Positions 1-64,000 of a stretch of DNA of 64,000 nucleotides are shown here, piece after piece. Source of the stretch: Acidicapsa acidisoli (lineage in GTDB: Bacteria > Acidobacteriota > Terriglobia > Terriglobales > Acidobacteriaceae); the NCBI RefSeq assembly GCF_025685625.1, contig NZ_JAGSYI010000001.1:1178001-1242000 (forward strand). Direction: 5' to 3'. Numbering within the stretch: the first letter of the stretch is position 1; the number at the start of each line of letters is the position of its first letter. The notes beneath the pieces were generated by a model. That model did not search any database, was not told the DNA's origin, and saw only the letters and a list, made by a program, of their open reading frames with translations. The position numbers and the translations under genes are program-made.

Positions 1-87
1 CACATCGAAGCGGTCGCTGCCGCCTTCGAGGCCGACAAGCCCTACCTGGTCTCGCGCTGGCGCTGGCCAGATCGATTTAACCCTTGA
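1..87 (+). CDS. C-terminal end of an unidentified protein (partial)
   Basis: The first 28 codons are open from base 1 and end with TGA at 85-87. The visible tail is rich in aromatic and basic residues and closes with RFNP. The start lies outside the window and 28 residues are too few to assign a family. It precedes the trehalose genes on the same strand, so an alpha-glucan enzyme is conceivable, but that is a guess from position only. Confidence 0.5.
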   Translation, partial: HIEAVAAAFEADKPYLVSRWRWPDRFNP

Positions 88-168
88 TGTCCAATGTTGG
101 ATACCGGGTTTAACACGTGACCCCGTTTCCGTCACGAAGCGAACGAATTGAATAAAGGAGTTAGTCCT

Positions 169-981
169 ATGCGATACGTTCCAGCCACCATACTTCAGTC
201 CGTCACGGACCAGGTCCCGCAGACCGTGTACGTGGACAATGGTTCAATCTGGCAGCATATGTCCGATGCGCTTCATCAATCGCTCTACCGCATCCTCTCG
301 CTGCTCATCGCGATCCTGCCGGGCATCCTCGCTTTCTTCGTTGCACTGGCTATCTTTACGCTGGTCGGCATGGCGCTCTCCGCGTTTCTGCGGCGGGCGC
401 TTACCTGGGCAAAGTTCGACGATCGCCTCATCCGCGAGCGCGGCAACGCCGATTGGACCCCGGCGACGGCTCCGACCGAATTGATCGCCCGCATCTCCTT
501 CTGGGCCTGCATCCTGCTCGGGTTGATCATCGGCGTCTCCGCCTTCGACGCTTCTTACGCAACGGCAGCCACGCTCCCGATCTCCCTCCTGCCTTATCTC
601 ACCCATGCCGTCGGCGCGATTTTCCTGCTCATCGCCGGCAATATCGTAGCCCGCTTTCTCGCGCGATCCGTTCTCATTGGAGCCGTCAACGCACAACTCC
701 AATACGCGCGGTTCCTCTCGCTGGGCGTCAAATGGCTGGTGCTTGTTCTCACAGCCGCCATGGTCCTCGACCACCTCCAGGTGGGCGGCAACATCGTAGA
801 GCTGGCCTTCAGCATCCTCTTCGGGGGCATCGTGCTCACACTCGCTCTGGCCGTCGGGCTTGGCTCTCGTGAACTCGTCAGCCGCTCGCTCGAAAGCCGC
901 GCCGAACGCTCAGGCGACCTCAACGTGATGCCCCCGGTCACCCCGCCTCCCGGGCACGTGGAGTCCCTTCGCCACTTCTAA
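169..981 (+). CDS. MscS-type transmembrane protein (conserved TM helix)
   Basis: A 270-aa integral membrane protein resembling the transmembrane part of mechanosensitive-channel (MscS-like, TM-helix) proteins. Hydrophobic helices appear near residues 40-70, 105-130, 140-165, 185-205 and 215-240, and the charged C-terminus is short, so the cytoplasmic MscS beta domain seems to be absent. I chose ATG 169 because an AAAGGAG ribosome site sits at 154-160; an in-frame TTG at 148 lies upstream of that site. It is followed 14 bp later by treY. Its likely role is in the inner membrane in osmotic or envelope stress, which fits the neighbouring trehalose genes, but function is inferred from family only. 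Confidence 0.75.
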   Translation: MRYVPATILQSVTDQVPQTVYVDNGSIWQHMSDALHQSLYRILSLLIAILPGILAFFVALAIFTLVGMALSAFLRRALTWAKFDDRLIRERGNADWTPATAPTELIARISFWACILLGLIIGVSAFDASYATAATLPISLLPYLTHAVGAIFLLIAGNIVARFLARSVLIGAVNAQLQYARFLSLGVKWLVLVLTAAMVLDHLQVGGNIVELAFSILFGGIVLTLALAVGLGSRELVSRSLESRAERSGDLNVMPPVTPPPGHVESLRHF

Positions 982-995
982 GGGTGTAAGCGCCT

Positions 996-3662
996 ATGCC
1001 ACAAATACCCTTGTCGACATACCGGCTGCAATTGCATGCAGGATTCACCTTCAAAGACGCGGCCGGAGTGGCCGACTATTTGAAGAGGCTCGGCATCTCG
1101 CATGTGTACTGTTCGCCATATCTGCAGGCAATTCCCGGCAGCACCCATGGATATGACGTGGTAGACCCCGAAAAGCCTAATGAGGAGCTGGGCGGCGAAG
1201 AAGGACACAGCCGATTCTGCCAGCGTTTGAAAGAGCTTGAGTTGGGTCAGGTGCTGGATATCGTGCCGAACCATATGGCGCTCGGCCAGCAAAACCGGTA
1301 CTGGTGGGACGTAATTGAAAACGGCCCATCCAGCCGGTACGCAACCTGGTTCGATATCGATTGGCAATCGGCGGAGGTGAAGCTGCAGAACAAAGTTCTG
1401 ATTCCCGTGCTCGGGGACCAGTACGGACGGGAATTGAGCGCAGGCCGAATCAAGCTGGAATACACAGGCGACCGCTTTCAAGTGCGCTACTCGGACAATC
1501 TCTTTCCAGTCGCTCCAAGGTCTTTGTCTAACTTGCTTTCAAAGGCTGCCGAGTACGCGCACAGTGACACGCTTCACTTCATCGCCGGGAGTTTCGCGCG
1601 TCTGCCGTCACCGGAATTGAGCAATCGCGGCGACGCGAGTGCGAGGCATCGCGACAAGACCGTGATCTATCGAATGTTGAAGCAGCTTTGCAAAGAGCAA
1701 CCGGAAGTATCCGCGGCAATTTCCCGCGGCGTGGACGAGTTGAATCACGAGATGGATGCATTGGATGAGGTGCTGAATCAGCAGAGCTATCGATTGGCCT
1801 ATTGGCGCACGGCCGATCAGGAGTTGGGCTATCGGCGTTTCTTCGACGTGAACACGCTGATCGGCCTGCGAATGGAACGGGAGCATGTCTTCGAGGCGAC
1901 ACATTGCAGAATCCTACAATGGCTCGAGAATGGCGTGCTGGACGGCGTGCGCGTCGATCATCCCGATGGTCTGCGCGATCCCCAGCAGTATTTCGAACGA
2001 TTGAGAAAACGCGCGCCAGAAGCATGGATTGTCGGCGAGAAGATTCTCGAGCCCGGAGAGTTTCTGCGCGATAGCTGGCCGATTCAGGGAACCAGCGGCT
2101 ACGACTTCATGAACGTGTGCAACAGATTCCTCGTGCATGGCGAGGGCCTGACGGAACTCACGAAGATTTATAGCGAGTTCACCGGCGAGCCGGTCGACTT
2201 CGCCGAAGTGGCGCAGCAGAAGAAACAGATGGTTGAGCAAGAGGCTTTAGGCAGTGACATCAACCGTCTGGCGAGTTTATTCGTGGAGATATGCGAGAGC
2301 AACCGCGACCGCCGCGATTACACGCGCGCGGAGATTCGCCGTGCGCTTCGCGAAGTGGCGTCGAGCTTCCCGGTCTATCGAACGTATGTGGTTGCCGATC
2401 GAGACCGCATCCTCGATGAGGATCGCTTATACATCGACAACGCGGTGGCAATGGCCAAGGCGCGAAGGCAGGATCTCGATGCTGGCCTCTTCGACTTCAT
2501 CGCCGATGTGCTGACACTGCGTGTTCGGGGCAAGATGGAAGGCGAATTTCTGATGCGCCTCCAACAATTCACGTCTACTGTGATGGCGAAAGGCGTGGAA
2601 GACACGGCGTTTTATTGCTTCAACCGCATGGTCGGCTTGAACGAGGTGGGCAATAATCCGGGCCTCGACGGAATGTCCGTTGAGGCGTTTCACGATTATT
2701 TTGCAAAGATGCAGGCAACTCACCCTCTGACCATGACCACGCTCTCAACGCACGATACGAAACGAGCCGACGATGTAAGAGCACGGCTGGCGACAATCAC
2801 AGAGATTCCAGGACGATGGAGATCTGCGCTGAACCGCTGGTCGCGGATGAATGCGCGGTTCCGGAAAGGGAGTCACCCTGATCGAAACACGGAGTATTTT
2901 TTATACCAGACCCTGATCGGCGCATGGCCCATTGCAAAAGACCGGCTGATTGCTTACATGGAGAAAGCGGCTCGCGAAGCCAAGCAGCAAACCAGTTGGA
3001 CGCAACAGAACAAGGAATTCGAAGACGCATTGCGAAACTTCATCGAGCGGATTCTGGATTCCGCCGAATTCATCGCAGAGTTGGAGAAGTTTGTTGAACG
3101 CGTATTGAGTGCAGGGCGCGTCAACAGCCTCGCACAGACCCTTGTGAAGTGCACCGCTCCAGGCGTGCCGGATACCTATCAGGGCGGTGAGTTGTGGAAC
3201 CATAGCCTCGTGGACCCGGACAACCGCAGGCCAGTCGACTACGACGAGCGCCGAAGCATCCTGAGCAAGTTGGAAAAGGGCGTCGATGTAAAAGAAATCC
3301 TGAGCCGGATTGGCAGTAGTGTCGATAAAGGCATGCCGAAGATGTGGGTGATCCACAATGCGCTGTCTCTTCGCTGCAAACATCCGGAGTGCTTTGGAGC
3401 AGACGCAGCTTATACGCCATTGGCCGCTGAGGGACACAGGCGCGAGCACGTCGTGGGATATCTGCGAGCAGACAGGGTCGCCACCATCGTTCCCCGCTGG
3501 ACGCTGAAGCTTGGCGATAGCTGGGCGTCAACGACGCTCGAATTGCCACAGGGTAGTTGGAAGAACGTGCTCACCGGCGATGGAGTGAAGGGCGGCCGTA
3601 TGCGTGTGCAGGCGTTGTTGCAGCACTTTCCCGTCGCGCTTTTGATCAAGGAGGCGGAGTAG
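996..3662 (+). CDS. treY: malto-oligosyltrehalose synthase
   Basis: An 888-aa cytoplasmic GH13 enzyme that converts the reducing-end alpha-1,4 bond of maltodextrins into an alpha-1,1 bond, the first step of the TreY-TreZ route from glycogen to trehalose. Visible GH13 regions are DIVPNHM near residue 88, RVDHPDGL with the nucleophile Asp321, IVGEKIL with the acid Glu348, and LSTHDTKR with Asp587. The N-terminal STYRLQL start and the length are typical of TreY. The stop codon TAG directly abuts the ATG of treZ, so the two are almost certainly co-translated. No treX/glgX debranching gene is visible inside the window. Confidence 0.96.
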   Translation: MPQIPLSTYRLQLHAGFTFKDAAGVADYLKRLGISHVYCSPYLQAIPGSTHGYDVVDPEKPNEELGGEEGHSRFCQRLKELELGQVLDIVPNHMALGQQNRYWWDVIENGPSSRYATWFDIDWQSAEVKLQNKVLIPVLGDQYGRELSAGRIKLEYTGDRFQVRYSDNLFPVAPRSLSNLLSKAAEYAHSDTLHFIAGSFARLPSPELSNRGDASARHRDKTVIYRMLKQLCKEQPEVSAAISRGVDELNHEMDALDEVLNQQSYRLAYWRTADQELGYRRFFDVNTLIGLRMEREHVFEATHCRILQWLENGVLDGVRVDHPDGLRDPQQYFERLRKRAPEAWIVGEKILEPGEFLRDSWPIQGTSGYDFMNVCNRFLVHGEGLTELTKIYSEFTGEPVDFAEVAQQKKQMVEQEALGSDINRLASLFVEICESNRDRRDYTRAEIRRALREVASSFPVYRTYVVADRDRILDEDRLYIDNAVAMAKARRQDLDAGLFDFIADVLTLRVRGKMEGEFLMRLQQFTSTVMAKGVEDTAFYCFNRMVGLNEVGNNPGLDGMSVEAFHDYFAKMQATHPLTMTTLSTHDTKRADDVRARLATITEIPGRWRSALNRWSRMNARFRKGSHPDRNTEYFLYQTLIGAWPIAKDRLIAYMEKAAREAKQQTSWTQQNKEFEDALRNFIERILDSAEFIAELEKFVERVLSAGRVNSLAQTLVKCTAPGVPDTYQGGELWNHSLVDPDNRRPVDYDERRSILSKLEKGVDVKEILSRIGSSVDKGMPKMWVIHNALSLRCKHPECFGADAAYTPLAAEGHRREHVVGYLRADRVATIVPRWTLKLGDSWASTTLELPQGSWKNVLTGDGVKGGRMRVQALLQHFPVALLIKEAE

Positions 3663-5420
3663 ATGCATCGGTTTGAGATTTGGGCTCCGCGAGCGAAGAA
3701 GCTCGCTGTGAGAGTGAGCAGCGCTCTATTGGCGCCGACCACATTCGCGATGAATGGACCGGATGATCATGGCTGGTGGCGGCTCGATGTCGCGGAAGCC
3801 ATGCCCGGCGCGGATTACGGCTACCTGATCGATGACGATCCGAAGCCTTATCCTGATCCGCGTTCTCTGTGCCAGCCGAACGGTGTTCACGGGTTGTCTC
3901 GCTTGTATGACCAGCAGGCATTCGTCTGGAAGGATGTCGATTTCAGGCCGCCTCCGCTCGCCAGCGCCGTGATCTATGAAATGCATATTGGCACCTTCAC
4001 ACAGGAAGGAACGCTGGATTCGGCGATTGGCAGGCTCGATCACCTCGTTCATCTCGGCGTGACCCACGTGGAGTTGATGCCGGTTGCATCCTTCGCAGGC
4101 GACCAGGGTTGGGGCTACGACGGCGTCGCACTCTTCTCAGTCCATCAACCGTATGGAGGGCCGGACGCTCTGAAGCGATTCGTCGATGCCGCGCACGCAC
4201 GGGGCCTATCAGTGCTTCTCGACGTGGTCTACAACCACTTTGGCCCAGTCGGAAACTATACCGGCAAGTTTGGTCCCTATCTTGTGGAATCGCACAGCAC
4301 CCCCTGGGGTGGGGCAGTAAATTTTGAAGGCGGCGGAGCGCATCAGGTACGAAGATTCTTCTGTGACAACGCTCTGATGTGGATGCGGGACTTTCATATC
4401 GACGGGTTGCGGCTGGATGCAGTGCATGGATTCGTCGACCGATCGGCGATTCATTTTCTGGAGCAGCTCGCCGCCGAGGTGGAGGTATTGGGAGCAACTC
4501 TCGCGCGCCACTTCGTACTGATCGCAGAGAGCGACCTGAACGATCCACGCGTAGTAACTCCGCGTGAGGCCCGCGGCCTTGGCATGGATGCGCAATGGAA
4601 CGATGATTTTCATCATGCACTGTTCACCGTGCTCAACCCCGGTCCAACAACGGGATACTACGCGGACTTTGGCCGGTTAAGTCAATTGGCAAAAGCCGTG
4701 GAGCGGAACTTCGTCTACGACGGGATATATTCGAAGTTCCGGCACCGTATCCATGGGCGCTCCACAGGCAGCCTGTCGCAGCATCGGTTTATTGGATTCA
4801 TCCAGAATCACGATCAGGTGGGAAATCAGGCAACCGGAGAGAGATTGCTGGAGATTGTTGGCTTCGACCGCGCCAAAATCGCAGCCGCACTCGTGTTGCT
4901 GAGCCCATTTATTCCGCTGTTGTTTCAAGGCGAGGAGTGGGCTGCTTCATCGCCCTTCCAATACTTTGCCGACCATCAGGAACCAGAGATGGCCCGGCTT
5001 GTTTCCGAAGGACGAAAGAGAGAGTTCGCGGCCTTCGGCTGGGACCCGGATCTAATCCCAGACCCGGAGAAGCGAGAAACGTATGAACGATCGAAGTTGA
5101 AATGGGACGAGGTAAACGAAGGTACGCATGAAGAGATGCTGGCATGGTACCGCGAGCTGATCCGGTTGCGCCGCACTATGCCCTCGTTGAACGATGGCCA
5201 GCCGGGCCAAACGCATGTTCGATTTAACCAATTTGACCAGCGCGAGATGTGGTTATCCATGGAGCGCGGCGAGATAATCGTAACCTGCAATCTGGGCCAA
5301 GACGAATTTCGCGTTCCGTTGCCGCAAGGCAAGCGCCTCATCCTCAAATCGCGCGGCGGTGTAACGGAGATGGACGGCCAGGTGATCCTTCCAAAGAATT
5401 CGATAGCCATCCTTTCGTAG
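3663..5420 (+). CDS. treZ: malto-oligosyltrehalose trehalohydrolase
   Basis: A 585-aa GH13 enzyme that releases trehalose from maltooligosyl trehalose, completing the pathway begun by TreY. The N-terminal part (about residues 1-95) is the carbohydrate-binding/early-set domain starting FEIWAPRAKK, followed by the (beta/alpha)8 barrel. Catalytic positions are visible as GLRLDAVHG with Asp252, VLIAESD with Glu289 and QNHDQVGN with Asp384. The start codon immediately follows the treY stop, and an AGGAGG ribosome site lies inside the end of treY near 3650. Length and order are standard for a treYZ operon. Confidence 0.96.
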   Translation: MHRFEIWAPRAKKLAVRVSSALLAPTTFAMNGPDDHGWWRLDVAEAMPGADYGYLIDDDPKPYPDPRSLCQPNGVHGLSRLYDQQAFVWKDVDFRPPPLASAVIYEMHIGTFTQEGTLDSAIGRLDHLVHLGVTHVELMPVASFAGDQGWGYDGVALFSVHQPYGGPDALKRFVDAAHARGLSVLLDVVYNHFGPVGNYTGKFGPYLVESHSTPWGGAVNFEGGGAHQVRRFFCDNALMWMRDFHIDGLRLDAVHGFVDRSAIHFLEQLAAEVEVLGATLARHFVLIAESDLNDPRVVTPREARGLGMDAQWNDDFHHALFTVLNPGPTTGYYADFGRLSQLAKAVERNFVYDGIYSKFRHRIHGRSTGSLSQHRFIGFIQNHDQVGNQATGERLLEIVGFDRAKIAAALVLLSPFIPLLFQGEEWAASSPFQYFADHQEPEMARLVSEGRKREFAAFGWDPDLIPDPEKRETYERSKLKWDEVNEGTHEEMLAWYRELIRLRRTMPSLNDGQPGQTHVRFNQFDQREMWLSMERGEIIVTCNLGQDEFRVPLPQGKRLILKSRGGVTEMDGQVILPKNSIAILS

Positions 5421-5546
5421 ATTTGCGTTGCGCGCTAAGGGCCATAACCCAGCCAACTAAAAATCAGGAAACAACCAGCGCCGAACCGGAGTAATCTGTC
5501 GTCGCAGGCCTCGGCACACGCCAATTTTCTTTGAAAAGACTCTGCG

Positions 5547-5567
5547 CAAGATGTCCGAGACATCTTG
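5547..5567. promoter_or_regulatory. Perfect 9-bp inverted repeat before the WD40-caspase gene
   Basis: CAAGATGTC at 5547-5555 is followed by a 3-bp spacer and GACATCTTG at 5559-5567, a perfect dyad ending 16 bp before the start codon at 5584. It may be a repressor operator or a small hairpin in the 5' leader. No T-run follows, so a terminator for treZ is less likely. The binding factor is unknown. Confidence 0.45.
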
Positions 5568-5583
5568 GTCCAGCAGGTGATCC

Positions 5584-8500
5584 TTGAAGCTTCTCAAGCT
5601 AGCTGCGTTCCTGTTGTGGTGGATGTATGCGATCTCCTGTGCCGCGGCCTTCGCACAGAAACCCCATCTTGTGGTCGAATCCGGCGCCAACACCGTGATG
5701 TCGGTTGCTTTCAGCCCTGACGGCCGCGTTATCGCTTCCGGAAGATACGATGGCACGATCAAACTTTGGGACGTCGACACCGGGCGCGGGCTGCGAACCC
5801 TGGCTGGACACAAAGGCCCCGTTCCCTCGTTGGCCTTCCGGCCCGACGGACACATGCTGGCTTCCGGAAGCTGGGATGGCTCGGCCAGGTTGTGGGATAC
5901 GGAGACGGGCCGCGAGTTGAACAGGATTGAGACAAAGAGGGGCTTGCCGGCTTGCGTGGCCTTCAGCGCAGATGGAAATACCCTGGCAATGGGTGACCTC
6001 AAGCGGGTCGTGCTTTGGGATGTGGAAGCAGGACGCCAGCGGCTGAGCCTGGCCACGGAGAAACTTCCTTCGACGGTAGCCTTCAGCCCCGATGGGCATC
6101 TGCTGGCCAGCGCGGGAGAGAGCGCCACGATCACGTTGGGAGATCCGTCAACCGGACGCGAACTGCGAAACTTGACAGCCCACGCCGCCTTCATCTACTC
6201 CCTGGCCTTCACTCAGGATAGCCGAACCCTGGCCTCGGGAGGCCTAAGCAGGGCAGTCGAGCTTTGGGACATGAAAGCCGGAGGCGAGCCGAAAATGTTG
6301 TTCACTCATCTCGATCACGTGCATTCATTGGCCTTTAGTCCCGACGGCAAGATCTTGGCGATTGCAGGAGAAGACAACACCGCCACACACGTGAGCGGAG
6401 CCGCACCAAACGCGATCGAACTCTGGGAAGTAAATCCCGAACGCCTGATCCGAACCCTGGTGGGCCAGTATGCAAGCTCCGCAGGGCTGGTCTATTCCGT
6501 CGCTTTCTCGCCCCATGGAGACATACTGGCTTCCGGCGGTATGGACGCGACAACCCGCCTCTGGGACACGGCCACAGGCCGGCAACTGCGAAATCTTACC
6601 GGCCACGCCAATGGAGTTTTGACAGTTGCATTTTCTCCCGATGGCCATAGCCTTGCATCGGGTAGCGGCGATGGGAAGATCCGGATATGGGATGCGGAAG
6701 CTGGACATGGGGAACGAATCCTTGGCAGCCACGCAAGCGGGGTTGCAGCCGTCGCGTTCGATCACCACGGCGGCGTTCTTGGCTCCGGAAGCACAGACGG
6801 CAAGGTAAAGCTCTGGGATGTAAAGAGTGGCGGCCAGCTCCACGAAATGGACGGAGACGTCTGTCCTCCGTCTGCATACTACTGCGGAGTCACTTCGCTC
6901 GGATTCACCCCCGATGACAGCGTTCTGGCGTCACTGGGAACAACCAGCGATGCGATCAATCTCTGGAGTGTGACCAGCGGACAGAAGAACCGGTCTCTGA
7001 CAGGCCAGAAATGGAATCAAGACATCGCGCTCAGCCCTGTCGGTCATACTCTGGCTTCGGTGAGCCGAGCGGGGCCGATCAGGCTCTGGGATCTCGAAGA
7101 TGGACATGAGGTGTTGAATATCGCCGGGAAAGACCCGAGTTTCAGCACATTGGCCTTCAGCCCCGATGGCCGGACCCTCGCCGCCGGTGGCATGTACAAG
7201 ATCAGACTGCTCGAAACATCCAAAGGGCGGGAACTGGGGAATCTGAATCCGCATAGTACTCGCGGCACATTCGGCAACGACCGCATCGTATTCAGCGCCG
7301 ACGGCCACAGTCTCATTTCGGGCCTCGGAGACGGCACCCTGAGGCTCTGGGATATCGACCATAAGCGCCAGGTGTGGATATCGCCCGGGCCCGGCGAAGC
7401 AACCGCTTGTGTGGCCATTGACCCTGCCGGCCGGCATATCGCGTCATGCCACACCGGCGATGGCGCTGTGAGGCTGTGGGACATCAACGGCAAGGAACTC
7501 GCTGCGTTGTTTGCCGTCGACCGGGACCACTGGGTTGTTTCCGATCCCGAAGGCCGCTTCGACACCGACGATCTGGACGAGATCCGGGGCTTGAACTGGG
7601 TCTTTCCCGACGATCCATTTCGAGCGCTGCCGCCGGAAGTCTTTCTTCGCGATTACTATGTCCCGGACCTCCTCGCAAAACTGTGGAACTTTGAGAAGCT
7701 TCCCGCAATCCGGCCATTGTCCAGCCTGAACCGCGCACAGCCCACGGTAGAACTGATCAAGGCCGATCCAGAGCCAGACGGAGAGTTTGTTTCCGTCGCC
7801 GTCAAAGTAAACGGCCCAGCCTCAGAGACACAGAAGGACGAGCGCGGCCATCCTATGCAAAGCGGCGCTTACGATTTACGCCTGTTTCGGGATGGGCAAC
7901 TGATCGCTCAGTGGCCTGAAACAACTGGCGTTCGAGAGCGGTCGCCCAATGCACAGGCCGCACAGACGGAGATAGAATCCTGGCGAAAGACTCATGAGAT
8001 CGAGCTGGTCAACGGTGAGTACACACACGTCTTCAACCATATCCGCCTGCCACGCCGTAAGGGCATTGAAAAGGTCGACTTCACGGCGTATGCCTTCAAC
8101 TCGGATCGGGTCAAGAGCCTGACTGCCGGGCCGCTCGAATATCCTCCGCCCAACGCGCCGTTTTTGTCCGAGGCGCCGGTAACCCGCCGCGCTTATCTGA
8201 TCACTGTCGGGGTGAACGCAAACCAGTCACACTGGAATCTGGACCTGGCCGCGCCAAGCGCACAAAGCGCTGCGCAACTGTTGCACGAGAAGCTGGCAAG
8301 CGAATATAACGTGATCGATGTTTCACTGTTGTCAACGCTGGCTCCGGACAGTCCACGAGTGGTGCTGGAACAAGCGACGAAAGCGAATGTGAAGGCGATC
8401 CTCGATCTGTTGGCTGGACGATCGATCACGGATACTGAACGGGATGCCGTCGATCCGGATCACAAAGTTCAGACCGCAACTCCGGACGACGCGGTCGTGC

Positions 8501-9093
8501 TATTCATCTCCAGCCATGGCTACGCCGATCCGCAAGGAACTTTCTACGTTGTGCCTTACGACACCGGCGCCGTATCAGGAGTTACGGAAGACGTGCTCAC
8601 TCGCTGCCTTACGCATCCCGAGGAGCAAAGTCCGGCCTGCCAGAAAGCGAGCGCGTTTCTTCAGCGCACAATTTCCAGCCAGGACTTCAGCGCCTGGTGG
8701 GCAGGAGTAGATGCTGGAGAGGCGGTGATGATACTGGACTCCTGTCATTCGGCAGCGATGCCGGGTCGAGAGTTTCGTCCCGGGCCGCTCGGCGACGCCA
8801 GCTTCGGACAGCTTGGCTACGACAAGCGCATGAAAATCCTCTCTGCCACGCAGCCTGACAAGACCGCAAGAGCGACCATGGTGCAGGGGTTGGGTCACTC
8901 GTTGTTGGTAGAGGCACTCATCCAGGAGGCAAAAGCTCATCCGCAAGAACCTTTGGCGCAATTGCTGCACGATACGCAGCAGCAGGTGCGGCCTCTGGTT
9001 CGACAACTCTACCCGGAAATGAAGGAGGCCGACATTCAACTGCCGGCCTTGTTCGATTTTGGAATGAAAGACAATCTCAAGAGCGAATTCTGA
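5584..9093 (+). CDS. secreted WD40-repeat protein with C-terminal caspase-like (C14) peptidase
   Basis: A 1169-aa exported protein. Residues 1-24 form a signal peptide ending AFA before Gln25; the start is TTG with GCAGGTGA just upstream. From about residue 35 to 650 I count roughly 14 WD40 units, recognised by recurring LWD-type strand ends (for example LWDVDTG, LWDTETG, IWDAEAG), enough for two seven-bladed propellers. Residues about 700-860 look like a beta-rich linker. From about residue 870 comes a caspase/metacaspase-like domain with the catalytic His978 in ISSHGYAD and Cys1054 in ILDSCHSA. Both catalytic residues are present, so an active peptidase is expected, probably periplasmic or surface-located. 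The two next genes follow closely and likely form an operon. Partners and substrate are unknown. Confidence 0.88.
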   Translation: MKLLKLAAFLLWWMYAISCAAAFAQKPHLVVESGANTVMSVAFSPDGRVIASGRYDGTIKLWDVDTGRGLRTLAGHKGPVPSLAFRPDGHMLASGSWDGSARLWDTETGRELNRIETKRGLPACVAFSADGNTLAMGDLKRVVLWDVEAGRQRLSLATEKLPSTVAFSPDGHLLASAGESATITLGDPSTGRELRNLTAHAAFIYSLAFTQDSRTLASGGLSRAVELWDMKAGGEPKMLFTHLDHVHSLAFSPDGKILAIAGEDNTATHVSGAAPNAIELWEVNPERLIRTLVGQYASSAGLVYSVAFSPHGDILASGGMDATTRLWDTATGRQLRNLTGHANGVLTVAFSPDGHSLASGSGDGKIRIWDAEAGHGERILGSHASGVAAVAFDHHGGVLGSGSTDGKVKLWDVKSGGQLHEMDGDVCPPSAYYCGVTSLGFTPDDSVLASLGTTSDAINLWSVTSGQKNRSLTGQKWNQDIALSPVGHTLASVSRAGPIRLWDLEDGHEVLNIAGKDPSFSTLAFSPDGRTLAAGGMYKIRLLETSKGRELGNLNPHSTRGTFGNDRIVFSADGHSLISGLGDGTLRLWDIDHKRQVWISPGPGEATACVAIDPAGRHIASCHTGDGAVRLWDINGKELAALFAVDRDHWVVSDPEGRFDTDDLDEIRGLNWVFPDDPFRALPPEVFLRDYYVPDLLAKLWNFEKLPAIRPLSSLNRAQPTVELIKADPEPDGEFVSVAVKVNGPASETQKDERGHPMQSGAYDLRLFRDGQLIAQWPETTGVRERSPNAQAAQTEIESWRKTHEIELVNGEYTHVFNHIRLPRRKGIEKVDFTAYAFNSDRVKSLTAGPLEYPPPNAPFLSEAPVTRRAYLITVGVNANQSHWNLDLAAPSAQSAAQLLHEKLASEYNVIDVSLLSTLAPDSPRVVLEQATKANVKAILDLLAGRSITDTERDAVDPDHKVQTATPDDAVVLFISSHGYADPQGTFYVVPYDTGAVSGVTEDVLTRCLTHPEEQSPACQKASAFLQRTISSQDFSAWWAGVDAGEAVMILDSCHSAAMPGREFRPGPLGDASFGQLGYDKRMKILSATQPDKTARATMVQGLGHSLLVEALIQEAKAHPQEPLAQLLHDTQQQVRPLVRQLYPEMKEADIQLPALFDFGMKDNLKSEF

Positions 9094-9128
9094 CATACAC
9101 GGGAATCTGACCGAAGAGGAGCGAACCG

Positions 9129-10220
9129 ATGAGTCTGCGGCTCAAGGATGCAGCCAGGAATGCAGCCGGCATCCTCCTGTTACTGGCCTCAATTGTTAAT
9201 CCATGCGGGGCTGGATATGTTGATACCACCCTCGCCGGCCGCACCATTAGCGTTGATTTGATCAAGGCCAGCGACCTTTCTCCCGCACCCTGGCCCGACG
9301 GCGATTTTGCGCTTACGACAGAGATGATCACAACCCAAAGCACCGCCAACATCTATGATCTGCTGACGGCCAACGGCATCGAACCGGATGTCGAGGCCTT
9401 TACCGTGGTCTACGATCTCAATCCTTCGTTGAACAAGATCGATCCCCTGTCCGCCGGAACCCGTCTGGTGCTGCCGAAGGCAAATGGTGGAGAGAAACTA
9501 CGGCAAGCACTTGGCAGCGGATTTCTGATCAGTCTAACCGTGGACCGCGCTCTGCGAGAGGAACTGGCGAAGAGCACAGCCGAGCTTCACGATCTTTCCA
9601 TTCGATTCGACGGCCTTCCCGCGGAGCGGTTTCTCAACCCGTCTGACAAGGACGTAATGACAGCAAGAATCAGAACGCTTGCCGTCTGGCTCGCGCACGC
9701 CCACAAGACGTATTTGCAGAGAACAGGCCCATCCTTGCGCAGGGAAACACTAACCGGGATACACGATGAAGCGCAGGCACTCAATGCACTTCTCGCCGTA
9801 ATACTCAAAGGCCGGGAGAAAGTAACTCCAGATGACGAGGAACAAGTGGACGCGGTTTACAACGATATTCAGAAACAAATGAAGAAGTACGACAACGTCA
9901 TGGCTGGAGAGCCTCAACCCGGCGACGATCAGTACAAAGTCGTGGTAAGCATACGCGGAGGGGACGCCAGGCTTGTCGAAGGCCTCCAGGTCTACTACGC
10001 ATGGGAAGGCCTGTTCCGAAAGCCTCCGAAGGAGCCGTATAAGAGCCAGGCATTCGATGGAGTTGGGTCGGGATCATCGGCAACCTTGACCATTGCGGAT
10101 TACGTAATCTGGGCCGGCAAACCGGGGCATCCATTTCCTCCACTGACAGATCAGAAACCCATCAGCATTGGAGCATCCGGCGGCAACCCAAGAAACGTAG
10201 TCCTGAGTGTGATCCAGTGA
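9129..10220 (+). CDS. secreted protein with a LysM-like segment, caspase neighbour
   Basis: A 363-aa protein of unknown function. The first ~27 residues look like a signal peptide. Residues about 72-120 resemble a LysM peptidoglycan-binding unit (NIYDLLTANGI early, then DLNPSLNKIDPLSAGTRLVL), though weakly. The middle is helical and charged; residues about 280-360 look beta-rich. ATG 9129 is preceded by GAGGAG. It begins 35 bp after the WD40-caspase gene and its stop overlaps the GTG of the next gene in a GTGA arrangement, which supports translational coupling. If the LysM-like reading is right, it may tether the module to the cell wall. Confidence 0.7.
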   Translation: MSLRLKDAARNAAGILLLLASIVNPCGAGYVDTTLAGRTISVDLIKASDLSPAPWPDGDFALTTEMITTQSTANIYDLLTANGIEPDVEAFTVVYDLNPSLNKIDPLSAGTRLVLPKANGGEKLRQALGSGFLISLTVDRALREELAKSTAELHDLSIRFDGLPAERFLNPSDKDVMTARIRTLAVWLAHAHKTYLQRTGPSLRRETLTGIHDEAQALNALLAVILKGREKVTPDDEEQVDAVYNDIQKQMKKYDNVMAGEPQPGDDQYKVVVSIRGGDARLVEGLQVYYAWEGLFRKPPKEPYKSQAFDGVGSGSSATLTIADYVIWAGKPGHPFPPLTDQKPISIGASGGNPRNVVLSVIQ

Positions 10221-10795
10221 AGACGGCCAGAGACGGCAGAAAAATCATCGTCTCCCTTGTGCAGGTCGTGCTGTTCCTGTTTACCGCGTTCGGCGGATTC
10301 TTGAAGAAGATTGCCCCTCCGGACGAGACCCAGCCCGGCTATCACGTCGGGCTTCTATCTTTCCTCGTTCTCATCATTCTTCTGACCATATCGGCGCTGG
10401 CCCGGCAAGCACCGGCAGCAAAATACCGCCGAGCCTGGACGATCGCAGGCATTGTCTGCTTCGTCATCGCGATCCTCTCCGGCTTCCTTTATCCCAGAAT
10501 GCTTGACAGGTACACCTATGCATACCCCCCGGAAAAGCCAACGCAGATTCGTGTCAAAGGCCTGGATTCCGGCTTGACTGACGTGGCAAGAGAGTGGATT
10601 CAGGAGCATCCCCTTGAGTCGAGTCCCGGCACATTAGCGCGAAAACTCCCGAAGGAGAATATATGGACTCCTGAGTCCATTGAACAGGCAAAGACCATCC
10701 TGCTATGCAGCTATGGTTCACTCGTTCTGAGCCTTGCTGCAGCAATTTTCTGTCTCATCGAAGCGAATCCGGCGACTAAAGCAAAACCACAGTAG
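10217..10795 (+). CDS. four-helix membrane protein of the caspase operon
   Basis: A 192-aa protein with four hydrophobic helices, near residues 11-31, 44-62, 73-93 and 155-180, and an extracytoplasmic or cytoplasmic loop of about 60 residues between helices three and four. No family was recognised. It starts with GTG overlapping the upstream stop codon (GTGA), so it depends on that gene for translation. Position suggests that it is the membrane component of the WD40-caspase/LysM-like unit; this is inference from synteny. Confidence 0.65.
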   Translation: MKTARDGRKIIVSLVQVVLFLFTAFGGFLKKIAPPDETQPGYHVGLLSFLVLIILLTISALARQAPAAKYRRAWTIAGIVCFVIAILSGFLYPRMLDRYTYAYPPEKPTQIRVKGLDSGLTDVAREWIQEHPLESSPGTLARKLPKENIWTPESIEQAKTILLCSYGSLVLSLAAAIFCLIEANPATKAKPQ

Positions 10796-11014
10796 GCGCA
10801 TCTCAAAGCAACCACCGCCAAGCAGATTCTCGGAAATATATCTTGGCGGAATTCGTCTGCCGCAGTGGGAACGTCCCCAATTGCTCAAGCGGTTCGTCCG
10901 ACGATTTACACCCTCCGTCAGCTATCGGAACCCTTTGTCAGAAACTGAATGCGCCCGTCAGGGGGGTGCGGTACCTTCCGTTCAGTGCAAGGGCACTCCG
11001 GAAAGGAACCTGCG

Positions 11015-11740
11015 ATGGATGAAATAGTCGGAGTCGAATCCGTAAGTCGAAGATACTCCCTGGACCATAACTCGGTCAGCGCCCTCGACGATGCGAGCCT
11101 GCACATATGTGCCGGAGAGTTCCTGGCGATTGCAGGCCCCAGCGGCAGTGGAAAGTCAACCCTGCTGAACCTGATCGGCTGCATCGACAAGCCGACCACC
11201 GGCCGAATTCTGCTGCAAGGCGTCGACACGTCCAGGCTGGATTCAAAGCGGTTGACCGCGCTTCGCCGGGAGAAGATTGGGTTCGTCTTTCAGACCTTCA
11301 ATCTGATCCCCGTCTTCACGGCCGCGGAGAACGTCGAATTTCCGCTCCTCGTGCAGGGGGTGCCCGTAGCTCAGCGCCGCGAACGCGTCGCCGCCGCACT
11401 CGCGAGCGTAGGCCTCGCTGACCGTGCCAATCATCGTCCGGATCTGCTCTCCGGCGGCGAACGGCAGCGTGTCGCCGTGGCGCGCGCTATCGTGCACCGT
11501 CCGGCTCTCGTGCTTGCCGATGAGCCGACGGCCAATCTCGACACGCGCAATGCCACGCAACTCATCGACCTGATGCGCGAACTGAACCGCCAACTCGGCC
11601 TGACCTTCCTGTTCTCCACCCACGACGCGCGATTGCTGGAACATGCCGACCGCATCGTTGAGCTATGCGACGGACGCATCGCGTCCGACTCTCTTACCGA
11701 AGGAGGCAGCCATGTGGAAGTTCTTGCTTCTTGCCTTTAG
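11015..11740 (+). CDS. ABC transporter ATP-binding protein (LolD/MacB type)
   Basis: A 241-aa ATPase subunit. It shows Walker A GPSGSGKS near residue 40, the Q-loop FVFQTFNLIP, the signature LSGGERQRVAVARA, Walker B LVLADEPT and the H-loop FLFSTHD. These features, especially the NLIPVFTAAENVEFPL stretch, are typical of the LolD/MacB/FtsE group working with FtsX-type permeases. ATG 11015 has GGAAAGGA about 6 bp upstream; an upstream in-frame ATG at 10949 lacks such a site. The 3' end overlaps the permease gene by 29 bp in another frame, indicating tight coupling. Substrate is not evident from sequence. Confidence 0.9.
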   Translation: MDEIVGVESVSRRYSLDHNSVSALDDASLHICAGEFLAIAGPSGSGKSTLLNLIGCIDKPTTGRILLQGVDTSRLDSKRLTALRREKIGFVFQTFNLIPVFTAAENVEFPLLVQGVPVAQRRERVAAALASVGLADRANHRPDLLSGGERQRVAVARAIVHRPALVLADEPTANLDTRNATQLIDLMRELNRQLGLTFLFSTHDARLLEHADRIVELCDGRIASDSLTEGGSHVEVLASCL

Positions 11741-12941
11741 AAACATCTTTCGCAATCGGCGACGGACCGTGATGACGCTGGTCATGGTCGGCGGCGGCGT
11801 AGCCGGTCTTCTGCTCGTCGGCGGATTCTTTGCCCGCATGTTCTGGGGCCTGCGCGAGAGCACCATCAACGACGGCCTCGGCCATATACAGATCTTCACC
11901 GCCGAGCACTTCGACCGCGAAGAAAAACACGTCCTCGATACCGGCATCGACAACTGGCGGCAGGTGGCCGCATCCGTATCAACCGGCGGCCATGTACGCG
12001 GCGTCGCACCCCGCATCGAGTTTTACGGCATGCTTTCCAACGGCGTGAAGTCCGGCGTTTTCATGGGAAGTGCCGTCGATCCAGTAGCCGAAAAAAGCCT
12101 GGGCTTTACGCCGCGACTGGCCGTGGGAAGAGACCTCGATGCCAGACCGGGCGGGGAAGTAGAAGCGCTCATCGGCACCGGCGTGGCCCGCTCCATGAAT
12201 GTAAAGCCCGGCGACGGACTCACGCTCCTTGCGGTAACCTCCGACGGAGCCTTGAACGGAATCGACGTGCAGATCGTCGGCACGGTGAACACCGGTTACA
12301 AGGAGGTCGATGACCGCTATCTGCGCATTACCTTGCCCTCAGCACAGCGTCTGCTGCAAAGCGACCGCGTCACCAACCTCGTCGTCGGCCTCGACGCAAC
12401 GGAAAACACCGACAAGGTCGCATCTGCGCTCGCTCCGCGCCTGAACGGATCGCCACAACACCTGGTTCTGAAGAAATGGATCGATCTCGCCGCGTACTAC
12501 AAGCAGGTCCGTTCTCTCTTCAGCACCATCTTCGTCTTCCTCGGCGTCATCGTCTTCTTCATGGTCCTCATGTCCAGTGTGAACACGCTGCTGATGAGCA
12601 TGTTCGAGCGCACCCGCGAGATCGGAACCATGCTGGCGATGGGTACGCCACGTTCCTGGATCATGGCTCTGTTCATGCTCGAAGCCACTCTTCTCGGAGT
12701 GCTTGGCGCAATCGTGGGCGTGGTCGGGGGTAATCTCCTTGGAGTCCTCTTGAATCATTCCGGCATCCATCTGCCTCCGCCTCCCGGAACCACGGCGCCA
12801 ATGAGCTTTCGCGTTCTCCACGTACCCAGCCTGATGATCGCCTCATCATTGCTGGTCATTCTCTCACTGGCGCTCGCATCCATCCTGCCGGCGATCCGCG
12901 CATCGCGGCTGCAAATTGCGGAGGCATTAGCTCATGTCTAA
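11712..12941 (+). CDS. ABC transporter permease, FtsX/MacB type
   Basis: A 409-aa inner-membrane permease with one N-terminal helix (about residues 20-40), a large periplasmic domain, and three C-terminal helices (about residues 270-300, 320-350 and 370-400), the FtsX/LolC/E layout. The motif MSMFERTREIGTMLAMG before the second helix is the usual FtsX coupling region. ATG 11712 is preceded by AAGGAGGC at 11700-11707, inside the ATPase gene. Its stop overlaps the following LolA-like gene by 8 bp. With the ATPase it should form a mechanotransmitting transporter, perhaps lifting lipids or lipoproteins from the inner membrane. Confidence 0.9.
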   Translation: MWKFLLLAFRNIFRNRRRTVMTLVMVGGGVAGLLLVGGFFARMFWGLRESTINDGLGHIQIFTAEHFDREEKHVLDTGIDNWRQVAASVSTGGHVRGVAPRIEFYGMLSNGVKSGVFMGSAVDPVAEKSLGFTPRLAVGRDLDARPGGEVEALIGTGVARSMNVKPGDGLTLLAVTSDGALNGIDVQIVGTVNTGYKEVDDRYLRITLPSAQRLLQSDRVTNLVVGLDATENTDKVASALAPRLNGSPQHLVLKKWIDLAAYYKQVRSLFSTIFVFLGVIVFFMVLMSSVNTLLMSMFERTREIGTMLAMGTPRSWIMALFMLEATLLGVLGAIVGVVGGNLLGVLLNHSGIHLPPPPGTTAPMSFRVLHVPSLMIASSLLVILSLALASILPAIRASRLQIAEALAHV

Positions 12942-13704
12942 CATCAACTCGATTCTGCGCACGTTCCTGCTTCTCCTCCTCGCCGGCTTTCTCTTCACAT
13001 GCATGCTGGTGAGCCACGGCGCGACCCTCGCAACCACTCCTGATGCAGAGGCCGTCCTCAAACGCGCCGATATCTTTCGCAACGGCTGGCCATCGTATGT
13101 CCTTCACGTCAAAATCACTAACTACGAAGCAAGCAAGGCAGACGAAGAGAAGCTTTACGAGGTCTCGCAGAAAGGTACCGAGAAGACTTACGTCGAATTC
13201 ATGAGCCCCCGCGAAAAGGGACAGCACTTGCTCATGCTGGGCGACGATATGTGGGTTTATCTGCCAGATACCAGCCGCCCGGTACGCATCACGCCATTAG
13301 AGCGCCTGTCAGGCGACGCCTCCAACGGCGATGTCGCACGCACCAACTATGCCGCCGACTACACTCCCGTCTATTTGCGCACGGAGAAGGTCGGCACGCA
13401 GGATTGTTACCTGCTCGATCTCACCGCAAAGCGAAAGGGCGCCACGTATCAGCGGATCCTCTTATGGGTTCGCGTGGAAGATGACCGTCCGGTGAAGGCC
13501 GAGTTCTATCTCACCTCCGGTAAGCTCATCAAATCCGCAACGTTCGACGAGTTCGCGTCGGTCAATGGCAGAGTCCAGCTCCGGCGCATGACTCTCTACG
13601 ACGAAATTCGCCATAACTCCCACAGCGTCCTCGAGTACTCCGGCATCGCCCCGCGAGAGCTCCCAGACAAACTCTTCTATCAAGGGCGCGCAGACCGATT
13701 CTGA
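12934..13704 (+). CDS. outer-membrane lipoprotein-sorting (LolA-like) protein
   Basis: A 256-aa exported protein with a hydrophobic signal segment at residues 8-30. The body matches the LolA-like family often found beside transporters: EAVLKRADIFRNGWPSY near the N-terminus, YVEFMSPREKGQHLL, and GDDMWVYLPDTSRPVRI. Such proteins fold as an open beta barrel that holds a lipid or lipoprotein acyl chain in the periplasm. It overlaps the permease gene by 8 bp and precedes a probable outer-membrane protein, so it is likely the periplasmic shuttle of this export cassette. Confidence 0.85.
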   Translation: MSNINSILRTFLLLLLAGFLFTCMLVSHGATLATTPDAEAVLKRADIFRNGWPSYVLHVKITNYEASKADEEKLYEVSQKGTEKTYVEFMSPREKGQHLLMLGDDMWVYLPDTSRPVRITPLERLSGDASNGDVARTNYAADYTPVYLRTEKVGTQDCYLLDLTAKRKGATYQRILLWVRVEDDRPVKAEFYLTSGKLIKSATFDEFASVNGRVQLRRMTLYDEIRHNSHSVLEYSGIAPRELPDKLFYQGRADRF

Positions 13705-13781
13705 CCGTGTTGGGCTATCACTCGGGAAACACACACACTGACAGCATTCTCCCGCATTATTCAGCAAAGCTGGCGACAACG

Positions 13782-14888
13782 ATGAAATATCGGATCCTCA
13801 TTTCGATCATCCTTGCCACGGCGTGCTGGCAATCCAGAGCACAGGACAATCTCGTTTCAGATACGCCCGTTCCGGATGCTCCCACTCCACAGAGCCGTTA
13901 TGACTTCCGATTTTCGTTCGCCGCCATCGACGACGCGACTGTCTACAGCAATCTGCAGGCGCCGATTCCGCAGGTCCTCAACCAGGTCCTCCTCGAGCCC
14001 TCCTTCACCCTCCGCTACCAACGCTGGAGCCTTTCCTCCAGCGTCGTGGGACTCGCCGACACGTACACCGACACCGCGACCCAATTGCGCGTGAAGGAGG
14101 CATATGCCGGTCTTTCCGCCGGAGACTTCGATTTCACGCTTGGCCGCCGCATCGTTCGCTGGGGTACAGGCTACGCCTTCACGGCCGCCGGAGTTCTCGA
14201 TCCGCCCCGTGACCCAACCAACCCCACCGACCGCCTCAGCCTCAACGAAGGCCGTGACATGATCAAGGCGGACTGGGTCCATGGCCCGCACGCCATGAGT
14301 CTCGCCTGGTCGACGGCTGCGCTCGCCCCGGCGCAGTCGAACCTGCACGACACCACGGCCTTCCGGTATAACGTTCTGGTGCATGGATTCGATACTTCGC
14401 TCATCGCCGGCCACGATCGCGGCAGCGATACCTTCAGCGGACTCACCTTTACGCGTGTCCTAGGCGAGGCCTGGGAGTTGCACGGCGAGGCCGCCTGGCG
14501 CGAGCATGAGGCCATCCTCCTCGGCGGCAAATACACCACCACTTCCGGCGTCACCTTCATCGGCGAGTTTTTCACCCCTCCCAATATTCCGTACTATCGG
14601 GACGCGACCGTCTTTCCTCTCGTCGGACGCCAGCATTACGCATTCCTTCGCGCCGGTAAAACGCGCCTGCGCGAGCTGCCCGGCTGGAAGCAATGGGACC
14701 TGGCCGCTTCCGTGGTTGCAAACCTCAACGACCGCAGTTGCACCGCCATCTTCGACACTGAGCGCAGGTTCGGCAACCGCTTCTCTTCCTACCTGCACCT
14801 GGAAATTCCAGCCGGACGAGCGACCTCGGAGTACGGATCCACGCCTTACTCCGCAGCCAGCTCGATGGGAGTTCGCTTCCAGCTATGA
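13782..14888 (+). CDS. probable outer-membrane beta-barrel protein
   Basis: A 368-aa exported protein beginning with a signal peptide (MKYRILISIILATACW, cut near RAQD). The rest is a run of amphipathic strands with alternating hydrophobic residues and frequent aromatic residues, ending in FQL, as in outer-membrane barrels. ATG 13782 was chosen because the signal peptide starts there; an upstream GTG at 13707 would add an implausible leader. It is the fourth gene after ABC ATPase, permease and LolA-like protein, and its stop overlaps the sensor kinase start (ATGA). Likely the outer-membrane endpoint of the cassette; family not firmly identified. Confidence 0.7.
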   Translation: MKYRILISIILATACWQSRAQDNLVSDTPVPDAPTPQSRYDFRFSFAAIDDATVYSNLQAPIPQVLNQVLLEPSFTLRYQRWSLSSSVVGLADTYTDTATQLRVKEAYAGLSAGDFDFTLGRRIVRWGTGYAFTAAGVLDPPRDPTNPTDRLSLNEGRDMIKADWVHGPHAMSLAWSTAALAPAQSNLHDTTAFRYNVLVHGFDTSLIAGHDRGSDTFSGLTFTRVLGEAWELHGEAAWREHEAILLGGKYTTTSGVTFIGEFFTPPNIPYYRDATVFPLVGRQHYAFLRAGKTRLRELPGWKQWDLAASVVANLNDRSCTAIFDTERRFGNRFSSYLHLEIPAGRATSEYGSTPYSAASSMGVRFQL

Positions 14889-16012
14889 AATCAGCTATGA
14901 CCAACCAAGCCAACCCTCCCAAGGCCGGCGTTGCCGGAGATACGCGAACGCCGACCGGCTTCGCCTCATTCCTCGTGCGGGTGATATGGGCCGTTGCCGG
15001 CCCCACGCTGTTGATCTTTCTGATTTTTCTTTCCTCGGGCCGCATTCGGCTCTCCCAGAGTGTCATTGAGATTGTCGGCGCATTCGTCTATTCCACGATG
15101 ATTGCCCCGCCTTCTGTCCTTCTTCTCAGCTGGATGGGGCATCACTATTCAAAGAAATATCCTCGCCTCGTTTATCTCATGTATGCGCCGACACTCGTCT
15201 GTACGGCAACCTTGGGCTCTCTTGCCGGCGCCCTTCTCTTGCAGATCGCCGGCGTTGTTCCGAAAGGCGCCTATTGGATCGAGCTCCGCGAATCACTTCC
15301 GTTTGCAATCGTCATCTCGCTCATCTTCGGCCTGAGCATCTCGACCTTCGAAACCATGCGCTACAAACTCCAGACCACCGTTCTCGAACTGCGCACCAGG
15401 CAAGTGGAGCAGGAACGCGCATACAAGTTGCTTGCCGAAGCGCGGCTATCGTCTCTCGAATCGCGGATCCATCCGCATTTTCTCTTCAACACGCTGAACT
15501 CGATCGCCGCTCTCATTCCCGACGATCCGCAGCGAGCAGAGGACATCGTCGGCAGGCTGGCCTCACTCTTGCGTTTCTCTCTGAACGCGAGTCAGCGCAG
15601 TATGGCGCCACTCGGCCAGGAACTGAAGATCGTTCGCGACTATCTTGAAATTGAGAAGACCCGCTTCGGGGCGCGGCTGCGCTACGAGATCGATGTGCCG
15701 GCATCTCTGGAGTTCGCAAGTCTGCCACCATTGGCGCTTCAATCGCTCGTGGAAAACTGCGTGAAGCACGTTGTCACCACGAGGCAGCAAGGTGGCGAAA
15801 TTCGAGTCACCGCTTCCTCCTCATCGGACCGCATCTTTCTGGACGTAATCGATGACGGCCCGGGATTCTCCCTGGAAGCCATCTCTCCAGACCACGGACT
15901 GGCCAATCTCATCGCGCGCATGCAGCTTCTCTTTGGCGAAGCCGGATATCTTGAGGTAACACAAAGGGAAGACCGGAACTGCGTTCGATTATCCTTCCCC
16001 ACCGCGCCGTAG
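14885..16012 (+). CDS. LytS-type sensor histidine kinase
   Basis: A 375-aa membrane kinase. About four hydrophobic helices cover residues 25-165, followed by a short coiled segment and the His_kinase domain with RIHPHFLFNTLNS; the phosphoacceptor should be His198. The ATPase part shows LVENCVKH (N box) and DDGPGF (G box). It starts by ATGA overlap with the barrel gene; a second ATG at 14897 is possible. The response regulator begins 15 bp after its stop. The overlap with the transport genes suggests that this pair senses the state of that envelope system or controls it. Confidence 0.9.
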   Translation: MKSAMTNQANPPKAGVAGDTRTPTGFASFLVRVIWAVAGPTLLIFLIFLSSGRIRLSQSVIEIVGAFVYSTMIAPPSVLLLSWMGHHYSKKYPRLVYLMYAPTLVCTATLGSLAGALLLQIAGVVPKGAYWIELRESLPFAIVISLIFGLSISTFETMRYKLQTTVLELRTRQVEQERAYKLLAEARLSSLESRIHPHFLFNTLNSIAALIPDDPQRAEDIVGRLASLLRFSLNASQRSMAPLGQELKIVRDYLEIEKTRFGARLRYEIDVPASLEFASLPPLALQSLVENCVKHVVTTRQQGGEIRVTASSSSDRIFLDVIDDGPGFSLEAISPDHGLANLIARMQLLFGEAGYLEVTQREDRNCVRLSFPTAP

Positions 16013-16027
16013 GAATGAGGAACCGGG

Positions 16028-16816
16028 ATGGAAAATACACCTCTTCGTGCCTATCTGGTCGATGACGAAGCGCTCGCAATCGAGCGCCTGAAGCGCCTTC
16101 TTGCGCGCTTTCCCGAGATTGAGATTATCGGCAGCGCGACCGATCCAGCCGTTGCGCTCGAATCGCTCAACAGCGAATTGCCCGACGTGCTCTTCCTCGA
16201 CATTCAGATGCCGGTCATGAACGGCTTCGAGCTGCTCTCCCGCCTGGACGAACATCCCTTCGTCATCTTTACAACCGCCTACGACGAATACGCGCTGAAG
16301 GCCTTCGAGGTGAACTCCATCGACTACCTGATGAAACCGATCGATGTCGAGCATCTGGAGCGTGCACTCAAGAAGCTTGGCCGGATGCGCCCGGTTGCGA
16401 AGCCCGGATGGCAGCAAGCCCCGGAGTTGAGGACGATTCTCAATGAACTAGCCTCAACTCTTCGCAATCCCCAGGCGACCTACCCCAACCGTATTGCCTC
16501 ACGGGTTGGCGAACGAATTTCATTCCTCGATCTGGATACCGTGACTCATTTCATAGCTAAGGAAAAGCTGACCTACGCCGTGGTGAAAGGACATCCGCAC
16601 TGCGTCGATCAAACGATCGCGGAACTCGAACAGAGGCTGAATCCAGCAAAGTTCATTCGCATCCACCGGGCAATTCTATTGAATGTGGATTGGATCCATG
16701 AAGTGAACTCGTGGTTCGCCGGTAAAGTAGTTGTCTCACTCAAAGATGCTCAGCGCACGGAACTGACGGTAGCGCGCGATCGCGTGCGCTACCTCAAGTC
16801 CCAACTCGGAATATGA
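16028..16816 (+). CDS. LytTR-family response regulator
   Basis: A 262-aa cytoplasmic regulator. The N-terminal receiver has the acidic pair DDE near residue 12, the phosphorylated Asp58 in LFLDIQMP, Thr in FTTAYDEYALKAF and Lys in LMKPI. The C-terminal part from about residue 155 is a LytTR DNA-binding domain (FLDLDTVTHFIAKEK ... FIRIHRAILLNVDWI). It pairs with the LytS-type kinase immediately upstream. Its stop faces the stop of the SIS gene only 10 bp away. Confidence 0.92.
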   Translation: MENTPLRAYLVDDEALAIERLKRLLARFPEIEIIGSATDPAVALESLNSELPDVLFLDIQMPVMNGFELLSRLDEHPFVIFTTAYDEYALKAFEVNSIDYLMKPIDVEHLERALKKLGRMRPVAKPGWQQAPELRTILNELASTLRNPQATYPNRIASRVGERISFLDLDTVTHFIAKEKLTYAVVKGHPHCVDQTIAELEQRLNPAKFIRIHRAILLNVDWIHEVNSWFAGKVVVSLKDAQRTELTVARDRVRYLKSQLGI

Positions 16817-16826
16817 AGCTGAACAT

Positions 16827-17975
16827 CTACTGGCTCTGTTCGACCACAGCCTTGGCGAGATTGCGCGGATGATCGACGTTGATGCCATGCTCGATAGCCA
16901 TGAAGTAAGCAAAGAGCTGCAGCGGAATCACCTCGGAGATCGGCAGCAGATGTTCCGGCGCGGGATCGACGAAGACGCAATCCGAAACCAGCCCGGAAAT
17001 TTCCGTATCGCCGGTGTTGGCCAGAGCAATGACCTTCGCGCCCTGCGCCTTCATATCGCGCAGCAATTGCACCGTCTTCTCATAGCGAAGCACCGACCCC
17101 TCCAGCCCTTCGTCCACAGTCGCCAGCACCACCAGCGGCACCTGCTCGCTCACCAGCGCATTGGGACCATGCTTGAGCTCGCCCGTCGGGTAACCCTCGG
17201 CATGGATATACGAAGATTCCTTGAGCTTCAGCGCTCCCTCGCGCGCAATGGCGTAGTGTATTCCGCGGCCCAGATACAGAAAGGTCGCGGCATCGCGATA
17301 CTTCTTTGCCAGCGCGGCCATCTGCGTCTCCCACCCAGCCAGTTGCGCATCAATTGCCTCCGGCACAGCCACAAGCTCTCGAATACGCGCCGAGAGTGCG
17401 GCCGCATCCAGACGGTTCAGGCTTACGCCCTCATACAGCGCCAGCAACGCCAGCACGGTGAGCTGGCTGGTAAAGCTCTTGGTCGCCGGAATCGCCTTCT
17501 CCCTGCCCGCAGCCAGCGGCATCGAGAGATCCGCCTCACGCGCCATCGTCGAGTCTTCCACGTTGGTGATGGCCAGCGTCTTCTGTCCGCGCTGCCGCGC
17601 CTCGCGCAGCGCCGCCAGCGTATCCGAGGTTTCGCCGGATTGCGACAGCACGATCACGCTGGGGTTGCGCAGGTCTTTTGAATTGGGATTGAATCCGCGC
17701 AGGCTGTACTCGCTGGCGTATTCCACATCGACGGCGAGCCCGCACTCGTCTTCCAGCAAGATCTCTCCCGCCAGTCCACTGTGACGGCTCGAACCGCTCG
17801 CCAGGATCAGCACCTCGCCATGCGCATTGCCCCACTGCGCCAGCGGTGGAAAGAACTCCGGATTCAGTTCCAGACTGCCCGAAGCCTCGACCGTATAAAG
17901 CGCGATCGTTCGGCGAATCGCCTCCGGCTGCTCATACATCTCCCGCAGCATTTCATGAGGAAAGACTCGACCCAT
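16827..17975 (-). CDS. GlmS-like SIS-domain sugar isomerase/aminotransferase (possible GlcN6P deaminase)
   Basis: A 382-aa protein (400 aa if the ATG at 18029 is used) with two SIS domains but no glutaminase domain. It carries GSSRHSG, VIVLSQSGETSDT, SSYIHAEGYPTGELKHGP and a C-terminal NVDHPRNLAK, all hallmarks of the isomerase half of GlmS. Without the glutaminase part it more likely works catabolically, as a glucosamine-6-phosphate deaminase (NagB-II) or AgaS-like enzyme. I prefer ATG 17975 because HEMLREMYEQPEAIR is the normal family N-terminus and a GGGGGTG stretch precedes it. The divergent DeoR regulator and the downstream GlcNAc kinase and glycosidases support an amino-sugar role. Confidence 0.88.
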   Translation of the reverse strand: MGRVFPHEMLREMYEQPEAIRRTIALYTVEASGSLELNPEFFPPLAQWGNAHGEVLILASGSSRHSGLAGEILLEDECGLAVDVEYASEYSLRGFNPNSKDLRNPSVIVLSQSGETSDTLAALREARQRGQKTLAITNVEDSTMAREADLSMPLAAGREKAIPATKSFTSQLTVLALLALYEGVSLNRLDAAALSARIRELVAVPEAIDAQLAGWETQMAALAKKYRDAATFLYLGRGIHYAIAREGALKLKESSYIHAEGYPTGELKHGPNALVSEQVPLVVLATVDEGLEGSVLRYEKTVQLLRDMKAQGAKVIALANTGDTEISGLVSDCVFVDPAPEHLLPISEVIPLQLFAYFMAIEHGINVDHPRNLAKAVVEQSQ

Positions 17976-18018
17976 GCCAGCACCCCCGAAATTCGCGGCA
18001 AACTCTTGAAAACCCGCG

Positions 18019-18051
18019 ATATTGATCATATTAAATGCATACGATCAATAT
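18019..18051. promoter_or_regulatory. Inverted repeat between SIS and DeoR genes, candidate operator
   Basis: ATATTGATC at 18019-18027 and GATCAATAT at 18043-18051 form a perfect 9-bp inverted repeat with a 15-bp AT-rich spacer. It lies in the divergent promoter region between the SIS gene and the DeoR-type regulator, where such regulators usually bind. Binding by this regulator is inferred. Confidence 0.55.
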
Positions 18052-18102
18052 GATTGGCATTTCGTGCGAATATACCGTAAACACCTCTTTGGAGTAGAGT
18101 GG

Positions 18103-18921
18103 ATGGGAACTTCGTTTGCCAGGAAGATTACTCCGAGTATGTCCACGCTCAACTCGCGCTCTGAACGCATCATGAAATTCCTGCTTCGCACCGGCACCGC
18201 CAGTATTGAAGAGATTCTGGCCGAAGCCGGCTCCTCGGCTCCCAGCATTCGCCGCGACCTTGCCCGCCTCGAGAGCCGTGGCCTCATCCGCCGCACCCAT
18301 GGCGGCGCAACGCTCGTCGAACCGCTGCTCTACGAGCCGTTCCGCTACGACCGTTCCTTTCAGGCCCGCGAAGAGCGTTACGCCGCCGAAAAGCGCCGCA
18401 TCGGCCTCGCCGCCGCCGAACTCGTGGAGCGCAACGAGACCATCGGCCTCACCGCGGGCACCACGACCACCCACATAGGCCGCAGCCTTCGCCATCGCGA
18501 AGACATTCAGGTCGTGACCAACGCCATCAACATCGGCATGGAACTCTGCAACCAGCCCGGCATCCGCACCTACGTCACCGGCGGCGCAGTTCCATGGGCG
18601 TGGTCCTTTTCGCTGACCGGCAGCGCCGCGCTGAACTTCCTGAACGACGTCTACATGGACAAAGTCTTCCTCAGCGTAACCGGCCTCGACATCGAGCGAG
18701 GAGCAACCACGCTGGAGTCCGATGAAGCCCTGGTCTTCCGCAAGATGCTCAAGCAGTCCAAAAAAGTAATCGTCGTAGCCGATTCCAGCAAGCTCACCAA
18801 AGTAAGCCCGGCGCTCGTTTGCCCACTCTCGGAAATTCAAATGCTCATCACGGATGTCGGAGCCACCGAAGAGTGCATCGAACCTTACCGCAAGCTAGGC
18901 ATTGAGGTACAGCGGGTATAG
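18103..18921 (+). CDS. DeoR-family transcriptional regulator
   Basis: A 272-aa regulator. Near the N-terminus a winged helix-turn-helix is visible (SIEEILAEAGSSAPSIRRDL, then LIRRTHGGA), typical of DeoR. The C-terminal sugar-phosphate sensor has IGLTAGTTT, TNAINIG and a late KVIVVADSSKL. GGAG sits 8 bp before ATG 18103; ATG 18139 would give a more usual 260-aa product. It is divergent from the SIS isomerase gene, so a sugar phosphate, perhaps an amino-sugar phosphate, is a likely effector. It probably represses that gene and possibly the nearby glycan genes. Confidence 0.9.
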   Translation: MGTSFARKITPSMSTLNSRSERIMKFLLRTGTASIEEILAEAGSSAPSIRRDLARLESRGLIRRTHGGATLVEPLLYEPFRYDRSFQAREERYAAEKRRIGLAAAELVERNETIGLTAGTTTTHIGRSLRHREDIQVVTNAINIGMELCNQPGIRTYVTGGAVPWAWSFSLTGSAALNFLNDVYMDKVFLSVTGLDIERGATTLESDEALVFRKMLKQSKKVIVVADSSKLTKVSPALVCPLSEIQMLITDVGATEECIEPYRKLGIEVQRV

Positions 18922-18981
18922 TGGGCCGAGCCGTCCCTTCCGCACCACATACACTGTCATCCTGCGGGCACACCACAAATG

Positions 18982-19011
18982 TTGTCATCCTGAGCGAAGC
19001 GAAGGATCTGC
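18982..19011. repeat. Dispersed 30-bp intergenic repeat, copy 1
   Basis: A 30-bp stretch starting TTGTCATCCTGAGCGAAGCG and ending GAAGGATCTGC is identical to 23473-23502. A partial start (TGTCATCCTG) is also seen at 18955-18964. It resembles REP-like elements scattered between genes in acidobacterial genomes. Confidence 0.75.
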
Positions 19012-19136
19012 TTTTGGGTTCCTCCTACCTTAGCTCCGATAAAGACATATCCTGTCCGATCGCTGTTGTTTGCTCATGAGTAGCTGACGAATAGGCGACC
19101 ACGCAGACAGAACCAGAGCCGGGGTAACTCTGAATA

Positions 19137-19823
19137 CTATTCATCGGGTTTCGCACCCTTCATCCACAACGGGTCCCGACCTCGAATTACATTTATGTAC
19201 TCGGTCAGCTGTTCTGCGAGTTCTGGATTGCTTTGGATCACGTCGTCAATCATTACAATGGTTTCGGGATGATGAAGGTGTTCGAGTCCGTGCAGAGCGG
19301 AGCCCCGGCAAATCGATGAGTCGATTTGAAGAACTTGGGAAAGCGTGCCGAATAAGACGTCCTGCATTAATAAGTCCTCGCCTCCTCGTGACCTTCGCCT
19401 ATTTCCGCATTCCCAATCAAAACAAAAGCTGTCCCACCACATGGAGGCCGTGAACCCAAAAGCGTCATGTCGAAAAATGTCTCTGCAAAAGTGAAACATT
19501 GACCTGACACACTCTCCTCGATCAGAAAACGGCAGGTCTGGATTCCACATAAGTTGCCGCATCGAGCAGGACAGGCTGCGGCCCTGTATCACCCTAAACC
19601 CTTGCTCAAGCTCGCCACGCGAGTAGCGTTCTAAGAGAAATCCAGCATCCCGAAACAAGTTGACGTAATAACCGCACACCCGGCGTGGATCGAAGGATAC
19701 GCGGGTGTTGAAGTACCACCTGTCGCGTATAGCGGATTCAGGTTGAACTAAAGGGGTAAAGAGGAAATCGATAAATTGATCGAAATCGCAATGTCTGATG
19801 TCTATGTAAAGTCTCGTCCGCAT
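19137..19823 (-). CDS. hypothetical protein, AT-richer orphan
   Basis: A 228-aa protein of no recognised family. It is rich in Cys, Trp, Phe and Arg, has no signal peptide or membrane segment, and ends with a helical stretch containing SALHGLEHLHHPETI, which resembles a single HEAT-type repeat. It stands alone between the DeoR gene and the GH125 gene. Its base composition is visibly lower in GC than its neighbours, suggesting recent acquisition. Helical-repeat proteins of this size include orphan immunity proteins, but there is no toxin gene beside it, so this remains speculation. Confidence 0.55.
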   Translation of the reverse strand: MRTRLYIDIRHCDFDQFIDFLFTPLVQPESAIRDRWYFNTRVSFDPRRVCGYYVNLFRDAGFLLERYSRGELEQGFRVIQGRSLSCSMRQLMWNPDLPFSDRGECVRSMFHFCRDIFRHDAFGFTASMWWDSFCFDWECGNRRRSRGGEDLLMQDVLFGTLSQVLQIDSSICRGSALHGLEHLHHPETIVMIDDVIQSNPELAEQLTEYINVIRGRDPLWMKGAKPDE

Positions 19824-19955
19824 TCAGAGCCGGGGGGCTGCAGAAAGAGCGATCCCGGCAATCGCTTGAAATGATTTCTACTGCTCTGAGAGTATCACCG
19901 GCAAGCCATCAATTACTGCTTGATAAGCATTCCCTCGAACTCAGGACCCTGCACA

Positions 19956-21431
19956 TCAATCAAGCTTCGCCACCAGCAGTGCAGGCCGTTCCTTCGCCAG
20001 CTTGAGAATCAGCTCCCCATACAGCGTATTCGCCCACGCAAACCACGGCCGCGTGAAATCCTTCGGGTTGTCGCATTGAAAAGATTCGTGCATAAATCCT
20101 GTGCCCGCCGTAGTGTCGCGCAGCCAGCGCAGGCACTGGCGAATCTCCCCGTCATCGACCGAAGTCAACGCCCGCATCAGGATCGACATCGGCCAAATCA
20201 TGTTCAGCCCCTCATGCGGGCCGCCAATCCCCTCCGCAGCCTTACCGCGAAAGAAATACGGATTGGCCGGACTCAGCGCAAAGCTGCGCGTCCGCCGGTA
20301 CAGCGGGTCATCCACAGCGCAACAACCCAGATACGCCAGACTCAGCAGCCCCGGCGCATTCGCGTCATCCATCTTGAGGACGTTGCCGTAACCATCCACT
20401 TCGTACGCCCAGATGCGCTCCTGTGCAGTGTCGTCGGTCATTCCGTATTGCTGAAGCGCGCGTTCCACTTCCCCGGCAAGCTCCAGACAGCCTTCCCGCA
20501 GCTTCGCGTCGCTGAAAACCTCTTTGGCCAACTCGGCCAACTGCCGCAAGCTGGTCACCGCAAACAGATTCGCGGGCACAAACAGCGGATAGATGCAGGC
20601 ATCATCCGAAGGCCGGAACATCGAAAAGATCAACCCCACAGGCCGCGCCGGATTGCCAAACCCGCCCAGCGGAACCGTATCCGTCGGCACCGGGCTCTCG
20701 CGCTGAAACGAATACGGCCCCGGCCCAGCCTTGCGCTGCTGCACGCGAAACGTCTCAAGGATCGTCCACGCCGTCTGCTTCCATTCGCCGTCAAACGGCG
20801 CAGTGTCGCCCGTTTCGCGCCAGTACCCGTGCGCCAGCCGCACCGGATAGCACAGCGAATCGATCTCCCATTTGCGTTCTCCCACGCCCGGCACATGGTG
20901 CGTCTTGTCATGCACCGCCCAGCTCAACGGCGGGTCCGCCGGGTTGCGCATAAAAGCATTGGCGTAGGGATCGATGCGAATCATCCGTCCCTGGCGGCGA
21001 ATCACGCCTTCCACCAGCTCGCGCAGCTTTGCGTCGCCCTTCAACAAGGGAAGATAAGGCCAGAGCTGCGCCGAGGAATCGCGCAGCCACATCGCGTCGA
21101 TATCGCCCGTCACCACATACGTATCCGGCTTGCCTTCAAATCGTCCCGGCCACACCGTCGTATCCAGCGTGTTGGGAAAGCAATTGGCGAAGAGGACTCC
21201 GAGATTGGGATCGCCAATCCTGCCCTGTAACCGCTGGATCGTCTCCTCGACCGCCGTGCTAACAAAGCGCCGGTCCGCAGCCTTGGGCCGCGCCTCGGGC
21301 AGGCGCAAATCAGCCGCAGCCTCGCCCGGCGCAAAACCAAACAACGGTTGCAATTGCGAGCCGACGGTCAGGGCCGCCGCGCCTTTAAGCCATGCGCGAC
21401 GGGATACTTGCGGAAGTGACATTAAACTCAT
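19956..21431 (-). CDS. GH125 metal-independent alpha-mannosidase
   Basis: A 491-aa glycosidase. The N-terminus has a twin-arginine type signal (SRRAWLKGAAALTVG), so it is probably exported folded. The conserved family stretch is DIDAMWLRDSSAQLWPYL near residue 130, followed by IDPYANAF and WEIDSLCYP; length is as expected for GH125. Characterised members are exo-alpha-1,6-mannosidases acting on N-glycan or yeast-type mannans. It is read toward the 228-aa orphan, and CutC lies just upstream on the same strand. It fits a glycan-degrading role with the GH18 and GH29 genes nearby. Confidence 0.9.
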   Translation of the reverse strand: MSLMSLPQVSRRAWLKGAAALTVGSQLQPLFGFAPGEAAADLRLPEARPKAADRRFVSTAVEETIQRLQGRIGDPNLGVLFANCFPNTLDTTVWPGRFEGKPDTYVVTGDIDAMWLRDSSAQLWPYLPLLKGDAKLRELVEGVIRRQGRMIRIDPYANAFMRNPADPPLSWAVHDKTHHVPGVGERKWEIDSLCYPVRLAHGYWRETGDTAPFDGEWKQTAWTILETFRVQQRKAGPGPYSFQRESPVPTDTVPLGGFGNPARPVGLIFSMFRPSDDACIYPLFVPANLFAVTSLRQLAELAKEVFSDAKLREGCLELAGEVERALQQYGMTDDTAQERIWAYEVDGYGNVLKMDDANAPGLLSLAYLGCCAVDDPLYRRTRSFALSPANPYFFRGKAAEGIGGPHEGLNMIWPMSILMRALTSVDDGEIRQCLRWLRDTTAGTGFMHESFQCDNPKDFTRPWFAWANTLYGELILKLAKERPALLVAKLD

Positions 21432-21465
21432 TCTGATTCCTGATTCCTAGCTCGAACGACCGCGG

Positions 21466-22182
21466 CTAAAAAGCAGCTTCTAGACATTCCTGCTTCAGCA
21501 CCCGCATTGCCTCGCGGATATCCAGCTCCAGCAACGAACGCCTGTCCGTTCCCGAAACCCCCGGGCGTAATAGCGACCCATGCAGCTTGGTCACGCGGCT
21601 GCGGCGCACCACCTCCGCCATGGAGGCAAGCCGTAAGCCACCACCAGCCATAATCTCAATCCGCCCCGCGGCTTGTCTCATCAGGCGGCCGATCCGGTCC
21701 GCGCCCTCCCGGACATTGGGCGCGCCTCCCGATGTAAGCAGGCAATCCGCGCCTGTAAGAATCACATCCTCCAGCGCCGGTTCCAGATCATTCGACTCAT
21801 CGAAGGCGCGATGGAACGTCACTTTCATCGGGCGAGCCAGCAAGGCAAGCTCTCGCGTGCGCTCAACATCAACTCGCCCGTCGGGCCGCAACACTCCGAT
21901 CACGACACCCGCTGCTCCAGCAGCCTTAGCGTGCTCAATCTCGTCGCGCATCCGCTGGAACTCGGCGCTCGTGTACACGAAATCTCCCCCGCGCGGACGG
22001 ACCAGCACATGCACAGGAATGGAAACCTCGTCGAGTACGGCGCGCAGGAGCGATTTGCGCGGCGTAACCCCGCCGACCGGCAGATCTTCGCACAGCTCCA
22101 GTCGATCCGCGCCGCCGGCCTGGGCAGCTCGCGCAGCCTCCAGGCTGTCGGCACACAATTCAAATAACAAGACTCGCTCCAC
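21466..22182 (-). CDS. cutC: CutC family protein (TIM barrel)
   Basis: A 238-aa cytoplasmic TIM-barrel protein. Family motifs are FELCADSLEAA and GGADRLELCEDLPVGGVTP near the N-terminus, VHVLVRPRGGDFVY, FHRAFDES, and LLTSGGAPN. CutC proteins were first tied to copper homeostasis, but that role is doubtful and they often neighbour glycan-catabolic genes, as here. The start is GTG at 22182. It lies 34 bp upstream of the GH125 gene on the same strand and is probably co-transcribed with it. Confidence 0.9.
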   Translation of the reverse strand: MERVLLFELCADSLEAARAAQAGGADRLELCEDLPVGGVTPRKSLLRAVLDEVSIPVHVLVRPRGGDFVYTSAEFQRMRDEIEHAKAAGAAGVVIGVLRPDGRVDVERTRELALLARPMKVTFHRAFDESNDLEPALEDVILTGADCLLTSGGAPNVREGADRIGRLMRQAAGRIEIMAGGGLRLASMAEVVRRSRVTKLHGSLLRPGVSGTDRRSLLELDIREAMRVLKQECLEAAF

Positions 22183-22246
22183 AAAGTCCGAGAATACACC
22201 AAATTAGTGGCAAATCCATCCCTGATGTGATTACAGGGAAGTGAAA

Positions 22247-22270
22247 CGATCACCCTTGTGATCGATATCG
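22247..22270. promoter_or_regulatory. Palindromes upstream of cutC and GH18, candidate operator
   Basis: CGATCAC at 22247-22253, a 4-bp spacer, and GTGATCG at 22258-22264 form a perfect inverted repeat, overlapped by the palindrome CGATATCG at 22263-22270. They lie in the divergent region between cutC and the GH18 gene. The GATC cores recall the repeat at 18019-18051. Confidence 0.4.
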
Positions 22271-22379
22271 TCAATTTTTCGATTTCCTTCGGCCTTTTCC
22301 CATTACAATCGGACACAAACGAATTGGGTCTCAGATTCGCATAGCGAGCCGAGTGAATCCATCGGAAAGCAGGATCGGA

Positions 22380-23462
22380 ATGAAGCATATTGTGCGGTTA
22401 GCCCGCTTGTCATGCATGGCGTTGGGAATTCTGTTGGCGTTGGGTCTCACCTCAGCCAGCGCAGCAGCGAAGCCGGTTGCGCTCTTCTATCTCGGCACCA
22501 ACCCTGATTCGATCCGCTCCTTCCTCGCGCACTACAAACAGATCGACCTGCTCGTTCCCACCTGGTACGAAGTCGATCAGGACGGCCTGTTGACCGGCGA
22601 TCCCGACCCCACCGTCCTCGAAGTAGCCCACCGCGACAAGCTCCCGGTCATGCCCCTCATCGCGCTATTCAACAAAAAGGGCTTCCATGAGTTCGCCGGC
22701 AACCACGCCGCCTGGGACCACATGAACGAAGCGATGATCCGCGAAGCCAAACTCCACGGCTACACCGGCTTCCAGTTCGACTTCGAAAACGTCTCCTACC
22801 TCGACCGCGACGGCCTCACCGCTCTGGTCAAGAACTCCGCCGACGCCCTGCACAAGGCAGGCCTCCAACTCAGCATCGCCACCGTCCCCAACGCCCCCGG
22901 CTACCCCGCCGGCAAAGGCGGCTTCGCCAAGTGGATCTACACCGACTGGCGCGGCGCTTACGACATCGCCGAGCTGGCCAAATCTGTCGACCTGCTCTGC
23001 CTGATGACCTACGACCAGCAGACCCGCTGGACCATGCCCGGCCCCGTCGCCGGCTGGCAATGGACCGTCGACAACCTCGAATACGCCCTGAAAGTCGTCC
23101 CGAAAGAAAAGCTCTCCCTCGGCATTCCCCTCTACGGCTACCACTGGTACACCGGCGCGCCCAAAATCGACAAAGCCACCGGCGACGAGCAGCCCAACCA
23201 GCAGGCCGACTACATCAACGCCCTCGACGCAACCCAGTTGGCCACCGCCTACAAAGCCAAAGTCGAGTGGGACACCTTCGACCACAGCGCATATTTCTGG
23301 TTCTACCGCGACCAGATGCGCGAATGGATCTTCTATACCGACCTGCACACCTTCCAGGACCGCTATGAATTAGTCAGAGATCGCGGCCTTCAGGGCTTCT
23401 GCTCCTGGGTACTCGGCGCAGAAGACCCTGAAATCTGGAAGTACCTCCCGCAAAGCCGCTAG
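22380..23462 (+). CDS. secreted glycoside hydrolase family 18 protein
   Basis: A 360-aa exported protein with a signal peptide at residues 1-27 (ends SASAAA). It shows the GH18 barrel active-site strand GFQFDFENV, with the catalytic Glu after FDF, plus IPLYGYHW and a late QGFCSWVLGAEDP, as in SleL-like and endo-N-acetylglucosaminidase relatives. GH18 enzymes cleave beta-1,4 bonds next to GlcNAc by substrate-assisted catalysis. ATG 22380 was preferred to an ATG at 22353 because the signal peptide begins there. It leads a plus-strand run with the GlcNAc kinase and the GH29 fucosidase. Confidence 0.88.
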   Translation: MKHIVRLARLSCMALGILLALGLTSASAAAKPVALFYLGTNPDSIRSFLAHYKQIDLLVPTWYEVDQDGLLTGDPDPTVLEVAHRDKLPVMPLIALFNKKGFHEFAGNHAAWDHMNEAMIREAKLHGYTGFQFDFENVSYLDRDGLTALVKNSADALHKAGLQLSIATVPNAPGYPAGKGGFAKWIYTDWRGAYDIAELAKSVDLLCLMTYDQQTRWTMPGPVAGWQWTVDNLEYALKVVPKEKLSLGIPLYGYHWYTGAPKIDKATGDEQPNQQADYINALDATQLATAYKAKVEWDTFDHSAYFWFYRDQMREWIFYTDLHTFQDRYELVRDRGLQGFCSWVLGAEDPEIWKYLPQSR

Positions 23463-23472
23463 ACAAACAACA

Positions 23473-23502
23473 TTGTCATCCTGAGCGAAGCGAAGGATCT
23501 GC
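23473..23502. repeat. Dispersed 30-bp intergenic repeat, copy 2
   Basis: Identical over 30 bp to 18982-19011, in the same orientation, and located between the GH18 stop and the GlcNAc kinase start. A shorter, diverged relative is at 29032-29054. Confidence 0.75.
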
Positions 23503-23523
23503 ATCTCCACCAAAGGAAACCCC

Positions 23524-24447
23524 ATGCCCTACTTCCTCGCCGTCGACGCCGGAGGCACCAAGACCGAATTCGCCCTCGCCGACGAAGAGCGCGAACTCCT
23601 GCGCGTCCGCACCGGAGCCATCCAGCGCCAGCGCGTCAACGAGCAGACCGCCCAACAGAACCTCGACGAAGCCCTCAGTCAGTTGGAATCGCTGACCGGC
23701 GTAGCCATGCAATCCGTCCGCCGGTCCTGCGTCGGAACTTCTGGCATCACCGTCCCGGTCGTCACCCAATGGCTGCGTGAGGCTTTCGCCGCCAGCGTCG
23801 GTGGCGAACTGCTCCTCATCGGCGACGTCGAAATCGCCCTCGATGCCTGCTTCCCCGGCGCTCGCGGCGTCCTCGTTCTCGCCGGAACCGGCTCCAACAT
23901 CGCCGGCCGTTCCAGCGACGGAACCATCGTGACCGCCGGAGGATGGGGACCGGCCCTGGCCGATCAGGGCTCCGGCCACTTTATCGGCCGCGAAGCGCTC
24001 CGCCGCGGCTTTCTAGCCATCGATCAAGAGCGCCCGACCACCCTCCTCACCCGCGCCATGCAGCACTGGAAGCTGCCCTCGCTCGCCGTGCTGATCGAGC
24101 ACGCCAACACCAAGCCCTCGCCCGACTTCTCAGCACTCGCCCCGCTCGTAGTCGCCGAAGCAGCTGACGGAGACCCGGTCGCCCAGGAGGTCTTAAAAGA
24201 AGGCGGCCAGGACCTCGCCTACCTCGCCGGTCTGGTCATCCAACGCATCCGCAAAATGGAACCCGCCTCCAACGGCAGCTTCCTGCCCCCGCCCGTAGCC
24301 GTCGCCGGCAGCATCCTCGGCAAGGTCGCCCCAGTCCGCGAAGCCCTCACCCAATCCCTGCGCCACACCTACCCCGATCTGCAAATCATCGACGCGCCCG
24401 CCGACCCCATCACCGGAGCACTCTGGCGCGCCCGCCAAGGTAAGTAA
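23524..24447 (+). CDS. N-acetylglucosamine kinase, BadF/BadG/BcrA/BcrD ATPase family
   Basis: A 307-aa cytoplasmic ASKHA-fold kinase. FLAVDAGGTKTEFALAD at the N-terminus is the phosphate-1 loop, LVLAGTGSNIAGR the phosphate-2 loop, and GGWGPALADQGSGHFIGREAL the sugar-binding segment typical of GlcNAc kinases. It phosphorylates GlcNAc, or possibly a related amino sugar, released by the neighbouring glycosidases. ATG 23524 follows AAAGGAAA. It lies 61 bp after the GH18 gene, with the dispersed repeat in between. Confidence 0.9.
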   Translation: MPYFLAVDAGGTKTEFALADEERELLRVRTGAIQRQRVNEQTAQQNLDEALSQLESLTGVAMQSVRRSCVGTSGITVPVVTQWLREAFAASVGGELLLIGDVEIALDACFPGARGVLVLAGTGSNIAGRSSDGTIVTAGGWGPALADQGSGHFIGREALRRGFLAIDQERPTTLLTRAMQHWKLPSLAVLIEHANTKPSPDFSALAPLVVAEAADGDPVAQEVLKEGGQDLAYLAGLVIQRIRKMEPASNGSFLPPPVAVAGSILGKVAPVREALTQSLRHTYPDLQIIDAPADPITGALWRARQGK

Positions 24448-24505
24448 CGCGCCTTATCGCGTATAACGGTTAACGAACCAAAGCGCCCGCCAATCACGGA
24501 GTTCC

Positions 24506-25879
24506 ATGAAGCAGCTTCACAAGTTCGCGCTAGATAGCTTTGATAAGTTCGCTCTAGCTGCCGCCTGCGCCGTCCTTCTGGCAACATCAAGCCCCGCCCA
24601 GAACTTCTCCGAAATCAAACCCTCCCCGCAGCAGACCGCCTGGCAGGACCTTGAATTCGGCGTCATCCTCCACTTCTCCACCAACACCTTCCTCGACCGC
24701 GAATGGGGCGACGGCACCGCCGACCCCAAAGTCTTCAACCCCGCCAGCTTCGATCCCGACCAGTGGATGCAGGCCATTCAGGCCTCCGGCGCAAAATACG
24801 TCGTCCTCGTCGCCAAGCACCACGACGGCTTCTGCCTCTGGCCCACCGCGCAAACCGACTACAGCATCAAAGCCAGCCCCTGGAAAGACGGCAAAGGCGA
24901 CATCGTCGGCGAAGTAGCCCGCGCCGCGCGCAAATACGGCCTTAAATTCGGCGTCTACCTCTCCCCGTGGGACCGCCACGACCCGTGCTACAAAGACCCC
25001 GCAGCCTACGACAAGTACTATCTCTCCGAACTCGAAGAACTGGCCTCCAACTACGGCGACCTCGTCGAATTCTGGCTCGACGGAGCCGGCAGCGCAGGCC
25101 ACGTCTACGACTTCAAAAAGATCATCGAAACCCTGCGCACTTACCAGCCCAACACCCTCGTCTTCGCCGACACCGGCCTCTTCGAATACGGCGACGCCCG
25201 CTGGGTCGGCACCGAAAGCGGCCGCGTCCCGTACGAAAACTGGAACGTCATCGACCGCCACGGCTACCTGCGCTGGCGTCCCATCGAAGCCGACACCCCG
25301 CTGCGCAACCTGCACTGGTTCTGGCACCCCAACGACGAAGCATCCCTCAAATCCCTCGACGAACTCCTCGAAACCTACGACCAGACCGTAGGCCGCGGAG
25401 CACAACTCATGCTGGGGGTAGCCCCCGACAATCGCGGCCTCCTGCCCGACTCCGACGCAGCCCGCCTCAAAGAATTCGGCGCAGCCATCAAAGCCCGCTA
25501 CAGCCACAACCTCGCACTAGAACACGCCGCTACAACCCCAGAACAAGCCGCCGCCCTCGATGGCAACCCGGACACCTTCTGGTCCGCCCCGCAAGGCTCG
25601 CACCACAGCACGCTCGAAGTGAACTTCGCCAAGCCCATCACTTTCAACCGCGCCCTGACAATGGAGTGGCTCAACGACGGCCAGCACATCCAGAAATACG
25701 CCATAGAAATCTGGGACAGCCAGACCTCAAAATGGAAGCCAGTCGCGCAAGCCCAGGCCATCGGCCACAAAAAGATCGATACCTTCCCCGCAGTAACCGC
25801 CTCCCGCGTGCGCCTGAACATCCAATCCAGCACCACAGAAGCCCAAATCCGCGAGTTCCAGATCTACAGTGTCAAATGA
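24506..25879 (+). CDS. GH29 alpha-L-fucosidase, secreted
   Basis: A 457-aa exported enzyme. An N-terminal hydrophobic signal ends near SSPAQ (residue ~32). The barrel has LEFGVILHFSTNTF, KHHDGFCLWPT, and VEFWLDGAG, in which the Asp is the expected nucleophile of retaining GH29 fucosidases. From about residue 340 a C-terminal beta-sandwich of the F5/8 type C (CBM32-like) class appears (DGNPDTFWSA ... LEVNFAKPITFNR). It should release terminal alpha-linked fucose. It ends the plus-strand glycan run and is followed by a good terminator. Confidence 0.92.
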   Translation: MKQLHKFALDSFDKFALAAACAVLLATSSPAQNFSEIKPSPQQTAWQDLEFGVILHFSTNTFLDREWGDGTADPKVFNPASFDPDQWMQAIQASGAKYVVLVAKHHDGFCLWPTAQTDYSIKASPWKDGKGDIVGEVARAARKYGLKFGVYLSPWDRHDPCYKDPAAYDKYYLSELEELASNYGDLVEFWLDGAGSAGHVYDFKKIIETLRTYQPNTLVFADTGLFEYGDARWVGTESGRVPYENWNVIDRHGYLRWRPIEADTPLRNLHWFWHPNDEASLKSLDELLETYDQTVGRGAQLMLGVAPDNRGLLPDSDAARLKEFGAAIKARYSHNLALEHAATTPEQAAALDGNPDTFWSAPQGSHHSTLEVNFAKPITFNRALTMEWLNDGQHIQKYAIEIWDSQTSKWKPVAQAQAIGHKKIDTFPAVTASRVRLNIQSSTTEAQIREFQIYSVK

Positions 25880-25884
25880 AAAGG

Positions 25885-25907
25885 TCACCGAATGAGTCGG
25901 TGATTTT
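25885..25907 (+). terminator. Rho-independent terminator after the GH29 gene
   Basis: TCACCGA at 25885-25891, a 5-base loop, and TCGGTGA at 25897-25903, followed by TTTT. It starts 6 bp after the fucosidase stop codon and likely ends the glycan-catabolic transcript. Confidence 0.75.
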
Positions 25908-26002
25908 ACACGTCCCTAACTAGAAACTAGCAACGTTAGCCTCCCTGCGCGACTTCGCATTCGACGAAATACGATTCAAGCGATCAGATCGCTGTGGACC
26001 TC

Positions 26003-27493
26003 CTATACCGAGTCTAAGGGTAATTTCGATCGAAACTGGGAGATGATGCGATTCACCTCCTCGGGATAAGCCCTGACCCATAGGGTGATGAAAGCTTCTT
26101 TCACCCGGTCCTCCGGTAAGAACCCGAGTTGCTTGCCTACTTGGCTAAAGAGCAAGTGAGGATCTCGATTTGTATTACGAACGCTCCGTATGACGTCAGC
26201 CACCCTTGAATGCTCTTCATAGGGCCTCAACAAAGCCACGGTTAGCTCACCCGCAATGCCCTGAAGCTTTTCAATTATCTGATCGAATATGTAAGCCTCG
26301 GGACTCTGCCCGGGTAGCCTAAAAACGCCAAGATCAGAATTTTCCGACTGCCGTGAATCTCCATCAATGATGCATATAGCTGGTTGCGGAACGGTGGGAT
26401 TAATGTTGTGGAACGCGCAGACATTCACAGCGTTCCCATCCCCTTCCATCGAATGCACGCTTAATGCCTCCATGGCGACGCCAGAGAGCGACCGAAAAAC
26501 TGCCTCCACCCAAAGCTTCGAGAACGTGTCCTCTACAAAGACGACGAGCTTTGAGGCAATCTGTCCGCTTATAGCACGGAGCGATCCGACATCGAGCTTC
26601 CCTTGAAATAGCTGGCCGTTGACCGCCGCCCATATCGCCTTGTCAGGCAGGGGCCGCAGCGCTTCGTTCGAATGGGTTGTGAAGATCGCCTGGATCTTAC
26701 GTCTTTGGGCCAGCTCTATCAGATACTCGACCATTCTCACTGTAGCGACCGGATGGAGGCCGTTCTCAATCTCCTCAATAAGTATCAGGGAGTTCTCAGC
26801 GACTGACTCCAAAATCATAGCCATTCTGATGACGCTCGACTCACCAGCTCCAAAGTGAAACTCCGAATAGCCCTTTCCATCGTTGGTAGTGCCCGCTAAT
26901 AATGTCACCCGCCCTCGACCGTCAACATTCACCATAGAAAAATCAGTCACATCTTTGTCGAGGATGCGAGCAATAGCTTTCGCCGTCGTGGCTCCTATCT
27001 TAGAAATCTGGGCTTGTGGTACGTCAAAGCTTCCCGATATGCATCGCCGCATCTCTTTTCGCTCTGTCGCAGGGACCGTCCGAGAAACTCCAAATATCCT
27101 GACCTCTCGATCAAGACCTTCGCGGGACCACTTGTAATTTGTGAAGTTGGCGCTTCGCCGAATAGTATCGTCCCTCTTAACGGAGCGATCAATCAGGTCG
27201 TAGTCGAACCTCCAATTCTGCATATTCTCATCGAATTTCCCACTCTTAGAAAAGTACAGCGAGGGCTTGACCGTCCTATACGCACAGGCCGCCGCCCCCA
27301 ACACCGTCGTTTTTCCTCCGCCGTTGGGCCCAACAACAGCAGTCACAGGAAAATCAAAGACGATGGATTTATCCTTAAACGCCCTTGCCTTCGCGATGCT
27401 GATCTTCAATAGATATTTCCCATATCCCTTGTTCGCCACCTTTTCGAGAAGCTCATTTATCGTTGACGCTCTAATTTCACTCTGAAATTCCAT
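26003..27493 (-). CDS. AAA ATPase with Toprim-like C-terminus (OLD-like)
   Basis: A 496-aa SMC/ABC-type ATPase. Walker A GPNGGGKTT is at residues 55-63, an ABC-signature-like FHFGAGESS occurs mid-protein, Walker B is LILIEEIENGLHP, and the switch histidine is in IFTTHSNE. From about residue 315 a Toprim-type nuclease core is suggested by LVVFVEDTFSKLW and later CIIDGDSRQ. This ATPase-Toprim order is that of OLD-family nucleases, many of which act in phage defence. No UvrD-like or other known partner is adjacent. The gene is clearly AT-richer than its surroundings, pointing to horizontal transfer. Function in defence is inferred. Confidence 0.82.
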   Translation of the reverse strand: MEFQSEIRASTINELLEKVANKGYGKYLLKISIAKARAFKDKSIVFDFPVTAVVGPNGGGKTTVLGAAACAYRTVKPSLYFSKSGKFDENMQNWRFDYDLIDRSVKRDDTIRRSANFTNYKWSREGLDREVRIFGVSRTVPATERKEMRRCISGSFDVPQAQISKIGATTAKAIARILDKDVTDFSMVNVDGRGRVTLLAGTTNDGKGYSEFHFGAGESSVIRMAMILESVAENSLILIEEIENGLHPVATVRMVEYLIELAQRRKIQAIFTTHSNEALRPLPDKAIWAAVNGQLFQGKLDVGSLRAISGQIASKLVVFVEDTFSKLWVEAVFRSLSGVAMEALSVHSMEGDGNAVNVCAFHNINPTVPQPAICIIDGDSRQSENSDLGVFRLPGQSPEAYIFDQIIEKLQGIAGELTVALLRPYEEHSRVADVIRSVRNTNRDPHLLFSQVGKQLGFLPEDRVKEAFITLWVRAYPEEVNRIISQFRSKLPLDSV

Positions 27494-27793
27494 TTGCCCC
27501 CTTCCAAGATCTCCAACTCTTCGGTTGCGTCATCTGGCTGATCGTTAATAGTTATAGCGCGAACCTAGGCACCGATTATAGCGGTTAGCCTTCGAGCCAT
27601 TCGTTTCCATAGCTGGTTCTTACTTTCGACTGGAAAGACCACGAGCCGTGGCAGCCAAGTTAGTCAAAACCTGCCGAGAAGCTTATATCACACCCTGAAC
27701 TAGTTGCTTCAACAGAAGCCAGCCAATCTGCTATCGTGAACCCGTCCGCTAGAGAAAGCTCGCACGTCATCCAAATCATCCTTCGGAGTTCCC
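27494..27793. other. 300-bp gap between the OLD-like ATPase and the esterase
   Basis: The two genes are divergent and this gap must hold both promoters. It is AT-richer than average, like the ATPase gene. I see no convincing ORF, RNA gene, canonical promoter pair or long inverted repeat. GGAG before the esterase ATG is the only clear signal. Confidence 0.4.
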
Positions 27794-28873
27794 ATGCGTC
27801 TCGCAGCACCCATCATCCTGCTCTCTTTCGCCATAGCCCTCGCCGCACAGCAAGCCCCGCCGCCCATGCAGTCCACCGCCGCAGCCGACGCCGCGCAGCG
27901 CGACTCCAGCTTCATTGACTCCGAGGGCCGCGCCCACATCACCCGCATCATCCCCGTCCCTGCCGGACTCAGCCCACAGTCCCGCTACTGGCTCTCGGAG
28001 CAGGTTCCCGACGGCGACCCGCATGAGTCGCTCGCCCACCGCCGCGAAGGCACCGACAAGTGGGCCGCCAACGCCCGCGATCAATGGCTCGCGCTCTACC
28101 CCGCCAAGCTGACCGAAGACAAAATCGCAGGCGTCCCGGTCCGCATCGTCGTCCCCGAAGGCGTGCCCGACGCCAATAAAGACAAAGTCCTGCTCAACCT
28201 GCACGGTGGCGGCTTCAACTCCGACTCCGGCTCCTACACCGAGACGATTCCCCTCGCCGGAATGACCAAAATCAAGTGCGTCGCCGTCCTCTACCGCCTC
28301 GCACCCGAGTTCCCATTCCCCGCCGCCGTCGACGACTCCATCGCCGTCTACAAAGAGCTGCTCAAGACCTACAAACCCGACCACATCGTCATCTACGGCA
28401 CCTCGGCTGGAGCGATCCTCACCGGCGAAGTCGCCGTCAAAATCAAGCAGCTCGGCCTGCCCATGCCCGCCGCCCTCGGCATCTTCTCCGGCATGGGAGA
28501 CTTCGCCCGCCCCGGCGACTCGCTGGCTATGTACGCCTTGCGCGGCCTCTCCGGCCATCTCGACCCGCCGGACGACAGCAAACCGCACAACTCCGACTAC
28601 CTCGGCAAAACAGACCCCAAAGATCCCGTCCTCTCACCCATCTACGCCGACCTGCACGGCCTGCCGCCCACACTCTTCGTCACCAGCGGCCGCGACCTGC
28701 TCCTGAGCGGCACAGCCAACCTCCACCGCGCATTCCTGAACGCAGGCAACGACGCCCGCCTGGTAGTCTACGACGCCTTGCCCCACGCCTTCTGGTACAG
28801 CACCAAACTCCCCGAAGCCCTCGAAGCCAACCACCTCATGGCCGACTTCCTGGCCAAACAGTTAGCGAAGTAA
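27794..28873 (+). CDS. secreted alpha/beta hydrolase (HSL-type esterase)
   Basis: A 359-aa exported hydrolase with a signal peptide at about residues 1-18 (ends ALAAQQ). The oxyanion-hole motif is LHGGGFNS, the nucleophile elbow is GTSAG, and the remaining triad members are probably the Asp in SGRDLLL and the His in LPHAFW. This set is typical of hormone-sensitive-lipase-like carboxylesterases. Substrate cannot be told; acetylated sugars or small esters are plausible in this setting. GGAG lies upstream of ATG 27794. Confidence 0.88.
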   Translation: MRLAAPIILLSFAIALAAQQAPPPMQSTAAADAAQRDSSFIDSEGRAHITRIIPVPAGLSPQSRYWLSEQVPDGDPHESLAHRREGTDKWAANARDQWLALYPAKLTEDKIAGVPVRIVVPEGVPDANKDKVLLNLHGGGFNSDSGSYTETIPLAGMTKIKCVAVLYRLAPEFPFPAAVDDSIAVYKELLKTYKPDHIVIYGTSAGAILTGEVAVKIKQLGLPMPAALGIFSGMGDFARPGDSLAMYALRGLSGHLDPPDDSKPHNSDYLGKTDPKDPVLSPIYADLHGLPPTLFVTSGRDLLLSGTANLHRAFLNAGNDARLVVYDALPHAFWYSTKLPEALEANHLMADFLAKQLAK

Positions 28874-28885
28874 CCGGTTGCGAGC

Positions 28886-28910
28886 GTGGGTGTGGATGTG
28901 GGTGTGGGTG
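28886..28910. repeat. GTGGGT/GTGGAT short tandem repeat
   Basis: Four near-identical 6-bp units (three GTGGGT, one GTGGAT) lie directly downstream of the esterase gene and abut the hairpin at 28912. Likely a slippage-prone simple repeat. Confidence 0.6.
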
Positions 28911-28911
28911 C

Positions 28912-28937
28912 CCCAGGTCTCGCTTCTGAGACCTGGG
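28912..28937. repeat. Dispersed hairpin element, copy 1
   Basis: CCCAGGTCTC at 28912-28921 and GAGACCTGGG at 28928-28937 form a perfect 10-bp stem with a short loop containing CTTC. Nearly the same stem-loop occurs at 62745-62774, where it serves as a terminator. Here no T-run follows. Confidence 0.6.
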
Positions 28938-29031
28938 ACCAAATTCGCGCAAAGCACGAACCAACTGCGCAGAATTTCGCCACAAAGGCGCACAATCAAA
29001 ACAGCAGCCATTGTCTTTGCTTTTTCTTGTC

Positions 29032-29054
29032 TGTCATTCCCGAAGGAAATCTGC
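29032..29054. repeat. Diverged copy of dispersed intergenic repeat
   Basis: This segment begins TGTCATTCCCGAAGG and ends AAATCTGC, similar to the ends of the 30-bp repeat at 18982 and 23473 but with the middle shortened. It looks like a second subtype of the same REP-like family. Confidence 0.45.
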
Positions 29055-29220
29055 TGTCAGAAATGCGCACCAAAACAGCCTAAAAAGGGCATTTAAGCAC
29101 CCCAAAAATCAGCACAAAATGAATAAAATCAACACCTTACAGAAGAAAAACAGGTACCCCCTACCCCCCACCCAAATTTATTCCCCATCTCTTCGCCCAA
29201 AACCCTCTAAACTCTAGTCC

Positions 29221-29925
29221 ATGATCCACAACGGCCTCCGCAAACTCCCGTACAATCCAGAAGCAGCACTCGCCCACCTGCGCGCCTCCGACCCCAAACT
29301 TGGCGCACTCATCGACCGCGCCGGCGAATTCCGCCTCAAACTCGGCCACACCGGAACGCCCTTCACCTCGCTGCTCGAATCCATCCTCTATCAGCAACTC
29401 CACGGCAAAGCCGCCGCGACCATCCATCGCCGAGTGTTGTTGATCTACGGCGGCCACGAACCCGCCGACCCACATCCGCAAGCGCTGCTCGACACGCCAG
29501 ACGAAATCCTGCGCACCGCCGGCGTCTCCTTCAACAAAATCAAAGCCCTCAAGGACCTCGCCGCTCGCACCCTCGACGGCACCGTTCCCACCCACAAAGC
29601 AATCCTGAAAATGCCCGACACCGAAATCATCGAGCGCCTCAGCGAAGTGCGCGGCATCGGCACCTGGACCGTCGAAATGCTGCTCATCTTCCGCCTCGGC
29701 CGCCCCGACGTCCTCCCAGTGACGGACTACGGCGTCCGCAAAGGATTCGCGCTCACCTTCCAGCGCATCCCAAAATCCAGGGCAATCACCGCAGCCGACC
29801 TGCCCAAGCCCGAAGTCATGCTCAAACGCGCCAAGCGCTGGGCTCCGTTCCGCTCCGTTGCCTCCTGGTACCTGTGGCGCGCCTGCGACCTCGACGCAGC
29901 CAGCAGAAAAACCGCTGTGGAATAA
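29221..29925 (+). CDS. DNA-3-methyladenine glycosylase II (AlkA, HhH-GPD)
   Basis: A 234-aa base-excision repair enzyme. The HhH-GPD fold is marked by SLLESILYQQLHGKAA near residue 60, the helix-hairpin-helix LSEVRGIGTWTVEM near residue 140, and the catalytic Asp in VTDYGVRKG about 20 residues later. No iron-sulfur cysteines follow, as expected for AlkA/MAG-type rather than Nth/MutY enzymes. It removes alkylated purines from DNA. No good ribosome site is seen before ATG 29221. No adaptive-response gene is adjacent. Confidence 0.9.
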   Translation: MIHNGLRKLPYNPEAALAHLRASDPKLGALIDRAGEFRLKLGHTGTPFTSLLESILYQQLHGKAAATIHRRVLLIYGGHEPADPHPQALLDTPDEILRTAGVSFNKIKALKDLAARTLDGTVPTHKAILKMPDTEIIERLSEVRGIGTWTVEMLLIFRLGRPDVLPVTDYGVRKGFALTFQRIPKSRAITAADLPKPEVMLKRAKRWAPFRSVASWYLWRACDLDAASRKTAVE

Positions 29926-30044
29926 CCGCAGAATTGGGAGACCTCAGGCCATTTTTGACATCCAAGAAACAGGCCATTCCGCCTGTCGCAGGAAATTTCT
30001 TTACAATGGCCCAAGCGGGAAAGCCAGCCTGCTGAGGGGGCAAA

Positions 30045-32585
30045 TTGCCGGCAGAAACAACGAAACGCTTCGTCTGCATTCACGGACATTTCTACCAGCC
30101 GCCTCGCGAAAACCCATGGCTTGAGACCATCGAGACACAGGACTCAGCCGCTCCCTACCACGACTGGAATGAGCGGATCTGCTCCGAGTGCTACGCCACC
30201 AATGGCGCCGCCCGCGTGGTCAACAATGAAAACCAGATCACCCGCATCGTCAACAACTACGCGCGTATGAGCTTCAACTTCGGCCCCACGCTGCTGAGCT
30301 GGCTGGCCGAAAACGCCCCACGCACCTATCGAATGATTCTGGACGGCGAGCGCCGCAGTTGCGGTCTCTTCGACGGCCATAGCTCGGCCATGGCGCAGGT
30401 CTACAACCACCTCATCATGCCTCTGGCCAGCCGCCGTGACCGCCTTACCCAAATCCGCTGGGGCATCTCCGACTACACCCACCGGTTCGGCCACCCTCCA
30501 GAAGGCATGTGGCTCGCCGAAACCGCCGCCGACACGGAAACCCTCGAACTACTTGCCCAGGAAGGTATTCGCTTCACTGTCCTCGCCCCGCGGCAATGCA
30601 AGCGAGTCCGGGCTCTTGCGACCGAAAAGACCGCAACCGGCGGTGCAAAGCCGACCGGCGACTGGATCAGCACACCGAACGCCAGCGTCGATCCGACGCA
30701 CCCATATCTCGCGCGATTCGCCTCGGGAGCTTCGCTGGCAATCTTTTTCTACGATGGCCCAACCTCACGAGCCATCGCTTTTGAAGGGCTGCTCAACTCC
30801 GGCGAAAACTTCGTCTCCCGACTCAAACAGGGATTTCTCGATAACAACGAGCCGCAGCTTGTCCATGTGGCCACCGACGGCGAAAGCTACGGCCATCACC
30901 ACAAACACGGCGAAATGGCCCTGGCTTACGCCCTGCGCCTCTTGGAACAGGACACGAACGCTGGGCTGATCAACTACGGCAGCTTCCTCGAACAGTTCCC
31001 GCCAAAATGGGAGGCCGAGATTTACGACAACTCCTCGTGGAGCTGCGACCACGGCGTGGAGCGCTGGCGGTCGAACTGCGGCTGCAACGGCGGAAAGCCT
31101 GGCTGGAACCAACTCTGGCGCGCTCCGCTCCGTGAAGCTCTCGACCAACTTCGCGATTCCCTCGTGCCGCTCACAGAGAAGGTCGGCAACCTGCTCTTCA
31201 AAGACGTGTGGGCGGCGCGCGACGAGTACATCAACATCATCCTCGACCGCAACCTCGAAAACGTCGAACGTTACTTCGATGCACACCAGCACCACCCGCT
31301 CACCGACGAAGAACGAATACGCACGCTCGAACTTATGGAAATGCAGCGGCATACGCAGCTGATGTACACCAGTTGCGGCTGGTTCTTTGACGACATTTCA
31401 GGCATTGAAACCGTGCAGATCATCGCCTACGCAGCCCGCGTCATCCAGCTGTCGCAGGAGTTGTTCCTCGAAGACGCCGCAGGCCTCGAACTGGCGTTCC
31501 TCGACAAGCTGGCCCAGGCCAAGTCCAATGTTCCTTCTGCCGGAGACGGCGCAAAAATATACACACAGCAGTGCCTTAACATGGAGCTCAGCCTCGAACA
31601 GGTGGCAGCGCACTACGCCATCAGTGCTGTCTTCTCCTCATTCGCCGACGAAACTGAGATCTTCTGCTACCAGATCCATCGCATCTCCTACGAAATCTTC
31701 AACTCAGGCCGAGGCCGTCTGGCGCTGGGCCGCGCCCGTATTACTTCATCGATCACCGGCAACTCGGAGAGCTTCTCGTTCGCCGTGCTCCACTTTGGCG
31801 ACCAGAACATCACCGCAGCGGTCAAAGCCTATCAGCCCGATGACCCCACAGCAGCCGAAGGCTTTGAAAAAGTTGTCACGCAGGCTCGTGAGCAGGTACG
31901 CAACGCCAACTTCCCCGAGGTCATCCGCCTGCTGGACCGCTACTACGACCTCGACTACTCGCTCACCTCGCTCTTCCGCGATGATCAGCGCAGAATCATC
32001 CAGGTCATTCTCAACTCGACACTGGCCGACATTGAGGTTTCGCTCAAAAACATCTACGAAGATCATGCGAGCTTGCTGCATTACCTCGCCCAGACGGGCT
32101 TGCCGAAGCCACCCGCGCTTGCACTGGCCGCAGGATTCGCCGTCAACGCCGGACTACGCCGCGCTCTGGAAGCCGACCCCATCGATCTCTCGCTAGTTCG
32201 GTCTTTTCTCAACATGGCCAAGTCCGACGAGGTCCCGCTGGATACGCCAACTCTGACGTATGTTGCAGATCTGCGGATGAAGCGCGCCATGCTGGAACTC
32301 ACGATGTCCTCCGGCAACCTGGAAATCCTCGATCGCGCTCTCAACCTGGCCCGCACCCTCACCGAACTGCCCTTTGAATTGAATCTCTGGCAGGCGCAGA
32401 ACATCTGGTACGAAATCCTGCGAAGTTCGACCTACTCGCTCACCGCCCACGATCCCGAAGATCGTCCTCGCTGGGACCGGGACTTCCGCGAGCTCGGCTG
32501 TTGCCTTTCGATTGCCTGCGACATCATTACCGCCGAAGTCGCAGGGCCCGTTCCAGCGGATGATCTTTTAATTGCGGAAGCGTAG
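30045..32585 (+). CDS. GH57/DUF3536 glycoside hydrolase-like protein
   Basis: An 846-aa cytoplasmic protein. The N-terminus has the GH57 opening strand FVCIHGHFYQPPRENPW, and VATDGESYGHHHKHGEMAL at about residue 280 carries probable active-site acids. The C-terminal half is the helical DUF3536 region (CGWFFDDISGIETVQ...). GH57 enzymes act on alpha-glucans, but members with DUF3536 are not well characterised. The start is TTG 30045 with GAGGGGG just upstream. Its stop precedes the next gene closely, so co-transcription with the FGE-like fusion is likely. Confidence 0.86.
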   Translation: MPAETTKRFVCIHGHFYQPPRENPWLETIETQDSAAPYHDWNERICSECYATNGAARVVNNENQITRIVNNYARMSFNFGPTLLSWLAENAPRTYRMILDGERRSCGLFDGHSSAMAQVYNHLIMPLASRRDRLTQIRWGISDYTHRFGHPPEGMWLAETAADTETLELLAQEGIRFTVLAPRQCKRVRALATEKTATGGAKPTGDWISTPNASVDPTHPYLARFASGASLAIFFYDGPTSRAIAFEGLLNSGENFVSRLKQGFLDNNEPQLVHVATDGESYGHHHKHGEMALAYALRLLEQDTNAGLINYGSFLEQFPPKWEAEIYDNSSWSCDHGVERWRSNCGCNGGKPGWNQLWRAPLREALDQLRDSLVPLTEKVGNLLFKDVWAARDEYINIILDRNLENVERYFDAHQHHPLTDEERIRTLELMEMQRHTQLMYTSCGWFFDDISGIETVQIIAYAARVIQLSQELFLEDAAGLELAFLDKLAQAKSNVPSAGDGAKIYTQQCLNMELSLEQVAAHYAISAVFSSFADETEIFCYQIHRISYEIFNSGRGRLALGRARITSSITGNSESFSFAVLHFGDQNITAAVKAYQPDDPTAAEGFEKVVTQAREQVRNANFPEVIRLLDRYYDLDYSLTSLFRDDQRRIIQVILNSTLADIEVSLKNIYEDHASLLHYLAQTGLPKPPALALAAGFAVNAGLRRALEADPIDLSLVRSFLNMAKSDEVPLDTPTLTYVADLRMKRAMLELTMSSGNLEILDRALNLARTLTELPFELNLWQAQNIWYEILRSSTYSLTAHDPEDRPRWDRDFRELGCCLSIACDIITAEVAGPVPADDLLIAEA

Positions 32586-32697
32586 GTGGGACATCGCAAG
32601 CGGATGGAAGTCGAGAGATGCACTGTCGCAAAATCTCACACCAATGTCGACTGAGTCATTTGTTGAACTTCGCTTCCTGCGATACACAGAGGCTTCC

Positions 32698-35112
32698 GTG
32701 ACTGGTTTCAAACTTGCCTCCCTTCCCCTGCTTGGTTTAGCTCTGACTCTATCCGCTTGCTCGCCATTTGCCTTCGCTCAGGATGTTCAATACAGCCCGC
32801 AGGGAGAGCAGATTCCCGGCCCATCCTGCGCCGGCATTCCGCAATGGTATGGTGGCAAGCCGCGCACCTGCCAGTCTGGCGAACTCGCCTTTTGGCTCAG
32901 CGACATCCGGCATTGGCGCGATGAGCGACGTTTGCGCATTGGTTTTGAACCGAGCATCTACGAAACTCCTGCGCTCAAGTGGACCCAGTCCAGCTTCATT
33001 CAGCCTCAGATGATGGTTCACGACCGCTTCTTCTACGATCCAGCAACGCAGAAATACACGGTCGACAAGTATCTTTCCGACCTCGAATCACGCTACGGCG
33101 GCATCGACAGCGTGCTTATCTGGCATACCTATCCCAACATCGGCATTGACAGCCGAAATCAGTTTGACATGCTCTCTGACCTGCCCGGCGGAATCCCCGC
33201 CGTGAAAGCCATGATCGCCGACTTCCATCGCCACGGCGTCAAAGTTCTCTTTCCTGTGATGGTCTGGGACCAGGGCACGCGGCCCGATCCCAACTTATGG
33301 CAGGAGCTAAACAAAGAGTTAGCCGAAATAGGCGCCGATGGAGTCAACGGAGATACGCTCGATGGCATTCCTCAAATGCTCGCCACGGACTCGCTCAAGA
33401 ACGATCATCCCCTCGCGCTGGAGCCGGAAACGGGCCTTGCGGCCGATGAAATGATCAACTACAACACGATGACGTGGGGTTACTGGCGATACGACTTTAT
33501 ACCGTCTGTCAGCCGCTATAAATGGCTCGAACCGCGCCACATGGTCAACCTATCGAACCGATGGGCGCATAACCATCTCGACGATTTGCAGGCGGCCTTC
33601 TTCAACGGCACCGGCTTTGAAAGCTGGGAGAACATCTGGGGCATCTGGAACCAGCTTACCCCGCGCGACGCCGAAGCGTTGCGCCGCATCTCGGCCATTG
33701 AACGCGTCTTTGCGGCACAGTTGATAACTCCGGGATGGGAGCCGCATACGCCGACACGTAACTACGGCGTCTTCGCGAGTAAGTGGCCCACCGAAACCCA
33801 GACTCTCTGGACCCTCATTAATCGCAACCCCTACGAGATAGAAGGCGGCCAGTTGCGAATTCAGCAAGCCAAAGCCGCGCACTACTACGATCTCTGGCAT
33901 GGCGTCGAGTTGCAGCCAACCATCGAAGACGGCGCAATCATCCTCGACTTCTCTATGGAAACCCATGGCTACGGCGCGATCCTCGAAACCACGCAATCAT
34001 CCGCCGAGTTATCGCCTGCGATTCAGCAGCTTCTCACGCAGATGAAACTCCTTTCGCAGCAGCCGCTGGATTCCTTCTCGAATGAATGGGAATCGCTGCC
34101 TCAGAAACTGGTTCCGATCGACAAGACTGAGCCTGCCGCGAAACAGCCCGAAGGCATGATCCGCATCCCCGCCGCTGACTACACATTCCGCGTCAACGGC
34201 ATCGAAATCGAAGGCATGAACGACGAAGGCGTCGATGTGCAGTATCCGTGGGAAGACTCCGCGCGGCGTTATCACGAGCACCGGATGCACGTCGACTCTT
34301 TCTGGATCGACAAGTTCCCTGTCACCAACGCCGACTTTAAGCGCTTCCTCGATGCCTCGCACTACCAGCCTGCCGACGCACACAACTTCCTCAAAGACTG
34401 GCAGAATGGCACGTATCCCGAAGGCTGGGCCAACAAGCCTGTGACCTGGGTCTCCATCGAAGACGCACGCGCTTACGCCAAATGGGCCGGCAAGCGCCTG
34501 CCTCACGAGTGGGAGTGGCAATACGCCGCGCAGGGCACAGATGGCCGCCGCTATCCGTGGGGTAACTATGAAGGGCCGGCGACGCCCGCCGCCACTCCTC
34601 AAGCCCAGCCAGCTTCGCAGCCAGCGCCTGCGCCTGCTGCGCCTATTTCGTCTCCAACTCCAGCGCCCGTAAAGGGTCCCGCAAAAGCAAGTCCAAGGAC
34701 GACGCAGGCAGCCAAGCCGAGTTCCGCGCCTAATCCTCCTGCGACCGACAAGCCCGCTTCATCGGAAGCCTGTCCCACGTGCCCGCCGGTGGTGATGGGC
34801 TCGACTCCCGACCCAGACAGGGGTCGCGAAGCGTTGCCGCCGAGCGAAGTAAACTGGCATCCGCGAGGAGCAAGCCCGTTCGGTGTCATGGACCTCACGG
34901 GCAATGTGTGGCAATGGACCGACGAGTATGTCGATGAGCACACCCGGTTCGCGATCCTGCGCGGAGGCAGCCATTATCAGCCGCAAGGCTCCCGCTGGTA
35001 CTTCCCGCAGGCTTACGAGCTAAGTCAGCACGGAAAATATCTGCTGATGGCTCCGAGCCTCGACCGCAGCGCTACCGTAGGGTTCCGCTGCGTCAAAGAT
35101 GCGACGCCGTAG
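32698..35112 (+). CDS. lipoprotein fusing a glycosidase-like region to an FGE/SUMF1-like domain
   Basis: An 804-aa exported protein starting with GTG 32698 (AGAGG upstream); in-frame starts at 32572 and 32644 give implausible leaders. The signal ends in a lipobox-like LTLSAC, so it may be a lipoprotein, although cleavage at AFAQ is also possible. Residues ~30-460 look like a TIM-barrel glycosidase (DSVLIWHTYPNIG, GVNGDTLDGIP). Residues ~480-800 form a sulfatase-modifying-factor-like domain (DSFWIDKFPVTNADFKRFL, KRLPHEWEWQYAA, DLTGNVWQWT, GFRCV). A Pro/Ala-rich insert of about 70 residues splits this domain after YPWGNYEG. The paired catalytic cysteines of true FGE are not seen, so it is probably a binding or different enzymatic domain. 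Confidence 0.78.
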   Translation: MTGFKLASLPLLGLALTLSACSPFAFAQDVQYSPQGEQIPGPSCAGIPQWYGGKPRTCQSGELAFWLSDIRHWRDERRLRIGFEPSIYETPALKWTQSSFIQPQMMVHDRFFYDPATQKYTVDKYLSDLESRYGGIDSVLIWHTYPNIGIDSRNQFDMLSDLPGGIPAVKAMIADFHRHGVKVLFPVMVWDQGTRPDPNLWQELNKELAEIGADGVNGDTLDGIPQMLATDSLKNDHPLALEPETGLAADEMINYNTMTWGYWRYDFIPSVSRYKWLEPRHMVNLSNRWAHNHLDDLQAAFFNGTGFESWENIWGIWNQLTPRDAEALRRISAIERVFAAQLITPGWEPHTPTRNYGVFASKWPTETQTLWTLINRNPYEIEGGQLRIQQAKAAHYYDLWHGVELQPTIEDGAIILDFSMETHGYGAILETTQSSAELSPAIQQLLTQMKLLSQQPLDSFSNEWESLPQKLVPIDKTEPAAKQPEGMIRIPAADYTFRVNGIEIEGMNDEGVDVQYPWEDSARRYHEHRMHVDSFWIDKFPVTNADFKRFLDASHYQPADAHNFLKDWQNGTYPEGWANKPVTWVSIEDARAYAKWAGKRLPHEWEWQYAAQGTDGRRYPWGNYEGPATPAATPQAQPASQPAPAPAAPISSPTPAPVKGPAKASPRTTQAAKPSSAPNPPATDKPASSEACPTCPPVVMGSTPDPDRGREALPPSEVNWHPRGASPFGVMDLTGNVWQWTDEYVDEHTRFAILRGGSHYQPQGSRWYFPQAYELSQHGKYLLMAPSLDRSATVGFRCVKDATP

Positions 35113-35117
35113 ATGGG

Positions 35118-36218
35118 TTAACTACGCCAGTGGAGCTCGACCGGCCCATCCATCGGGTGTTTTCGCGATCCGTCGAGCCGGGCCTGCTTCAACGCGAAAT
35201 ACCATTTCGCCGGCTTGTCCGCATCGTCAATCAGCATCAGGCTGGGATTATGCTTCAGACCCTCCGCCTGCTGAATCATCGTGACTTGATCCTGGCGCAC
35301 GAATTTCGCTCCGAAGAACTTCGCAATCGGCGTCACGAACGGCACGTTGTAGAAGACATTCCATGCCGCCACGACATCGATGCGGCAGGTGGACGCTGTC
35401 ACCGGAGTCACCGTCGTCAGGCTGGCGAACCACTTCTTTCCGCAGCGGATCGTCTCTGAGCGGCGATTGGGTAGGACGAAGTCGATGGTCGTTTCAACAG
35501 GCTCACCATACACGCCCAGGAGCTTGTAGGGCGCAGAGTTTCCGCTTGGCGCATGCGCGGCCATGCGAAACCCTTCGGGAATCGGCTCGAAGCGCTTGGT
35601 CTTCTCGCGGATCGAGCCACGTGAACGCCACCACCATGCCTGATGCACAAACGGCCCATGCGCCGGGTCCATCAGCCCGATAATGCCGTGGTCGACATTG
35701 CACGGCAGATCAGCGGTCAGATGGGCAGACCGGTAACGCTCGCTGAACTTGGGCAGCTCAGGAACTGGCAGCAGATCCGCGCCCTCTATCTTGCGTCCAG
35801 CACCCGCACCGGGAATGTAGACCCACGCATATCCATCCTTCTCCACACAGGGAAAGGCCGAGGCGAAGATGCGCGTCGCATCTAGCTTGTCGAAACTGGA
35901 AAGCGAGGGAATCGCGGCGCACTGGCCGCTGCAAGGCTCGAACTCCCATCCATGGTAACGGCATGTGACATGCTCGCCGTCGAACCATCCGACGCTCAGC
36001 GGGATTCCGCGATGCGGGCAGCTATCCCGCATGGCAAAGATTTTGCCGTCCTTGCGACGGCCGAGCACCAGCGGCAAATCGAGAAGCATCGCCGTGCGCA
36101 GCCTGTTGCCACGCAGCAGATCGGACCGCATGGCCGGATACCAATCGTCGTAAATCAGCGTCGCCGTCGGCCCGGTAATCGCGGCTCCAGCCGCGTCAAT
36201 TGTCACCAAACGTCCCAC
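35118..36218 (-). CDS. Rieske [2Fe-2S] aromatic-ring-type oxygenase
   Basis: A 366-aa oxygenase subunit. The Rieske cluster ligands are in CPHRGIPLSVGW and TCRYHGWEF near residues 65-90. The mononuclear iron site is suggested by CNVDHGIIGLMDPAHGPFVH near residue 180. Such proteins hydroxylate or demethylate aromatic, steroid or pigment-type substrates and need separate electron-transfer partners, none of which is visible here. It lies 57 bp downstream of hpnI on the same strand, so a hopanoid or other polycyclic lipid substrate is thinkable but unproven. It ends 5 bp from the convergent FGE-like gene. Confidence 0.88.
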   Translation of the reverse strand: MGRLVTIDAAGAAITGPTATLIYDDWYPAMRSDLLRGNRLRTAMLLDLPLVLGRRKDGKIFAMRDSCPHRGIPLSVGWFDGEHVTCRYHGWEFEPCSGQCAAIPSLSSFDKLDATRIFASAFPCVEKDGYAWVYIPGAGAGRKIEGADLLPVPELPKFSERYRSAHLTADLPCNVDHGIIGLMDPAHGPFVHQAWWWRSRGSIREKTKRFEPIPEGFRMAAHAPSGNSAPYKLLGVYGEPVETTIDFVLPNRRSETIRCGKKWFASLTTVTPVTASTCRIDVVAAWNVFYNVPFVTPIAKFFGAKFVRQDQVTMIQQAEGLKHNPSLMLIDDADKPAKWYFALKQARLDGSRKHPMDGPVELHWRS

Positions 36219-36275
36219 GTCCCCAACATAGCACCGCAGACCCGAAGGCCGTGTGACGTGGCTCGCACAGCGAGG

Positions 36276-37466
36276 CTAGAAACTTGCCTTTTCCAGACGG
36301 CCGCCCTTTAGCAAAAAACGCTCGCCGCGCCAGACAATCGTATTCCCCGCAAAGCTCCAGACCCACACGGCAAATCCGACCGCGTCGCGCAGCGGCAGCA
36401 GCCAGAGATTGGCCAGCACCTGCCGGTCTCCAAGCACCCCAGCGCCCACTTGCATCGCCACACCAAGCCTCAGAAAGAACGCAAGGCCCAGCAGCAGGAT
36501 ACTCAGCAGGCTTGCGCCCGATGCGAGCACGTTGGCTGCGGCCAGCGGCAGCAGATGGGTAAAGATCAGTCCGGTATAACCCCATCGCCGGCTGTCGCGG
36601 ACCGTCCGGGCCCAACGTAACTGATGGCTCAGGAATCCTCCCAGGCTGTAGGCCGGAACGCTGGTTTCGACCACCTCTGTTGCGAGACGAATGGAGTACC
36701 CCGCAGCCGCAATCCGCGCTCCCATTTCGTAGTCGTCGCCGAGCTGATCGACCAATGCCTCCAGGCCGCCGGCGGCAACAAGCGCTTCACGCCGCACTGC
36801 CAGCGTGGAGCCGAGGCCGAAGTGAATTCCGCCCTCGACGACTCGCGCTGTCAGCACCCCGGCCTGAAAATCCGTGGCAATCCCTAAAGCTTCCAGCACG
36901 GACCCCAAGGTCCACGAATGCGCCTTGCCCCGATACAACGCCGTCACCATGCCGACCGGCTTTTTTGCGGGTGCGGCGAACTGGCGCATCACCCGCTCCA
37001 GATACTTTGGGCTGACCCGGATGTCGGAATCGTTGATGAGTAGGAACGCGTGACGTGCTCCGTCCTGCGAATCCGCCAACATTTGGATCAGGTTCGAGAC
37101 CTTCCCGTTGGTCCCCAGCCGCTCAGGGCAAATCACCAGCCGAATCCGCCGCTTGGGAAACTCGGCAATCAGCCGATGCACCGCTTCGACCGCCGGATCG
37201 CTTTCGCTGCCTGCGCCAAAGATCAGTTCGTAGTCGCCCGCGTAGTCCTGCAGGCAATGGCTGCGAAACGCCTCATACATTCCGGCGTCGAAGCCCTTCA
37301 CCGGCTTCAGAATGCTCACGGAAGGCGAAAACCCGGGCAGCTTTCGGTATTGCCGCGCGTATTGCCGGAAGCTCAATGCAGCCACCAGCGCCAGCAGGCT
37401 ATAGACCATGCTCGCCGCAACGAGCACGGTCGTCAGAACCTCGGTTGTAAACGCAAATGTCTGCAT
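36276..37466 (-). CDS. hpnI: hopanoid glycosyltransferase HpnI
   Basis: A 396-aa GT2/GT21-type membrane glycosyltransferase like ceramide glucosyltransferase. A helix spans residues ~8-30, then the catalytic domain begins PSVSILKPVKGFD; LLINDSDIRVSPKYL holds the metal-binding acids, and HQLRWARTVR is the processive-type Q/RW motif. Two or three helices end the protein. HpnI adds N-acetylglucosamine to bacteriohopanetetrol, on the way to the glucosamine form. No other hpn genes are in the window. It lies between the permease pair and the Rieske gene, all on the minus strand with short gaps. Confidence 0.86.
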   Translation of the reverse strand: MQTFAFTTEVLTTVLVAASMVYSLLALVAALSFRQYARQYRKLPGFSPSVSILKPVKGFDAGMYEAFRSHCLQDYAGDYELIFGAGSESDPAVEAVHRLIAEFPKRRIRLVICPERLGTNGKVSNLIQMLADSQDGARHAFLLINDSDIRVSPKYLERVMRQFAAPAKKPVGMVTALYRGKAHSWTLGSVLEALGIATDFQAGVLTARVVEGGIHFGLGSTLAVRREALVAAGGLEALVDQLGDDYEMGARIAAAGYSIRLATEVVETSVPAYSLGGFLSHQLRWARTVRDSRRWGYTGLIFTHLLPLAAANVLASGASLLSILLLGLAFFLRLGVAMQVGAGVLGDRQVLANLWLLPLRDAVGFAVWVWSFAGNTIVWRGERFLLKGGRLEKASF

Positions 37467-37516
37467 CGGGCCTTCAACCAGTGTAGCGAAGGCCCCAGGT
37501 CAGGTCTCAGCCTTTG

Positions 37517-38773
37517 TCACTCATACCGCAGCGCCTCGATGGGATCGAGATTTGCCGCTTTCCAGGCCGGATAGATGCCGAACATCAGCCCAATGGCGCA
37601 AGACACTCCGAAGCCGAACAGGACCCAGAAGGTCGAGAGCGCAGCAGGCAGCCCAATCGGCAGAAAGAAGACAATCCACGTGATCACGGCGCCCACCATG
37701 ACGCCAAAGACGCCGCCGATGGCGCACAGCGTCACGGCTTCTGTCGTAAATTGCGTCAGAATCGTCCGCTTGGTCGCGCCCAGAGCCTTTCGTATACCGA
37801 TCTCGCGGGTTCGCTCGGTCACCGAGACGAGCATGATGTTCATGACGCCAACGCCTCCGACCATCAGACCTACGCTAGAAACCGCCAACATGAAGAGCCG
37901 CAATCCCCAGGTGATCTGATCCCAGAGCCGCGCCAGCGATTCCGGCCCGAAGATCTCGAAGTTGTCCGGGTCCTGCACCTTGACCTTGCGCCGCACCCGC
38001 AGCATCTCGCGAATTTCTTCCTCGACCAGGGACTTGTTGACCGGATCGTCGTACTTGACGGAGACCCACACATCCTTCTGCTCGGGATGCAGGTTCTCGA
38101 AGGTGCCATAGGGGAAGTATGCTGCGTTATCGTTCGGGTTTTTGCCGCCGCCGAAGGGCTGTTTGCGCTTCTCAACCACTCCGATCACGGTGTAAAGCCC
38201 AGTCTCGATATTCACTTCTTTGCCGACAGCCGGTTCGTTGCCGAACAAGTCTTCCCAGGTATCGTGGCCCAGCACGACCACTTTGGCGTGGCGCTTGTCC
38301 TCGTCATCGGTAAAGAAGCGGCCTTCCTGCAGGTTGATATCGTTCACCGCGGCGATCTCGGATGTGCTGCCCTGCAGAATGGCTCCGGCGACTTTCTTGC
38401 CGTTGTACTTCACGGAAACATCCCCGACGCGGAAGCCCGACTTGACGTATTGCTTGCCGCCATCGGCTCCGACAACATGCGGCAGCGTGCGCAGCGCGTA
38501 CACGTCTTCGATGGTCAGCTTCTTGCGCGTCAGTTGCTCCGTGGTAGGACGCACGCCGATCACCGGCATATGAAATATCCAGAAGACGTTGCTGCCCAGC
38601 GATCCAACCCAGGCATCGACGCGATTGTTCAGTCCATTGATGACGGAGGAGATGGCGATCACCGATGTCACGCCGATCACGATTCCCAGGATCGTTAGCC
38701 CTGAACGCAGCTTGTTCGTACGCAGCGTATCCAGCGCCATTTTTACCGATTCAGTTGTCTGACCTTGCGCCAT
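37517..38773 (-). CDS. MacB-type ABC permease, second of a pair
   Basis: A 418-aa permease with an N-terminal helix (LRSGLTILGIVIGVTSVIAI), a periplasmic MacB domain, and three C-terminal helices; the coupling motif SVTERTREIGIRKALGA is present. It lies 23 bp downstream of a related permease gene, and hpnI follows after 50 bp. No ATP-binding subunit is encoded beside the pair, so it must recruit an ATPase from elsewhere. Substrate unknown; peptide, lipid or antibiotic export is usual for the family. Confidence 0.9.
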   Translation of the reverse strand: MAQGQTTESVKMALDTLRTNKLRSGLTILGIVIGVTSVIAISSVINGLNNRVDAWVGSLGSNVFWIFHMPVIGVRPTTEQLTRKKLTIEDVYALRTLPHVVGADGGKQYVKSGFRVGDVSVKYNGKKVAGAILQGSTSEIAAVNDINLQEGRFFTDDEDKRHAKVVVLGHDTWEDLFGNEPAVGKEVNIETGLYTVIGVVEKRKQPFGGGKNPNDNAAYFPYGTFENLHPEQKDVWVSVKYDDPVNKSLVEEEIREMLRVRRKVKVQDPDNFEIFGPESLARLWDQITWGLRLFMLAVSSVGLMVGGVGVMNIMLVSVTERTREIGIRKALGATKRTILTQFTTEAVTLCAIGGVFGVMVGAVITWIVFFLPIGLPAALSTFWVLFGFGVSCAIGLMFGIYPAWKAANLDPIEALRYE

Positions 38774-38796
38774 AAAGCGAACTCCTTGCCGCCTCT

Positions 38797-40020
38797 TTAC
38801 ATCTCCGAACGGAGCGCCACAATCGGATCCAGCTTCGCGGCCTTGCTTGCCGGATACACCCCAAAAAACACCCCGGTTCCCGTTGCCATAAACATTCCCA
38901 AAAATATCGAACCGATTGAGACATTCACTGTCACGTCGAATATTTGCGTGATCAGCGCGGCAACGCCGACTCCGATCAGGATTCCGATGACGCCGCCTAG
39001 CGTTGCCATCAATCCCGACTCAATCAGGAACTGCAGCAGCACATCTCTCTGTCGCGCCCCGAGGGCTTTGCGCACGCCAATTTCGCGCGTCCGCTCGGTC
39101 ACCGATACCAGCATGATGTTCATGATGACGATTCCACCCACCACAAGCGAAATCGACGCCAGGGCGAAGACAATGAACACGAACATCTGGCTGATCTGCC
39201 TCCAGAGGTCCAGAAAGGTATCGTTGGTCTGGAGTTCAAAACTGTCTTCGGCCCCAGGAGCATCATGACGACGCGTACGCATGATCACCCGCACTTCGTC
39301 CTCGGCGCGCGACATCACCTTGGAGTCGCCGTTGGCCCGCGCATACACCGTCATGGAGTCATTCGTTCCGTAAGTGTGCTGGTAGGCCGTGAGGGGAATT
39401 GCCACCCAGTTGTCCTGGGATTGGCCGAAGGTCTTTCCCTGCCGTTCCGCCACGCCGACGATCGTGTATGGAACTCCATCCACGCGAAGCTCCTTGCCGA
39501 TCGGGTCGCCGTCGCCAAGGATGTTGTCCACAATGTCGTAGCCCACCACCACTGAATGCGTGGCGTGGTCGATGTCCGCCTCATTCAATGCCCTGCCAAT
39601 TGCGATGTTCAGGTTATTCAGCGAAAACATCGTCGCCGTGTAACCGCGCACGCCTGTATCCTTGCTGGATTGACCGTTGTACACGACATTGGTGGTCTTC
39701 GATAACAGTGCTCCGACCTCTTTGCAATCGGTGCAGCCGTCCCGAATTGCCTCATAGTCTTCATACTTAATGATCTTGCGCTTCTGGAACTTGAAATATT
39801 CCTCGGCGTTGAAGACCAACCCAGACCGGTCCACTGTGAAGACATCCGCGCCGTAGCCGGTGATCTTCGTACCCATGTAGTCGTTCGCCGTATTTGTCAG
39901 CGTGATCACCATGATCACGGAAGCCACGCCCATCACGACGCCGATCAGCGTCAGTATGGACCGCAGTTTATTGGCCCACAACGATTGCAGCGCGAGTTTT
40001 ACGGCTTCACTGAATAGCAT
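38797..40020 (-). CDS. MacB-type ABC permease, first of a pair
   Basis: A 407-aa permease with the same plan as its neighbour: N-terminal helix LRSILTLIGVVMGVASVIMV, a periplasmic domain of about 230 residues, and three C-terminal helices with SVTERTREIGVRKALGA. ATG 40020 fits the family start (MLFSEAVKLALQSLW); the open frame extends upstream to 40110 but lacks a ribosome site. It is the first gene of the minus-strand run toward the Rieske gene, and is divergent from the Tricorn protease gene. Confidence 0.9.
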   Translation of the reverse strand: MLFSEAVKLALQSLWANKLRSILTLIGVVMGVASVIMVITLTNTANDYMGTKITGYGADVFTVDRSGLVFNAEEYFKFQKRKIIKYEDYEAIRDGCTDCKEVGALLSKTTNVVYNGQSSKDTGVRGYTATMFSLNNLNIAIGRALNEADIDHATHSVVVGYDIVDNILGDGDPIGKELRVDGVPYTIVGVAERQGKTFGQSQDNWVAIPLTAYQHTYGTNDSMTVYARANGDSKVMSRAEDEVRVIMRTRRHDAPGAEDSFELQTNDTFLDLWRQISQMFVFIVFALASISLVVGGIVIMNIMLVSVTERTREIGVRKALGARQRDVLLQFLIESGLMATLGGVIGILIGVGVAALITQIFDVTVNVSIGSIFLGMFMATGTGVFFGVYPASKAAKLDPIVALRSEM

Positions 40021-40261
40021 TGGTTCTCGACTTTTATGCCCGGACGGTTCGGGTCTCGAACCGAATCCCGGGAATTCTGAACTTGTTCTGAACTTGATGG
40101 CGCTGCCCACGAGTCTAGCAGCGAATGCGACGGTTGGCGCTAGTCAGACTACGCAGCGGCGACAATTCCGGTTCCCTTCGTCGCGGAACTGGCCTTATTC
40201 TTCCTGCGTATCGCCTTCGTCCGAGTACACTGTCGCTACGTTGTTGCCAACCGGAGAGCTC

Positions 40262-43200
40262 ATGAACCTGACCCGACGCCTTGTCTCGCTGAAAACTTCC
40301 CTCCTGGCCGCCTTGCTCGTCGTGACGCCAATAGCCCTCGTTCCGGCACCCGCGATAGCCGCAGCAGCTCCGCCTTTGCTCCTGCGTTACCCCTCCCTGA
40401 GCCAGAACACGATCGCCTTCCGCTACGCCGATGACATTTGGACTGTTTCCCGCAGCGGCGGAGAGGCCGAGCGCCTCACCTCCACTGGTTCCGTCACCGA
40501 CGGTCCCTATTTTTCCCCGGATGGCTCCCAGATTGCGTATACGGCCCGTGTGCATGGCGCTTCAGACGTTTACGTCGTCCCAGCGTCGGGCGGTATTCCG
40601 CGCCGCCTTACCTGGCACCCGGCCGGCGGCTATGTCGTCGGGTGGACGCCCGACAGCAAGAATGTTCTCTTCTCCAGCGGCAGCGTGAGCTACCGGCATT
40701 ATCTGCGCCTGTTCCTGGCACACGCCGATGGCTCAGGCACACCCGAGCCGTTGCCGCTGCCCGCCGGAAGCCAGGGTTCTTACTCTCCGGACGGCCAGTA
40801 CCTGGCATACGAGTCCATTACCCGCTGGGAGGACGCCTGGAAGCGCTACAAAGGGGGCCAGAACTTCCCTATCTGGATCGTCAACCTCAAGACGCTTGAT
40901 TTAGAGAAAATCCCCAGCAACAACACCCACGACTCCGATCCGATATGGGTTGGCGACCAGATTTACTTCCTCTCTGACCGGAACGGCGAAGCCAATGCCG
41001 ATCCTTTCGACAACAATCACTATGGGCCGGTTTCGCTCTATCGCTACGACACCAAAACCAAACAGGTTACGCTGGCCGTTCCAAACAAGGGCCTGGACGT
41101 GAAGACCATCCAGGCCGGCCCGGGCGGGCTGGTCTACGAGCAGTTCGGTTCGCTGCATCTTCTCGACCTGGCCGCACCCGATCAGCCCGGGCAGGATCAC
41201 ACGCTCGCAATCAGCATCCATGGCGACCTGCCGAAGCTGGCCCCGCATCTCGCTTCAATCTCCGCCGAGGAGATCCAGAACGCAAATCTGTCGCCCACCG
41301 GCCAGCGCGCGGTCATCGAGGCTCACGGAGACATCTTCACGGTGCCCGGCGAAAAAGGCGACACCCGTAACCTCACCAATACCTCCAACGCGGCAGAGCG
41401 TGATCCAGCCTGGTCGCCGGACGGCAAGACCATTGCTTACTTCTCGGACGCGTCTGGCGAATACCAGCTCTATCTGCGCGATCAGACCGGCTTCAAAGCT
41501 CCGACCTCCGTCGACCTTGGTTCCAATCCTTCGTTCTTCTACGCCCCGCAATGGTCACCGGACTCCAAACACATCCTTTACACCGATAAGCATCTGCATC
41601 TCTGGTACCTCGACGTTCCGGGCAAGGACGACAAGGGCAAAGAGATTCCTCCGGGTAAACCAGTCCTCGTCGACACCAGCCATCAGGGAGGCTTCGGCGG
41701 CAATGGCTTCAGCGCCAACTGGTCTCCTGATTCGAAGTGGATCACTTACACCCGCGACCTCGACAACAACCTCAAAGGCGTCTTTCTCTACTCGATCGAC
41801 AAACACGCTTCAACTCAGGTCACCGACGGCATGAGCGACACCAGCAGCGCCGTCTTTGACCCCAATGGCAAATACCTCTACTTCCTTGCTTCCACCGACG
41901 ATGGCCCCTCAAGCGCAGGCATCGACCTCTCCTCGCTCGACCGCGCTCAGACCACTGCCGCCTACGTCGTCGTCCTCTCCAAAGACGAAGCTTCTCCGAT
42001 TCCGCCCGAGAGCGATGACGAAAAGATCAAAGAAGAAAAGAAGCAGGACGACAAGAATCCCAATCCGCCAAATCCACCCAGGACTGACGTCGACGACAAG
42101 GACAAGAAGGATCAGAAAGCAGACACCAAATCCGGCGAGAGCAAGGATAAGGAAGCCAAGAAAGAGGACAAGACAGAAGACAAGAAGGTCGATGTCAAGG
42201 TTGATCTTGATGGCATCGGCAACCGCATCCTCTCGTTGCCCGTGCCGTCGCGCAACTACGGCAGCCTCATCGCAGGCAAAACTGGCGTGATCTACTTGCT
42301 CGAAGGCCCTCCCTTTGGGCGACCGTCAGGCGACGGCGGTGGAGGAGCGGGTATTCGCGCCGTCTGGCGTTTCACGCTGGAAAAGCGCAAGACGGAGCAG
42401 GTTCTCTCCGACATTGACGGCTTCGTAGTCTCTGCCGACGCCTCGAAGGCGCTCATCGCGCAGCATAACGCGCTCTCGATTGCCGCCACAGACGATCTGA
42501 AGCCCGGCGACGGTAACTCCGGCAAGCCGCTCAACCTCTCCAACATGACCGCGGACATCGACCCCCGCGCCGAGTGGCGGCAGATCTTCAACGAAACCTG
42601 GCGCATCGAGCGCGACTTCCTCTACGATCCGAACACCCACGGCCTCAGCATCTCCAAAGTAGAGGCCCGCTATCGCCCGTATCTCGATGGACTGGCCAGC
42701 CGCAGCGAATTCAGCTACCTCTCCACTGAAATGCTGGGCGAAATCACGATTGGCCACATGTTCCTCGGCGGCCCGCATGAACCGGACAAATCGCCCATGA
42801 CGGGCCTGCTCGGAGCGGATTACACGGTCGATCACGATCGCTATCGCATCTCCAAAATCCTGGGCGGCCAAAACTGGACGCCCGGGCTGGCCTCGCCGCT
42901 GACCCTCCCGGGCGTCTACGTCAAGGAAGGCGAATATCTGCTCGCCGTCAACGGCAGGGAGCTCCACGCCAGCGACAATCTTTACTCTTTCTTTGACGGT
43001 ACAGCGGGCTTGCAAACCGTCCTTCGAGTCGGACCAAATCCTGACGGCACGAACGCCCGCGATGTCACCGTCGTGCCCATCGCCGACGATGACGGCCTGC
43101 GCAACCTCGACTGGATCGAATCCAATCGCCGCAAAGTAGACCAGCTCTCCGGCGGCAAGGTCGCCTACGTCTACATGCCCAACACCGGAGGCTCGGGCTA

Positions 43201-43780
43201 CACCAACTTCAACCGGTACTTCTACTCGCAGCTCGACAAGCAGGCTCTCATTCTCGACGAGCGCTACAACGAAGGCGGCTTCATCGCGGATTATGTGGTC
43301 GATGTCCTTCGACGCGAGCCGCTCTCAGGAGCCATCGAACGCGACGGTAAGCCTCTGCATGACCCGGTCGGCGCTATCTTCGGACCGAAGGCCATGCTGA
43401 TCAACCAGAACTCCGGCTCCGGCGGAGACGCCATGCCCTGGTACTTCCGCAAAGCCGGCCTCGGCAAGCTGGTGGGCACGCGCACATGGGGCGGACTCGT
43501 CGGCATCGGCGGGTACCCAACGCTGCTCGACGGCGGCCGGGTCACCGCTCCCCGTTACGCCATCTACGGCCTGAGCCGGGACTGGGAAGTCGAAAATCAC
43601 GGCATCGCCCCTGACGTCCCCGTCGAAGATACGCCCAAAGACTTCGCCGCGGGTCACGACCTGCAACTGGAAACCGGCGTCAAGCTGGTCCTGGACGAAT
43701 TGAAAGCCCACCCAATTCCCGAAATCCCGATCCCGGCCTATCCCAACTACCACCAGCAGGACGGTCTGGGCAAAAACTGA
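40262..43780 (+). CDS. Tricorn-type protease (S41) with beta-propellers and PDZ
   Basis: An 1172-aa exported protease with a signal peptide at residues 1-37 (ends PAIAAAA). Beta-propeller repeats (TolB/WD-like, e.g. GPYFSPDGSQIAY, DPAWSPDGKTIAYFS) fill roughly residues 40-740. A PDZ-like domain follows (GVYVKEGEYLLAVNGREL), then the S41 core with Ser in NQNSGSGGDA and a late acidic residue in DWEVENHGI. Between propeller parts (about residues 583-651) is a very Lys/Asp/Glu-rich linker. The start ATG 40262 follows GGAGAG. Tricorn proteases trim peptides; exported versions are common in Acidobacteriota. Confidence 0.92.
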   Translation: MNLTRRLVSLKTSLLAALLVVTPIALVPAPAIAAAAPPLLLRYPSLSQNTIAFRYADDIWTVSRSGGEAERLTSTGSVTDGPYFSPDGSQIAYTARVHGASDVYVVPASGGIPRRLTWHPAGGYVVGWTPDSKNVLFSSGSVSYRHYLRLFLAHADGSGTPEPLPLPAGSQGSYSPDGQYLAYESITRWEDAWKRYKGGQNFPIWIVNLKTLDLEKIPSNNTHDSDPIWVGDQIYFLSDRNGEANADPFDNNHYGPVSLYRYDTKTKQVTLAVPNKGLDVKTIQAGPGGLVYEQFGSLHLLDLAAPDQPGQDHTLAISIHGDLPKLAPHLASISAEEIQNANLSPTGQRAVIEAHGDIFTVPGEKGDTRNLTNTSNAAERDPAWSPDGKTIAYFSDASGEYQLYLRDQTGFKAPTSVDLGSNPSFFYAPQWSPDSKHILYTDKHLHLWYLDVPGKDDKGKEIPPGKPVLVDTSHQGGFGGNGFSANWSPDSKWITYTRDLDNNLKGVFLYSIDKHASTQVTDGMSDTSSAVFDPNGKYLYFLASTDDGPSSAGIDLSSLDRAQTTAAYVVVLSKDEASPIPPESDDEKIKEEKKQDDKNPNPPNPPRTDVDDKDKKDQKADTKSGESKDKEAKKEDKTEDKKVDVKVDLDGIGNRILSLPVPSRNYGSLIAGKTGVIYLLEGPPFGRPSGDGGGGAGIRAVWRFTLEKRKTEQVLSDIDGFVVSADASKALIAQHNALSIAATDDLKPGDGNSGKPLNLSNMTADIDPRAEWRQIFNETWRIERDFLYDPNTHGLSISKVEARYRPYLDGLASRSEFSYLSTEMLGEITIGHMFLGGPHEPDKSPMTGLLGADYTVDHDRYRISKILGGQNWTPGLASPLTLPGVYVKEGEYLLAVNGRELHASDNLYSFFDGTAGLQTVLRVGPNPDGTNARDVTVVPIADDDGLRNLDWIESNRRKVDQLSGGKVAYVYMPNTGGSGYTNFNRYFYSQLDKQALILDERYNEGGFIADYVVDVLRREPLSGAIERDGKPLHDPVGAIFGPKAMLINQNSGSGGDAMPWYFRKAGLGKLVGTRTWGGLVGIGGYPTLLDGGRVTAPRYAIYGLSRDWEVENHGIAPDVPVEDTPKDFAAGHDLQLETGVKLVLDELKAHPIPEIPIPAYPNYHQQDGLGKN

Positions 43781-43812
43781 CTCTGAACTCCCAAGCGCAA
43801 AACGAGCAAAAA

Positions 43813-43851
43813 CGCGAGCCGGGATTATTTCTCGGCTCGCGCTTTTATTTT
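43813..43851. terminator. Bidirectional terminator between Tricorn and dut genes
   Basis: CGCGAGCCG at 43813-43821 and CGGCTCGCG at 43833-43841 form a perfect 9-bp stem. On the plus strand CTTTTATTTT follows; on the minus strand a TTTTT run follows. It lies between two convergent stop codons and should serve both genes. Confidence 0.85.
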
Positions 43852-43862
43852 CTATTCCTGCA

Positions 43863-44297
43863 TCATTTCCCGGAGCTTCCAAAGCCCTTTTCAGCTCGCG
43901 AAGAATCGCCCAGTTCCTCGACCTGCCGCACCACTCCCGTCAGCACCGGCACTGGAATCATCTGCGCAATCTTGTCTCCGGCATTGAGCCGAATCGCCTC
44001 GTCCGTCAGGTTGGTCAGCAGAATCTGAATCTCGCCGCGATATCCGGCATCGATGACGCCGCCTGTGACCGCAACACCACGCGAGGCCATGGAAGACCGG
44101 TCGCGCACGAGGAGGCCGAGCGCTACTTCCGTTTCTGGGTGCCGCGCCTCGACGGCGATCCCCGTCCGTACCCGAAGAGACTGGCGAGCCCAAAGCTCCA
44201 CCGTTTCCAAGGCAAACACGTCGTATCCCAAATCCTCACCCGGATGCGCCACTTCCGGCATCCGCGCGCCATCAGCAATCAATTTCACTCGCAACAT
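43863..44297 (-). CDS. dut: deoxyuridine 5'-triphosphate nucleotidohydrolase
   Basis: A 144-aa trimeric dUTPase that hydrolyses dUTP to dUMP. The five motifs are visible: HPGEDLGYDVFA (1), RDRSSMASRGV (2), GVIDAGYRGEI (3), GDKIAQMIPVPV (4) and RAEKGFGSSGK (5). The Tyr in motif 3 and the C-terminal Gly-rich arm of motif 5 are intact. The length is standard. It stands alone, convergent with the Tricorn gene, and shares a terminator with it. Confidence 0.95.
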   Translation of the reverse strand: MLRVKLIADGARMPEVAHPGEDLGYDVFALETVELWARQSLRVRTGIAVEARHPETEVALGLLVRDRSSMASRGVAVTGGVIDAGYRGEIQILLTNLTDEAIRLNAGDKIAQMIPVPVLTGVVRQVEELGDSSRAEKGFGSSGK

Positions 44298-44487
44298 CTG
44301 TTTATCTTACTGTTTCGCAGCATGATTCTCCCGCACGACGAATCAGCTTCCTCCTGGCTCTTGTGGATAGGAAGTTGCGAATCCGATGTGAATCGACGTA
44401 CTCTTGATCCATTTCCCGTTGTACTTTGAAAGCAGCACCGCAGTTTTCTCTCGGGAGACCATTCCCCGTGGCCGATGAGAAATCAGG

Positions 44488-45996
44488 ATGACCTCGACTC
44501 CCCACTCGCGTAACTTCGCGCGCGCACTTTCGTCGCACGGATCTCTATTGAGATCTTTGACCGAAGGGCTGGCTTTGGCCTGTCTGGTCTTCCTGCTCGA
44601 ATATGCGATGGACTACGTCGGATTCTTCAACAGTCACGGGCAGGCGATCTGGTGGCCAACCAATGGCCTCGCGCTCGCCTTATTGATCCGCAGCGATCGC
44701 TCGCGGTGGCCCGCGATACTGGCCGGCGTCCTGATGGGGTCATGGGCCGGGACACTGATCCACGGTTACCCGATTTCTTCCTGGATCGTCAACGCGACCG
44801 CAAACTCTGTCGGACCACTGTTTGGAGCGCTGATGCTGCCCAGGTTCGAGAAGCTGGAGAACTGGCTCCAGCAACCGCACCTGGTCATCCGTTTTGTCGC
44901 GTTTGCGCTCTTGCTGGCTCCGGCTCTCTCGGCAACGATCTATGCATCAAACGTCCATCGGTTTATGCCCGGCCTCGACTACTGGACCGTGCTCCAGACC
45001 CGCGGCGATTCCGACATGCTCGGATATGCGATGTTCGCTCCCCTGGTGCTGGTGCTCAGCAGCAGGGAAACATACCGCCTTGCGAGCATCTCGGATTTGG
45101 CCATGCCGGTCTTCCTGCTTGGGGTGGTCGCCGGCACGACATACTGTGTCTTTTGGCAATTTTCTTATTCCCTGACCTTCGTCCTGGTTTCGGTGATTCT
45201 GCTGGTAAGCCTGCGCCTCGGGTTCGCCGCCTCTGTGATTGCTGTCAACCTGCTGGCTGTCCTCGCCACTACAGCCACAATGCACGGCCATGGGCCGCTT
45301 ACCATGGGAACCGGGGATGTGCTCGAACATCGGATACTTTTGCTGCAAGGCTTCCTTTCCCTAACCATGGTCACCGCATTTTCAGTCTCGGTCATCCAGA
45401 TCGAGCGCGAGGTCTTCCAGCAGAAGCTCCTACTCGCGTACAAAGAGATGGAAACACTGGCTACTACCGATGCCCTCACCGGTCTGGCCAACCGCAGGCT
45501 CTTCGAGGAATCTCTGAAAGCAGATTGGGCTCGGGCCCTGCGCAGCGGCGATTCTTTGGCACTGCTCATGATCGACGTCGATCACTTCAAGTCTTACAAC
45601 GACCGCTTCGGACACCCGGCAGGCGATATCTGTCTTCACGCGATTGCACAATCGATTGTCACCATGGCGCATCGCTCCACTGACCTGTTGGCCCGTTACG
45701 GCGGTGAAGAGTTCCTCTTCCTATTGCCCACGGCAACACTGGAAGACGCAGCCCGTCTGGCTGAAACGATTCGCTTGCGCATCGAGAGCCTGCACGAACA
45801 TACCGAAAAGACCATCCATTGCCCGGTTACGGTTTCTGTAGGCTGCGCGGCAATGACCCCTGCTCCCGGACTGGCTCCAAACTCGTTGATCGCAGCTTCC
45901 GACGAAGCGCTTTACCGCGCCAAGCGGAATGGACGCAACCGGGTCGAACTCGCCGAAGTTTCTGCCGTGCCCTTTGATCTCAATACGGTTCTCTGA
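44488..45996 (+). CDS. MASE1-GGDEF diguanylate cyclase
   Basis: A 502-aa membrane protein. Residues ~25-300 contain eight or so helices of the MASE1 sensor type (NGLALALLI, WWPTNG). The GGDEF domain starts at TTDALTGLANRRLFEESL; its active motif is GGEEF and an intact RxxD inhibitory site (RSTD) lies nine residues before, so c-di-GMP synthesis with product inhibition is expected. The start is uncertain; ATG 44488 is used and AGG lies just before it. It is followed by rnpB in the opposite direction. Confidence 0.9.
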   Translation: MTSTPHSRNFARALSSHGSLLRSLTEGLALACLVFLLEYAMDYVGFFNSHGQAIWWPTNGLALALLIRSDRSRWPAILAGVLMGSWAGTLIHGYPISSWIVNATANSVGPLFGALMLPRFEKLENWLQQPHLVIRFVAFALLLAPALSATIYASNVHRFMPGLDYWTVLQTRGDSDMLGYAMFAPLVLVLSSRETYRLASISDLAMPVFLLGVVAGTTYCVFWQFSYSLTFVLVSVILLVSLRLGFAASVIAVNLLAVLATTATMHGHGPLTMGTGDVLEHRILLLQGFLSLTMVTAFSVSVIQIEREVFQQKLLLAYKEMETLATTDALTGLANRRLFEESLKADWARALRSGDSLALLMIDVDHFKSYNDRFGHPAGDICLHAIAQSIVTMAHRSTDLLARYGGEEFLFLLPTATLEDAARLAETIRLRIESLHEHTEKTIHCPVTVSVGCAAMTPAPGLAPNSLIAASDEALYRAKRNGRNRVELAEVSAVPFDLNTVL

Positions 45997-46031
45997 ACTG
46001 CTGCGCTTTGAACAAATTTGCACAAACAGGC

Positions 46032-46062
46032 CGGCCCCGCATGGTGTATCCAAGCGGGGCCG
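46032..46062 (-). terminator. Hairpin downstream of rnpB
   Basis: CGGCCCCGC at 46032-46040 and GCGGGGCCG at 46054-46062 form a perfect 9-bp stem 8 bp beyond the 3' end of RNase P RNA. The following T-run on the minus strand is weak (CCTGTTTGTG), but position supports termination of rnpB and perhaps of the cyclase gene from the other side. Confidence 0.6.
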
Positions 46063-46069
46063 TCACTCC

Positions 46070-46550
46070 AGCAAAAGAGCCTGTAAGCCGAATTCTGTCG
46101 TGTGCGGTCATTCCTCTAGGCGCCGCGTCGCCGCGGACGCTCATCAGCGACCTACCCGGAGGTTCCGGCAATTGCTCGAACCGCCTGTCGCGTACCGGGC
46201 CGATACGCCGCGCCGCCCGGTTCTTGGGCTGAGGCGCGTCCCTCCCTATTTGGTCTTGCTCCGTGTGGGGTTTACCATGCCTCACGCCTTACAGCGGGAG
46301 CGGTGCGCTCTTACCGCACCTTTTCACCCTTACCCCGGCGGGGGACTTGCCGTCCAGGCGAACCTGAACGAGTCTCCGGTGACCCTCCTAAGAGGGGTAG
46401 CCGAGGCGGTATCTTCTCTGTGGCACTGGCCGTCTTCAGGCCTTGACGCCTGAATCCCGGACGTTATCCGGCACACTGCCCTGCGGAGTTCGGACTTTCC
46501 TCCCCCGAAGCATCGAAATGCCCCGGCAGCGACCGCCCAGCTCCCTTGCT
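46070..46550 (-). ncRNA. rnpB: RNase P RNA (class A)
   Basis: The catalytic RNA that trims tRNA 5' leaders. On the minus strand the 5' part reads GAGCTGGGCGGTCGCTGCC, soon followed by GGAGGAAAGTCCGAACTCC and AGGGCAGTGTGCCGG, the conserved P4-side sequences. The 3' part has GAATTCGGCTTACAGG. The ends AGCAAGGGAGC and GCTCTTTTGCT can pair over 11 bp (with G-U pairs) as helix P1, which fixes both ends. At about 481 nt it is longer than many bacterial RNase P RNAs. ORFs across it should be ignored. Confidence 0.92.
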
Positions 46551-46556
46551 ATATCC

Positions 46557-46562
46557 ATTCTA
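46557..46562 (-). promoter_or_regulatory. Putative -10 box of rnpB
   Basis: TAGAAT on the minus strand ends 6 bp before the predicted 5' end of RNase P RNA. No strong -35 box was seen. Confidence 0.4.
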
Positions 46563-46584
46563 TCTGGATTCGGAATTTTAGATT

Positions 46585-47142
46585 TCAGCAGATACCGGGG
46601 CGGGCTTCCACATCGTGCTCTGCATGGTTACTCATGTGACTTGATTTGCGCAGGAAATAAATTGCTCCCACAAGCACCGTAATTACCAGCGCCAGCACGC
46701 CGAACTCGATCATCGAGGCCTCAAAAAGCGGCTTGCCGCTGTTATCCCAGTTCTCCTTCTTAGTCAGCGCCTCGGCCTGCATGCCCAGCACAAGAATTCG
46801 CCGGATGGAAGCGATCAGCCCCACGACCAGGAATGGCTCGACGACCAGCGCACGAGAGCGGATCGAAATGCGCAGGGTATGCAGAATCTCAAGCAGCATC
46901 AACACGAGAAGGAGCCGGTCGATGAGTTCGAAGATATCCTCGGTCCTGTTCCAATTGCGTATGGCGCCCGCCACCAGCGAAAACGCCCCGGCCACTCCCA
47001 GCGCCGCGGTCACTGCCAGCAGCGTTCCCAGCAGGATGTATATGAGCACTTCCACCAGCGACAGGTACTGGCAGTAGCCCACGCGCATGCGAGCTTCAAA
47101 GGAGTGAAGCCTCTCTGTTATCGACAAATTGGCCCCCTCCAT
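46585..47142 (-). CDS. PsiE-family membrane protein
   Basis: A 185-aa inner-membrane protein with four helices near residues 28-55, 72-92, 100-120 and 140-165. The stretch LIDRLLLVLMLLEILHTLR followed by PFLVVGLIASIRRILVLG is typical of PsiE (phosphate-starvation-inducible E) proteins, whose molecular role is unknown. It precedes rnpB on the same strand with a 34-bp gap, and the GH2 gene lies upstream. Confidence 0.85.
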   Translation of the reverse strand: MEGANLSITERLHSFEARMRVGYCQYLSLVEVLIYILLGTLLAVTAALGVAGAFSLVAGAIRNWNRTEDIFELIDRLLLVLMLLEILHTLRISIRSRALVVEPFLVVGLIASIRRILVLGMQAEALTKKENWDNSGKPLFEASMIEFGVLALVITVLVGAIYFLRKSSHMSNHAEHDVEARPGIC

Positions 47143-47204
47143 CGCTGCGCGAATGGCCTATACCAGTATCCTAATACCGGAAATCGGAGACTTGGTTCGG
47201 CCCC

Positions 47205-49064
47205 TTAATCCGCCTTCCCAACCGTCTTTTCGGTATAAGCCTTCTGCAGGACAAAGAAAGCCTGCTTCTTTACGCCCTGATCGCTGATCAGCCCTTTGCG
47301 GTTGAACATATCCTGAATCCCGGCCAGCGGACGGCGCGGCGAGCGGAAATCCATCAGAATCCACGGGCTCATCCCGCGTAGCTGATCGATCCGGTTCAGC
47401 ATCCCAAGCTGGTGGCGGAAGACGTTGGCTTGGTACTCCTCGGTCCAGCGGTCGTTTTCGCCCCCATGCAGTCCGGCCTTGGCGTCGGCGCCGAATTCGC
47501 TCATGATTAGCGGCTTCTGGTAAGAGATTTTCCAGTCCGTCGTATCGGCCGTCTCCGGATGCTGCTCATACCATCCGATGTATTCGTTCGTCCCCAAAAC
47601 ATCGAGGTACTGCCCAAGTGGATCGTCGACGACCTTGATTGACCGGGCACCATTCTGCTCGGTATGCACCAGCAGCGCCGCCGTGATCAGCCGCGTCGGA
47701 TCAAGCTCACGCGCACGCGCTGCAAGCGACGAGATGAACTTCGTGCGCAAATCGTTGATCGGTGTCTCATTGGCCATTGACCACAAGATGATCGCCGCAT
47801 GATTCCGTGAGGTGCCGATCTCTTCTTCCAACTGATGCTGCGCATTCGCATAGACTGCCGAATTTCCAAACTGCACCGCCCAGTACACCGGGCTCTCCGA
47901 CCACACCAACAGGCCCATCCGGTCTGCCGCTCGAAGCATCGTTTCATCGTGGGGATAGTGCGCCAGCCGCACATAATTCGCGCCCATTTCCTTGGCCCAG
48001 CCGAGCAGCGTTTCCGCATCCTTGTCCGTATATGCGCGACCCAACCGATATGGAGCCTCCGCATGAATACAAACCCCGCGCAGGAAGATCGGCTTCCCAT
48101 TCAACAGAATCTCCGTCCCTTTGACCTCAACCGTGCGGAAACCGATCAGATCCTCGACCGAATCCGTGCCGGCTTTTACCGAAACCTTGTAGAGCTTCGG
48201 CGTCTCAGGCGACCACAGCGTTAGTCCCGGCGCGCTGATCTCAATCGAAGCGCGGCCATCCTCGCCCACCTTCGCTTCAGCCTTTGCATTTGCTTCGGGA
48301 ATGGCAACATCGACAGTCTCGCCGACCGCGCCGCCGTTTACATGCACCCAGCCCTCGATTTTGCCGTGGTCGGCGCGAGAGAGATGCAGATCGTACTGAT
48401 CGATAAACGCCTCCGGCACAGTGATCAGCGAAACCTCGCGCGTCAGGCCGCCATAGTTGAACCAGTCGGTCTGCGTCGTCGGGACACCGTCTTCATGGCG
48501 CGTGTTATCGACTACTGCGATCACGAAGTTGCTGCCGGGATGCACCTCTGCGGTCACATCGCAGTTGAAAGCCGTGAAGCCGCCCTCGTGTTCGCAGACC
48601 TTCTGTCCGTTGACCCAGAAGATGGACTTGTAGTTGGCCGCGCCAATGCGCAGGAAGGTGCGCGTGTGCGCCTTCGGCTCGAAGTTGAAATCCTTCTCGT
48701 ACCACATCAGCCCTTCGTACCAGAAAAACTCGGGCTTCTGCGTGTTCCAATCGCCGGGCACTTTCAGTGTCTCGGCTTTGGAAAAGTCGTAGTCCACCGG
48801 CCCGGTATCGCCTGGCTTGGCCTTCTGATTGACGAACCATCCCCGTGCAATCTCATGTTTGTGAAAGTCATATAACCCAGTTTGATAGGGGTCGGGAATG
48901 ACATGCCACTCTCCATTGAGCGACTGCACAGGCCTTCTGTCCGCGCCGGTAAGGACAATAGGCGCAGCCGGGGAAGATTCAGCGACGGCGCAGGCGGTGC
49001 TCAGGGCAACCAACATTGCGGACAGGACAAGAGCAGCAGGAAAACGCAGCAGGATCAGCTTCAT
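47205..49064 (-). CDS. GH2 glycosidase, beta-glucuronidase-like, secreted
   Basis: A 619-aa exported GH2 enzyme. A signal peptide covers residues 1-28 (ends ACAVA). The sugar-binding jelly roll starts with RPVQSLNGEWHV, an Ig-like domain follows, and the barrel starts around PIFLRGVCIHAEAPY. The acid/base Glu is in WSMANETP and the nucleophile Glu in LIMSEFGADA. The SLNGEW and YEGLMWYEKDF features are those of beta-glucuronidases, but beta-galactosidase activity is also possible. It stands between an unknown secreted-protein gene and the PsiE gene. Confidence 0.9.
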   Translation of the reverse strand: MKLILLRFPAALVLSAMLVALSTACAVAESSPAAPIVLTGADRRPVQSLNGEWHVIPDPYQTGLYDFHKHEIARGWFVNQKAKPGDTGPVDYDFSKAETLKVPGDWNTQKPEFFWYEGLMWYEKDFNFEPKAHTRTFLRIGAANYKSIFWVNGQKVCEHEGGFTAFNCDVTAEVHPGSNFVIAVVDNTRHEDGVPTTQTDWFNYGGLTREVSLITVPEAFIDQYDLHLSRADHGKIEGWVHVNGGAVGETVDVAIPEANAKAEAKVGEDGRASIEISAPGLTLWSPETPKLYKVSVKAGTDSVEDLIGFRTVEVKGTEILLNGKPIFLRGVCIHAEAPYRLGRAYTDKDAETLLGWAKEMGANYVRLAHYPHDETMLRAADRMGLLVWSESPVYWAVQFGNSAVYANAQHQLEEEIGTSRNHAAIILWSMANETPINDLRTKFISSLAARARELDPTRLITAALLVHTEQNGARSIKVVDDPLGQYLDVLGTNEYIGWYEQHPETADTTDWKISYQKPLIMSEFGADAKAGLHGGENDRWTEEYQANVFRHQLGMLNRIDQLRGMSPWILMDFRSPRRPLAGIQDMFNRKGLISDQGVKKQAFFVLQKAYTEKTVGKAD

Positions 49065-49222
49065 CAGGAGGGCCTCAATTCAATGTAGATAGTATGCCCG
49101 AGGGTCGAATCTGCAAGACCATCCCCGTGATCGCGCATTGGAAGCAATTTGGCTTGCCGGGCAGGCTCATCCTACAATCTTGCGCCCTGCTGTGTACACC
49201 CCGGCAGTCCTTGCAGCAGACG

Positions 49223-49252
49223 ACGAGGCCCTCCCAGCAGGGAAGGCCTCGT
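49223..49252 (-). terminator. Hairpin downstream of the His-rich protein gene
   Basis: ACGAGGCC at 49223-49230 and GGCCTCGT at 49245-49252 form an 8-bp stem, extended inward by TCCC/GGGA. It lies 27 bp past the stop of the gene at 49279-49800. No T-run follows on the minus strand, so termination is only likely. Confidence 0.45.
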
Positions 49253-49278
49253 GCTCGAGTTACAAATCGAAACGGAAG

Positions 49279-49800
49279 TTACGCGCCGAGATACTCCACA
49301 TGCACATAAGTTCCGAGGCGGACGTTATACGCGAGATACCAGCCGATATGGTCCGGATCGTCATAGATGATCACGTCATCCGAATCCCATAGCCAGCCGT
49401 CGCAGAAGCCTACATCATAAGGGGCTACGCTGAAATAGAAGCCGCCAAACCAGAACCGCCCAGGTCCGCCGCCTGCGAGACGCCAGTGATGACTTGGCCC
49501 GAAACCGCCAGTGAACCGGCCGTGCTCAAAAGGGTGATCCAGATGATAGTGCGCGTCATCCCGGCCGGTGTCATGGCCTACCCAGGTCGTGCGTCCGTTG
49601 TTGCGATCGACATGCGGCGCGTTCGGGTGCCCGTTCTTGTCGCTGAAATTCGGATGATCTGCCGGCGGACGAGGTGTGCCGTGAAAAGCTTCCGGGCCGC
49701 GAGCGGGTGGTGGCGGCGCCGCATGTTCCTGGGGATGCTGCGCCAGCGCGGGCAAGCTCGCCACCAGCGCGAGAGCCAAAATGCTCACATAAGCTTTCAT
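49279..49800 (-). CDS. secreted His/Pro/Gly-rich protein of unknown function
   Basis: A 173-aa exported protein with a signal peptide at residues 1-20 (ends ALAQ). Residues 20-85 are rich in His, Pro, Asp and Asn and look disordered; residues 90-170 are rich in Gly, Phe, Trp and Tyr and end in strand-like YVHVEYLGA. No catalytic motif was recognised. The many His and Asp residues could bind metal ions, which is inference. GGAG is seen upstream of the ATG. Confidence 0.65.
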
Positions 49801-49931
49801 AACTATCTCCTTCAGGTTCCTTTTTAGCCCGGTGCCATCTTACAGCAGGAAAGCTACCGGAACCTCTATTGGTAGGTTGGAACCCGGCCACTTATCCTAA
49901 GTTGCCTGTGAAGGAGGATTTTTCTCGTATG

Positions 49932-51236
49932 CTATACAGCAGTCGTAACTGGTTCGCGTCGCCAGGCATAGAGCGGGAAGTGATTTGCCATCTCGCCGAC
50001 CTCGCCGCGAATACGGGCTAGCACAGCATCGTCGTTACGGCTTTCGAGCGCCTTGCCGATCCAGAGCGCAATCTGGTGCATCTCGGACTCTTTCATGCCG
50101 CGCGTGGTGAGCGCAGGCGTACCGACACGAATTCCGGAAGGCTTGAGCGGCGGGTTTGCGTCATACGGAATCGCATTCTTATTCACCGTGATCCCGGCCT
50201 TGCCAAGCGCCAGCTCTGCCTCTGAGCCGAGAATCCCCTGGGAGAAGACGTCCACGAGCATCATGTGATTGTCTGTTCCGCCGGAGATAATTCGCCAGCC
50301 GCCAGCTTGCAAGGCAGCAGACAGCGCCTTGGAATTGGCCACGATCTGCCGTGCATAGGCCGCAAAATCCGGCTGAAGCGCTTCCTTGAAGGCCACCGCT
50401 TTGGCAGCAACGATGTGGACCAGCGGACCGCCCTGCTGTCCGGGAAAAACTGCACGATCGACGGCTGCAGCCAGTTCCTGATCGCAGAGCACCAGCCCCG
50501 AACGCGGCCCGCGCAGAGTCTTATGGGTCGTCGTGGTCACGATCTGCGCATGGCCCACGGGCGTAGGATGCGCTCCGCCGGCGACGAGGCCCGCGATATG
50601 CGCCATGTCGATGATGAGCTTCGCGCCAACCTTGTCCGCGATCTGCCGCATCCGGCCAAACTCCCAGATGCGCGAATATGCGCTCGCTCCGCCGATGATG
50701 ACCTTCGGATGCTCGCGCACGGCGATCGATTCCAGCTCGTCATAGTCAATCCGCTCGGTATCCTTACGCACGGTGTAAAACGTGGGCCGGAACTGCTTAC
50801 CGCTGAAGCTGAGCTTGTGGCCATGCGTCAGATGCCCGCCATGCGCCAGATCGAGCCCGAGAATCGTATCTCCGTGCTCCAGTACGGCCATATAGGCCGC
50901 GGCATTGGCCTGCGAGCCGGAGTGCGGCTGGACGTTGGCGTGCAGAGCTACGCCTGGAACTGCAAAAAGCTGCTTCGCGCGGTCCCGGGCAAGGTTTTCG
51001 ACCACGTCGGTAAACTCGCACCCGCCGTAATAGCGCCGCCCCGGATATCCCTCGGCGTACTTGTTCGTGAATACCGACCCCGCCGCTTCAAGCACCGCCT
51101 CGGAGACAAAGTTTTCACTGGCGATCATCTCCAGGCCCTCGTGCTGGCGAAGTGTCTCGTGTTCAATGGCGGCGGCCACCTCAGGGTCAGCCTGGGCGAG
51201 CGGAAGAGCAAAAGCGGATTGGGCGCGGTCAGTCAT
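49932..51236 (-). CDS. glyA: serine hydroxymethyltransferase
   Basis: A 434-aa PLP enzyme that interconverts serine and glycine and charges tetrahydrofolate with a one-carbon unit. Clear motifs are [11 protein letters not shown] near residue 35, [29 protein letters not shown], and the PLP-lysine segment [14 protein letters not shown]. Length and the C-terminal part ([15 protein letters not shown]) are standard. It lies 93 bp downstream of the unknown gene at 51330-51857 on the same strand. Confidence 0.97.
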
Positions 51237-51329
51237 ACAAGAATTCTAGCTCGCGTTGCGCGGGCCGGTACGTTTCTAATGACGACCCTTCAGTGCCAGT
51301 TGTGAACCCCAGGCCAAAAATTCCGGCCC

Positions 51330-51857
51330 TCAGATACCGGCCCATGGATACTTGGCCTTCACGGCATCCATATAACGTTGCTGATATTCCACCAGTTGCA
51401 TGGCAATGTGGTCCCCGAATTTCTCCGTGATCAGCCTGACACGGCTATCTCTTACGGCCCAATACAGGACACTGGATTCCGCTTCCACGGTGAGCCACCA
51501 GCGCTCCGCAGGAATCGGCTCGCGATCCGCCCACATTTCCCCGGATCGAAGCGGCCGGCGGGAGAAAACGACGCGATATTTCTGTGGCGCGTCGCCAACG
51601 ACGGTCCCTGCTTCAAACAACAGAGCCACGTCCTTCAACTTGAGAAAATCCGGATAGGAAGCCGGGTACGGAGACCATTCGAAGAGGTCCGCGCCCAGCA
51701 TTTTTCCTTCGGTAATCTGACGGACGCGCTCCTTGAGCCGTTGCCATTCCTTCTCTGCCGCCATGCGAAAGAGAGCCCTATCTCCAGCTTCCAGCGTTTT
51801 CGCCTCATTCCGCTGACGTAGGAATTCCTCAAACGAGAGGGAGCTGGGTTCATTCAT
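51330..51857 (-). CDS. hypothetical protein upstream of glyA
   Basis: A 175-aa, probably cytoplasmic, protein of no recognised family. The N-terminal 60 residues are charged and helical (FLRQRNEAKTLEAGDRALF); the centre is beta-rich with several Trp and Tyr residues; the end is helical. No signal peptide, membrane helix or metal motif was seen. It is on the same strand as glyA with a 93-bp gap, so it may share its transcript. Confidence 0.6.
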   Translation of the reverse strand: MNEPSSLSFEEFLRQRNEAKTLEAGDRALFRMAAEKEWQRLKERVRQITEGKMLGADLFEWSPYPASYPDFLKLKDVALLFEAGTVVGDAPQKYRVVFSRRPLRSGEMWADREPIPAERWWLTVEAESSVLYWAVRDSRVRLITEKFGDHIAMQLVEYQQRYMDAVKAKYPWAGI

Positions 51858-52052
51858 AGAAAAGTCTTAGCCTCAACCCGGAAAGATGGACAAGAACCAA
51901 TCTAACTCAGCGCATGGAATGCAGCGCGCGACGAGAATTGTAACAACCAAATGCTTCTGTCGTGTGTTGGGACTGCGGCGAGTCACCCTTTCATGTATTC
52001 GACCGATTTTCGCGGAGGAAACGGCTTTTGGAAGCCGGTTCAATCTTTCCTG

Positions 52053-52090
52053 TTGACATTCTGCCTATCGAGGCGCACCGTATATGTAGA
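52053..52090 (+). promoter_or_regulatory. Possible promoter or PadR site before padR
   Basis: TTGACA at 52053-52058 resembles a -35 box, and TATATGTA at 52081-52088 lies 22 bp later, too far for a standard -10 box. The AT-rich motif may instead be part of a PadR autoregulatory site. Confidence 0.3.
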
Positions 52091-52109
52091 AAATCAACAG
52101 GAGCAACAA

Positions 52110-52445
52110 ATGGGCGAATCGAAATCCGATGTTCTGCAAGGCACTCTCGACCTGATGGTTTTGAAGACTCTGGAAGCCATGGGCCCACTGCACGGCTACG
52201 GCATCGCGCGACGGATCGAGCAGGTCAGCGGAGACACGCTCAGCCTCAATCAGGGCACCATCTATCCCGCTTTGCTGCGCCTGGAACAGCGCGGCTGGAT
52301 TCACTCCGAGTGGGGCACATCAGAGACCAATCGCCGGGCGAAGTTTTATTCGCTGAGCCGGACCGGCCGCAAGCAGATTGAGATGGAAACCGAAAACTGG
52401 GAGCGCGTAGCCGCCACCATGGCCCGCTTCCTCGCACCCTCTTAA
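52110..52445 (+). CDS. PadR-family transcriptional regulator
   Basis: A 111-aa winged-helix repressor. The PadR domain reads SDVLQGTLDLMVLKTLEAMG, HGYGIARRIEQ, LNQGTIYPALLRLEQRGWI and RRAKFYSLSRTGRKQIE. ATG 52110 follows AGGAG; the frame is open upstream from 51951 but without a ribosome site. The downstream permease gene starts 10 bp after its stop. This PadR-plus-large-permease arrangement is very common in Acidobacteriota, where PadR probably controls the operon in response to a small ligand. Confidence 0.93.
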   Translation: MGESKSDVLQGTLDLMVLKTLEAMGPLHGYGIARRIEQVSGDTLSLNQGTIYPALLRLEQRGWIHSEWGTSETNRRAKFYSLSRTGRKQIEMETENWERVAATMARFLAPS

Positions 52446-52455
52446 GGAGCCGACG

Positions 52456-55137
52456 ATGGACACACTGCGCACGCTCCTCAGCCGCATCGCATCTCTCTTC
52501 CGCAGTAGAAGGCTCGACTCCGAACTCGACGAGGAACTTCGCTGCCACATCGACCTGGCTGTCGAAGAGAATCTAGCCTCCGGCATGTCTCGCAAACAAG
52601 CCCGCACCACAGCCCTGCGCAGCCTCGGCGGCCTTGCGCAGACCCAGGCGCTGTACCGCACGCAACGGGGACTGCCCTGGGTGGATGCCATGATGCAGGA
52701 CCTCGGCTTTGCGGTGCGGACCTTGCGCAAAAATCCCGGCTTCACTCTCGTGGCCGTGCTCACACTGGCGCTTGGCATCGGCGGAAACACCGCGATGTTC
52801 TCAATCGTAAACGGCGTCCTGCTCAACCCGCTCCCGTTTCCCGAGCCGGACCGGCTTGTAACTCTCAGCGAGAGCAAGGCGAACTTCGCCCGCGGCTCGA
52901 TCTCCTATCCCAATTTTCTCGATTGGCAGAAGGAAAATCGCAGCTTTTCGGCAATGGCCACAGCGCGATTTTCAGCCTTCAGCCTTACCGGACGTGGAGA
53001 AGCCGAACAGGTCGAAGCGGAGTTTGTCTCGCCGGATTTCCTTCCCATTCTCGGGGTCCGGCCATTGTTGGGTCGTCTTATCGCAGCAGCGGATAACGAG
53101 GCCGGCTCCGGGCCGGTCGTGCTCATCAGCGAAGGCTTGTGGCGGCGCAAGTTCGACGCCGTGCCCAACATTCTCGGCCAATCCATCACGCTGGATGGCC
53201 GTGACTTTGCGATCATCGGCGTCATTCCTGCGAACTTCCACTTGCGCGTCCCCAGCTTTCGCGACCGGGATGTCTACGCTCCCATCCGGCGATGGACGAA
53301 TCCGCTGTTGATGGAGCGCGGCGCGGGCCTTGGTATGCACGGCATTGGGCGGCTCAAGCCGGGCGTGACTCTCGAACAGGCACGCGCCGACATGGAGCAG
53401 ATCAACCGCAGCCTGGCCGCGACTTACCCCGACGCGGACCATGGCATCGGCACCACGATCATTCCAATGAAAGAGGAGATGGTCGGCGATGTGCGCCTCT
53501 TCCTGCTCGTTCTGCTCGGGGCCGTCGGCTTTGTGCTTTTGCTTGCATGCGTCAATGTCGCAAGCCTGTTGCTGGCGCGTTCCGCGGCACGCAGTCGCGA
53601 ATTTGCAGTGCGCACGGCCCTCGGCGCAAGCCGCGGACGGGTCATTCAGCAGTTGCTCACGGAAAGCCTACTGCTCGGAATTGCGGCCGGAGCACTGGGG
53701 CTGCTTCCCGCCTTCTGGGGCACGCGAGCCGCACTCAAACTGTTGCCCGCCGCATTGCCGCGTGCCGAAGAGATCGGCCTCGACTTCCGCGTACTCGCCT
53801 TCACCACGGCAATTTCGCTGCTGACCGGGGTGCTGTTCGGCCTCATTCCAGCATTCAAGAGTTCGCAGACGAATCCGCATTCCGCACTGAAAGAAGGCAG
53901 TCGCAGTTCCGGCGGAAGCCATCATCGCGCTCTGGCGACATTTGTCGTGGCTGAAATGGCCATCACGCTGGTCCTGCTGATCGGCGCGGGACTGATGATT
54001 CGCAGCCTGACGCAATTGTGGAATGTCGATCCTGGATTCAATCCGCGCAATGTGTTCACCTTTGGCCTATCGCTGCCACCCAACTTCGAAGGCGCGTCTC
54101 CGGCCAAGATCCGCGCGGAGTTTCGCGCCATCAATGACCGCTTCGCCTCCATCCCTGGGGTTACAGGCGTCTCGCAGGCCTGGGGAGCGCTGCCGATGAA
54201 TGGGGAAGACGATCAGCTCTTTTGGCTCGAAGGCCAGCCCAAGCCGAAAAGCCAGAATGACATGAGCTGGTTCATCGATTACATCGTCGATCCCGACTAC
54301 CTGCGCATCATGCAAATTCCATTGCAGCGAGGCCGCTTCTTTACCCGGCAGGACGATGAGCACGCGCCGCTGGTTATCGTCGTCGATGAGGTATTTGCGC
54401 AGAAGTTCTTCCCAGGACAAGATGCAATCGGCAAACGCATTCATCTTGTCTATAACAGCGACAAACTGGCGCAGATCGTCGGAGTCGTCGGGCATGTCAA
54501 GCAATGGGGGCTTAGCTCGGACGATAAACAATCGCTTCGCGCGCAAGTCTATCTGCCCTGTATGCAGATGCCGGACGCCTTTATCGCCATGTCTCCATCA
54601 GCCTCAAGCGTGGTCGTACGCTACGAGGGTAGCCTGGCACGCGCATACGAATCCATCCGCAGCGCCAACCGGCAGATGAGCGCGCAGCAGGTTATCTACG
54701 GCGATCAGACGATGGAGAGCTTAGTCTCCGACTCGATCGCGGAGCGCCGCTTCGCCATGATCCTGCTGGGCGCGTTCGCCATGCTGGCGCTGCTGCTGGC
54801 CTGCATCGGTATCTACGGCGTAATGGCCTATCTCGTCTCCCAGCGCACGGCGGAAATCGGCATTCGCATGGCGCTCGGCGCACAGCGCGGAGACGTGCTT
54901 GCGCTCGTTCTATGGCGCGGCGCAAGACTGGCGCTGATCGGCGTAGGCCTCGGCATTGGAAGCGGCCTGGCGGTGACGCAGTTCATGCGCAGTCTGCTGT
55001 TTGAAGTGAGCCCCTACGATCCGGCAACCCTCGCAGGCGTAAGCCTGTTGCTGATCGCCGTGGCCTTCCTGGCGTGCCTGATTCCAGCTCGGCGCGCTGC
55101 TTCTGTCGACCCCATGCAAGCGCTGAGAACTGAATAG
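52456..55137 (+). CDS. duplicated ABC permease (ADOP family), first copy
   Basis: An 893-aa membrane protein in which two FtsX/MacB permease units are fused. An N-terminal segment of about 75 residues (LDSELDEELRCHIDLAVEE) is typical of the family; the first transmembrane helix is FTLVAVLTLALGIGGNTAMF near residue 95. Two periplasmic domains and two sets of three helices follow, with FAVRTALGASRGRV and AEIGIRMALGAQRGDV as the coupling motifs and PMQALRTE at the end. No ATPase is encoded nearby, hence the name orphan permease. ATG 52456 follows AAGGAG. Substrate unknown. Confidence 0.93.
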   Translation: MDTLRTLLSRIASLFRSRRLDSELDEELRCHIDLAVEENLASGMSRKQARTTALRSLGGLAQTQALYRTQRGLPWVDAMMQDLGFAVRTLRKNPGFTLVAVLTLALGIGGNTAMFSIVNGVLLNPLPFPEPDRLVTLSESKANFARGSISYPNFLDWQKENRSFSAMATARFSAFSLTGRGEAEQVEAEFVSPDFLPILGVRPLLGRLIAAADNEAGSGPVVLISEGLWRRKFDAVPNILGQSITLDGRDFAIIGVIPANFHLRVPSFRDRDVYAPIRRWTNPLLMERGAGLGMHGIGRLKPGVTLEQARADMEQINRSLAATYPDADHGIGTTIIPMKEEMVGDVRLFLLVLLGAVGFVLLLACVNVASLLLARSAARSREFAVRTALGASRGRVIQQLLTESLLLGIAAGALGLLPAFWGTRAALKLLPAALPRAEEIGLDFRVLAFTTAISLLTGVLFGLIPAFKSSQTNPHSALKEGSRSSGGSHHRALATFVVAEMAITLVLLIGAGLMIRSLTQLWNVDPGFNPRNVFTFGLSLPPNFEGASPAKIRAEFRAINDRFASIPGVTGVSQAWGALPMNGEDDQLFWLEGQPKPKSQNDMSWFIDYIVDPDYLRIMQIPLQRGRFFTRQDDEHAPLVIVVDEVFAQKFFPGQDAIGKRIHLVYNSDKLAQIVGVVGHVKQWGLSSDDKQSLRAQVYLPCMQMPDAFIAMSPSASSVVVRYEGSLARAYESIRSANRQMSAQQVIYGDQTMESLVSDSIAERRFAMILLGAFAMLALLLACIGIYGVMAYLVSQRTAEIGIRMALGAQRGDVLALVLWRGARLALIGVGLGIGSGLAVTQFMRSLLFEVSPYDPATLAGVSLLLIAVAFLACLIPARRAASVDPMQALRTE

Positions 55138-55146
55138 GAGCCTCGA

Positions 55147-57834
55147 TTGAAACCGCATCCACCACAACCACGAATAACAGACGCGCTCCGCACACTTTTC
55201 AGTCGGACCGCAGCCCACGTCCGCGAAAAGCGTCTCGATGACGAACTTGAAGAGGAATTGCGCTCGCATATCGATCTCGCAATCGAAGAGAATATGACCC
55301 TCGGGATGAGTCGCAAGGAAGCGCGAGCCGCAGCCCTGCGCAGCTTCGGCGGAGTCACGCAAATCAAAGAGCACTATCGCAATCAACGAGGGGTCCCAAT
55401 GCTGGAACAAGTCACCCAGGATATTCGCTTCGGATTTCGCCAGTTGCGCAAATCACCCGGATTCGCTATCACCGCCATTCTTACGCTGGCCCTCGGCGTG
55501 GGAGCCAATACGGCGATCTTCACGCTCATCGACTCCATCGTCCTGCGGCCCTTGCCATTCCCTCAGCAGGACCGGCTGATGTTCGTCTCCGCCGACAGTT
55601 TCTTCCCCAAAGGCTGGGTTCGCGCCCTCCAGCAAAACGCCCAATCTTTCGCGTCGATTTCCGCATATGGCGAAAATGCCGAATCCAACATAACCGGCGT
55701 CGACAGCGCGGAGCGCGTCTTTGGTTCGAGAATCACAGTCAATTCCTTCGATACGCTGGGCATCCATCCCGAGCTGGGCGGCTTCTTTACCGCCGACAAC
55801 GCCATCGAGGGCCAGGACCAGGTCGTCGTGTTGAGCCATGGCTACTGGCAGGAGCGCTTCGCAGGCTCTTCCGCCGTTCTCGGGCAAATCATCCGCATCG
55901 ACGGTGTCTCGCGCCGCATCGTCGGCGTCATGCCCGCTGGAGTTCATTTCCCCTACGCCGACACGCGCTTCGTCATCCCCGTGGCCTTCAAAGGAGGCGA
56001 CCCCATCGACCCGTGGCTGGGCTACGATCTGCGCGGCGTCGGCCGCCTCAAAGATGGCGTCGCGCCCGGCGCAGCTCAGGCCGAGCTGCGCCGCCTGCAT
56101 CCGCTTCTGTTGCCTCTCTTTCCCTGGCGCATGCCCGATACCTGGGTGTCGGACACCACCGTCGTTTCTCTGCTCGACCAGGTCGTCGGCGACACCCGTC
56201 CCCGGCTCATGCTGCTCTTCGCCGCCGTGGGCCTCGTGCTGCTCATCGCCTGCGCCAACGTAGCCAATCTAATGCTCGCCAAAGCCGCCTCCCGCGAGCG
56301 TGAAATGGCCATCCGCGGTGCGCTGGGCGCTTCCGGCAACCGCATCGTCTCGCAGCTCCTGATCGAGAGCATCCTCATTGGATTACTGGCCGGAATCACC
56401 GGCCTGGCCATCGCCTTCGCCACGCTGCGTGGCCTCACCCTTATACTGCCCACCGATACACCGCGTCTTGCCGACATAGGGCTGCATTGGCACGTCTTCC
56501 TTTTCGCAGGTGTGGCCTCCGTGCTCACCGGCGTCCTTTTTGGACTCGTGCCCGCGCTCAAAATGTCCTCGCCCGATCTGCAGCAGACTCTGCGCTCGGG
56601 CAGCCTCAGCGTCATCGGCAAGGGCGCAAGCTTCCGCGTCTCGATGGCTCTCGTCGTCGGCCAGATCGCCCTGTCGGTCGTCGTCATCACCACCGCCGGC
56701 CTGCTGCTGCACAGCCTCTATGGCCTGTCTCGCGTGAACCCAGGATTTGACACGAACCGGGTGATCACCGCCGAAGTCTCGCTTGACGCAACCGCCTGCA
56801 AGCAGACTGGCCGTTGCAAAAACTTCTTCAACGAAGTGGTCCGCCAGACGCAGGGCATTCTGGGCGTCGAATCCGCGGCCCTGGTTAGTTCCCTGCCCAT
56901 GAACGGCCTCGGCCTCAACTTCGTCTTCGACGCCGAGGGCCATCCCCGCCAGGCCCGCGAAGACGCGAATAAAGCCGCCGGGCGCACCGTCTCCACCGGT
57001 TACATCCCGCTGATCGGCCTCCACCTGCTGCGTGGCCGGCTGCTCACCGACGCCGACCAGACCGGAACCTCCCGCGCCGTGGTCGTCAATCAGCGTCTCG
57101 CAGAAACTCTCTGGCCCAACCAGGACCCGATCGGCAAACACCTCGAATGGGTCAACGATGAGAGAACACCGGCTACCTTTGACGTCAACATCGCCTCCAT
57201 CGTGGTCGGCGTGGTGAGCAACACCCACCATGACGACCTGCAGGCCGCCTTCGACGACGAGGTCTACCTGCCCCTGACTCAGGCCCGCGAAGAGCCCTCC
57301 ATGAGCATCCTGCTGCGTTCCCCGCTGCCCGCCTCTCAGCTCACATCCTTGCTGCGCAAAACAGTGGCATCGATCGATCCGTACGCGCCCGTCACCCGCG
57401 TCCGCACCCTCAACGAAGTGGTTGCGTCTTCCGTATCCGCGACCCGCGCGCTCACAGTGCTGCTGCTCGGCTTCGGCGCGCTCGCCGTTGGAGTAGGCGC
57501 AGTCGGCGTCTACAGCCTCATCGCTTACATCGTGAACTGGCGCACCCGCGAGATCGGCATTCGCCTCGCTCTCGGCGCTTCCAAATGGGGAATTCTGAGC
57601 CTCGTCTTCCGGCAAAGCATGATTCTGAGCACCCTGGGGTCGGCGCTGGGACTTGGCATCGCTCTCGCCGCCGCGCGCCTGCTGCGCAGCTTCCTCTTTG
57701 AGGTCAGCCCACTGGACCCGGTTACCTTTTGCGCCGTGCCTTTGCTGATGCTTGTGCTTGCCCTTGTAGCTGCCTGGGTTCCTGCGCGAAGAGCCGCATC
57801 GATCGACCCGATGCACGCCCTCCGGTCAGAGTAG
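55147..57834 (+). CDS. duplicated ABC permease (ADOP family), second copy
   Basis: An 895-aa protein with the same plan as its upstream neighbour: LDDELEEELRSHIDLAIEEN at the N-terminus, a first helix in FAITAILTLALGVGANTAIF, coupling motifs REMAIRGALGASGNRI and REIGIRLALGASKWGI, and PMHALRSE at the end. It starts with TTG 55147, 9 bp after the first copy stops; AGGAG overlaps that stop. The two proteins are clearly paralogous, probably from an old tandem duplication, and may form a heterodimer. Confidence 0.92.
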   Translation: MKPHPPQPRITDALRTLFSRTAAHVREKRLDDELEEELRSHIDLAIEENMTLGMSRKEARAAALRSFGGVTQIKEHYRNQRGVPMLEQVTQDIRFGFRQLRKSPGFAITAILTLALGVGANTAIFTLIDSIVLRPLPFPQQDRLMFVSADSFFPKGWVRALQQNAQSFASISAYGENAESNITGVDSAERVFGSRITVNSFDTLGIHPELGGFFTADNAIEGQDQVVVLSHGYWQERFAGSSAVLGQIIRIDGVSRRIVGVMPAGVHFPYADTRFVIPVAFKGGDPIDPWLGYDLRGVGRLKDGVAPGAAQAELRRLHPLLLPLFPWRMPDTWVSDTTVVSLLDQVVGDTRPRLMLLFAAVGLVLLIACANVANLMLAKAASREREMAIRGALGASGNRIVSQLLIESILIGLLAGITGLAIAFATLRGLTLILPTDTPRLADIGLHWHVFLFAGVASVLTGVLFGLVPALKMSSPDLQQTLRSGSLSVIGKGASFRVSMALVVGQIALSVVVITTAGLLLHSLYGLSRVNPGFDTNRVITAEVSLDATACKQTGRCKNFFNEVVRQTQGILGVESAALVSSLPMNGLGLNFVFDAEGHPRQAREDANKAAGRTVSTGYIPLIGLHLLRGRLLTDADQTGTSRAVVVNQRLAETLWPNQDPIGKHLEWVNDERTPATFDVNIASIVVGVVSNTHHDDLQAAFDDEVYLPLTQAREEPSMSILLRSPLPASQLTSLLRKTVASIDPYAPVTRVRTLNEVVASSVSATRALTVLLLGFGALAVGVGAVGVYSLIAYIVNWRTREIGIRLALGASKWGILSLVFRQSMILSTLGSALGLGIALAAARLLRSFLFEVSPLDPVTFCAVPLLMLVLALVAAWVPARRAASIDPMHALRSE

Positions 57835-57901
57835 GAATTCGACCGCAAACACTCTGCGGGTACGCATTTTTGCAAAGATGTTGAGGACAATCCACATCGG
57901 A

Positions 57902-58702
57902 TTATCGGCCAATCGTCCGCTCGGCGAGAGCCAGTACATGGCCGTTTTTCCGGTCGATCTGGAAGACGACCAATCTCATCGCGCCAGTCGTTCCCGGCTG
58001 GCTGGCAGCGGAAGCCTTCATAGTGAAGGTGCGGCCATCCACGGCTCCTCTCGCCATCTCCTGCATCACACGCACCACCGCGACATGACGCAGATTGCGT
58101 CCGGAGTTCTCGCCTCGCAATACGGAAGACTGCGCAGAGTCGAGCGCCAGCGCTGCAATAAGCGTCTTTCCGGAATCCGCATCCCCGCCATCGACCGAGA
58201 AACGAACGCTTCCGCTGTCCCATTGAGCATCCGCGATGCTCAGCGGGATCTTGGGCGCGGCCGCCGCGCGGGCGATCGCTGTATCCAGCTCGCGCTCGTG
58301 GCTGCCGACGATCTGGGCCGCGCCATCGACGACCGCCTGCGGCGTATACACGTCATCCAATCCAAATCGCCCCGCATACTCCTGCTGACGCTGGGTGATC
58401 GACTCCAGCGAAAAGGGGTCGCGCCAGCCCTGATGATCCCAATACGTCACGTGCTCGCTCAGAACGATCACCTCTGCGCCGGGTACAGACTGCGTCGCAT
58501 CCAGTTTGGCCAGAAGCGCGTCCGCCGGAGGACAGCTCGAGCATCCTTCAGAGGTAAACAGCTCTACCAGAACTGGTTGCCTGGTGCCGGATGCCGCTGC
58601 AACCGCCGTTTGTCGAGCTGAGAAGCCAACCGCCGCAACCGTGGCGACCACTACCAAAGCCAGCCCCAGCCACCCGGATGAGTTGAACCGAATCTTGCGC
58701 AT
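57902..58702 (-). CDS. DUF1223 thioredoxin-like secreted protein
   Basis: A 266-aa exported protein with a hydrophobic N-terminal anchor or signal (residues 8-32). The family signature VELFTSEGCSSCPPADALL is near residue 46 and holds a CxxC pair of thioredoxin-like type; WDHQGWRDPFS and a later TPQAVVDG are also conserved. DUF1223 proteins are thought to have redox or chaperone-like roles in the periplasm, but none is well characterised. It is divergent from the M23 peptidase gene and convergent with the second ADOP gene. Confidence 0.88.
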   Translation of the reverse strand: MRKIRFNSSGWLGLALVVVATVAAVGFSARQTAVAAASGTRQPVLVELFTSEGCSSCPPADALLAKLDATQSVPGAEVIVLSEHVTYWDHQGWRDPFSLESITQRQQEYAGRFGLDDVYTPQAVVDGAAQIVGSHERELDTAIARAAAAPKIPLSIADAQWDSGSVRFSVDGGDADSGKTLIAALALDSAQSSVLRGENSGRNLRHVAVVRVMQEMARGAVDGRTFTMKASAASQPGTTGAMRLVVFQIDRKNGHVLALAERTIGR

Positions 58703-58774
58703 ACATCCTTGAGAGTCCGCGAGGCGCGAGCAAGTTACAAGCGCATGCCGGCGACAGCCGCTATCCTGATTGGA

Positions 58775-59674
58775 ATGCTACGCCGCATTCCCAAATTTTT
58801 CCTGCTGCTGCTCATGACTTTGTGCGCGGGAGCCGCTTCGTCGTCGCGGGCGCTTGCTCCGAATGTCACCCTGACGCCAGCCATCGTCGAGTCCGGTTCT
58901 CCGGAACTGATCCGACTCCACACACCGGACACAATTGTGAGGGTGGAGGGGGAATGGCTCGGCCGTAAACTGGAATTCTTCCCAAACCGCGACCATAGCG
59001 CCTGGTTTGCGCTCGCTGGGGTCGATGTCGAGGCTCCGGCTGGTTCATCCGAACTGAAAATCACCGAATTCACCGGGACAGGCAGAGATGCGTTATCGCA
59101 CGATTTTTCCACAACCGTCCCCATCCACCCCGCGCACTACCGGACAAGCTCCATTACGGTTGAACCAAAATTCGTCGAACCCGGCCCCGAGGAGCGCAAA
59201 GAGATCGAAGCCGACAGCAAAGCCAAACAAGCAGCCTTCGCTACCACCGCAGACAAACCCCTATGGTCCGGTAGCTTCCTGGCTCCGGTGAAGGCTCAAC
59301 CGACAGACAGCTTCGGCACGCGAAGAACCTTCAACGGCAAGCTGGCCAGCATTCACAAAGGCACAGATTTTCGCGCCGCGTCAGGAACGCCAGTCCATGC
59401 CGGAAACTCGGGCACGGTTATCCTCGCTCAGCACCTCTATTTTGAAGGCAACTGCGTCATGATCGACCACGGCCTTGGCCTGATTTCGATTTCAATGCAT
59501 CTGTCGCGTATCGACGTAAAGCCCGGTCAGCATGTATCGCGCGGCCAACAGGTAGGGCTAAGTGGCGCGACGGGCCGGGTGACCGGACCGCACCTGCACT
59601 GGGCTATCCGCTGGCAAGGCGCCATGCTCGACCCGGCCAAGCTGCTGCGCCTGAATCTGTCGCAGGTTCGCTGA
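58775..59674 (+). CDS. secreted M23-family metallopeptidase
   Basis: A 299-aa exported endopeptidase acting on peptidoglycan cross-links. A signal peptide covers residues 1-24. The C-terminal LytM domain has the zinc ligands in IHKGTDFRA (His, Asp) and GPHLHWAIRW (HxH), with the catalytic His in ISMHLSRIDVKPG. The N-terminal ~150 residues form a beta-rich domain. I prefer ATG 58775 since the signal peptide begins MLRRIPKFF; ATG 58745 is possible. All catalytic residues are present, so it should be active. Confidence 0.9.
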   Translation: MLRRIPKFFLLLLMTLCAGAASSSRALAPNVTLTPAIVESGSPELIRLHTPDTIVRVEGEWLGRKLEFFPNRDHSAWFALAGVDVEAPAGSSELKITEFTGTGRDALSHDFSTTVPIHPAHYRTSSITVEPKFVEPGPEERKEIEADSKAKQAAFATTADKPLWSGSFLAPVKAQPTDSFGTRRTFNGKLASIHKGTDFRAASGTPVHAGNSGTVILAQHLYFEGNCVMIDHGLGLISISMHLSRIDVKPGQHVSRGQQVGLSGATGRVTGPHLHWAIRWQGAMLDPAKLLRLNLSQVR

Positions 59675-59692
59675 CAGACAGGCGCGAAACAA

Positions 59693-59848
59693 CTAACTGG
59701 CGGCTACGTGGCAGGTTCGCCGCAGCCACAGAATGATCGAATAAAGCTCCTGAGTGGGCAAGGCGGTGGCTGCTTCCAGCGCCGCCCCGCCCACGCCAAG
59801 CAACACGATCAGATCCGGCAACAACGCAATACTGAAATGCGAATTCAT
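59693..59848 (-). CDS. possible small hydrophobic protein (51 aa)
   Basis: A 51-aa open frame starting with ATG and preceded by GGAG at a spacing of 5-6 bases. The product starts MNSHFSIALLPDLIVLLGVG and has one probable membrane helix (about residues 5-24) and a basic, Cys-containing tail (LRRTCH). It is convergent with the M23 gene, 18 bp apart. The good ribosome site and hydrophobic content make it plausible; there is no homology evidence. Confidence 0.35.
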   Translation of the reverse strand: MNSHFSIALLPDLIVLLGVGGAALEAATALPTQELYSIILWLRRTCHVAAS

Positions 59849-59971
59849 CGCTTCTCCGTCACCGGCAGCTCTCCGGATGCCGTAGCATGGGGCTGCCTCT
59901 ACCGGTAGTGTGGTGCGAGAGCGAATTTCGTTACAGATCCGCGTTACAGATTTACAGCAATGAACTGCGAT

Positions 59972-61273
59972 TTACCGCGAAGCCAGCTCTTCTTCAACCG
60001 GAGTAGCAGGGTTTTCGGCCGTTGCCATCGCGACGCTGCTCGCCTCTTCGCGAAGCGCCTTGAATGCCCGGTACACAAACGACCCAAGATACCAGCCATC
60101 GATGTATTGAAACGGCGTTTCGCCGGTCGTGTAGTGGCCACACGGCAGCACCCGGCGCTCGAAATCTATCCCATGCTCGTGGAACGATTTCACCACCTGC
60201 AACGAATACTCCAGTGGGAAGGTCAGATCGTATTGCGCATAAATCAGCAAGACCTTCTTTGCAAATTCCGCCGCGTTCCCTGTTCGCGGATCACGCGAAC
60301 TATGACCGGCAAATTTGGAGTAGTAGTTCACCGGGCTTGCCCCTGCCCACAGCGCTCGTACCCGATCCTGCGTGAGCCCAGCCTCTTCCAACGCCTGACG
60401 AATATGCCGCGTGCTCTGCCCCGCCCAAACCACATCGCCAACCGCCGCTGAAGCGTGATTGAAGGCATTCACCCGCAGCCGCCGGTCGTGCGCGCTGGCT
60501 AGAAATCCGTAAGCGCTGCCCAGGCTCGTCCCCAGCACGCCAAACAGCTCGTATCCTTGTCCTTCAAGCCAATCGAGGCAGCATCGAATATCCACTACCG
60601 CCTGCCGGACCGCCGAAAGCGTCCGGCCGACATTCGCGCTCACCGCGTAATCGGATCGTTCCAGCTCCGAGGGGCGTCGAATATCGTGATACGGCTTCGA
60701 CAACCGCAACGCCGAGATGCCAAACCGGTTGAAGAGCGAACAGAGAGCGTTATGGCTGAAAGCGTCCGCATTCCACTGCGGCATGACGATCATGGCCTGT
60801 TTTGGCTTGCCTTCCTGTTTTTTAGGATCAGCCGGATACCAGCGGGCGTTCACCAGGTCGTTTTCAGCGTAGGGCGTCCGCTCGGGTGAGGTAAATCGCA
60901 GAAATTGCGCCCGCGGCAGTTTACCCTGCGCTGCCAGATTCCTCAGCCGGGCATCCCGATCCAGCGTCTCCGGCCGCACGTTGGTCGGAAACAGCATCGG
61001 ATGCCGTTCCTCGAGCCGGAAATCCTTGGGAGTGTCGTAGGCAAAAAACCGGTCGCTGTCTGCCAGGATCGCCTCGTTGACCGCGACCATCGCCGCTTCG
61101 CCTTCGCCCGCAGCCTCCATACGCTCGACGTGCCCGGTTAACCCGGTTTCGTCGAGAAACGGACGCAGCCAGTCGAAGCCCCACTCCAGGGGGCGCACCA
61201 CGCGATTTTCGTCGCGTGTTGTCAGCCGCGTTTCCCAGCTATACATCCAGCGCGCGTACAGTTCTTTGACCAT
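59972..61273 (-). CDS. alpha/beta hydrolase, ABHD18-like
   Basis: A 433-aa hydrolase. The N-terminal WMYSWETRLTTRDENR, RPLEWGFDWL and the later MPQWNADAFSHNALC belong to the ABHD18-type (Abhydrolase_4-like) family. The nucleophile elbow is GVLGTSLGSAYGF, giving the GxSxG Ser, and late ALLIYAQYDLTFPLEYS-like and PCGHYTTGETPF segments provide the Asp and His. No signal peptide is seen, so it is cytoplasmic. Substrate unknown. It is upstream of nothing related; alr follows upstream on the same strand. Confidence 0.86.
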   Translation of the reverse strand: MVKELYARWMYSWETRLTTRDENRVVRPLEWGFDWLRPFLDETGLTGHVERMEAAGEGEAAMVAVNEAILADSDRFFAYDTPKDFRLEERHPMLFPTNVRPETLDRDARLRNLAAQGKLPRAQFLRFTSPERTPYAENDLVNARWYPADPKKQEGKPKQAMIVMPQWNADAFSHNALCSLFNRFGISALRLSKPYHDIRRPSELERSDYAVSANVGRTLSAVRQAVVDIRCCLDWLEGQGYELFGVLGTSLGSAYGFLASAHDRRLRVNAFNHASAAVGDVVWAGQSTRHIRQALEEAGLTQDRVRALWAGASPVNYYSKFAGHSSRDPRTGNAAEFAKKVLLIYAQYDLTFPLEYSLQVVKSFHEHGIDFERRVLPCGHYTTGETPFQYIDGWYLGSFVYRAFKALREEASSVAMATAENPATPVEEELASR

Positions 61274-61377
61274 TGTCTATGCCAAGTTTACCAGCGGCGG
61301 TATCGCATCCAAATCAACGTGCGAAGGCACTGCCAACTCAGCTTGGATGTTCCGAATAGCCCAATCGGTTCAGCCGC

Positions 61378-62610
61378 TTAAGCACTTATCTGCTCAACCC
61401 CCTTAATCCGCTTGGCCCGCGCCGCAATCGAAGTAAATATCTCCCAGGGAATCGTCCCGGCCCATCGCGCGTGCTCCTCAGCCGTAATCGACTCCGCGCC
61501 CTGCTGCCCCAGCAAAACCACCTCGTCGCCTGCGACTACGCCGGAAATCTCGGTAACATCGACCACCGCCTGGTCCATTGAAATCCGTCCGACAATCGGC
61601 GCGCGCTGACCGCCGATCAGCACCGCGCCGCGATTCGAAAGCGCGCGATTCAGTCCGTCGGCATAGCCCACAGCAAGCAGCGCTAGCCGCATCGGTTCCG
61701 TCGCCACAAAGGTTCCGTTGTATCCAACCACGCGTCCTGCTTCCACCGAACGCACGCTGACCACCCGCGTCTTCCACTCCAACACGCGCCGCAGCTTGCC
61801 GCGCAGTTCCGACACGACCTCCGGCTCATCCGGAACAAACTCGGGCGCGAGGCCATAGAGCGCGAGCCCCGGCCGCGCCATCGCCTTCATTCCAAACCGG
61901 TCACAGATCGACAGCAGTTCACGCGGCACGATACCGGCCAGCACCGCCGCTGAATTCCCCACATTTAGCCATTCCGGCTTCAAACCGGCCGCTAAAACTC
62001 GCTCGACCATCCGGGCCGTCAATTCGAGTTGCTCCCGCGTAGCCTCGCCATCGCTCTCATCCGCGGCATACAGGTGCGTCATCAAGCCGCCTACCCGAAG
62101 CGCGGAACGTCCATCCAGAAACCGTGCCAGAATCGCATCCAACTCCCCGGTTCCAACGCCCTGCCGGCTCATTCCCGTATCCAGTTCCAGATGCACGGGC
62201 ACGGTACCTGCTTCGCACCCCACAGCTCTCGCGGCAGCCTCCAGCTCGTCCAGCTGCCAACCCTGCCAGACCACGGCGGTAAGGCGATGCGCCATTACAT
62301 CCGCGCTCTGCCCAGGGAACGGGCCGCCGATCACCAGAATTTCCGGCTCCGCGACCCCGGCTTCGGCACAAAACTTCCGCGTGGCAACGCCCTCCTCGAC
62401 CGAAGTCACCCCGAGCCATCGCGCACCGGCTTGCACCGCCGCTGGTGCGCACAGCGCCAATCCATGCCCGTAGGCATCCGCTTTTACAATCGCAAGCAAC
62501 TCCACGGGCCGAGCGTCGGCCGCGTCTGCTGCACTACTCTGAACGAGAACCTGATAGTTGTTTTGGAAGGAGCCGGTCGAGATCTCGACCCAGCAAGGGC
62601 GACTATTCAT
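61378..62610 (-). CDS. alr: alanine racemase
   Basis: A 410-aa PLP enzyme making D-alanine for peptidoglycan. The PLP-lysine motif LLAIVKADAYGHG is near residue 40, the base tyrosine is in VVGYNGTFVA (the TYG-type region), and GRISMDQAVVDVTEI is the conserved domain-2 stretch. Its length is slightly above the usual 360-380 residues. The gene precedes the ABHD18-like gene on the same strand. Confidence 0.94.
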   Translation of the reverse strand: MNSRPCWVEISTGSFQNNYQVLVQSSAADAADARPVELLAIVKADAYGHGLALCAPAAVQAGARWLGVTSVEEGVATRKFCAEAGVAEPEILVIGGPFPGQSADVMAHRLTAVVWQGWQLDELEAAARAVGCEAGTVPVHLELDTGMSRQGVGTGELDAILARFLDGRSALRVGGLMTHLYAADESDGEATREQLELTARMVERVLAAGLKPEWLNVGNSAAVLAGIVPRELLSICDRFGMKAMARPGLALYGLAPEFVPDEPEVVSELRGKLRRVLEWKTRVVSVRSVEAGRVVGYNGTFVATEPMRLALLAVGYADGLNRALSNRGAVLIGGQRAPIVGRISMDQAVVDVTEISGVVAGDEVVLLGQQGAESITAEEHARWAGTIPWEIFTSIAARAKRIKGVEQISA

Positions 62611-62733
62611 AGAGATTCCAATCTCTATCCTATCTCGCCGCCCTGAAATCTATGTCGTACGAGATCGCAAATGGCACCGGCGAGGACTCCTGAAATGCAC
62701 GCGTTCCTTGTCTGGAAAAAGCCTGGTTGGGGC

Positions 62734-62774
62734 AAAAAAAGTGTGGCCCAGGTCTCGCTTCCGAGTCCTGGGCC
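62734..62774 (-). terminator. Terminator after the TonB-receptor gene (dispersed hairpin copy 2)
   Basis: On the minus strand a 13-bp stem with one mismatch (arms at 62745-62757 and 62762-62774, outer part GGCCCAGG/CCTGGGCC) and a 4-base loop is followed by ACAC and seven T. The stem-loop is almost the same as the element at 28912-28937. Confidence 0.85.
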
Positions 62775-62850
62775 TGAGGGTTTCCTTTGAATAGTTCGCG
62801 GTTTTTCGGGCGTCCTCACTCTCTTTGCGATCGTGGACGTCGAAGCCTCC

Positions 62851-64000
62851 TCAGAAGCTGACCCGGAGGCCAAACTCCATCTTGCGTGGGATGTTGGCCT
62901 GGGACGATTGCACGCCCCAGGTGCTTGGTGAGTTGATGGCAAGCTCTGAAGTTCCACCTGGGTCAACAAGGATGTTGTGATTGAATACGTTGGTGAAGAT
63001 CATCGAGAACTGGAGGGTGGTTCGCTCCCAGATCTTGATGTTCTTCTGAAGGCTCATATCCACGTTCCAGTACGGTGTGCCGTTAATTGGACCTACACCT
63101 GGATTCTTGGTGTCGATGCCCAGAATCGGCGCGCGTACCTGATCGAAGACTGCGACCGGGTTCTTAAACATATTGACCGCTGCGCCGCCGCTGCCTGCGA
63201 CTGCCGTTCCGACGGAATTGCCGTAGGGGTCCGTTCCTCCGCTGATGTTGTAATGCGAGTGAACACCGGCAGTGTACTTGCTGGTGAAGACGCACTGCTC
63301 ATTGTCGAAGTAGTTCGCACCGTCGGCGCCGCCGAATGCCTGCCCGTCCGTATTGGTGTTGCAGTAGAGAGGCTCTCCGTTGCCCGCCGTGAATATCGGC
63401 GCGAAAGACCAGCCGCCCGCCAGCCGCCCCATCAGCCCTTGCTGGCCCTTGTAGTAAGGGTCCTGCCAGACCATGTAAGTGTTGAAGACCAGCTTCCGGT
63501 TGAAAGGCTGCACGCCGTACATCGCGTCCAGATTGAACGGATCGTTGGGCGTGTATTCGCTGGTCGCCTGCACCTCGGCGCCGGTGCCCAACGCCTTGCT
63601 ATAGGTGAAGTTCTCATGCATTGTGAGGCCGTGCCAGTCCAGCAGTGCGAAGCTGACAAAGCCGCCGTTATAGTTTCCGTGGCCTATGCTCGCGTTCTCT
63701 GCAATACCGCTTGTCGACTGGCCGCTTCCGCCGTTCGCGGAACCGGGAATCGGCGTGTTCATCATGGTGCGAGGAAAGTTGAAGCCGCCATTGTCCAGGT
63801 CGGACCAGAGACTCCACACGGACTGGGTGATCAGGTTGGAGTATTCATTGTTCATGACCGCCGTGGTGCAGTTGGCAAAGCCAGCACAATAGCTAGTCCC
63901 TTTGAGCGCGTTCTCAAAGAAAGACTGAGGTGAGACCGCGCTTGGCATACCCCCTGCGCCGCACTGCGCCGCCGAGGTAGCGCAACCGAGCTGTTTCTCG
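62851..64000 (-). CDS. TonB-dependent receptor, Oar-like (C-terminal part)
   Basis: The frame is open to the right edge, so only the last ~383 residues are seen. It ends in MEFGLRVSF, with the C-terminal Phe usual for outer-membrane barrels. Typical late-barrel features are FNLDAMYGVQPFNRKLVF, GWSFAPIFTAGNGEPL, VGPINGTPYWNVDMSLQK, and TTLQFSMIFTNVFNHN, as in the large Oar-like receptors of Acidobacteriota, which carry an N-terminal carboxypeptidase-regulatory-like domain and a plug outside this window. Ligand unknown. A terminator lies 76 bp after the stop. Confidence 0.9.
   Translation of the reverse strand, partial: EKQLGCATSAAQCGAGGMPSAVSPQSFFENALKGTSYCAGFANCTTAVMNNEYSNLITQSVWSLWSDLDNGGFNFPRTMMNTPIPGSANGGSGQSTSGIAENASIGHGNYNGGFVSFALLDWHGLTMHENFTYSKALGTGAEVQATSEYTPNDPFNLDAMYGVQPFNRKLVFNTYMVWQDPYYKGQQGLMGRLAGGWSFAPIFTAGNGEPLYCNTNTDGQAFGGADGANYFDNEQCVFTSKYTAGVHSHYNISGGTDPYGNSVGTAVAGSGGAAVNMFKNPVAVFDQVRAPILGIDTKNPGVGPINGTPYWNVDMSLQKNIKIWERTTLQFSMIFTNVFNHNILVDPGGTSELAINSPSTWGVQSSQANIPRKMEFGLRVSF

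Follow-up and report, generated by a model that had tools for sequence, protein, structure and literature searches.

The gene analyzed here belongs to a widespread, mis-named family of predicted enzymes, which is not a categorically new system, and it joins a glycosidase-like barrel to an FGE-type domain devoid of the cysteines that characterize FGE. We consider it fairly probable that the product is an exported retaining glycosidase of an alpha-amylase/GH129-like fold, which would release a ribose-like sugar and carry a repurposed FGE fold. Hydrolysis, retention, the substrate and the role of the FGE half are what we infer from the computed folds, the fusion, the invariance of residues, the missing cysteines and the gene neighbourhood. 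Since the fusion is found in many bacteria, and often beside ribose-type uptake genes, it is probably a sugar-releasing enzyme and not an activator of sulfatases. The family, seen here mostly in Acidobacteriota, bears a name that takes no account of the larger of its two halves. Should it prove to be a glycosidase, soil carbon cycling would gain a further enzyme family, one with a predicted catalytic pair and a predicted sugar class. An FGE-type domain without the FGE cysteines has moreover been kept across phyla, and all complete copies that we examined have it joined to this barrel.

Gene, protein and export

The window, i.e. the whole stretch of 64,000 nucleotides that was analyzed, contains a reading frame at 32572-35112 (+) that includes the gene at 32698-35112, whose probable start is a GTG at 32698 and whose product has 804 aa. 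From N- to C-terminus, this protein has a signal peptide, then a TIM barrel half that resembles amylases and finally a half of the FGE family (PF03781) (Table 1). An earlier note, made from the DNA letters, had described an open reading frame of these coordinates with a two-part make-up, and both proved real: FGE-sulfatase PF03781 is the sole Pfam match of the protein at E<=0.01 (E 1.4e-34, 120.4 bits, cut-off 23.3), and the N-terminal half, modelled by itself, is predicted with confidence as a TIM barrel plus a beta-sandwich (pLDDT 92.0, pTM 0.93). The full-length model reaches a pLDDT of 85.3, with the insert region as the sole stretch below 50 (model residues 595-668, i.e. protein residues 622-695, as the protein number equals the model number + 27). 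Its overall pTM of 0.85 hints at a fixed arrangement of the two halves. Across 78 aligned sequences, 210 of the 804 positions are at least 95% conserved, and these are spread over both halves. This alignment leaves out L059 and L081, which are cut by contig ends; the thinned alignments A1 and A2 hold 61 and 62 of the 77 relatives at <82% mutual identity, with L064 left out of A1 on account of unknown bases. A separate comparison of 22 rows unites twelve near relatives, including the window protein, with ten distant ones (L100-L109, ~30% identical).

Table 1. Features of the fusion gene, with coordinates in the window
Feature	Residues	Coordinates	Strand	Basis
Signal peptide	1-27	32698..32778	+	Sequence; AxA-type site in relatives; probable signal-peptidase-I cut between AFA and Q28
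Glycosidase-like half (TIM barrel and C-terminal beta-sandwich)	28-470	32779..34107	+	Predicted structure, fold matches; no Pfam family
Candidate nucleophile in GADGVNGD, directly after barrel strand 4	Asp219	33352..33354	+	Invariant in 78/78 and 22/22 rows
Candidate acid/base in LALEPE, directly after barrel strand 5	Glu244	33427..33429	+	Invariant in 78/78 and 22/22 rows
FGE-like (PF03781) half without catalytic cysteine pair	480-804	34135..35109	+	Pfam, fold, alignments
Pro/Ala-rich disordered insert in the loop after PWGN	about 629-704	34582..34809	+	21 Pro and 17 Ala in 76 residues; low pLDDT

The protein had been called exported and possibly lipid-anchored. Export remains probable, given the predicted signal peptide, but the lipid anchor is unlikely for the family. 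Gln28 is invariant in all 78 aligned sequences, and in 73 of the 77 rows with enough sequence an AxA-type site stands before it. A lipobox was kept in just two of 77 scorable rows, those of the window protein and of L065, for which reason we rejected a lipid anchor as a family trait. With the AxA site common and the lipobox rare among relatives, the family is probably secreted via signal peptidase I, a prediction drawn from the relatives' sequences. The window copy may be lipid-anchored nonetheless, given its own lipobox-like LSAC at residues 18-21. In a copy from Sphingopyxis, the open frame starts three codons before the annotated start, which leaves no space for a signal peptide, and its location hence differs from that of its relatives.

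The barrel half and the FGE half

Structure prediction and fold comparison support a glycosidase-like fold of the N-terminal half, as the earlier note had proposed, although a common fold by itself shows no function. The best match is the GH13 chain 1jf5 (Z 20.4 over 327 residues, rmsd 3.5, 12% identity). The GH129 chain 5opq aligns over 344 residues (model 4-432, Z 18.9, 13% identity) and GH129 8rzk covers the whole barrel half (Z 18.6); human 4F2hc/CD98 is among the matches as well. Since the fold alignment took in Foldseek's top 1000 chains only, other GH families missing from the list carry no meaning. The two findings that the earlier note had named as refuting it, catalytic cysteines in an alignment and an N-terminal part without a glycosidase fold, were both sought, and neither turned up.

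At the level of sequence families, residues 28-470 of the window protein match no Pfam family at E<=1. Scanning 63 barrel members gave six weak, scattered family matches (best E 0.017), and neither PF00128 (GH13) nor PF11308 (GH129) was among the matches of any of them at E<=1. The barrel profile compared to PDB sequences hit an antibody chain and a sulfate permease domain, both at chance level. An hhalign comparison of alignment A4 with one GH129 protein returned a probability of 0.1%, the single-sequence template making this a weak test, and a search of that order (18 genomes) for further GH129 sequences returned the same gene alone. On these grounds, i.e. no PF11308 match and an empty comparison with one weak template, membership in GH129 by sequence was rejected. 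The barrel has no Pfam family of its own, and it may have a CAZy family.

The model places barrel strand 4 at protein residues 215-218 (model 188-191) and strand 5 at residues 240-243 (model 213-216). In GH129, the catalytic pair is an Asp after strand 4 and a Glu after strand 5. Asp219 and Glu244 stand at what we take to be the nucleophile and acid/base positions of GH13 and GH129, an equivalence by position and not by residue-level superposition. They belong to a set of acidic barrel residues kept in all 22 rows of the diverse comparison, namely Asp137, Asp151, Asp191, Asp214, Asp219, Glu244 and Glu404, with Glu308 kept in 21 of them; Trp190-Asp191, Thr194 and Asn303-Gly304 are also kept throughout. 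GH13 enzymes carry an Arg two residues before the nucleophile and a third catalytic Asp after strand 7. The Arg is not kept in these 22 rows, where position 217 is Asn or hydrophobic, and no invariant Asp is listed there near strand 7 (model 255-258), judged by position only and not by residue-level superposition.

For the FGE half, the closest folds are CalU17 (Z 20.7), EgtB (20.4), SUMF2 (20.4), PvdO (18.8) and FGE chains (about 19-20), and SUMF2 is the best PDB match of its profile (E 4.3e-27). The FGE fold is C-type-lectin-like, and the cysteine pair of FGE binds copper. Anchored on GGS, human FGE reads GGSYMCHRSYC and the window protein GGSHYQPQGSR. The lack of catalytic cysteines, already remarked upon for this one protein, extends to its relatives: none of the 22 rows has a Cys in the catalytic stretch, and the sole conserved Cys column of the half is the final one, GFRC, kept in 75 of 78 aligned sequences. 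Other conserved residues of this half include Trp767-Tyr768, His778, Lys780 and Asp789-Arg790. This supports the view, on sequence grounds, that the half is not a canonical FGE. SUMF2, EgtB and GldK are superfamily members without the cysteine pair, and since its loss is known elsewhere in the superfamily it is ordinary in itself. The NCBIfam equivalogs for SenA (60.2 of 420 bits) and EgtB (50.5 of 360) match below cut-off, that for PvdO also falls far under its curated cut-off, and a Pfam scan of the window protein found no DinB domain. The genome's two other PF03781 genes encode a protein-kinase fusion (L114) and an EgtB-like protein with DinB (L115). Neither has the cysteine pair, and the EgtB-like one has a single Cys right after GGS. 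Of the FGE domains elsewhere in this genome, that of the kinase fusion, on contig C2, is the closest.

The Pro/Ala-rich insert of ~70 residues that had been read after the PWGN motif is present as described. It lies in the loop between the PWG and FGV motifs. Most rows (53 of 78) have a loop of 33 residues there, two have 34-36 and 23 have 47-109; the loop spans 106 aa in the window protein and 104-109 in the group that this protein forms with L004 and L005, and it is shorter in the relative L011. Loop lengthening is not confined to one clade of the tree. The insert is a predicted disordered, lineage-specific loop expansion and no domain.

Distribution and gene neighbourhood of the family

The architecture had been called unusual, and the fusion was sought in other genomes, where it turned up across Acidobacteriota and in Sphingopyxis and Spirosoma. 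It is unusual in being unnamed but not in being rare. Of 514 stretches matched in the genome contig collection, 506 code for a relative, and the 80 best of these 506 correspond to 79 distinct loci, mostly from Acidobacteriota and also from Asticcacaulis, Caulobacteraceae, other Alphaproteobacteria and a Planctomycetota bin; L005 among them is Acidicapsa dinghuensis, and locus L084 is the same DNA. In the window's genus, eight of 15 genomes have a full-length or near full-length copy. In the phylum, the barrel profile matches 22 of 297 genomes, eleven in the window's family and eleven in other families. One of the former, G161, has fragments only: at about 3810-3999 of its contig C46 lie broken barrel matches, one with an in-frame stop, a possible gene remnant. 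The eleven genomes outside the family contribute ten open frames of 933-1134 aa and one (L100) of 728 aa. L101-L109 (937-1134 aa) have an additional N-terminal region of roughly 200-400 residues ahead of the barrel, for which seven of the nine were scanned with no Pfam match.

The pairing of the two halves is constant. Both were present in all 20 phylum loci checked (one being the window gene itself; G278 and G161 were left out), a Pfam scan of eight distant phylum relatives agrees, and the two halves occur together in all 31 later loci tested. Once three copies of the window gene and four duplicates of loci from the first scan are subtracted, 24 additional genes matched by the barrel are left, each of them distinct and each with the FGE half, including relatives about 30% identical. 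In total, 112 ORFs with both halves were counted, some being the same gene taken twice. A single barrel-only piece (L050:2-532) runs off the edge of its locus. At L054, a 170-residue ORF (309-818) matches the FGE-half profile alone, with no Pfam match at 1e-5; since this locus also holds a full-length copy, the ORF may be a broken or second copy. Two relatives lie on plasmids, in Sphingopyxis (50.7% identity, 87% covered) and Spirosoma (35.2%, 80% covered), and the records of both carry the name 'SUMF1/EgtB/PvdO family nonheme iron enzyme', in which the barrel goes unmentioned. By the titles and abstract openings of the literature matches listed, the fusion was not found described.

Within five genes of the 79 loci, we found a TonB-type receptor at 34, a permease at 29, a LacI gene at 24 and a PfkB gene at 21; for the 41 loci with >5 kb on both sides the counts are 22, 18, 14 and 12. 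Because the best 80 of 506 relatives were taken, these numbers apply to the loci nearest the query. Neighbours were grouped by single-linkage BLAST clustering, and each group takes its name from representatives, which match CarboxypepD_reg with an outer-membrane barrel, Ureide_permease/Sugar_transport, LacI and PfkB. PfkB is directly adjacent to the fusion gene in 12 of the 79 loci and is no neighbour at 58 of them (29 of the 41 with full flanks). The seven PfkB genes of the window's own 7.1-Mb genome give a chance expectation of roughly 1% per 13-kb window, an arithmetic value from one genome to be read with relatives that are not independent. The arrangement of PfkB, permease, TonB and LacI genes recurs in several separate clades of the tree. 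Two of the kinases exceed the TIGR02152 ribokinase cut-off (317 and 327 of 300 bits) but, with 296 and 294 bits, stay short of the 341 bits that another ribokinase model demands. On the Sphingopyxis plasmid, the gene order is TonB receptor, ribokinase, fusion gene and GH127; this kinase, annotated as ribokinase, scores 260 and 242 bits, under both model cut-offs.

GH172 (DUF2961), identified from four of four members, lies beside four of the 79 loci, and GH172 members cleave D-arabinofuranosides according to PMC10115798. This neighbour set points to a pentose, probably furanosidic, and not to one certain substrate. Among the remaining neighbours, 108 of 151 were scanned and the 25 commonest families are shown. 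ADP-ribosylglycohydrolase makes up four of those 108, amylase-like genes stand beside L018 and L022, glucuronyl esterase genes are likewise among the neighbours, and GH28 neighbours the Spirosoma copy; these genes point to more than one substrate.

TonB, permease, LacI and PfkB neighbours were found neither at the window copy nor at its nearest relatives L004 (4 kb of sequence covered, with short flanks) and L005, and none of the 25 neighbour clusters listed contains a gene from the window. On the window's contig, the distance to the closest PfkB gene is ~158 kb. No locus of this kind surrounds the window copy, whose substrate is therefore the part of our proposal that we hold with the least certainty. 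Directly upstream on the same strand, a GH57 + DUF3536 protein is encoded at 30045-32585 (+). An operon with it is unsupported, the nearest relative with full flanks, L005, having an SDR gene and a diguanylate cyclase (GGDEF protein) as neighbours instead. The window further holds an Alpha-L-fucosidase match with an F5/8 type C domain (24506-25879, +), GH125 (19956-21431), GH2 (47205-49064) and an Alpha-amylase match (996-3662). A 1169-residue protein with many WD40/beta-propeller repeat matches is encoded at 5584-9093 (+). A sulfatase near an FGE gene is frequent and not required. The window holds none, in agreement with the earlier note, and the genome's four PF00884 matches (two over cut-off) all lie elsewhere.

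Proposed function and comparison with known systems

On the reading that we favour, the nucleophile that attacks the anomeric carbon would be Asp219, at the end of strand 4, and the acid/base would be Glu244, at the end of strand 5. The FGE half would belong to the same enzyme as a fixed element with a structural or substrate-binding role, and would not generate formylglycine. At the fuller loci, the TonB receptor would import a ribose-type, probably furanosidic, glycoside from which the fusion enzyme would release a monosaccharide, to be taken up by the inner-membrane permease and phosphorylated by the ribokinase. A bolder version is tentative: the barrel would found a new GH family acting on ribose/arabinose-type furanosides, hidden under the 'nonheme iron enzyme' name, and its ex-FGE domain would be obligatory and help to form the pocket.

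Non-enzymatic amylase-like ectodomains exist, and the barrel might accordingly be dead as a hydrolase, the whole protein being a secreted glycan-binding or sensing protein with a lectin-like FGE half. The appearance of human 4F2hc/CD98 among the fold matches, the missing FGE cysteines and the lack of an assigned substrate are in keeping with this. We nevertheless judge it unlikely, as all 22 diverse rows retain the acidic pair behind strands 4 and 5 along with Trp190-Asp191, Thr194 and Asn303-Gly304, which fits a working active site, and as a kinase and a permease at many loci fit a freed monosaccharide. Less likely still is an amylase-type, GH13-like alpha-glucosidase tied to alpha-glucan metabolism: GH13 enzymes are the best fold matches, and the GH57/DUF3536 gene upstream, the Alpha-amylase match in the window and the amylase-like genes by L018 and L022 would suit it, but PF00128 is unmatched in the 63 barrel members, the GH57 neighbour is missing at L005, no neighbour cluster of the 25 listed holds a gene from the window, and ribokinase-type genes are the commoner company of the relatives. 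An equally low probability attaches to the idea that the 'nonheme iron enzyme' name is correct and that the FGE half is an active metal-dependent domain, kin to EgtB, SenA and PvdO, for which the barrel positions the substrate. The product name on both plasmid copies, the NCBIfam matches to all three and the fold similarity to EgtB (Z 20.4) speak for it. Against it stand the SenA and EgtB scores far under their curated cut-offs, the missing FGE cysteine pair and the missing DinB domain, which the EgtB-like gene of the same genome does have.

For the barrel half, GH129 is a near structural relative, with ZgGH129 3,6-anhydro-D-galactosidase (5opq) superposing on the whole of it; GH129 differs in that its Pfam model matches none of the 63 members and that the comparison with one GH129 sequence was empty. 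GH13, represented by TVA II (1jf5), provides the best fold match, with Asp and Glu places alike by position only, whereas the identity is low (12%), PF00128 is unmatched and the Arg before the nucleophile is not kept. On the other side of the fusion, FGE/SUMF1 (2aft, 1y1e) has the PF03781 domain and the fold (Z 19.4-19.6) in common with the window protein, which, unlike it, has neither the catalytic cysteine pair nor a sulfatase in the window. CalU17, EgtB and PvdO share the FGE-type fold with the FGE half, which departs from EgtB, SenA and PvdO in its NCBIfam scores far below cut-off and in the missing DinB domain. SUMF2/pFGE (1y4j, Z 20.4) also lacks the cysteine pair in its aligned sequence; it is a 284-residue human chain without a glycosidase barrel.
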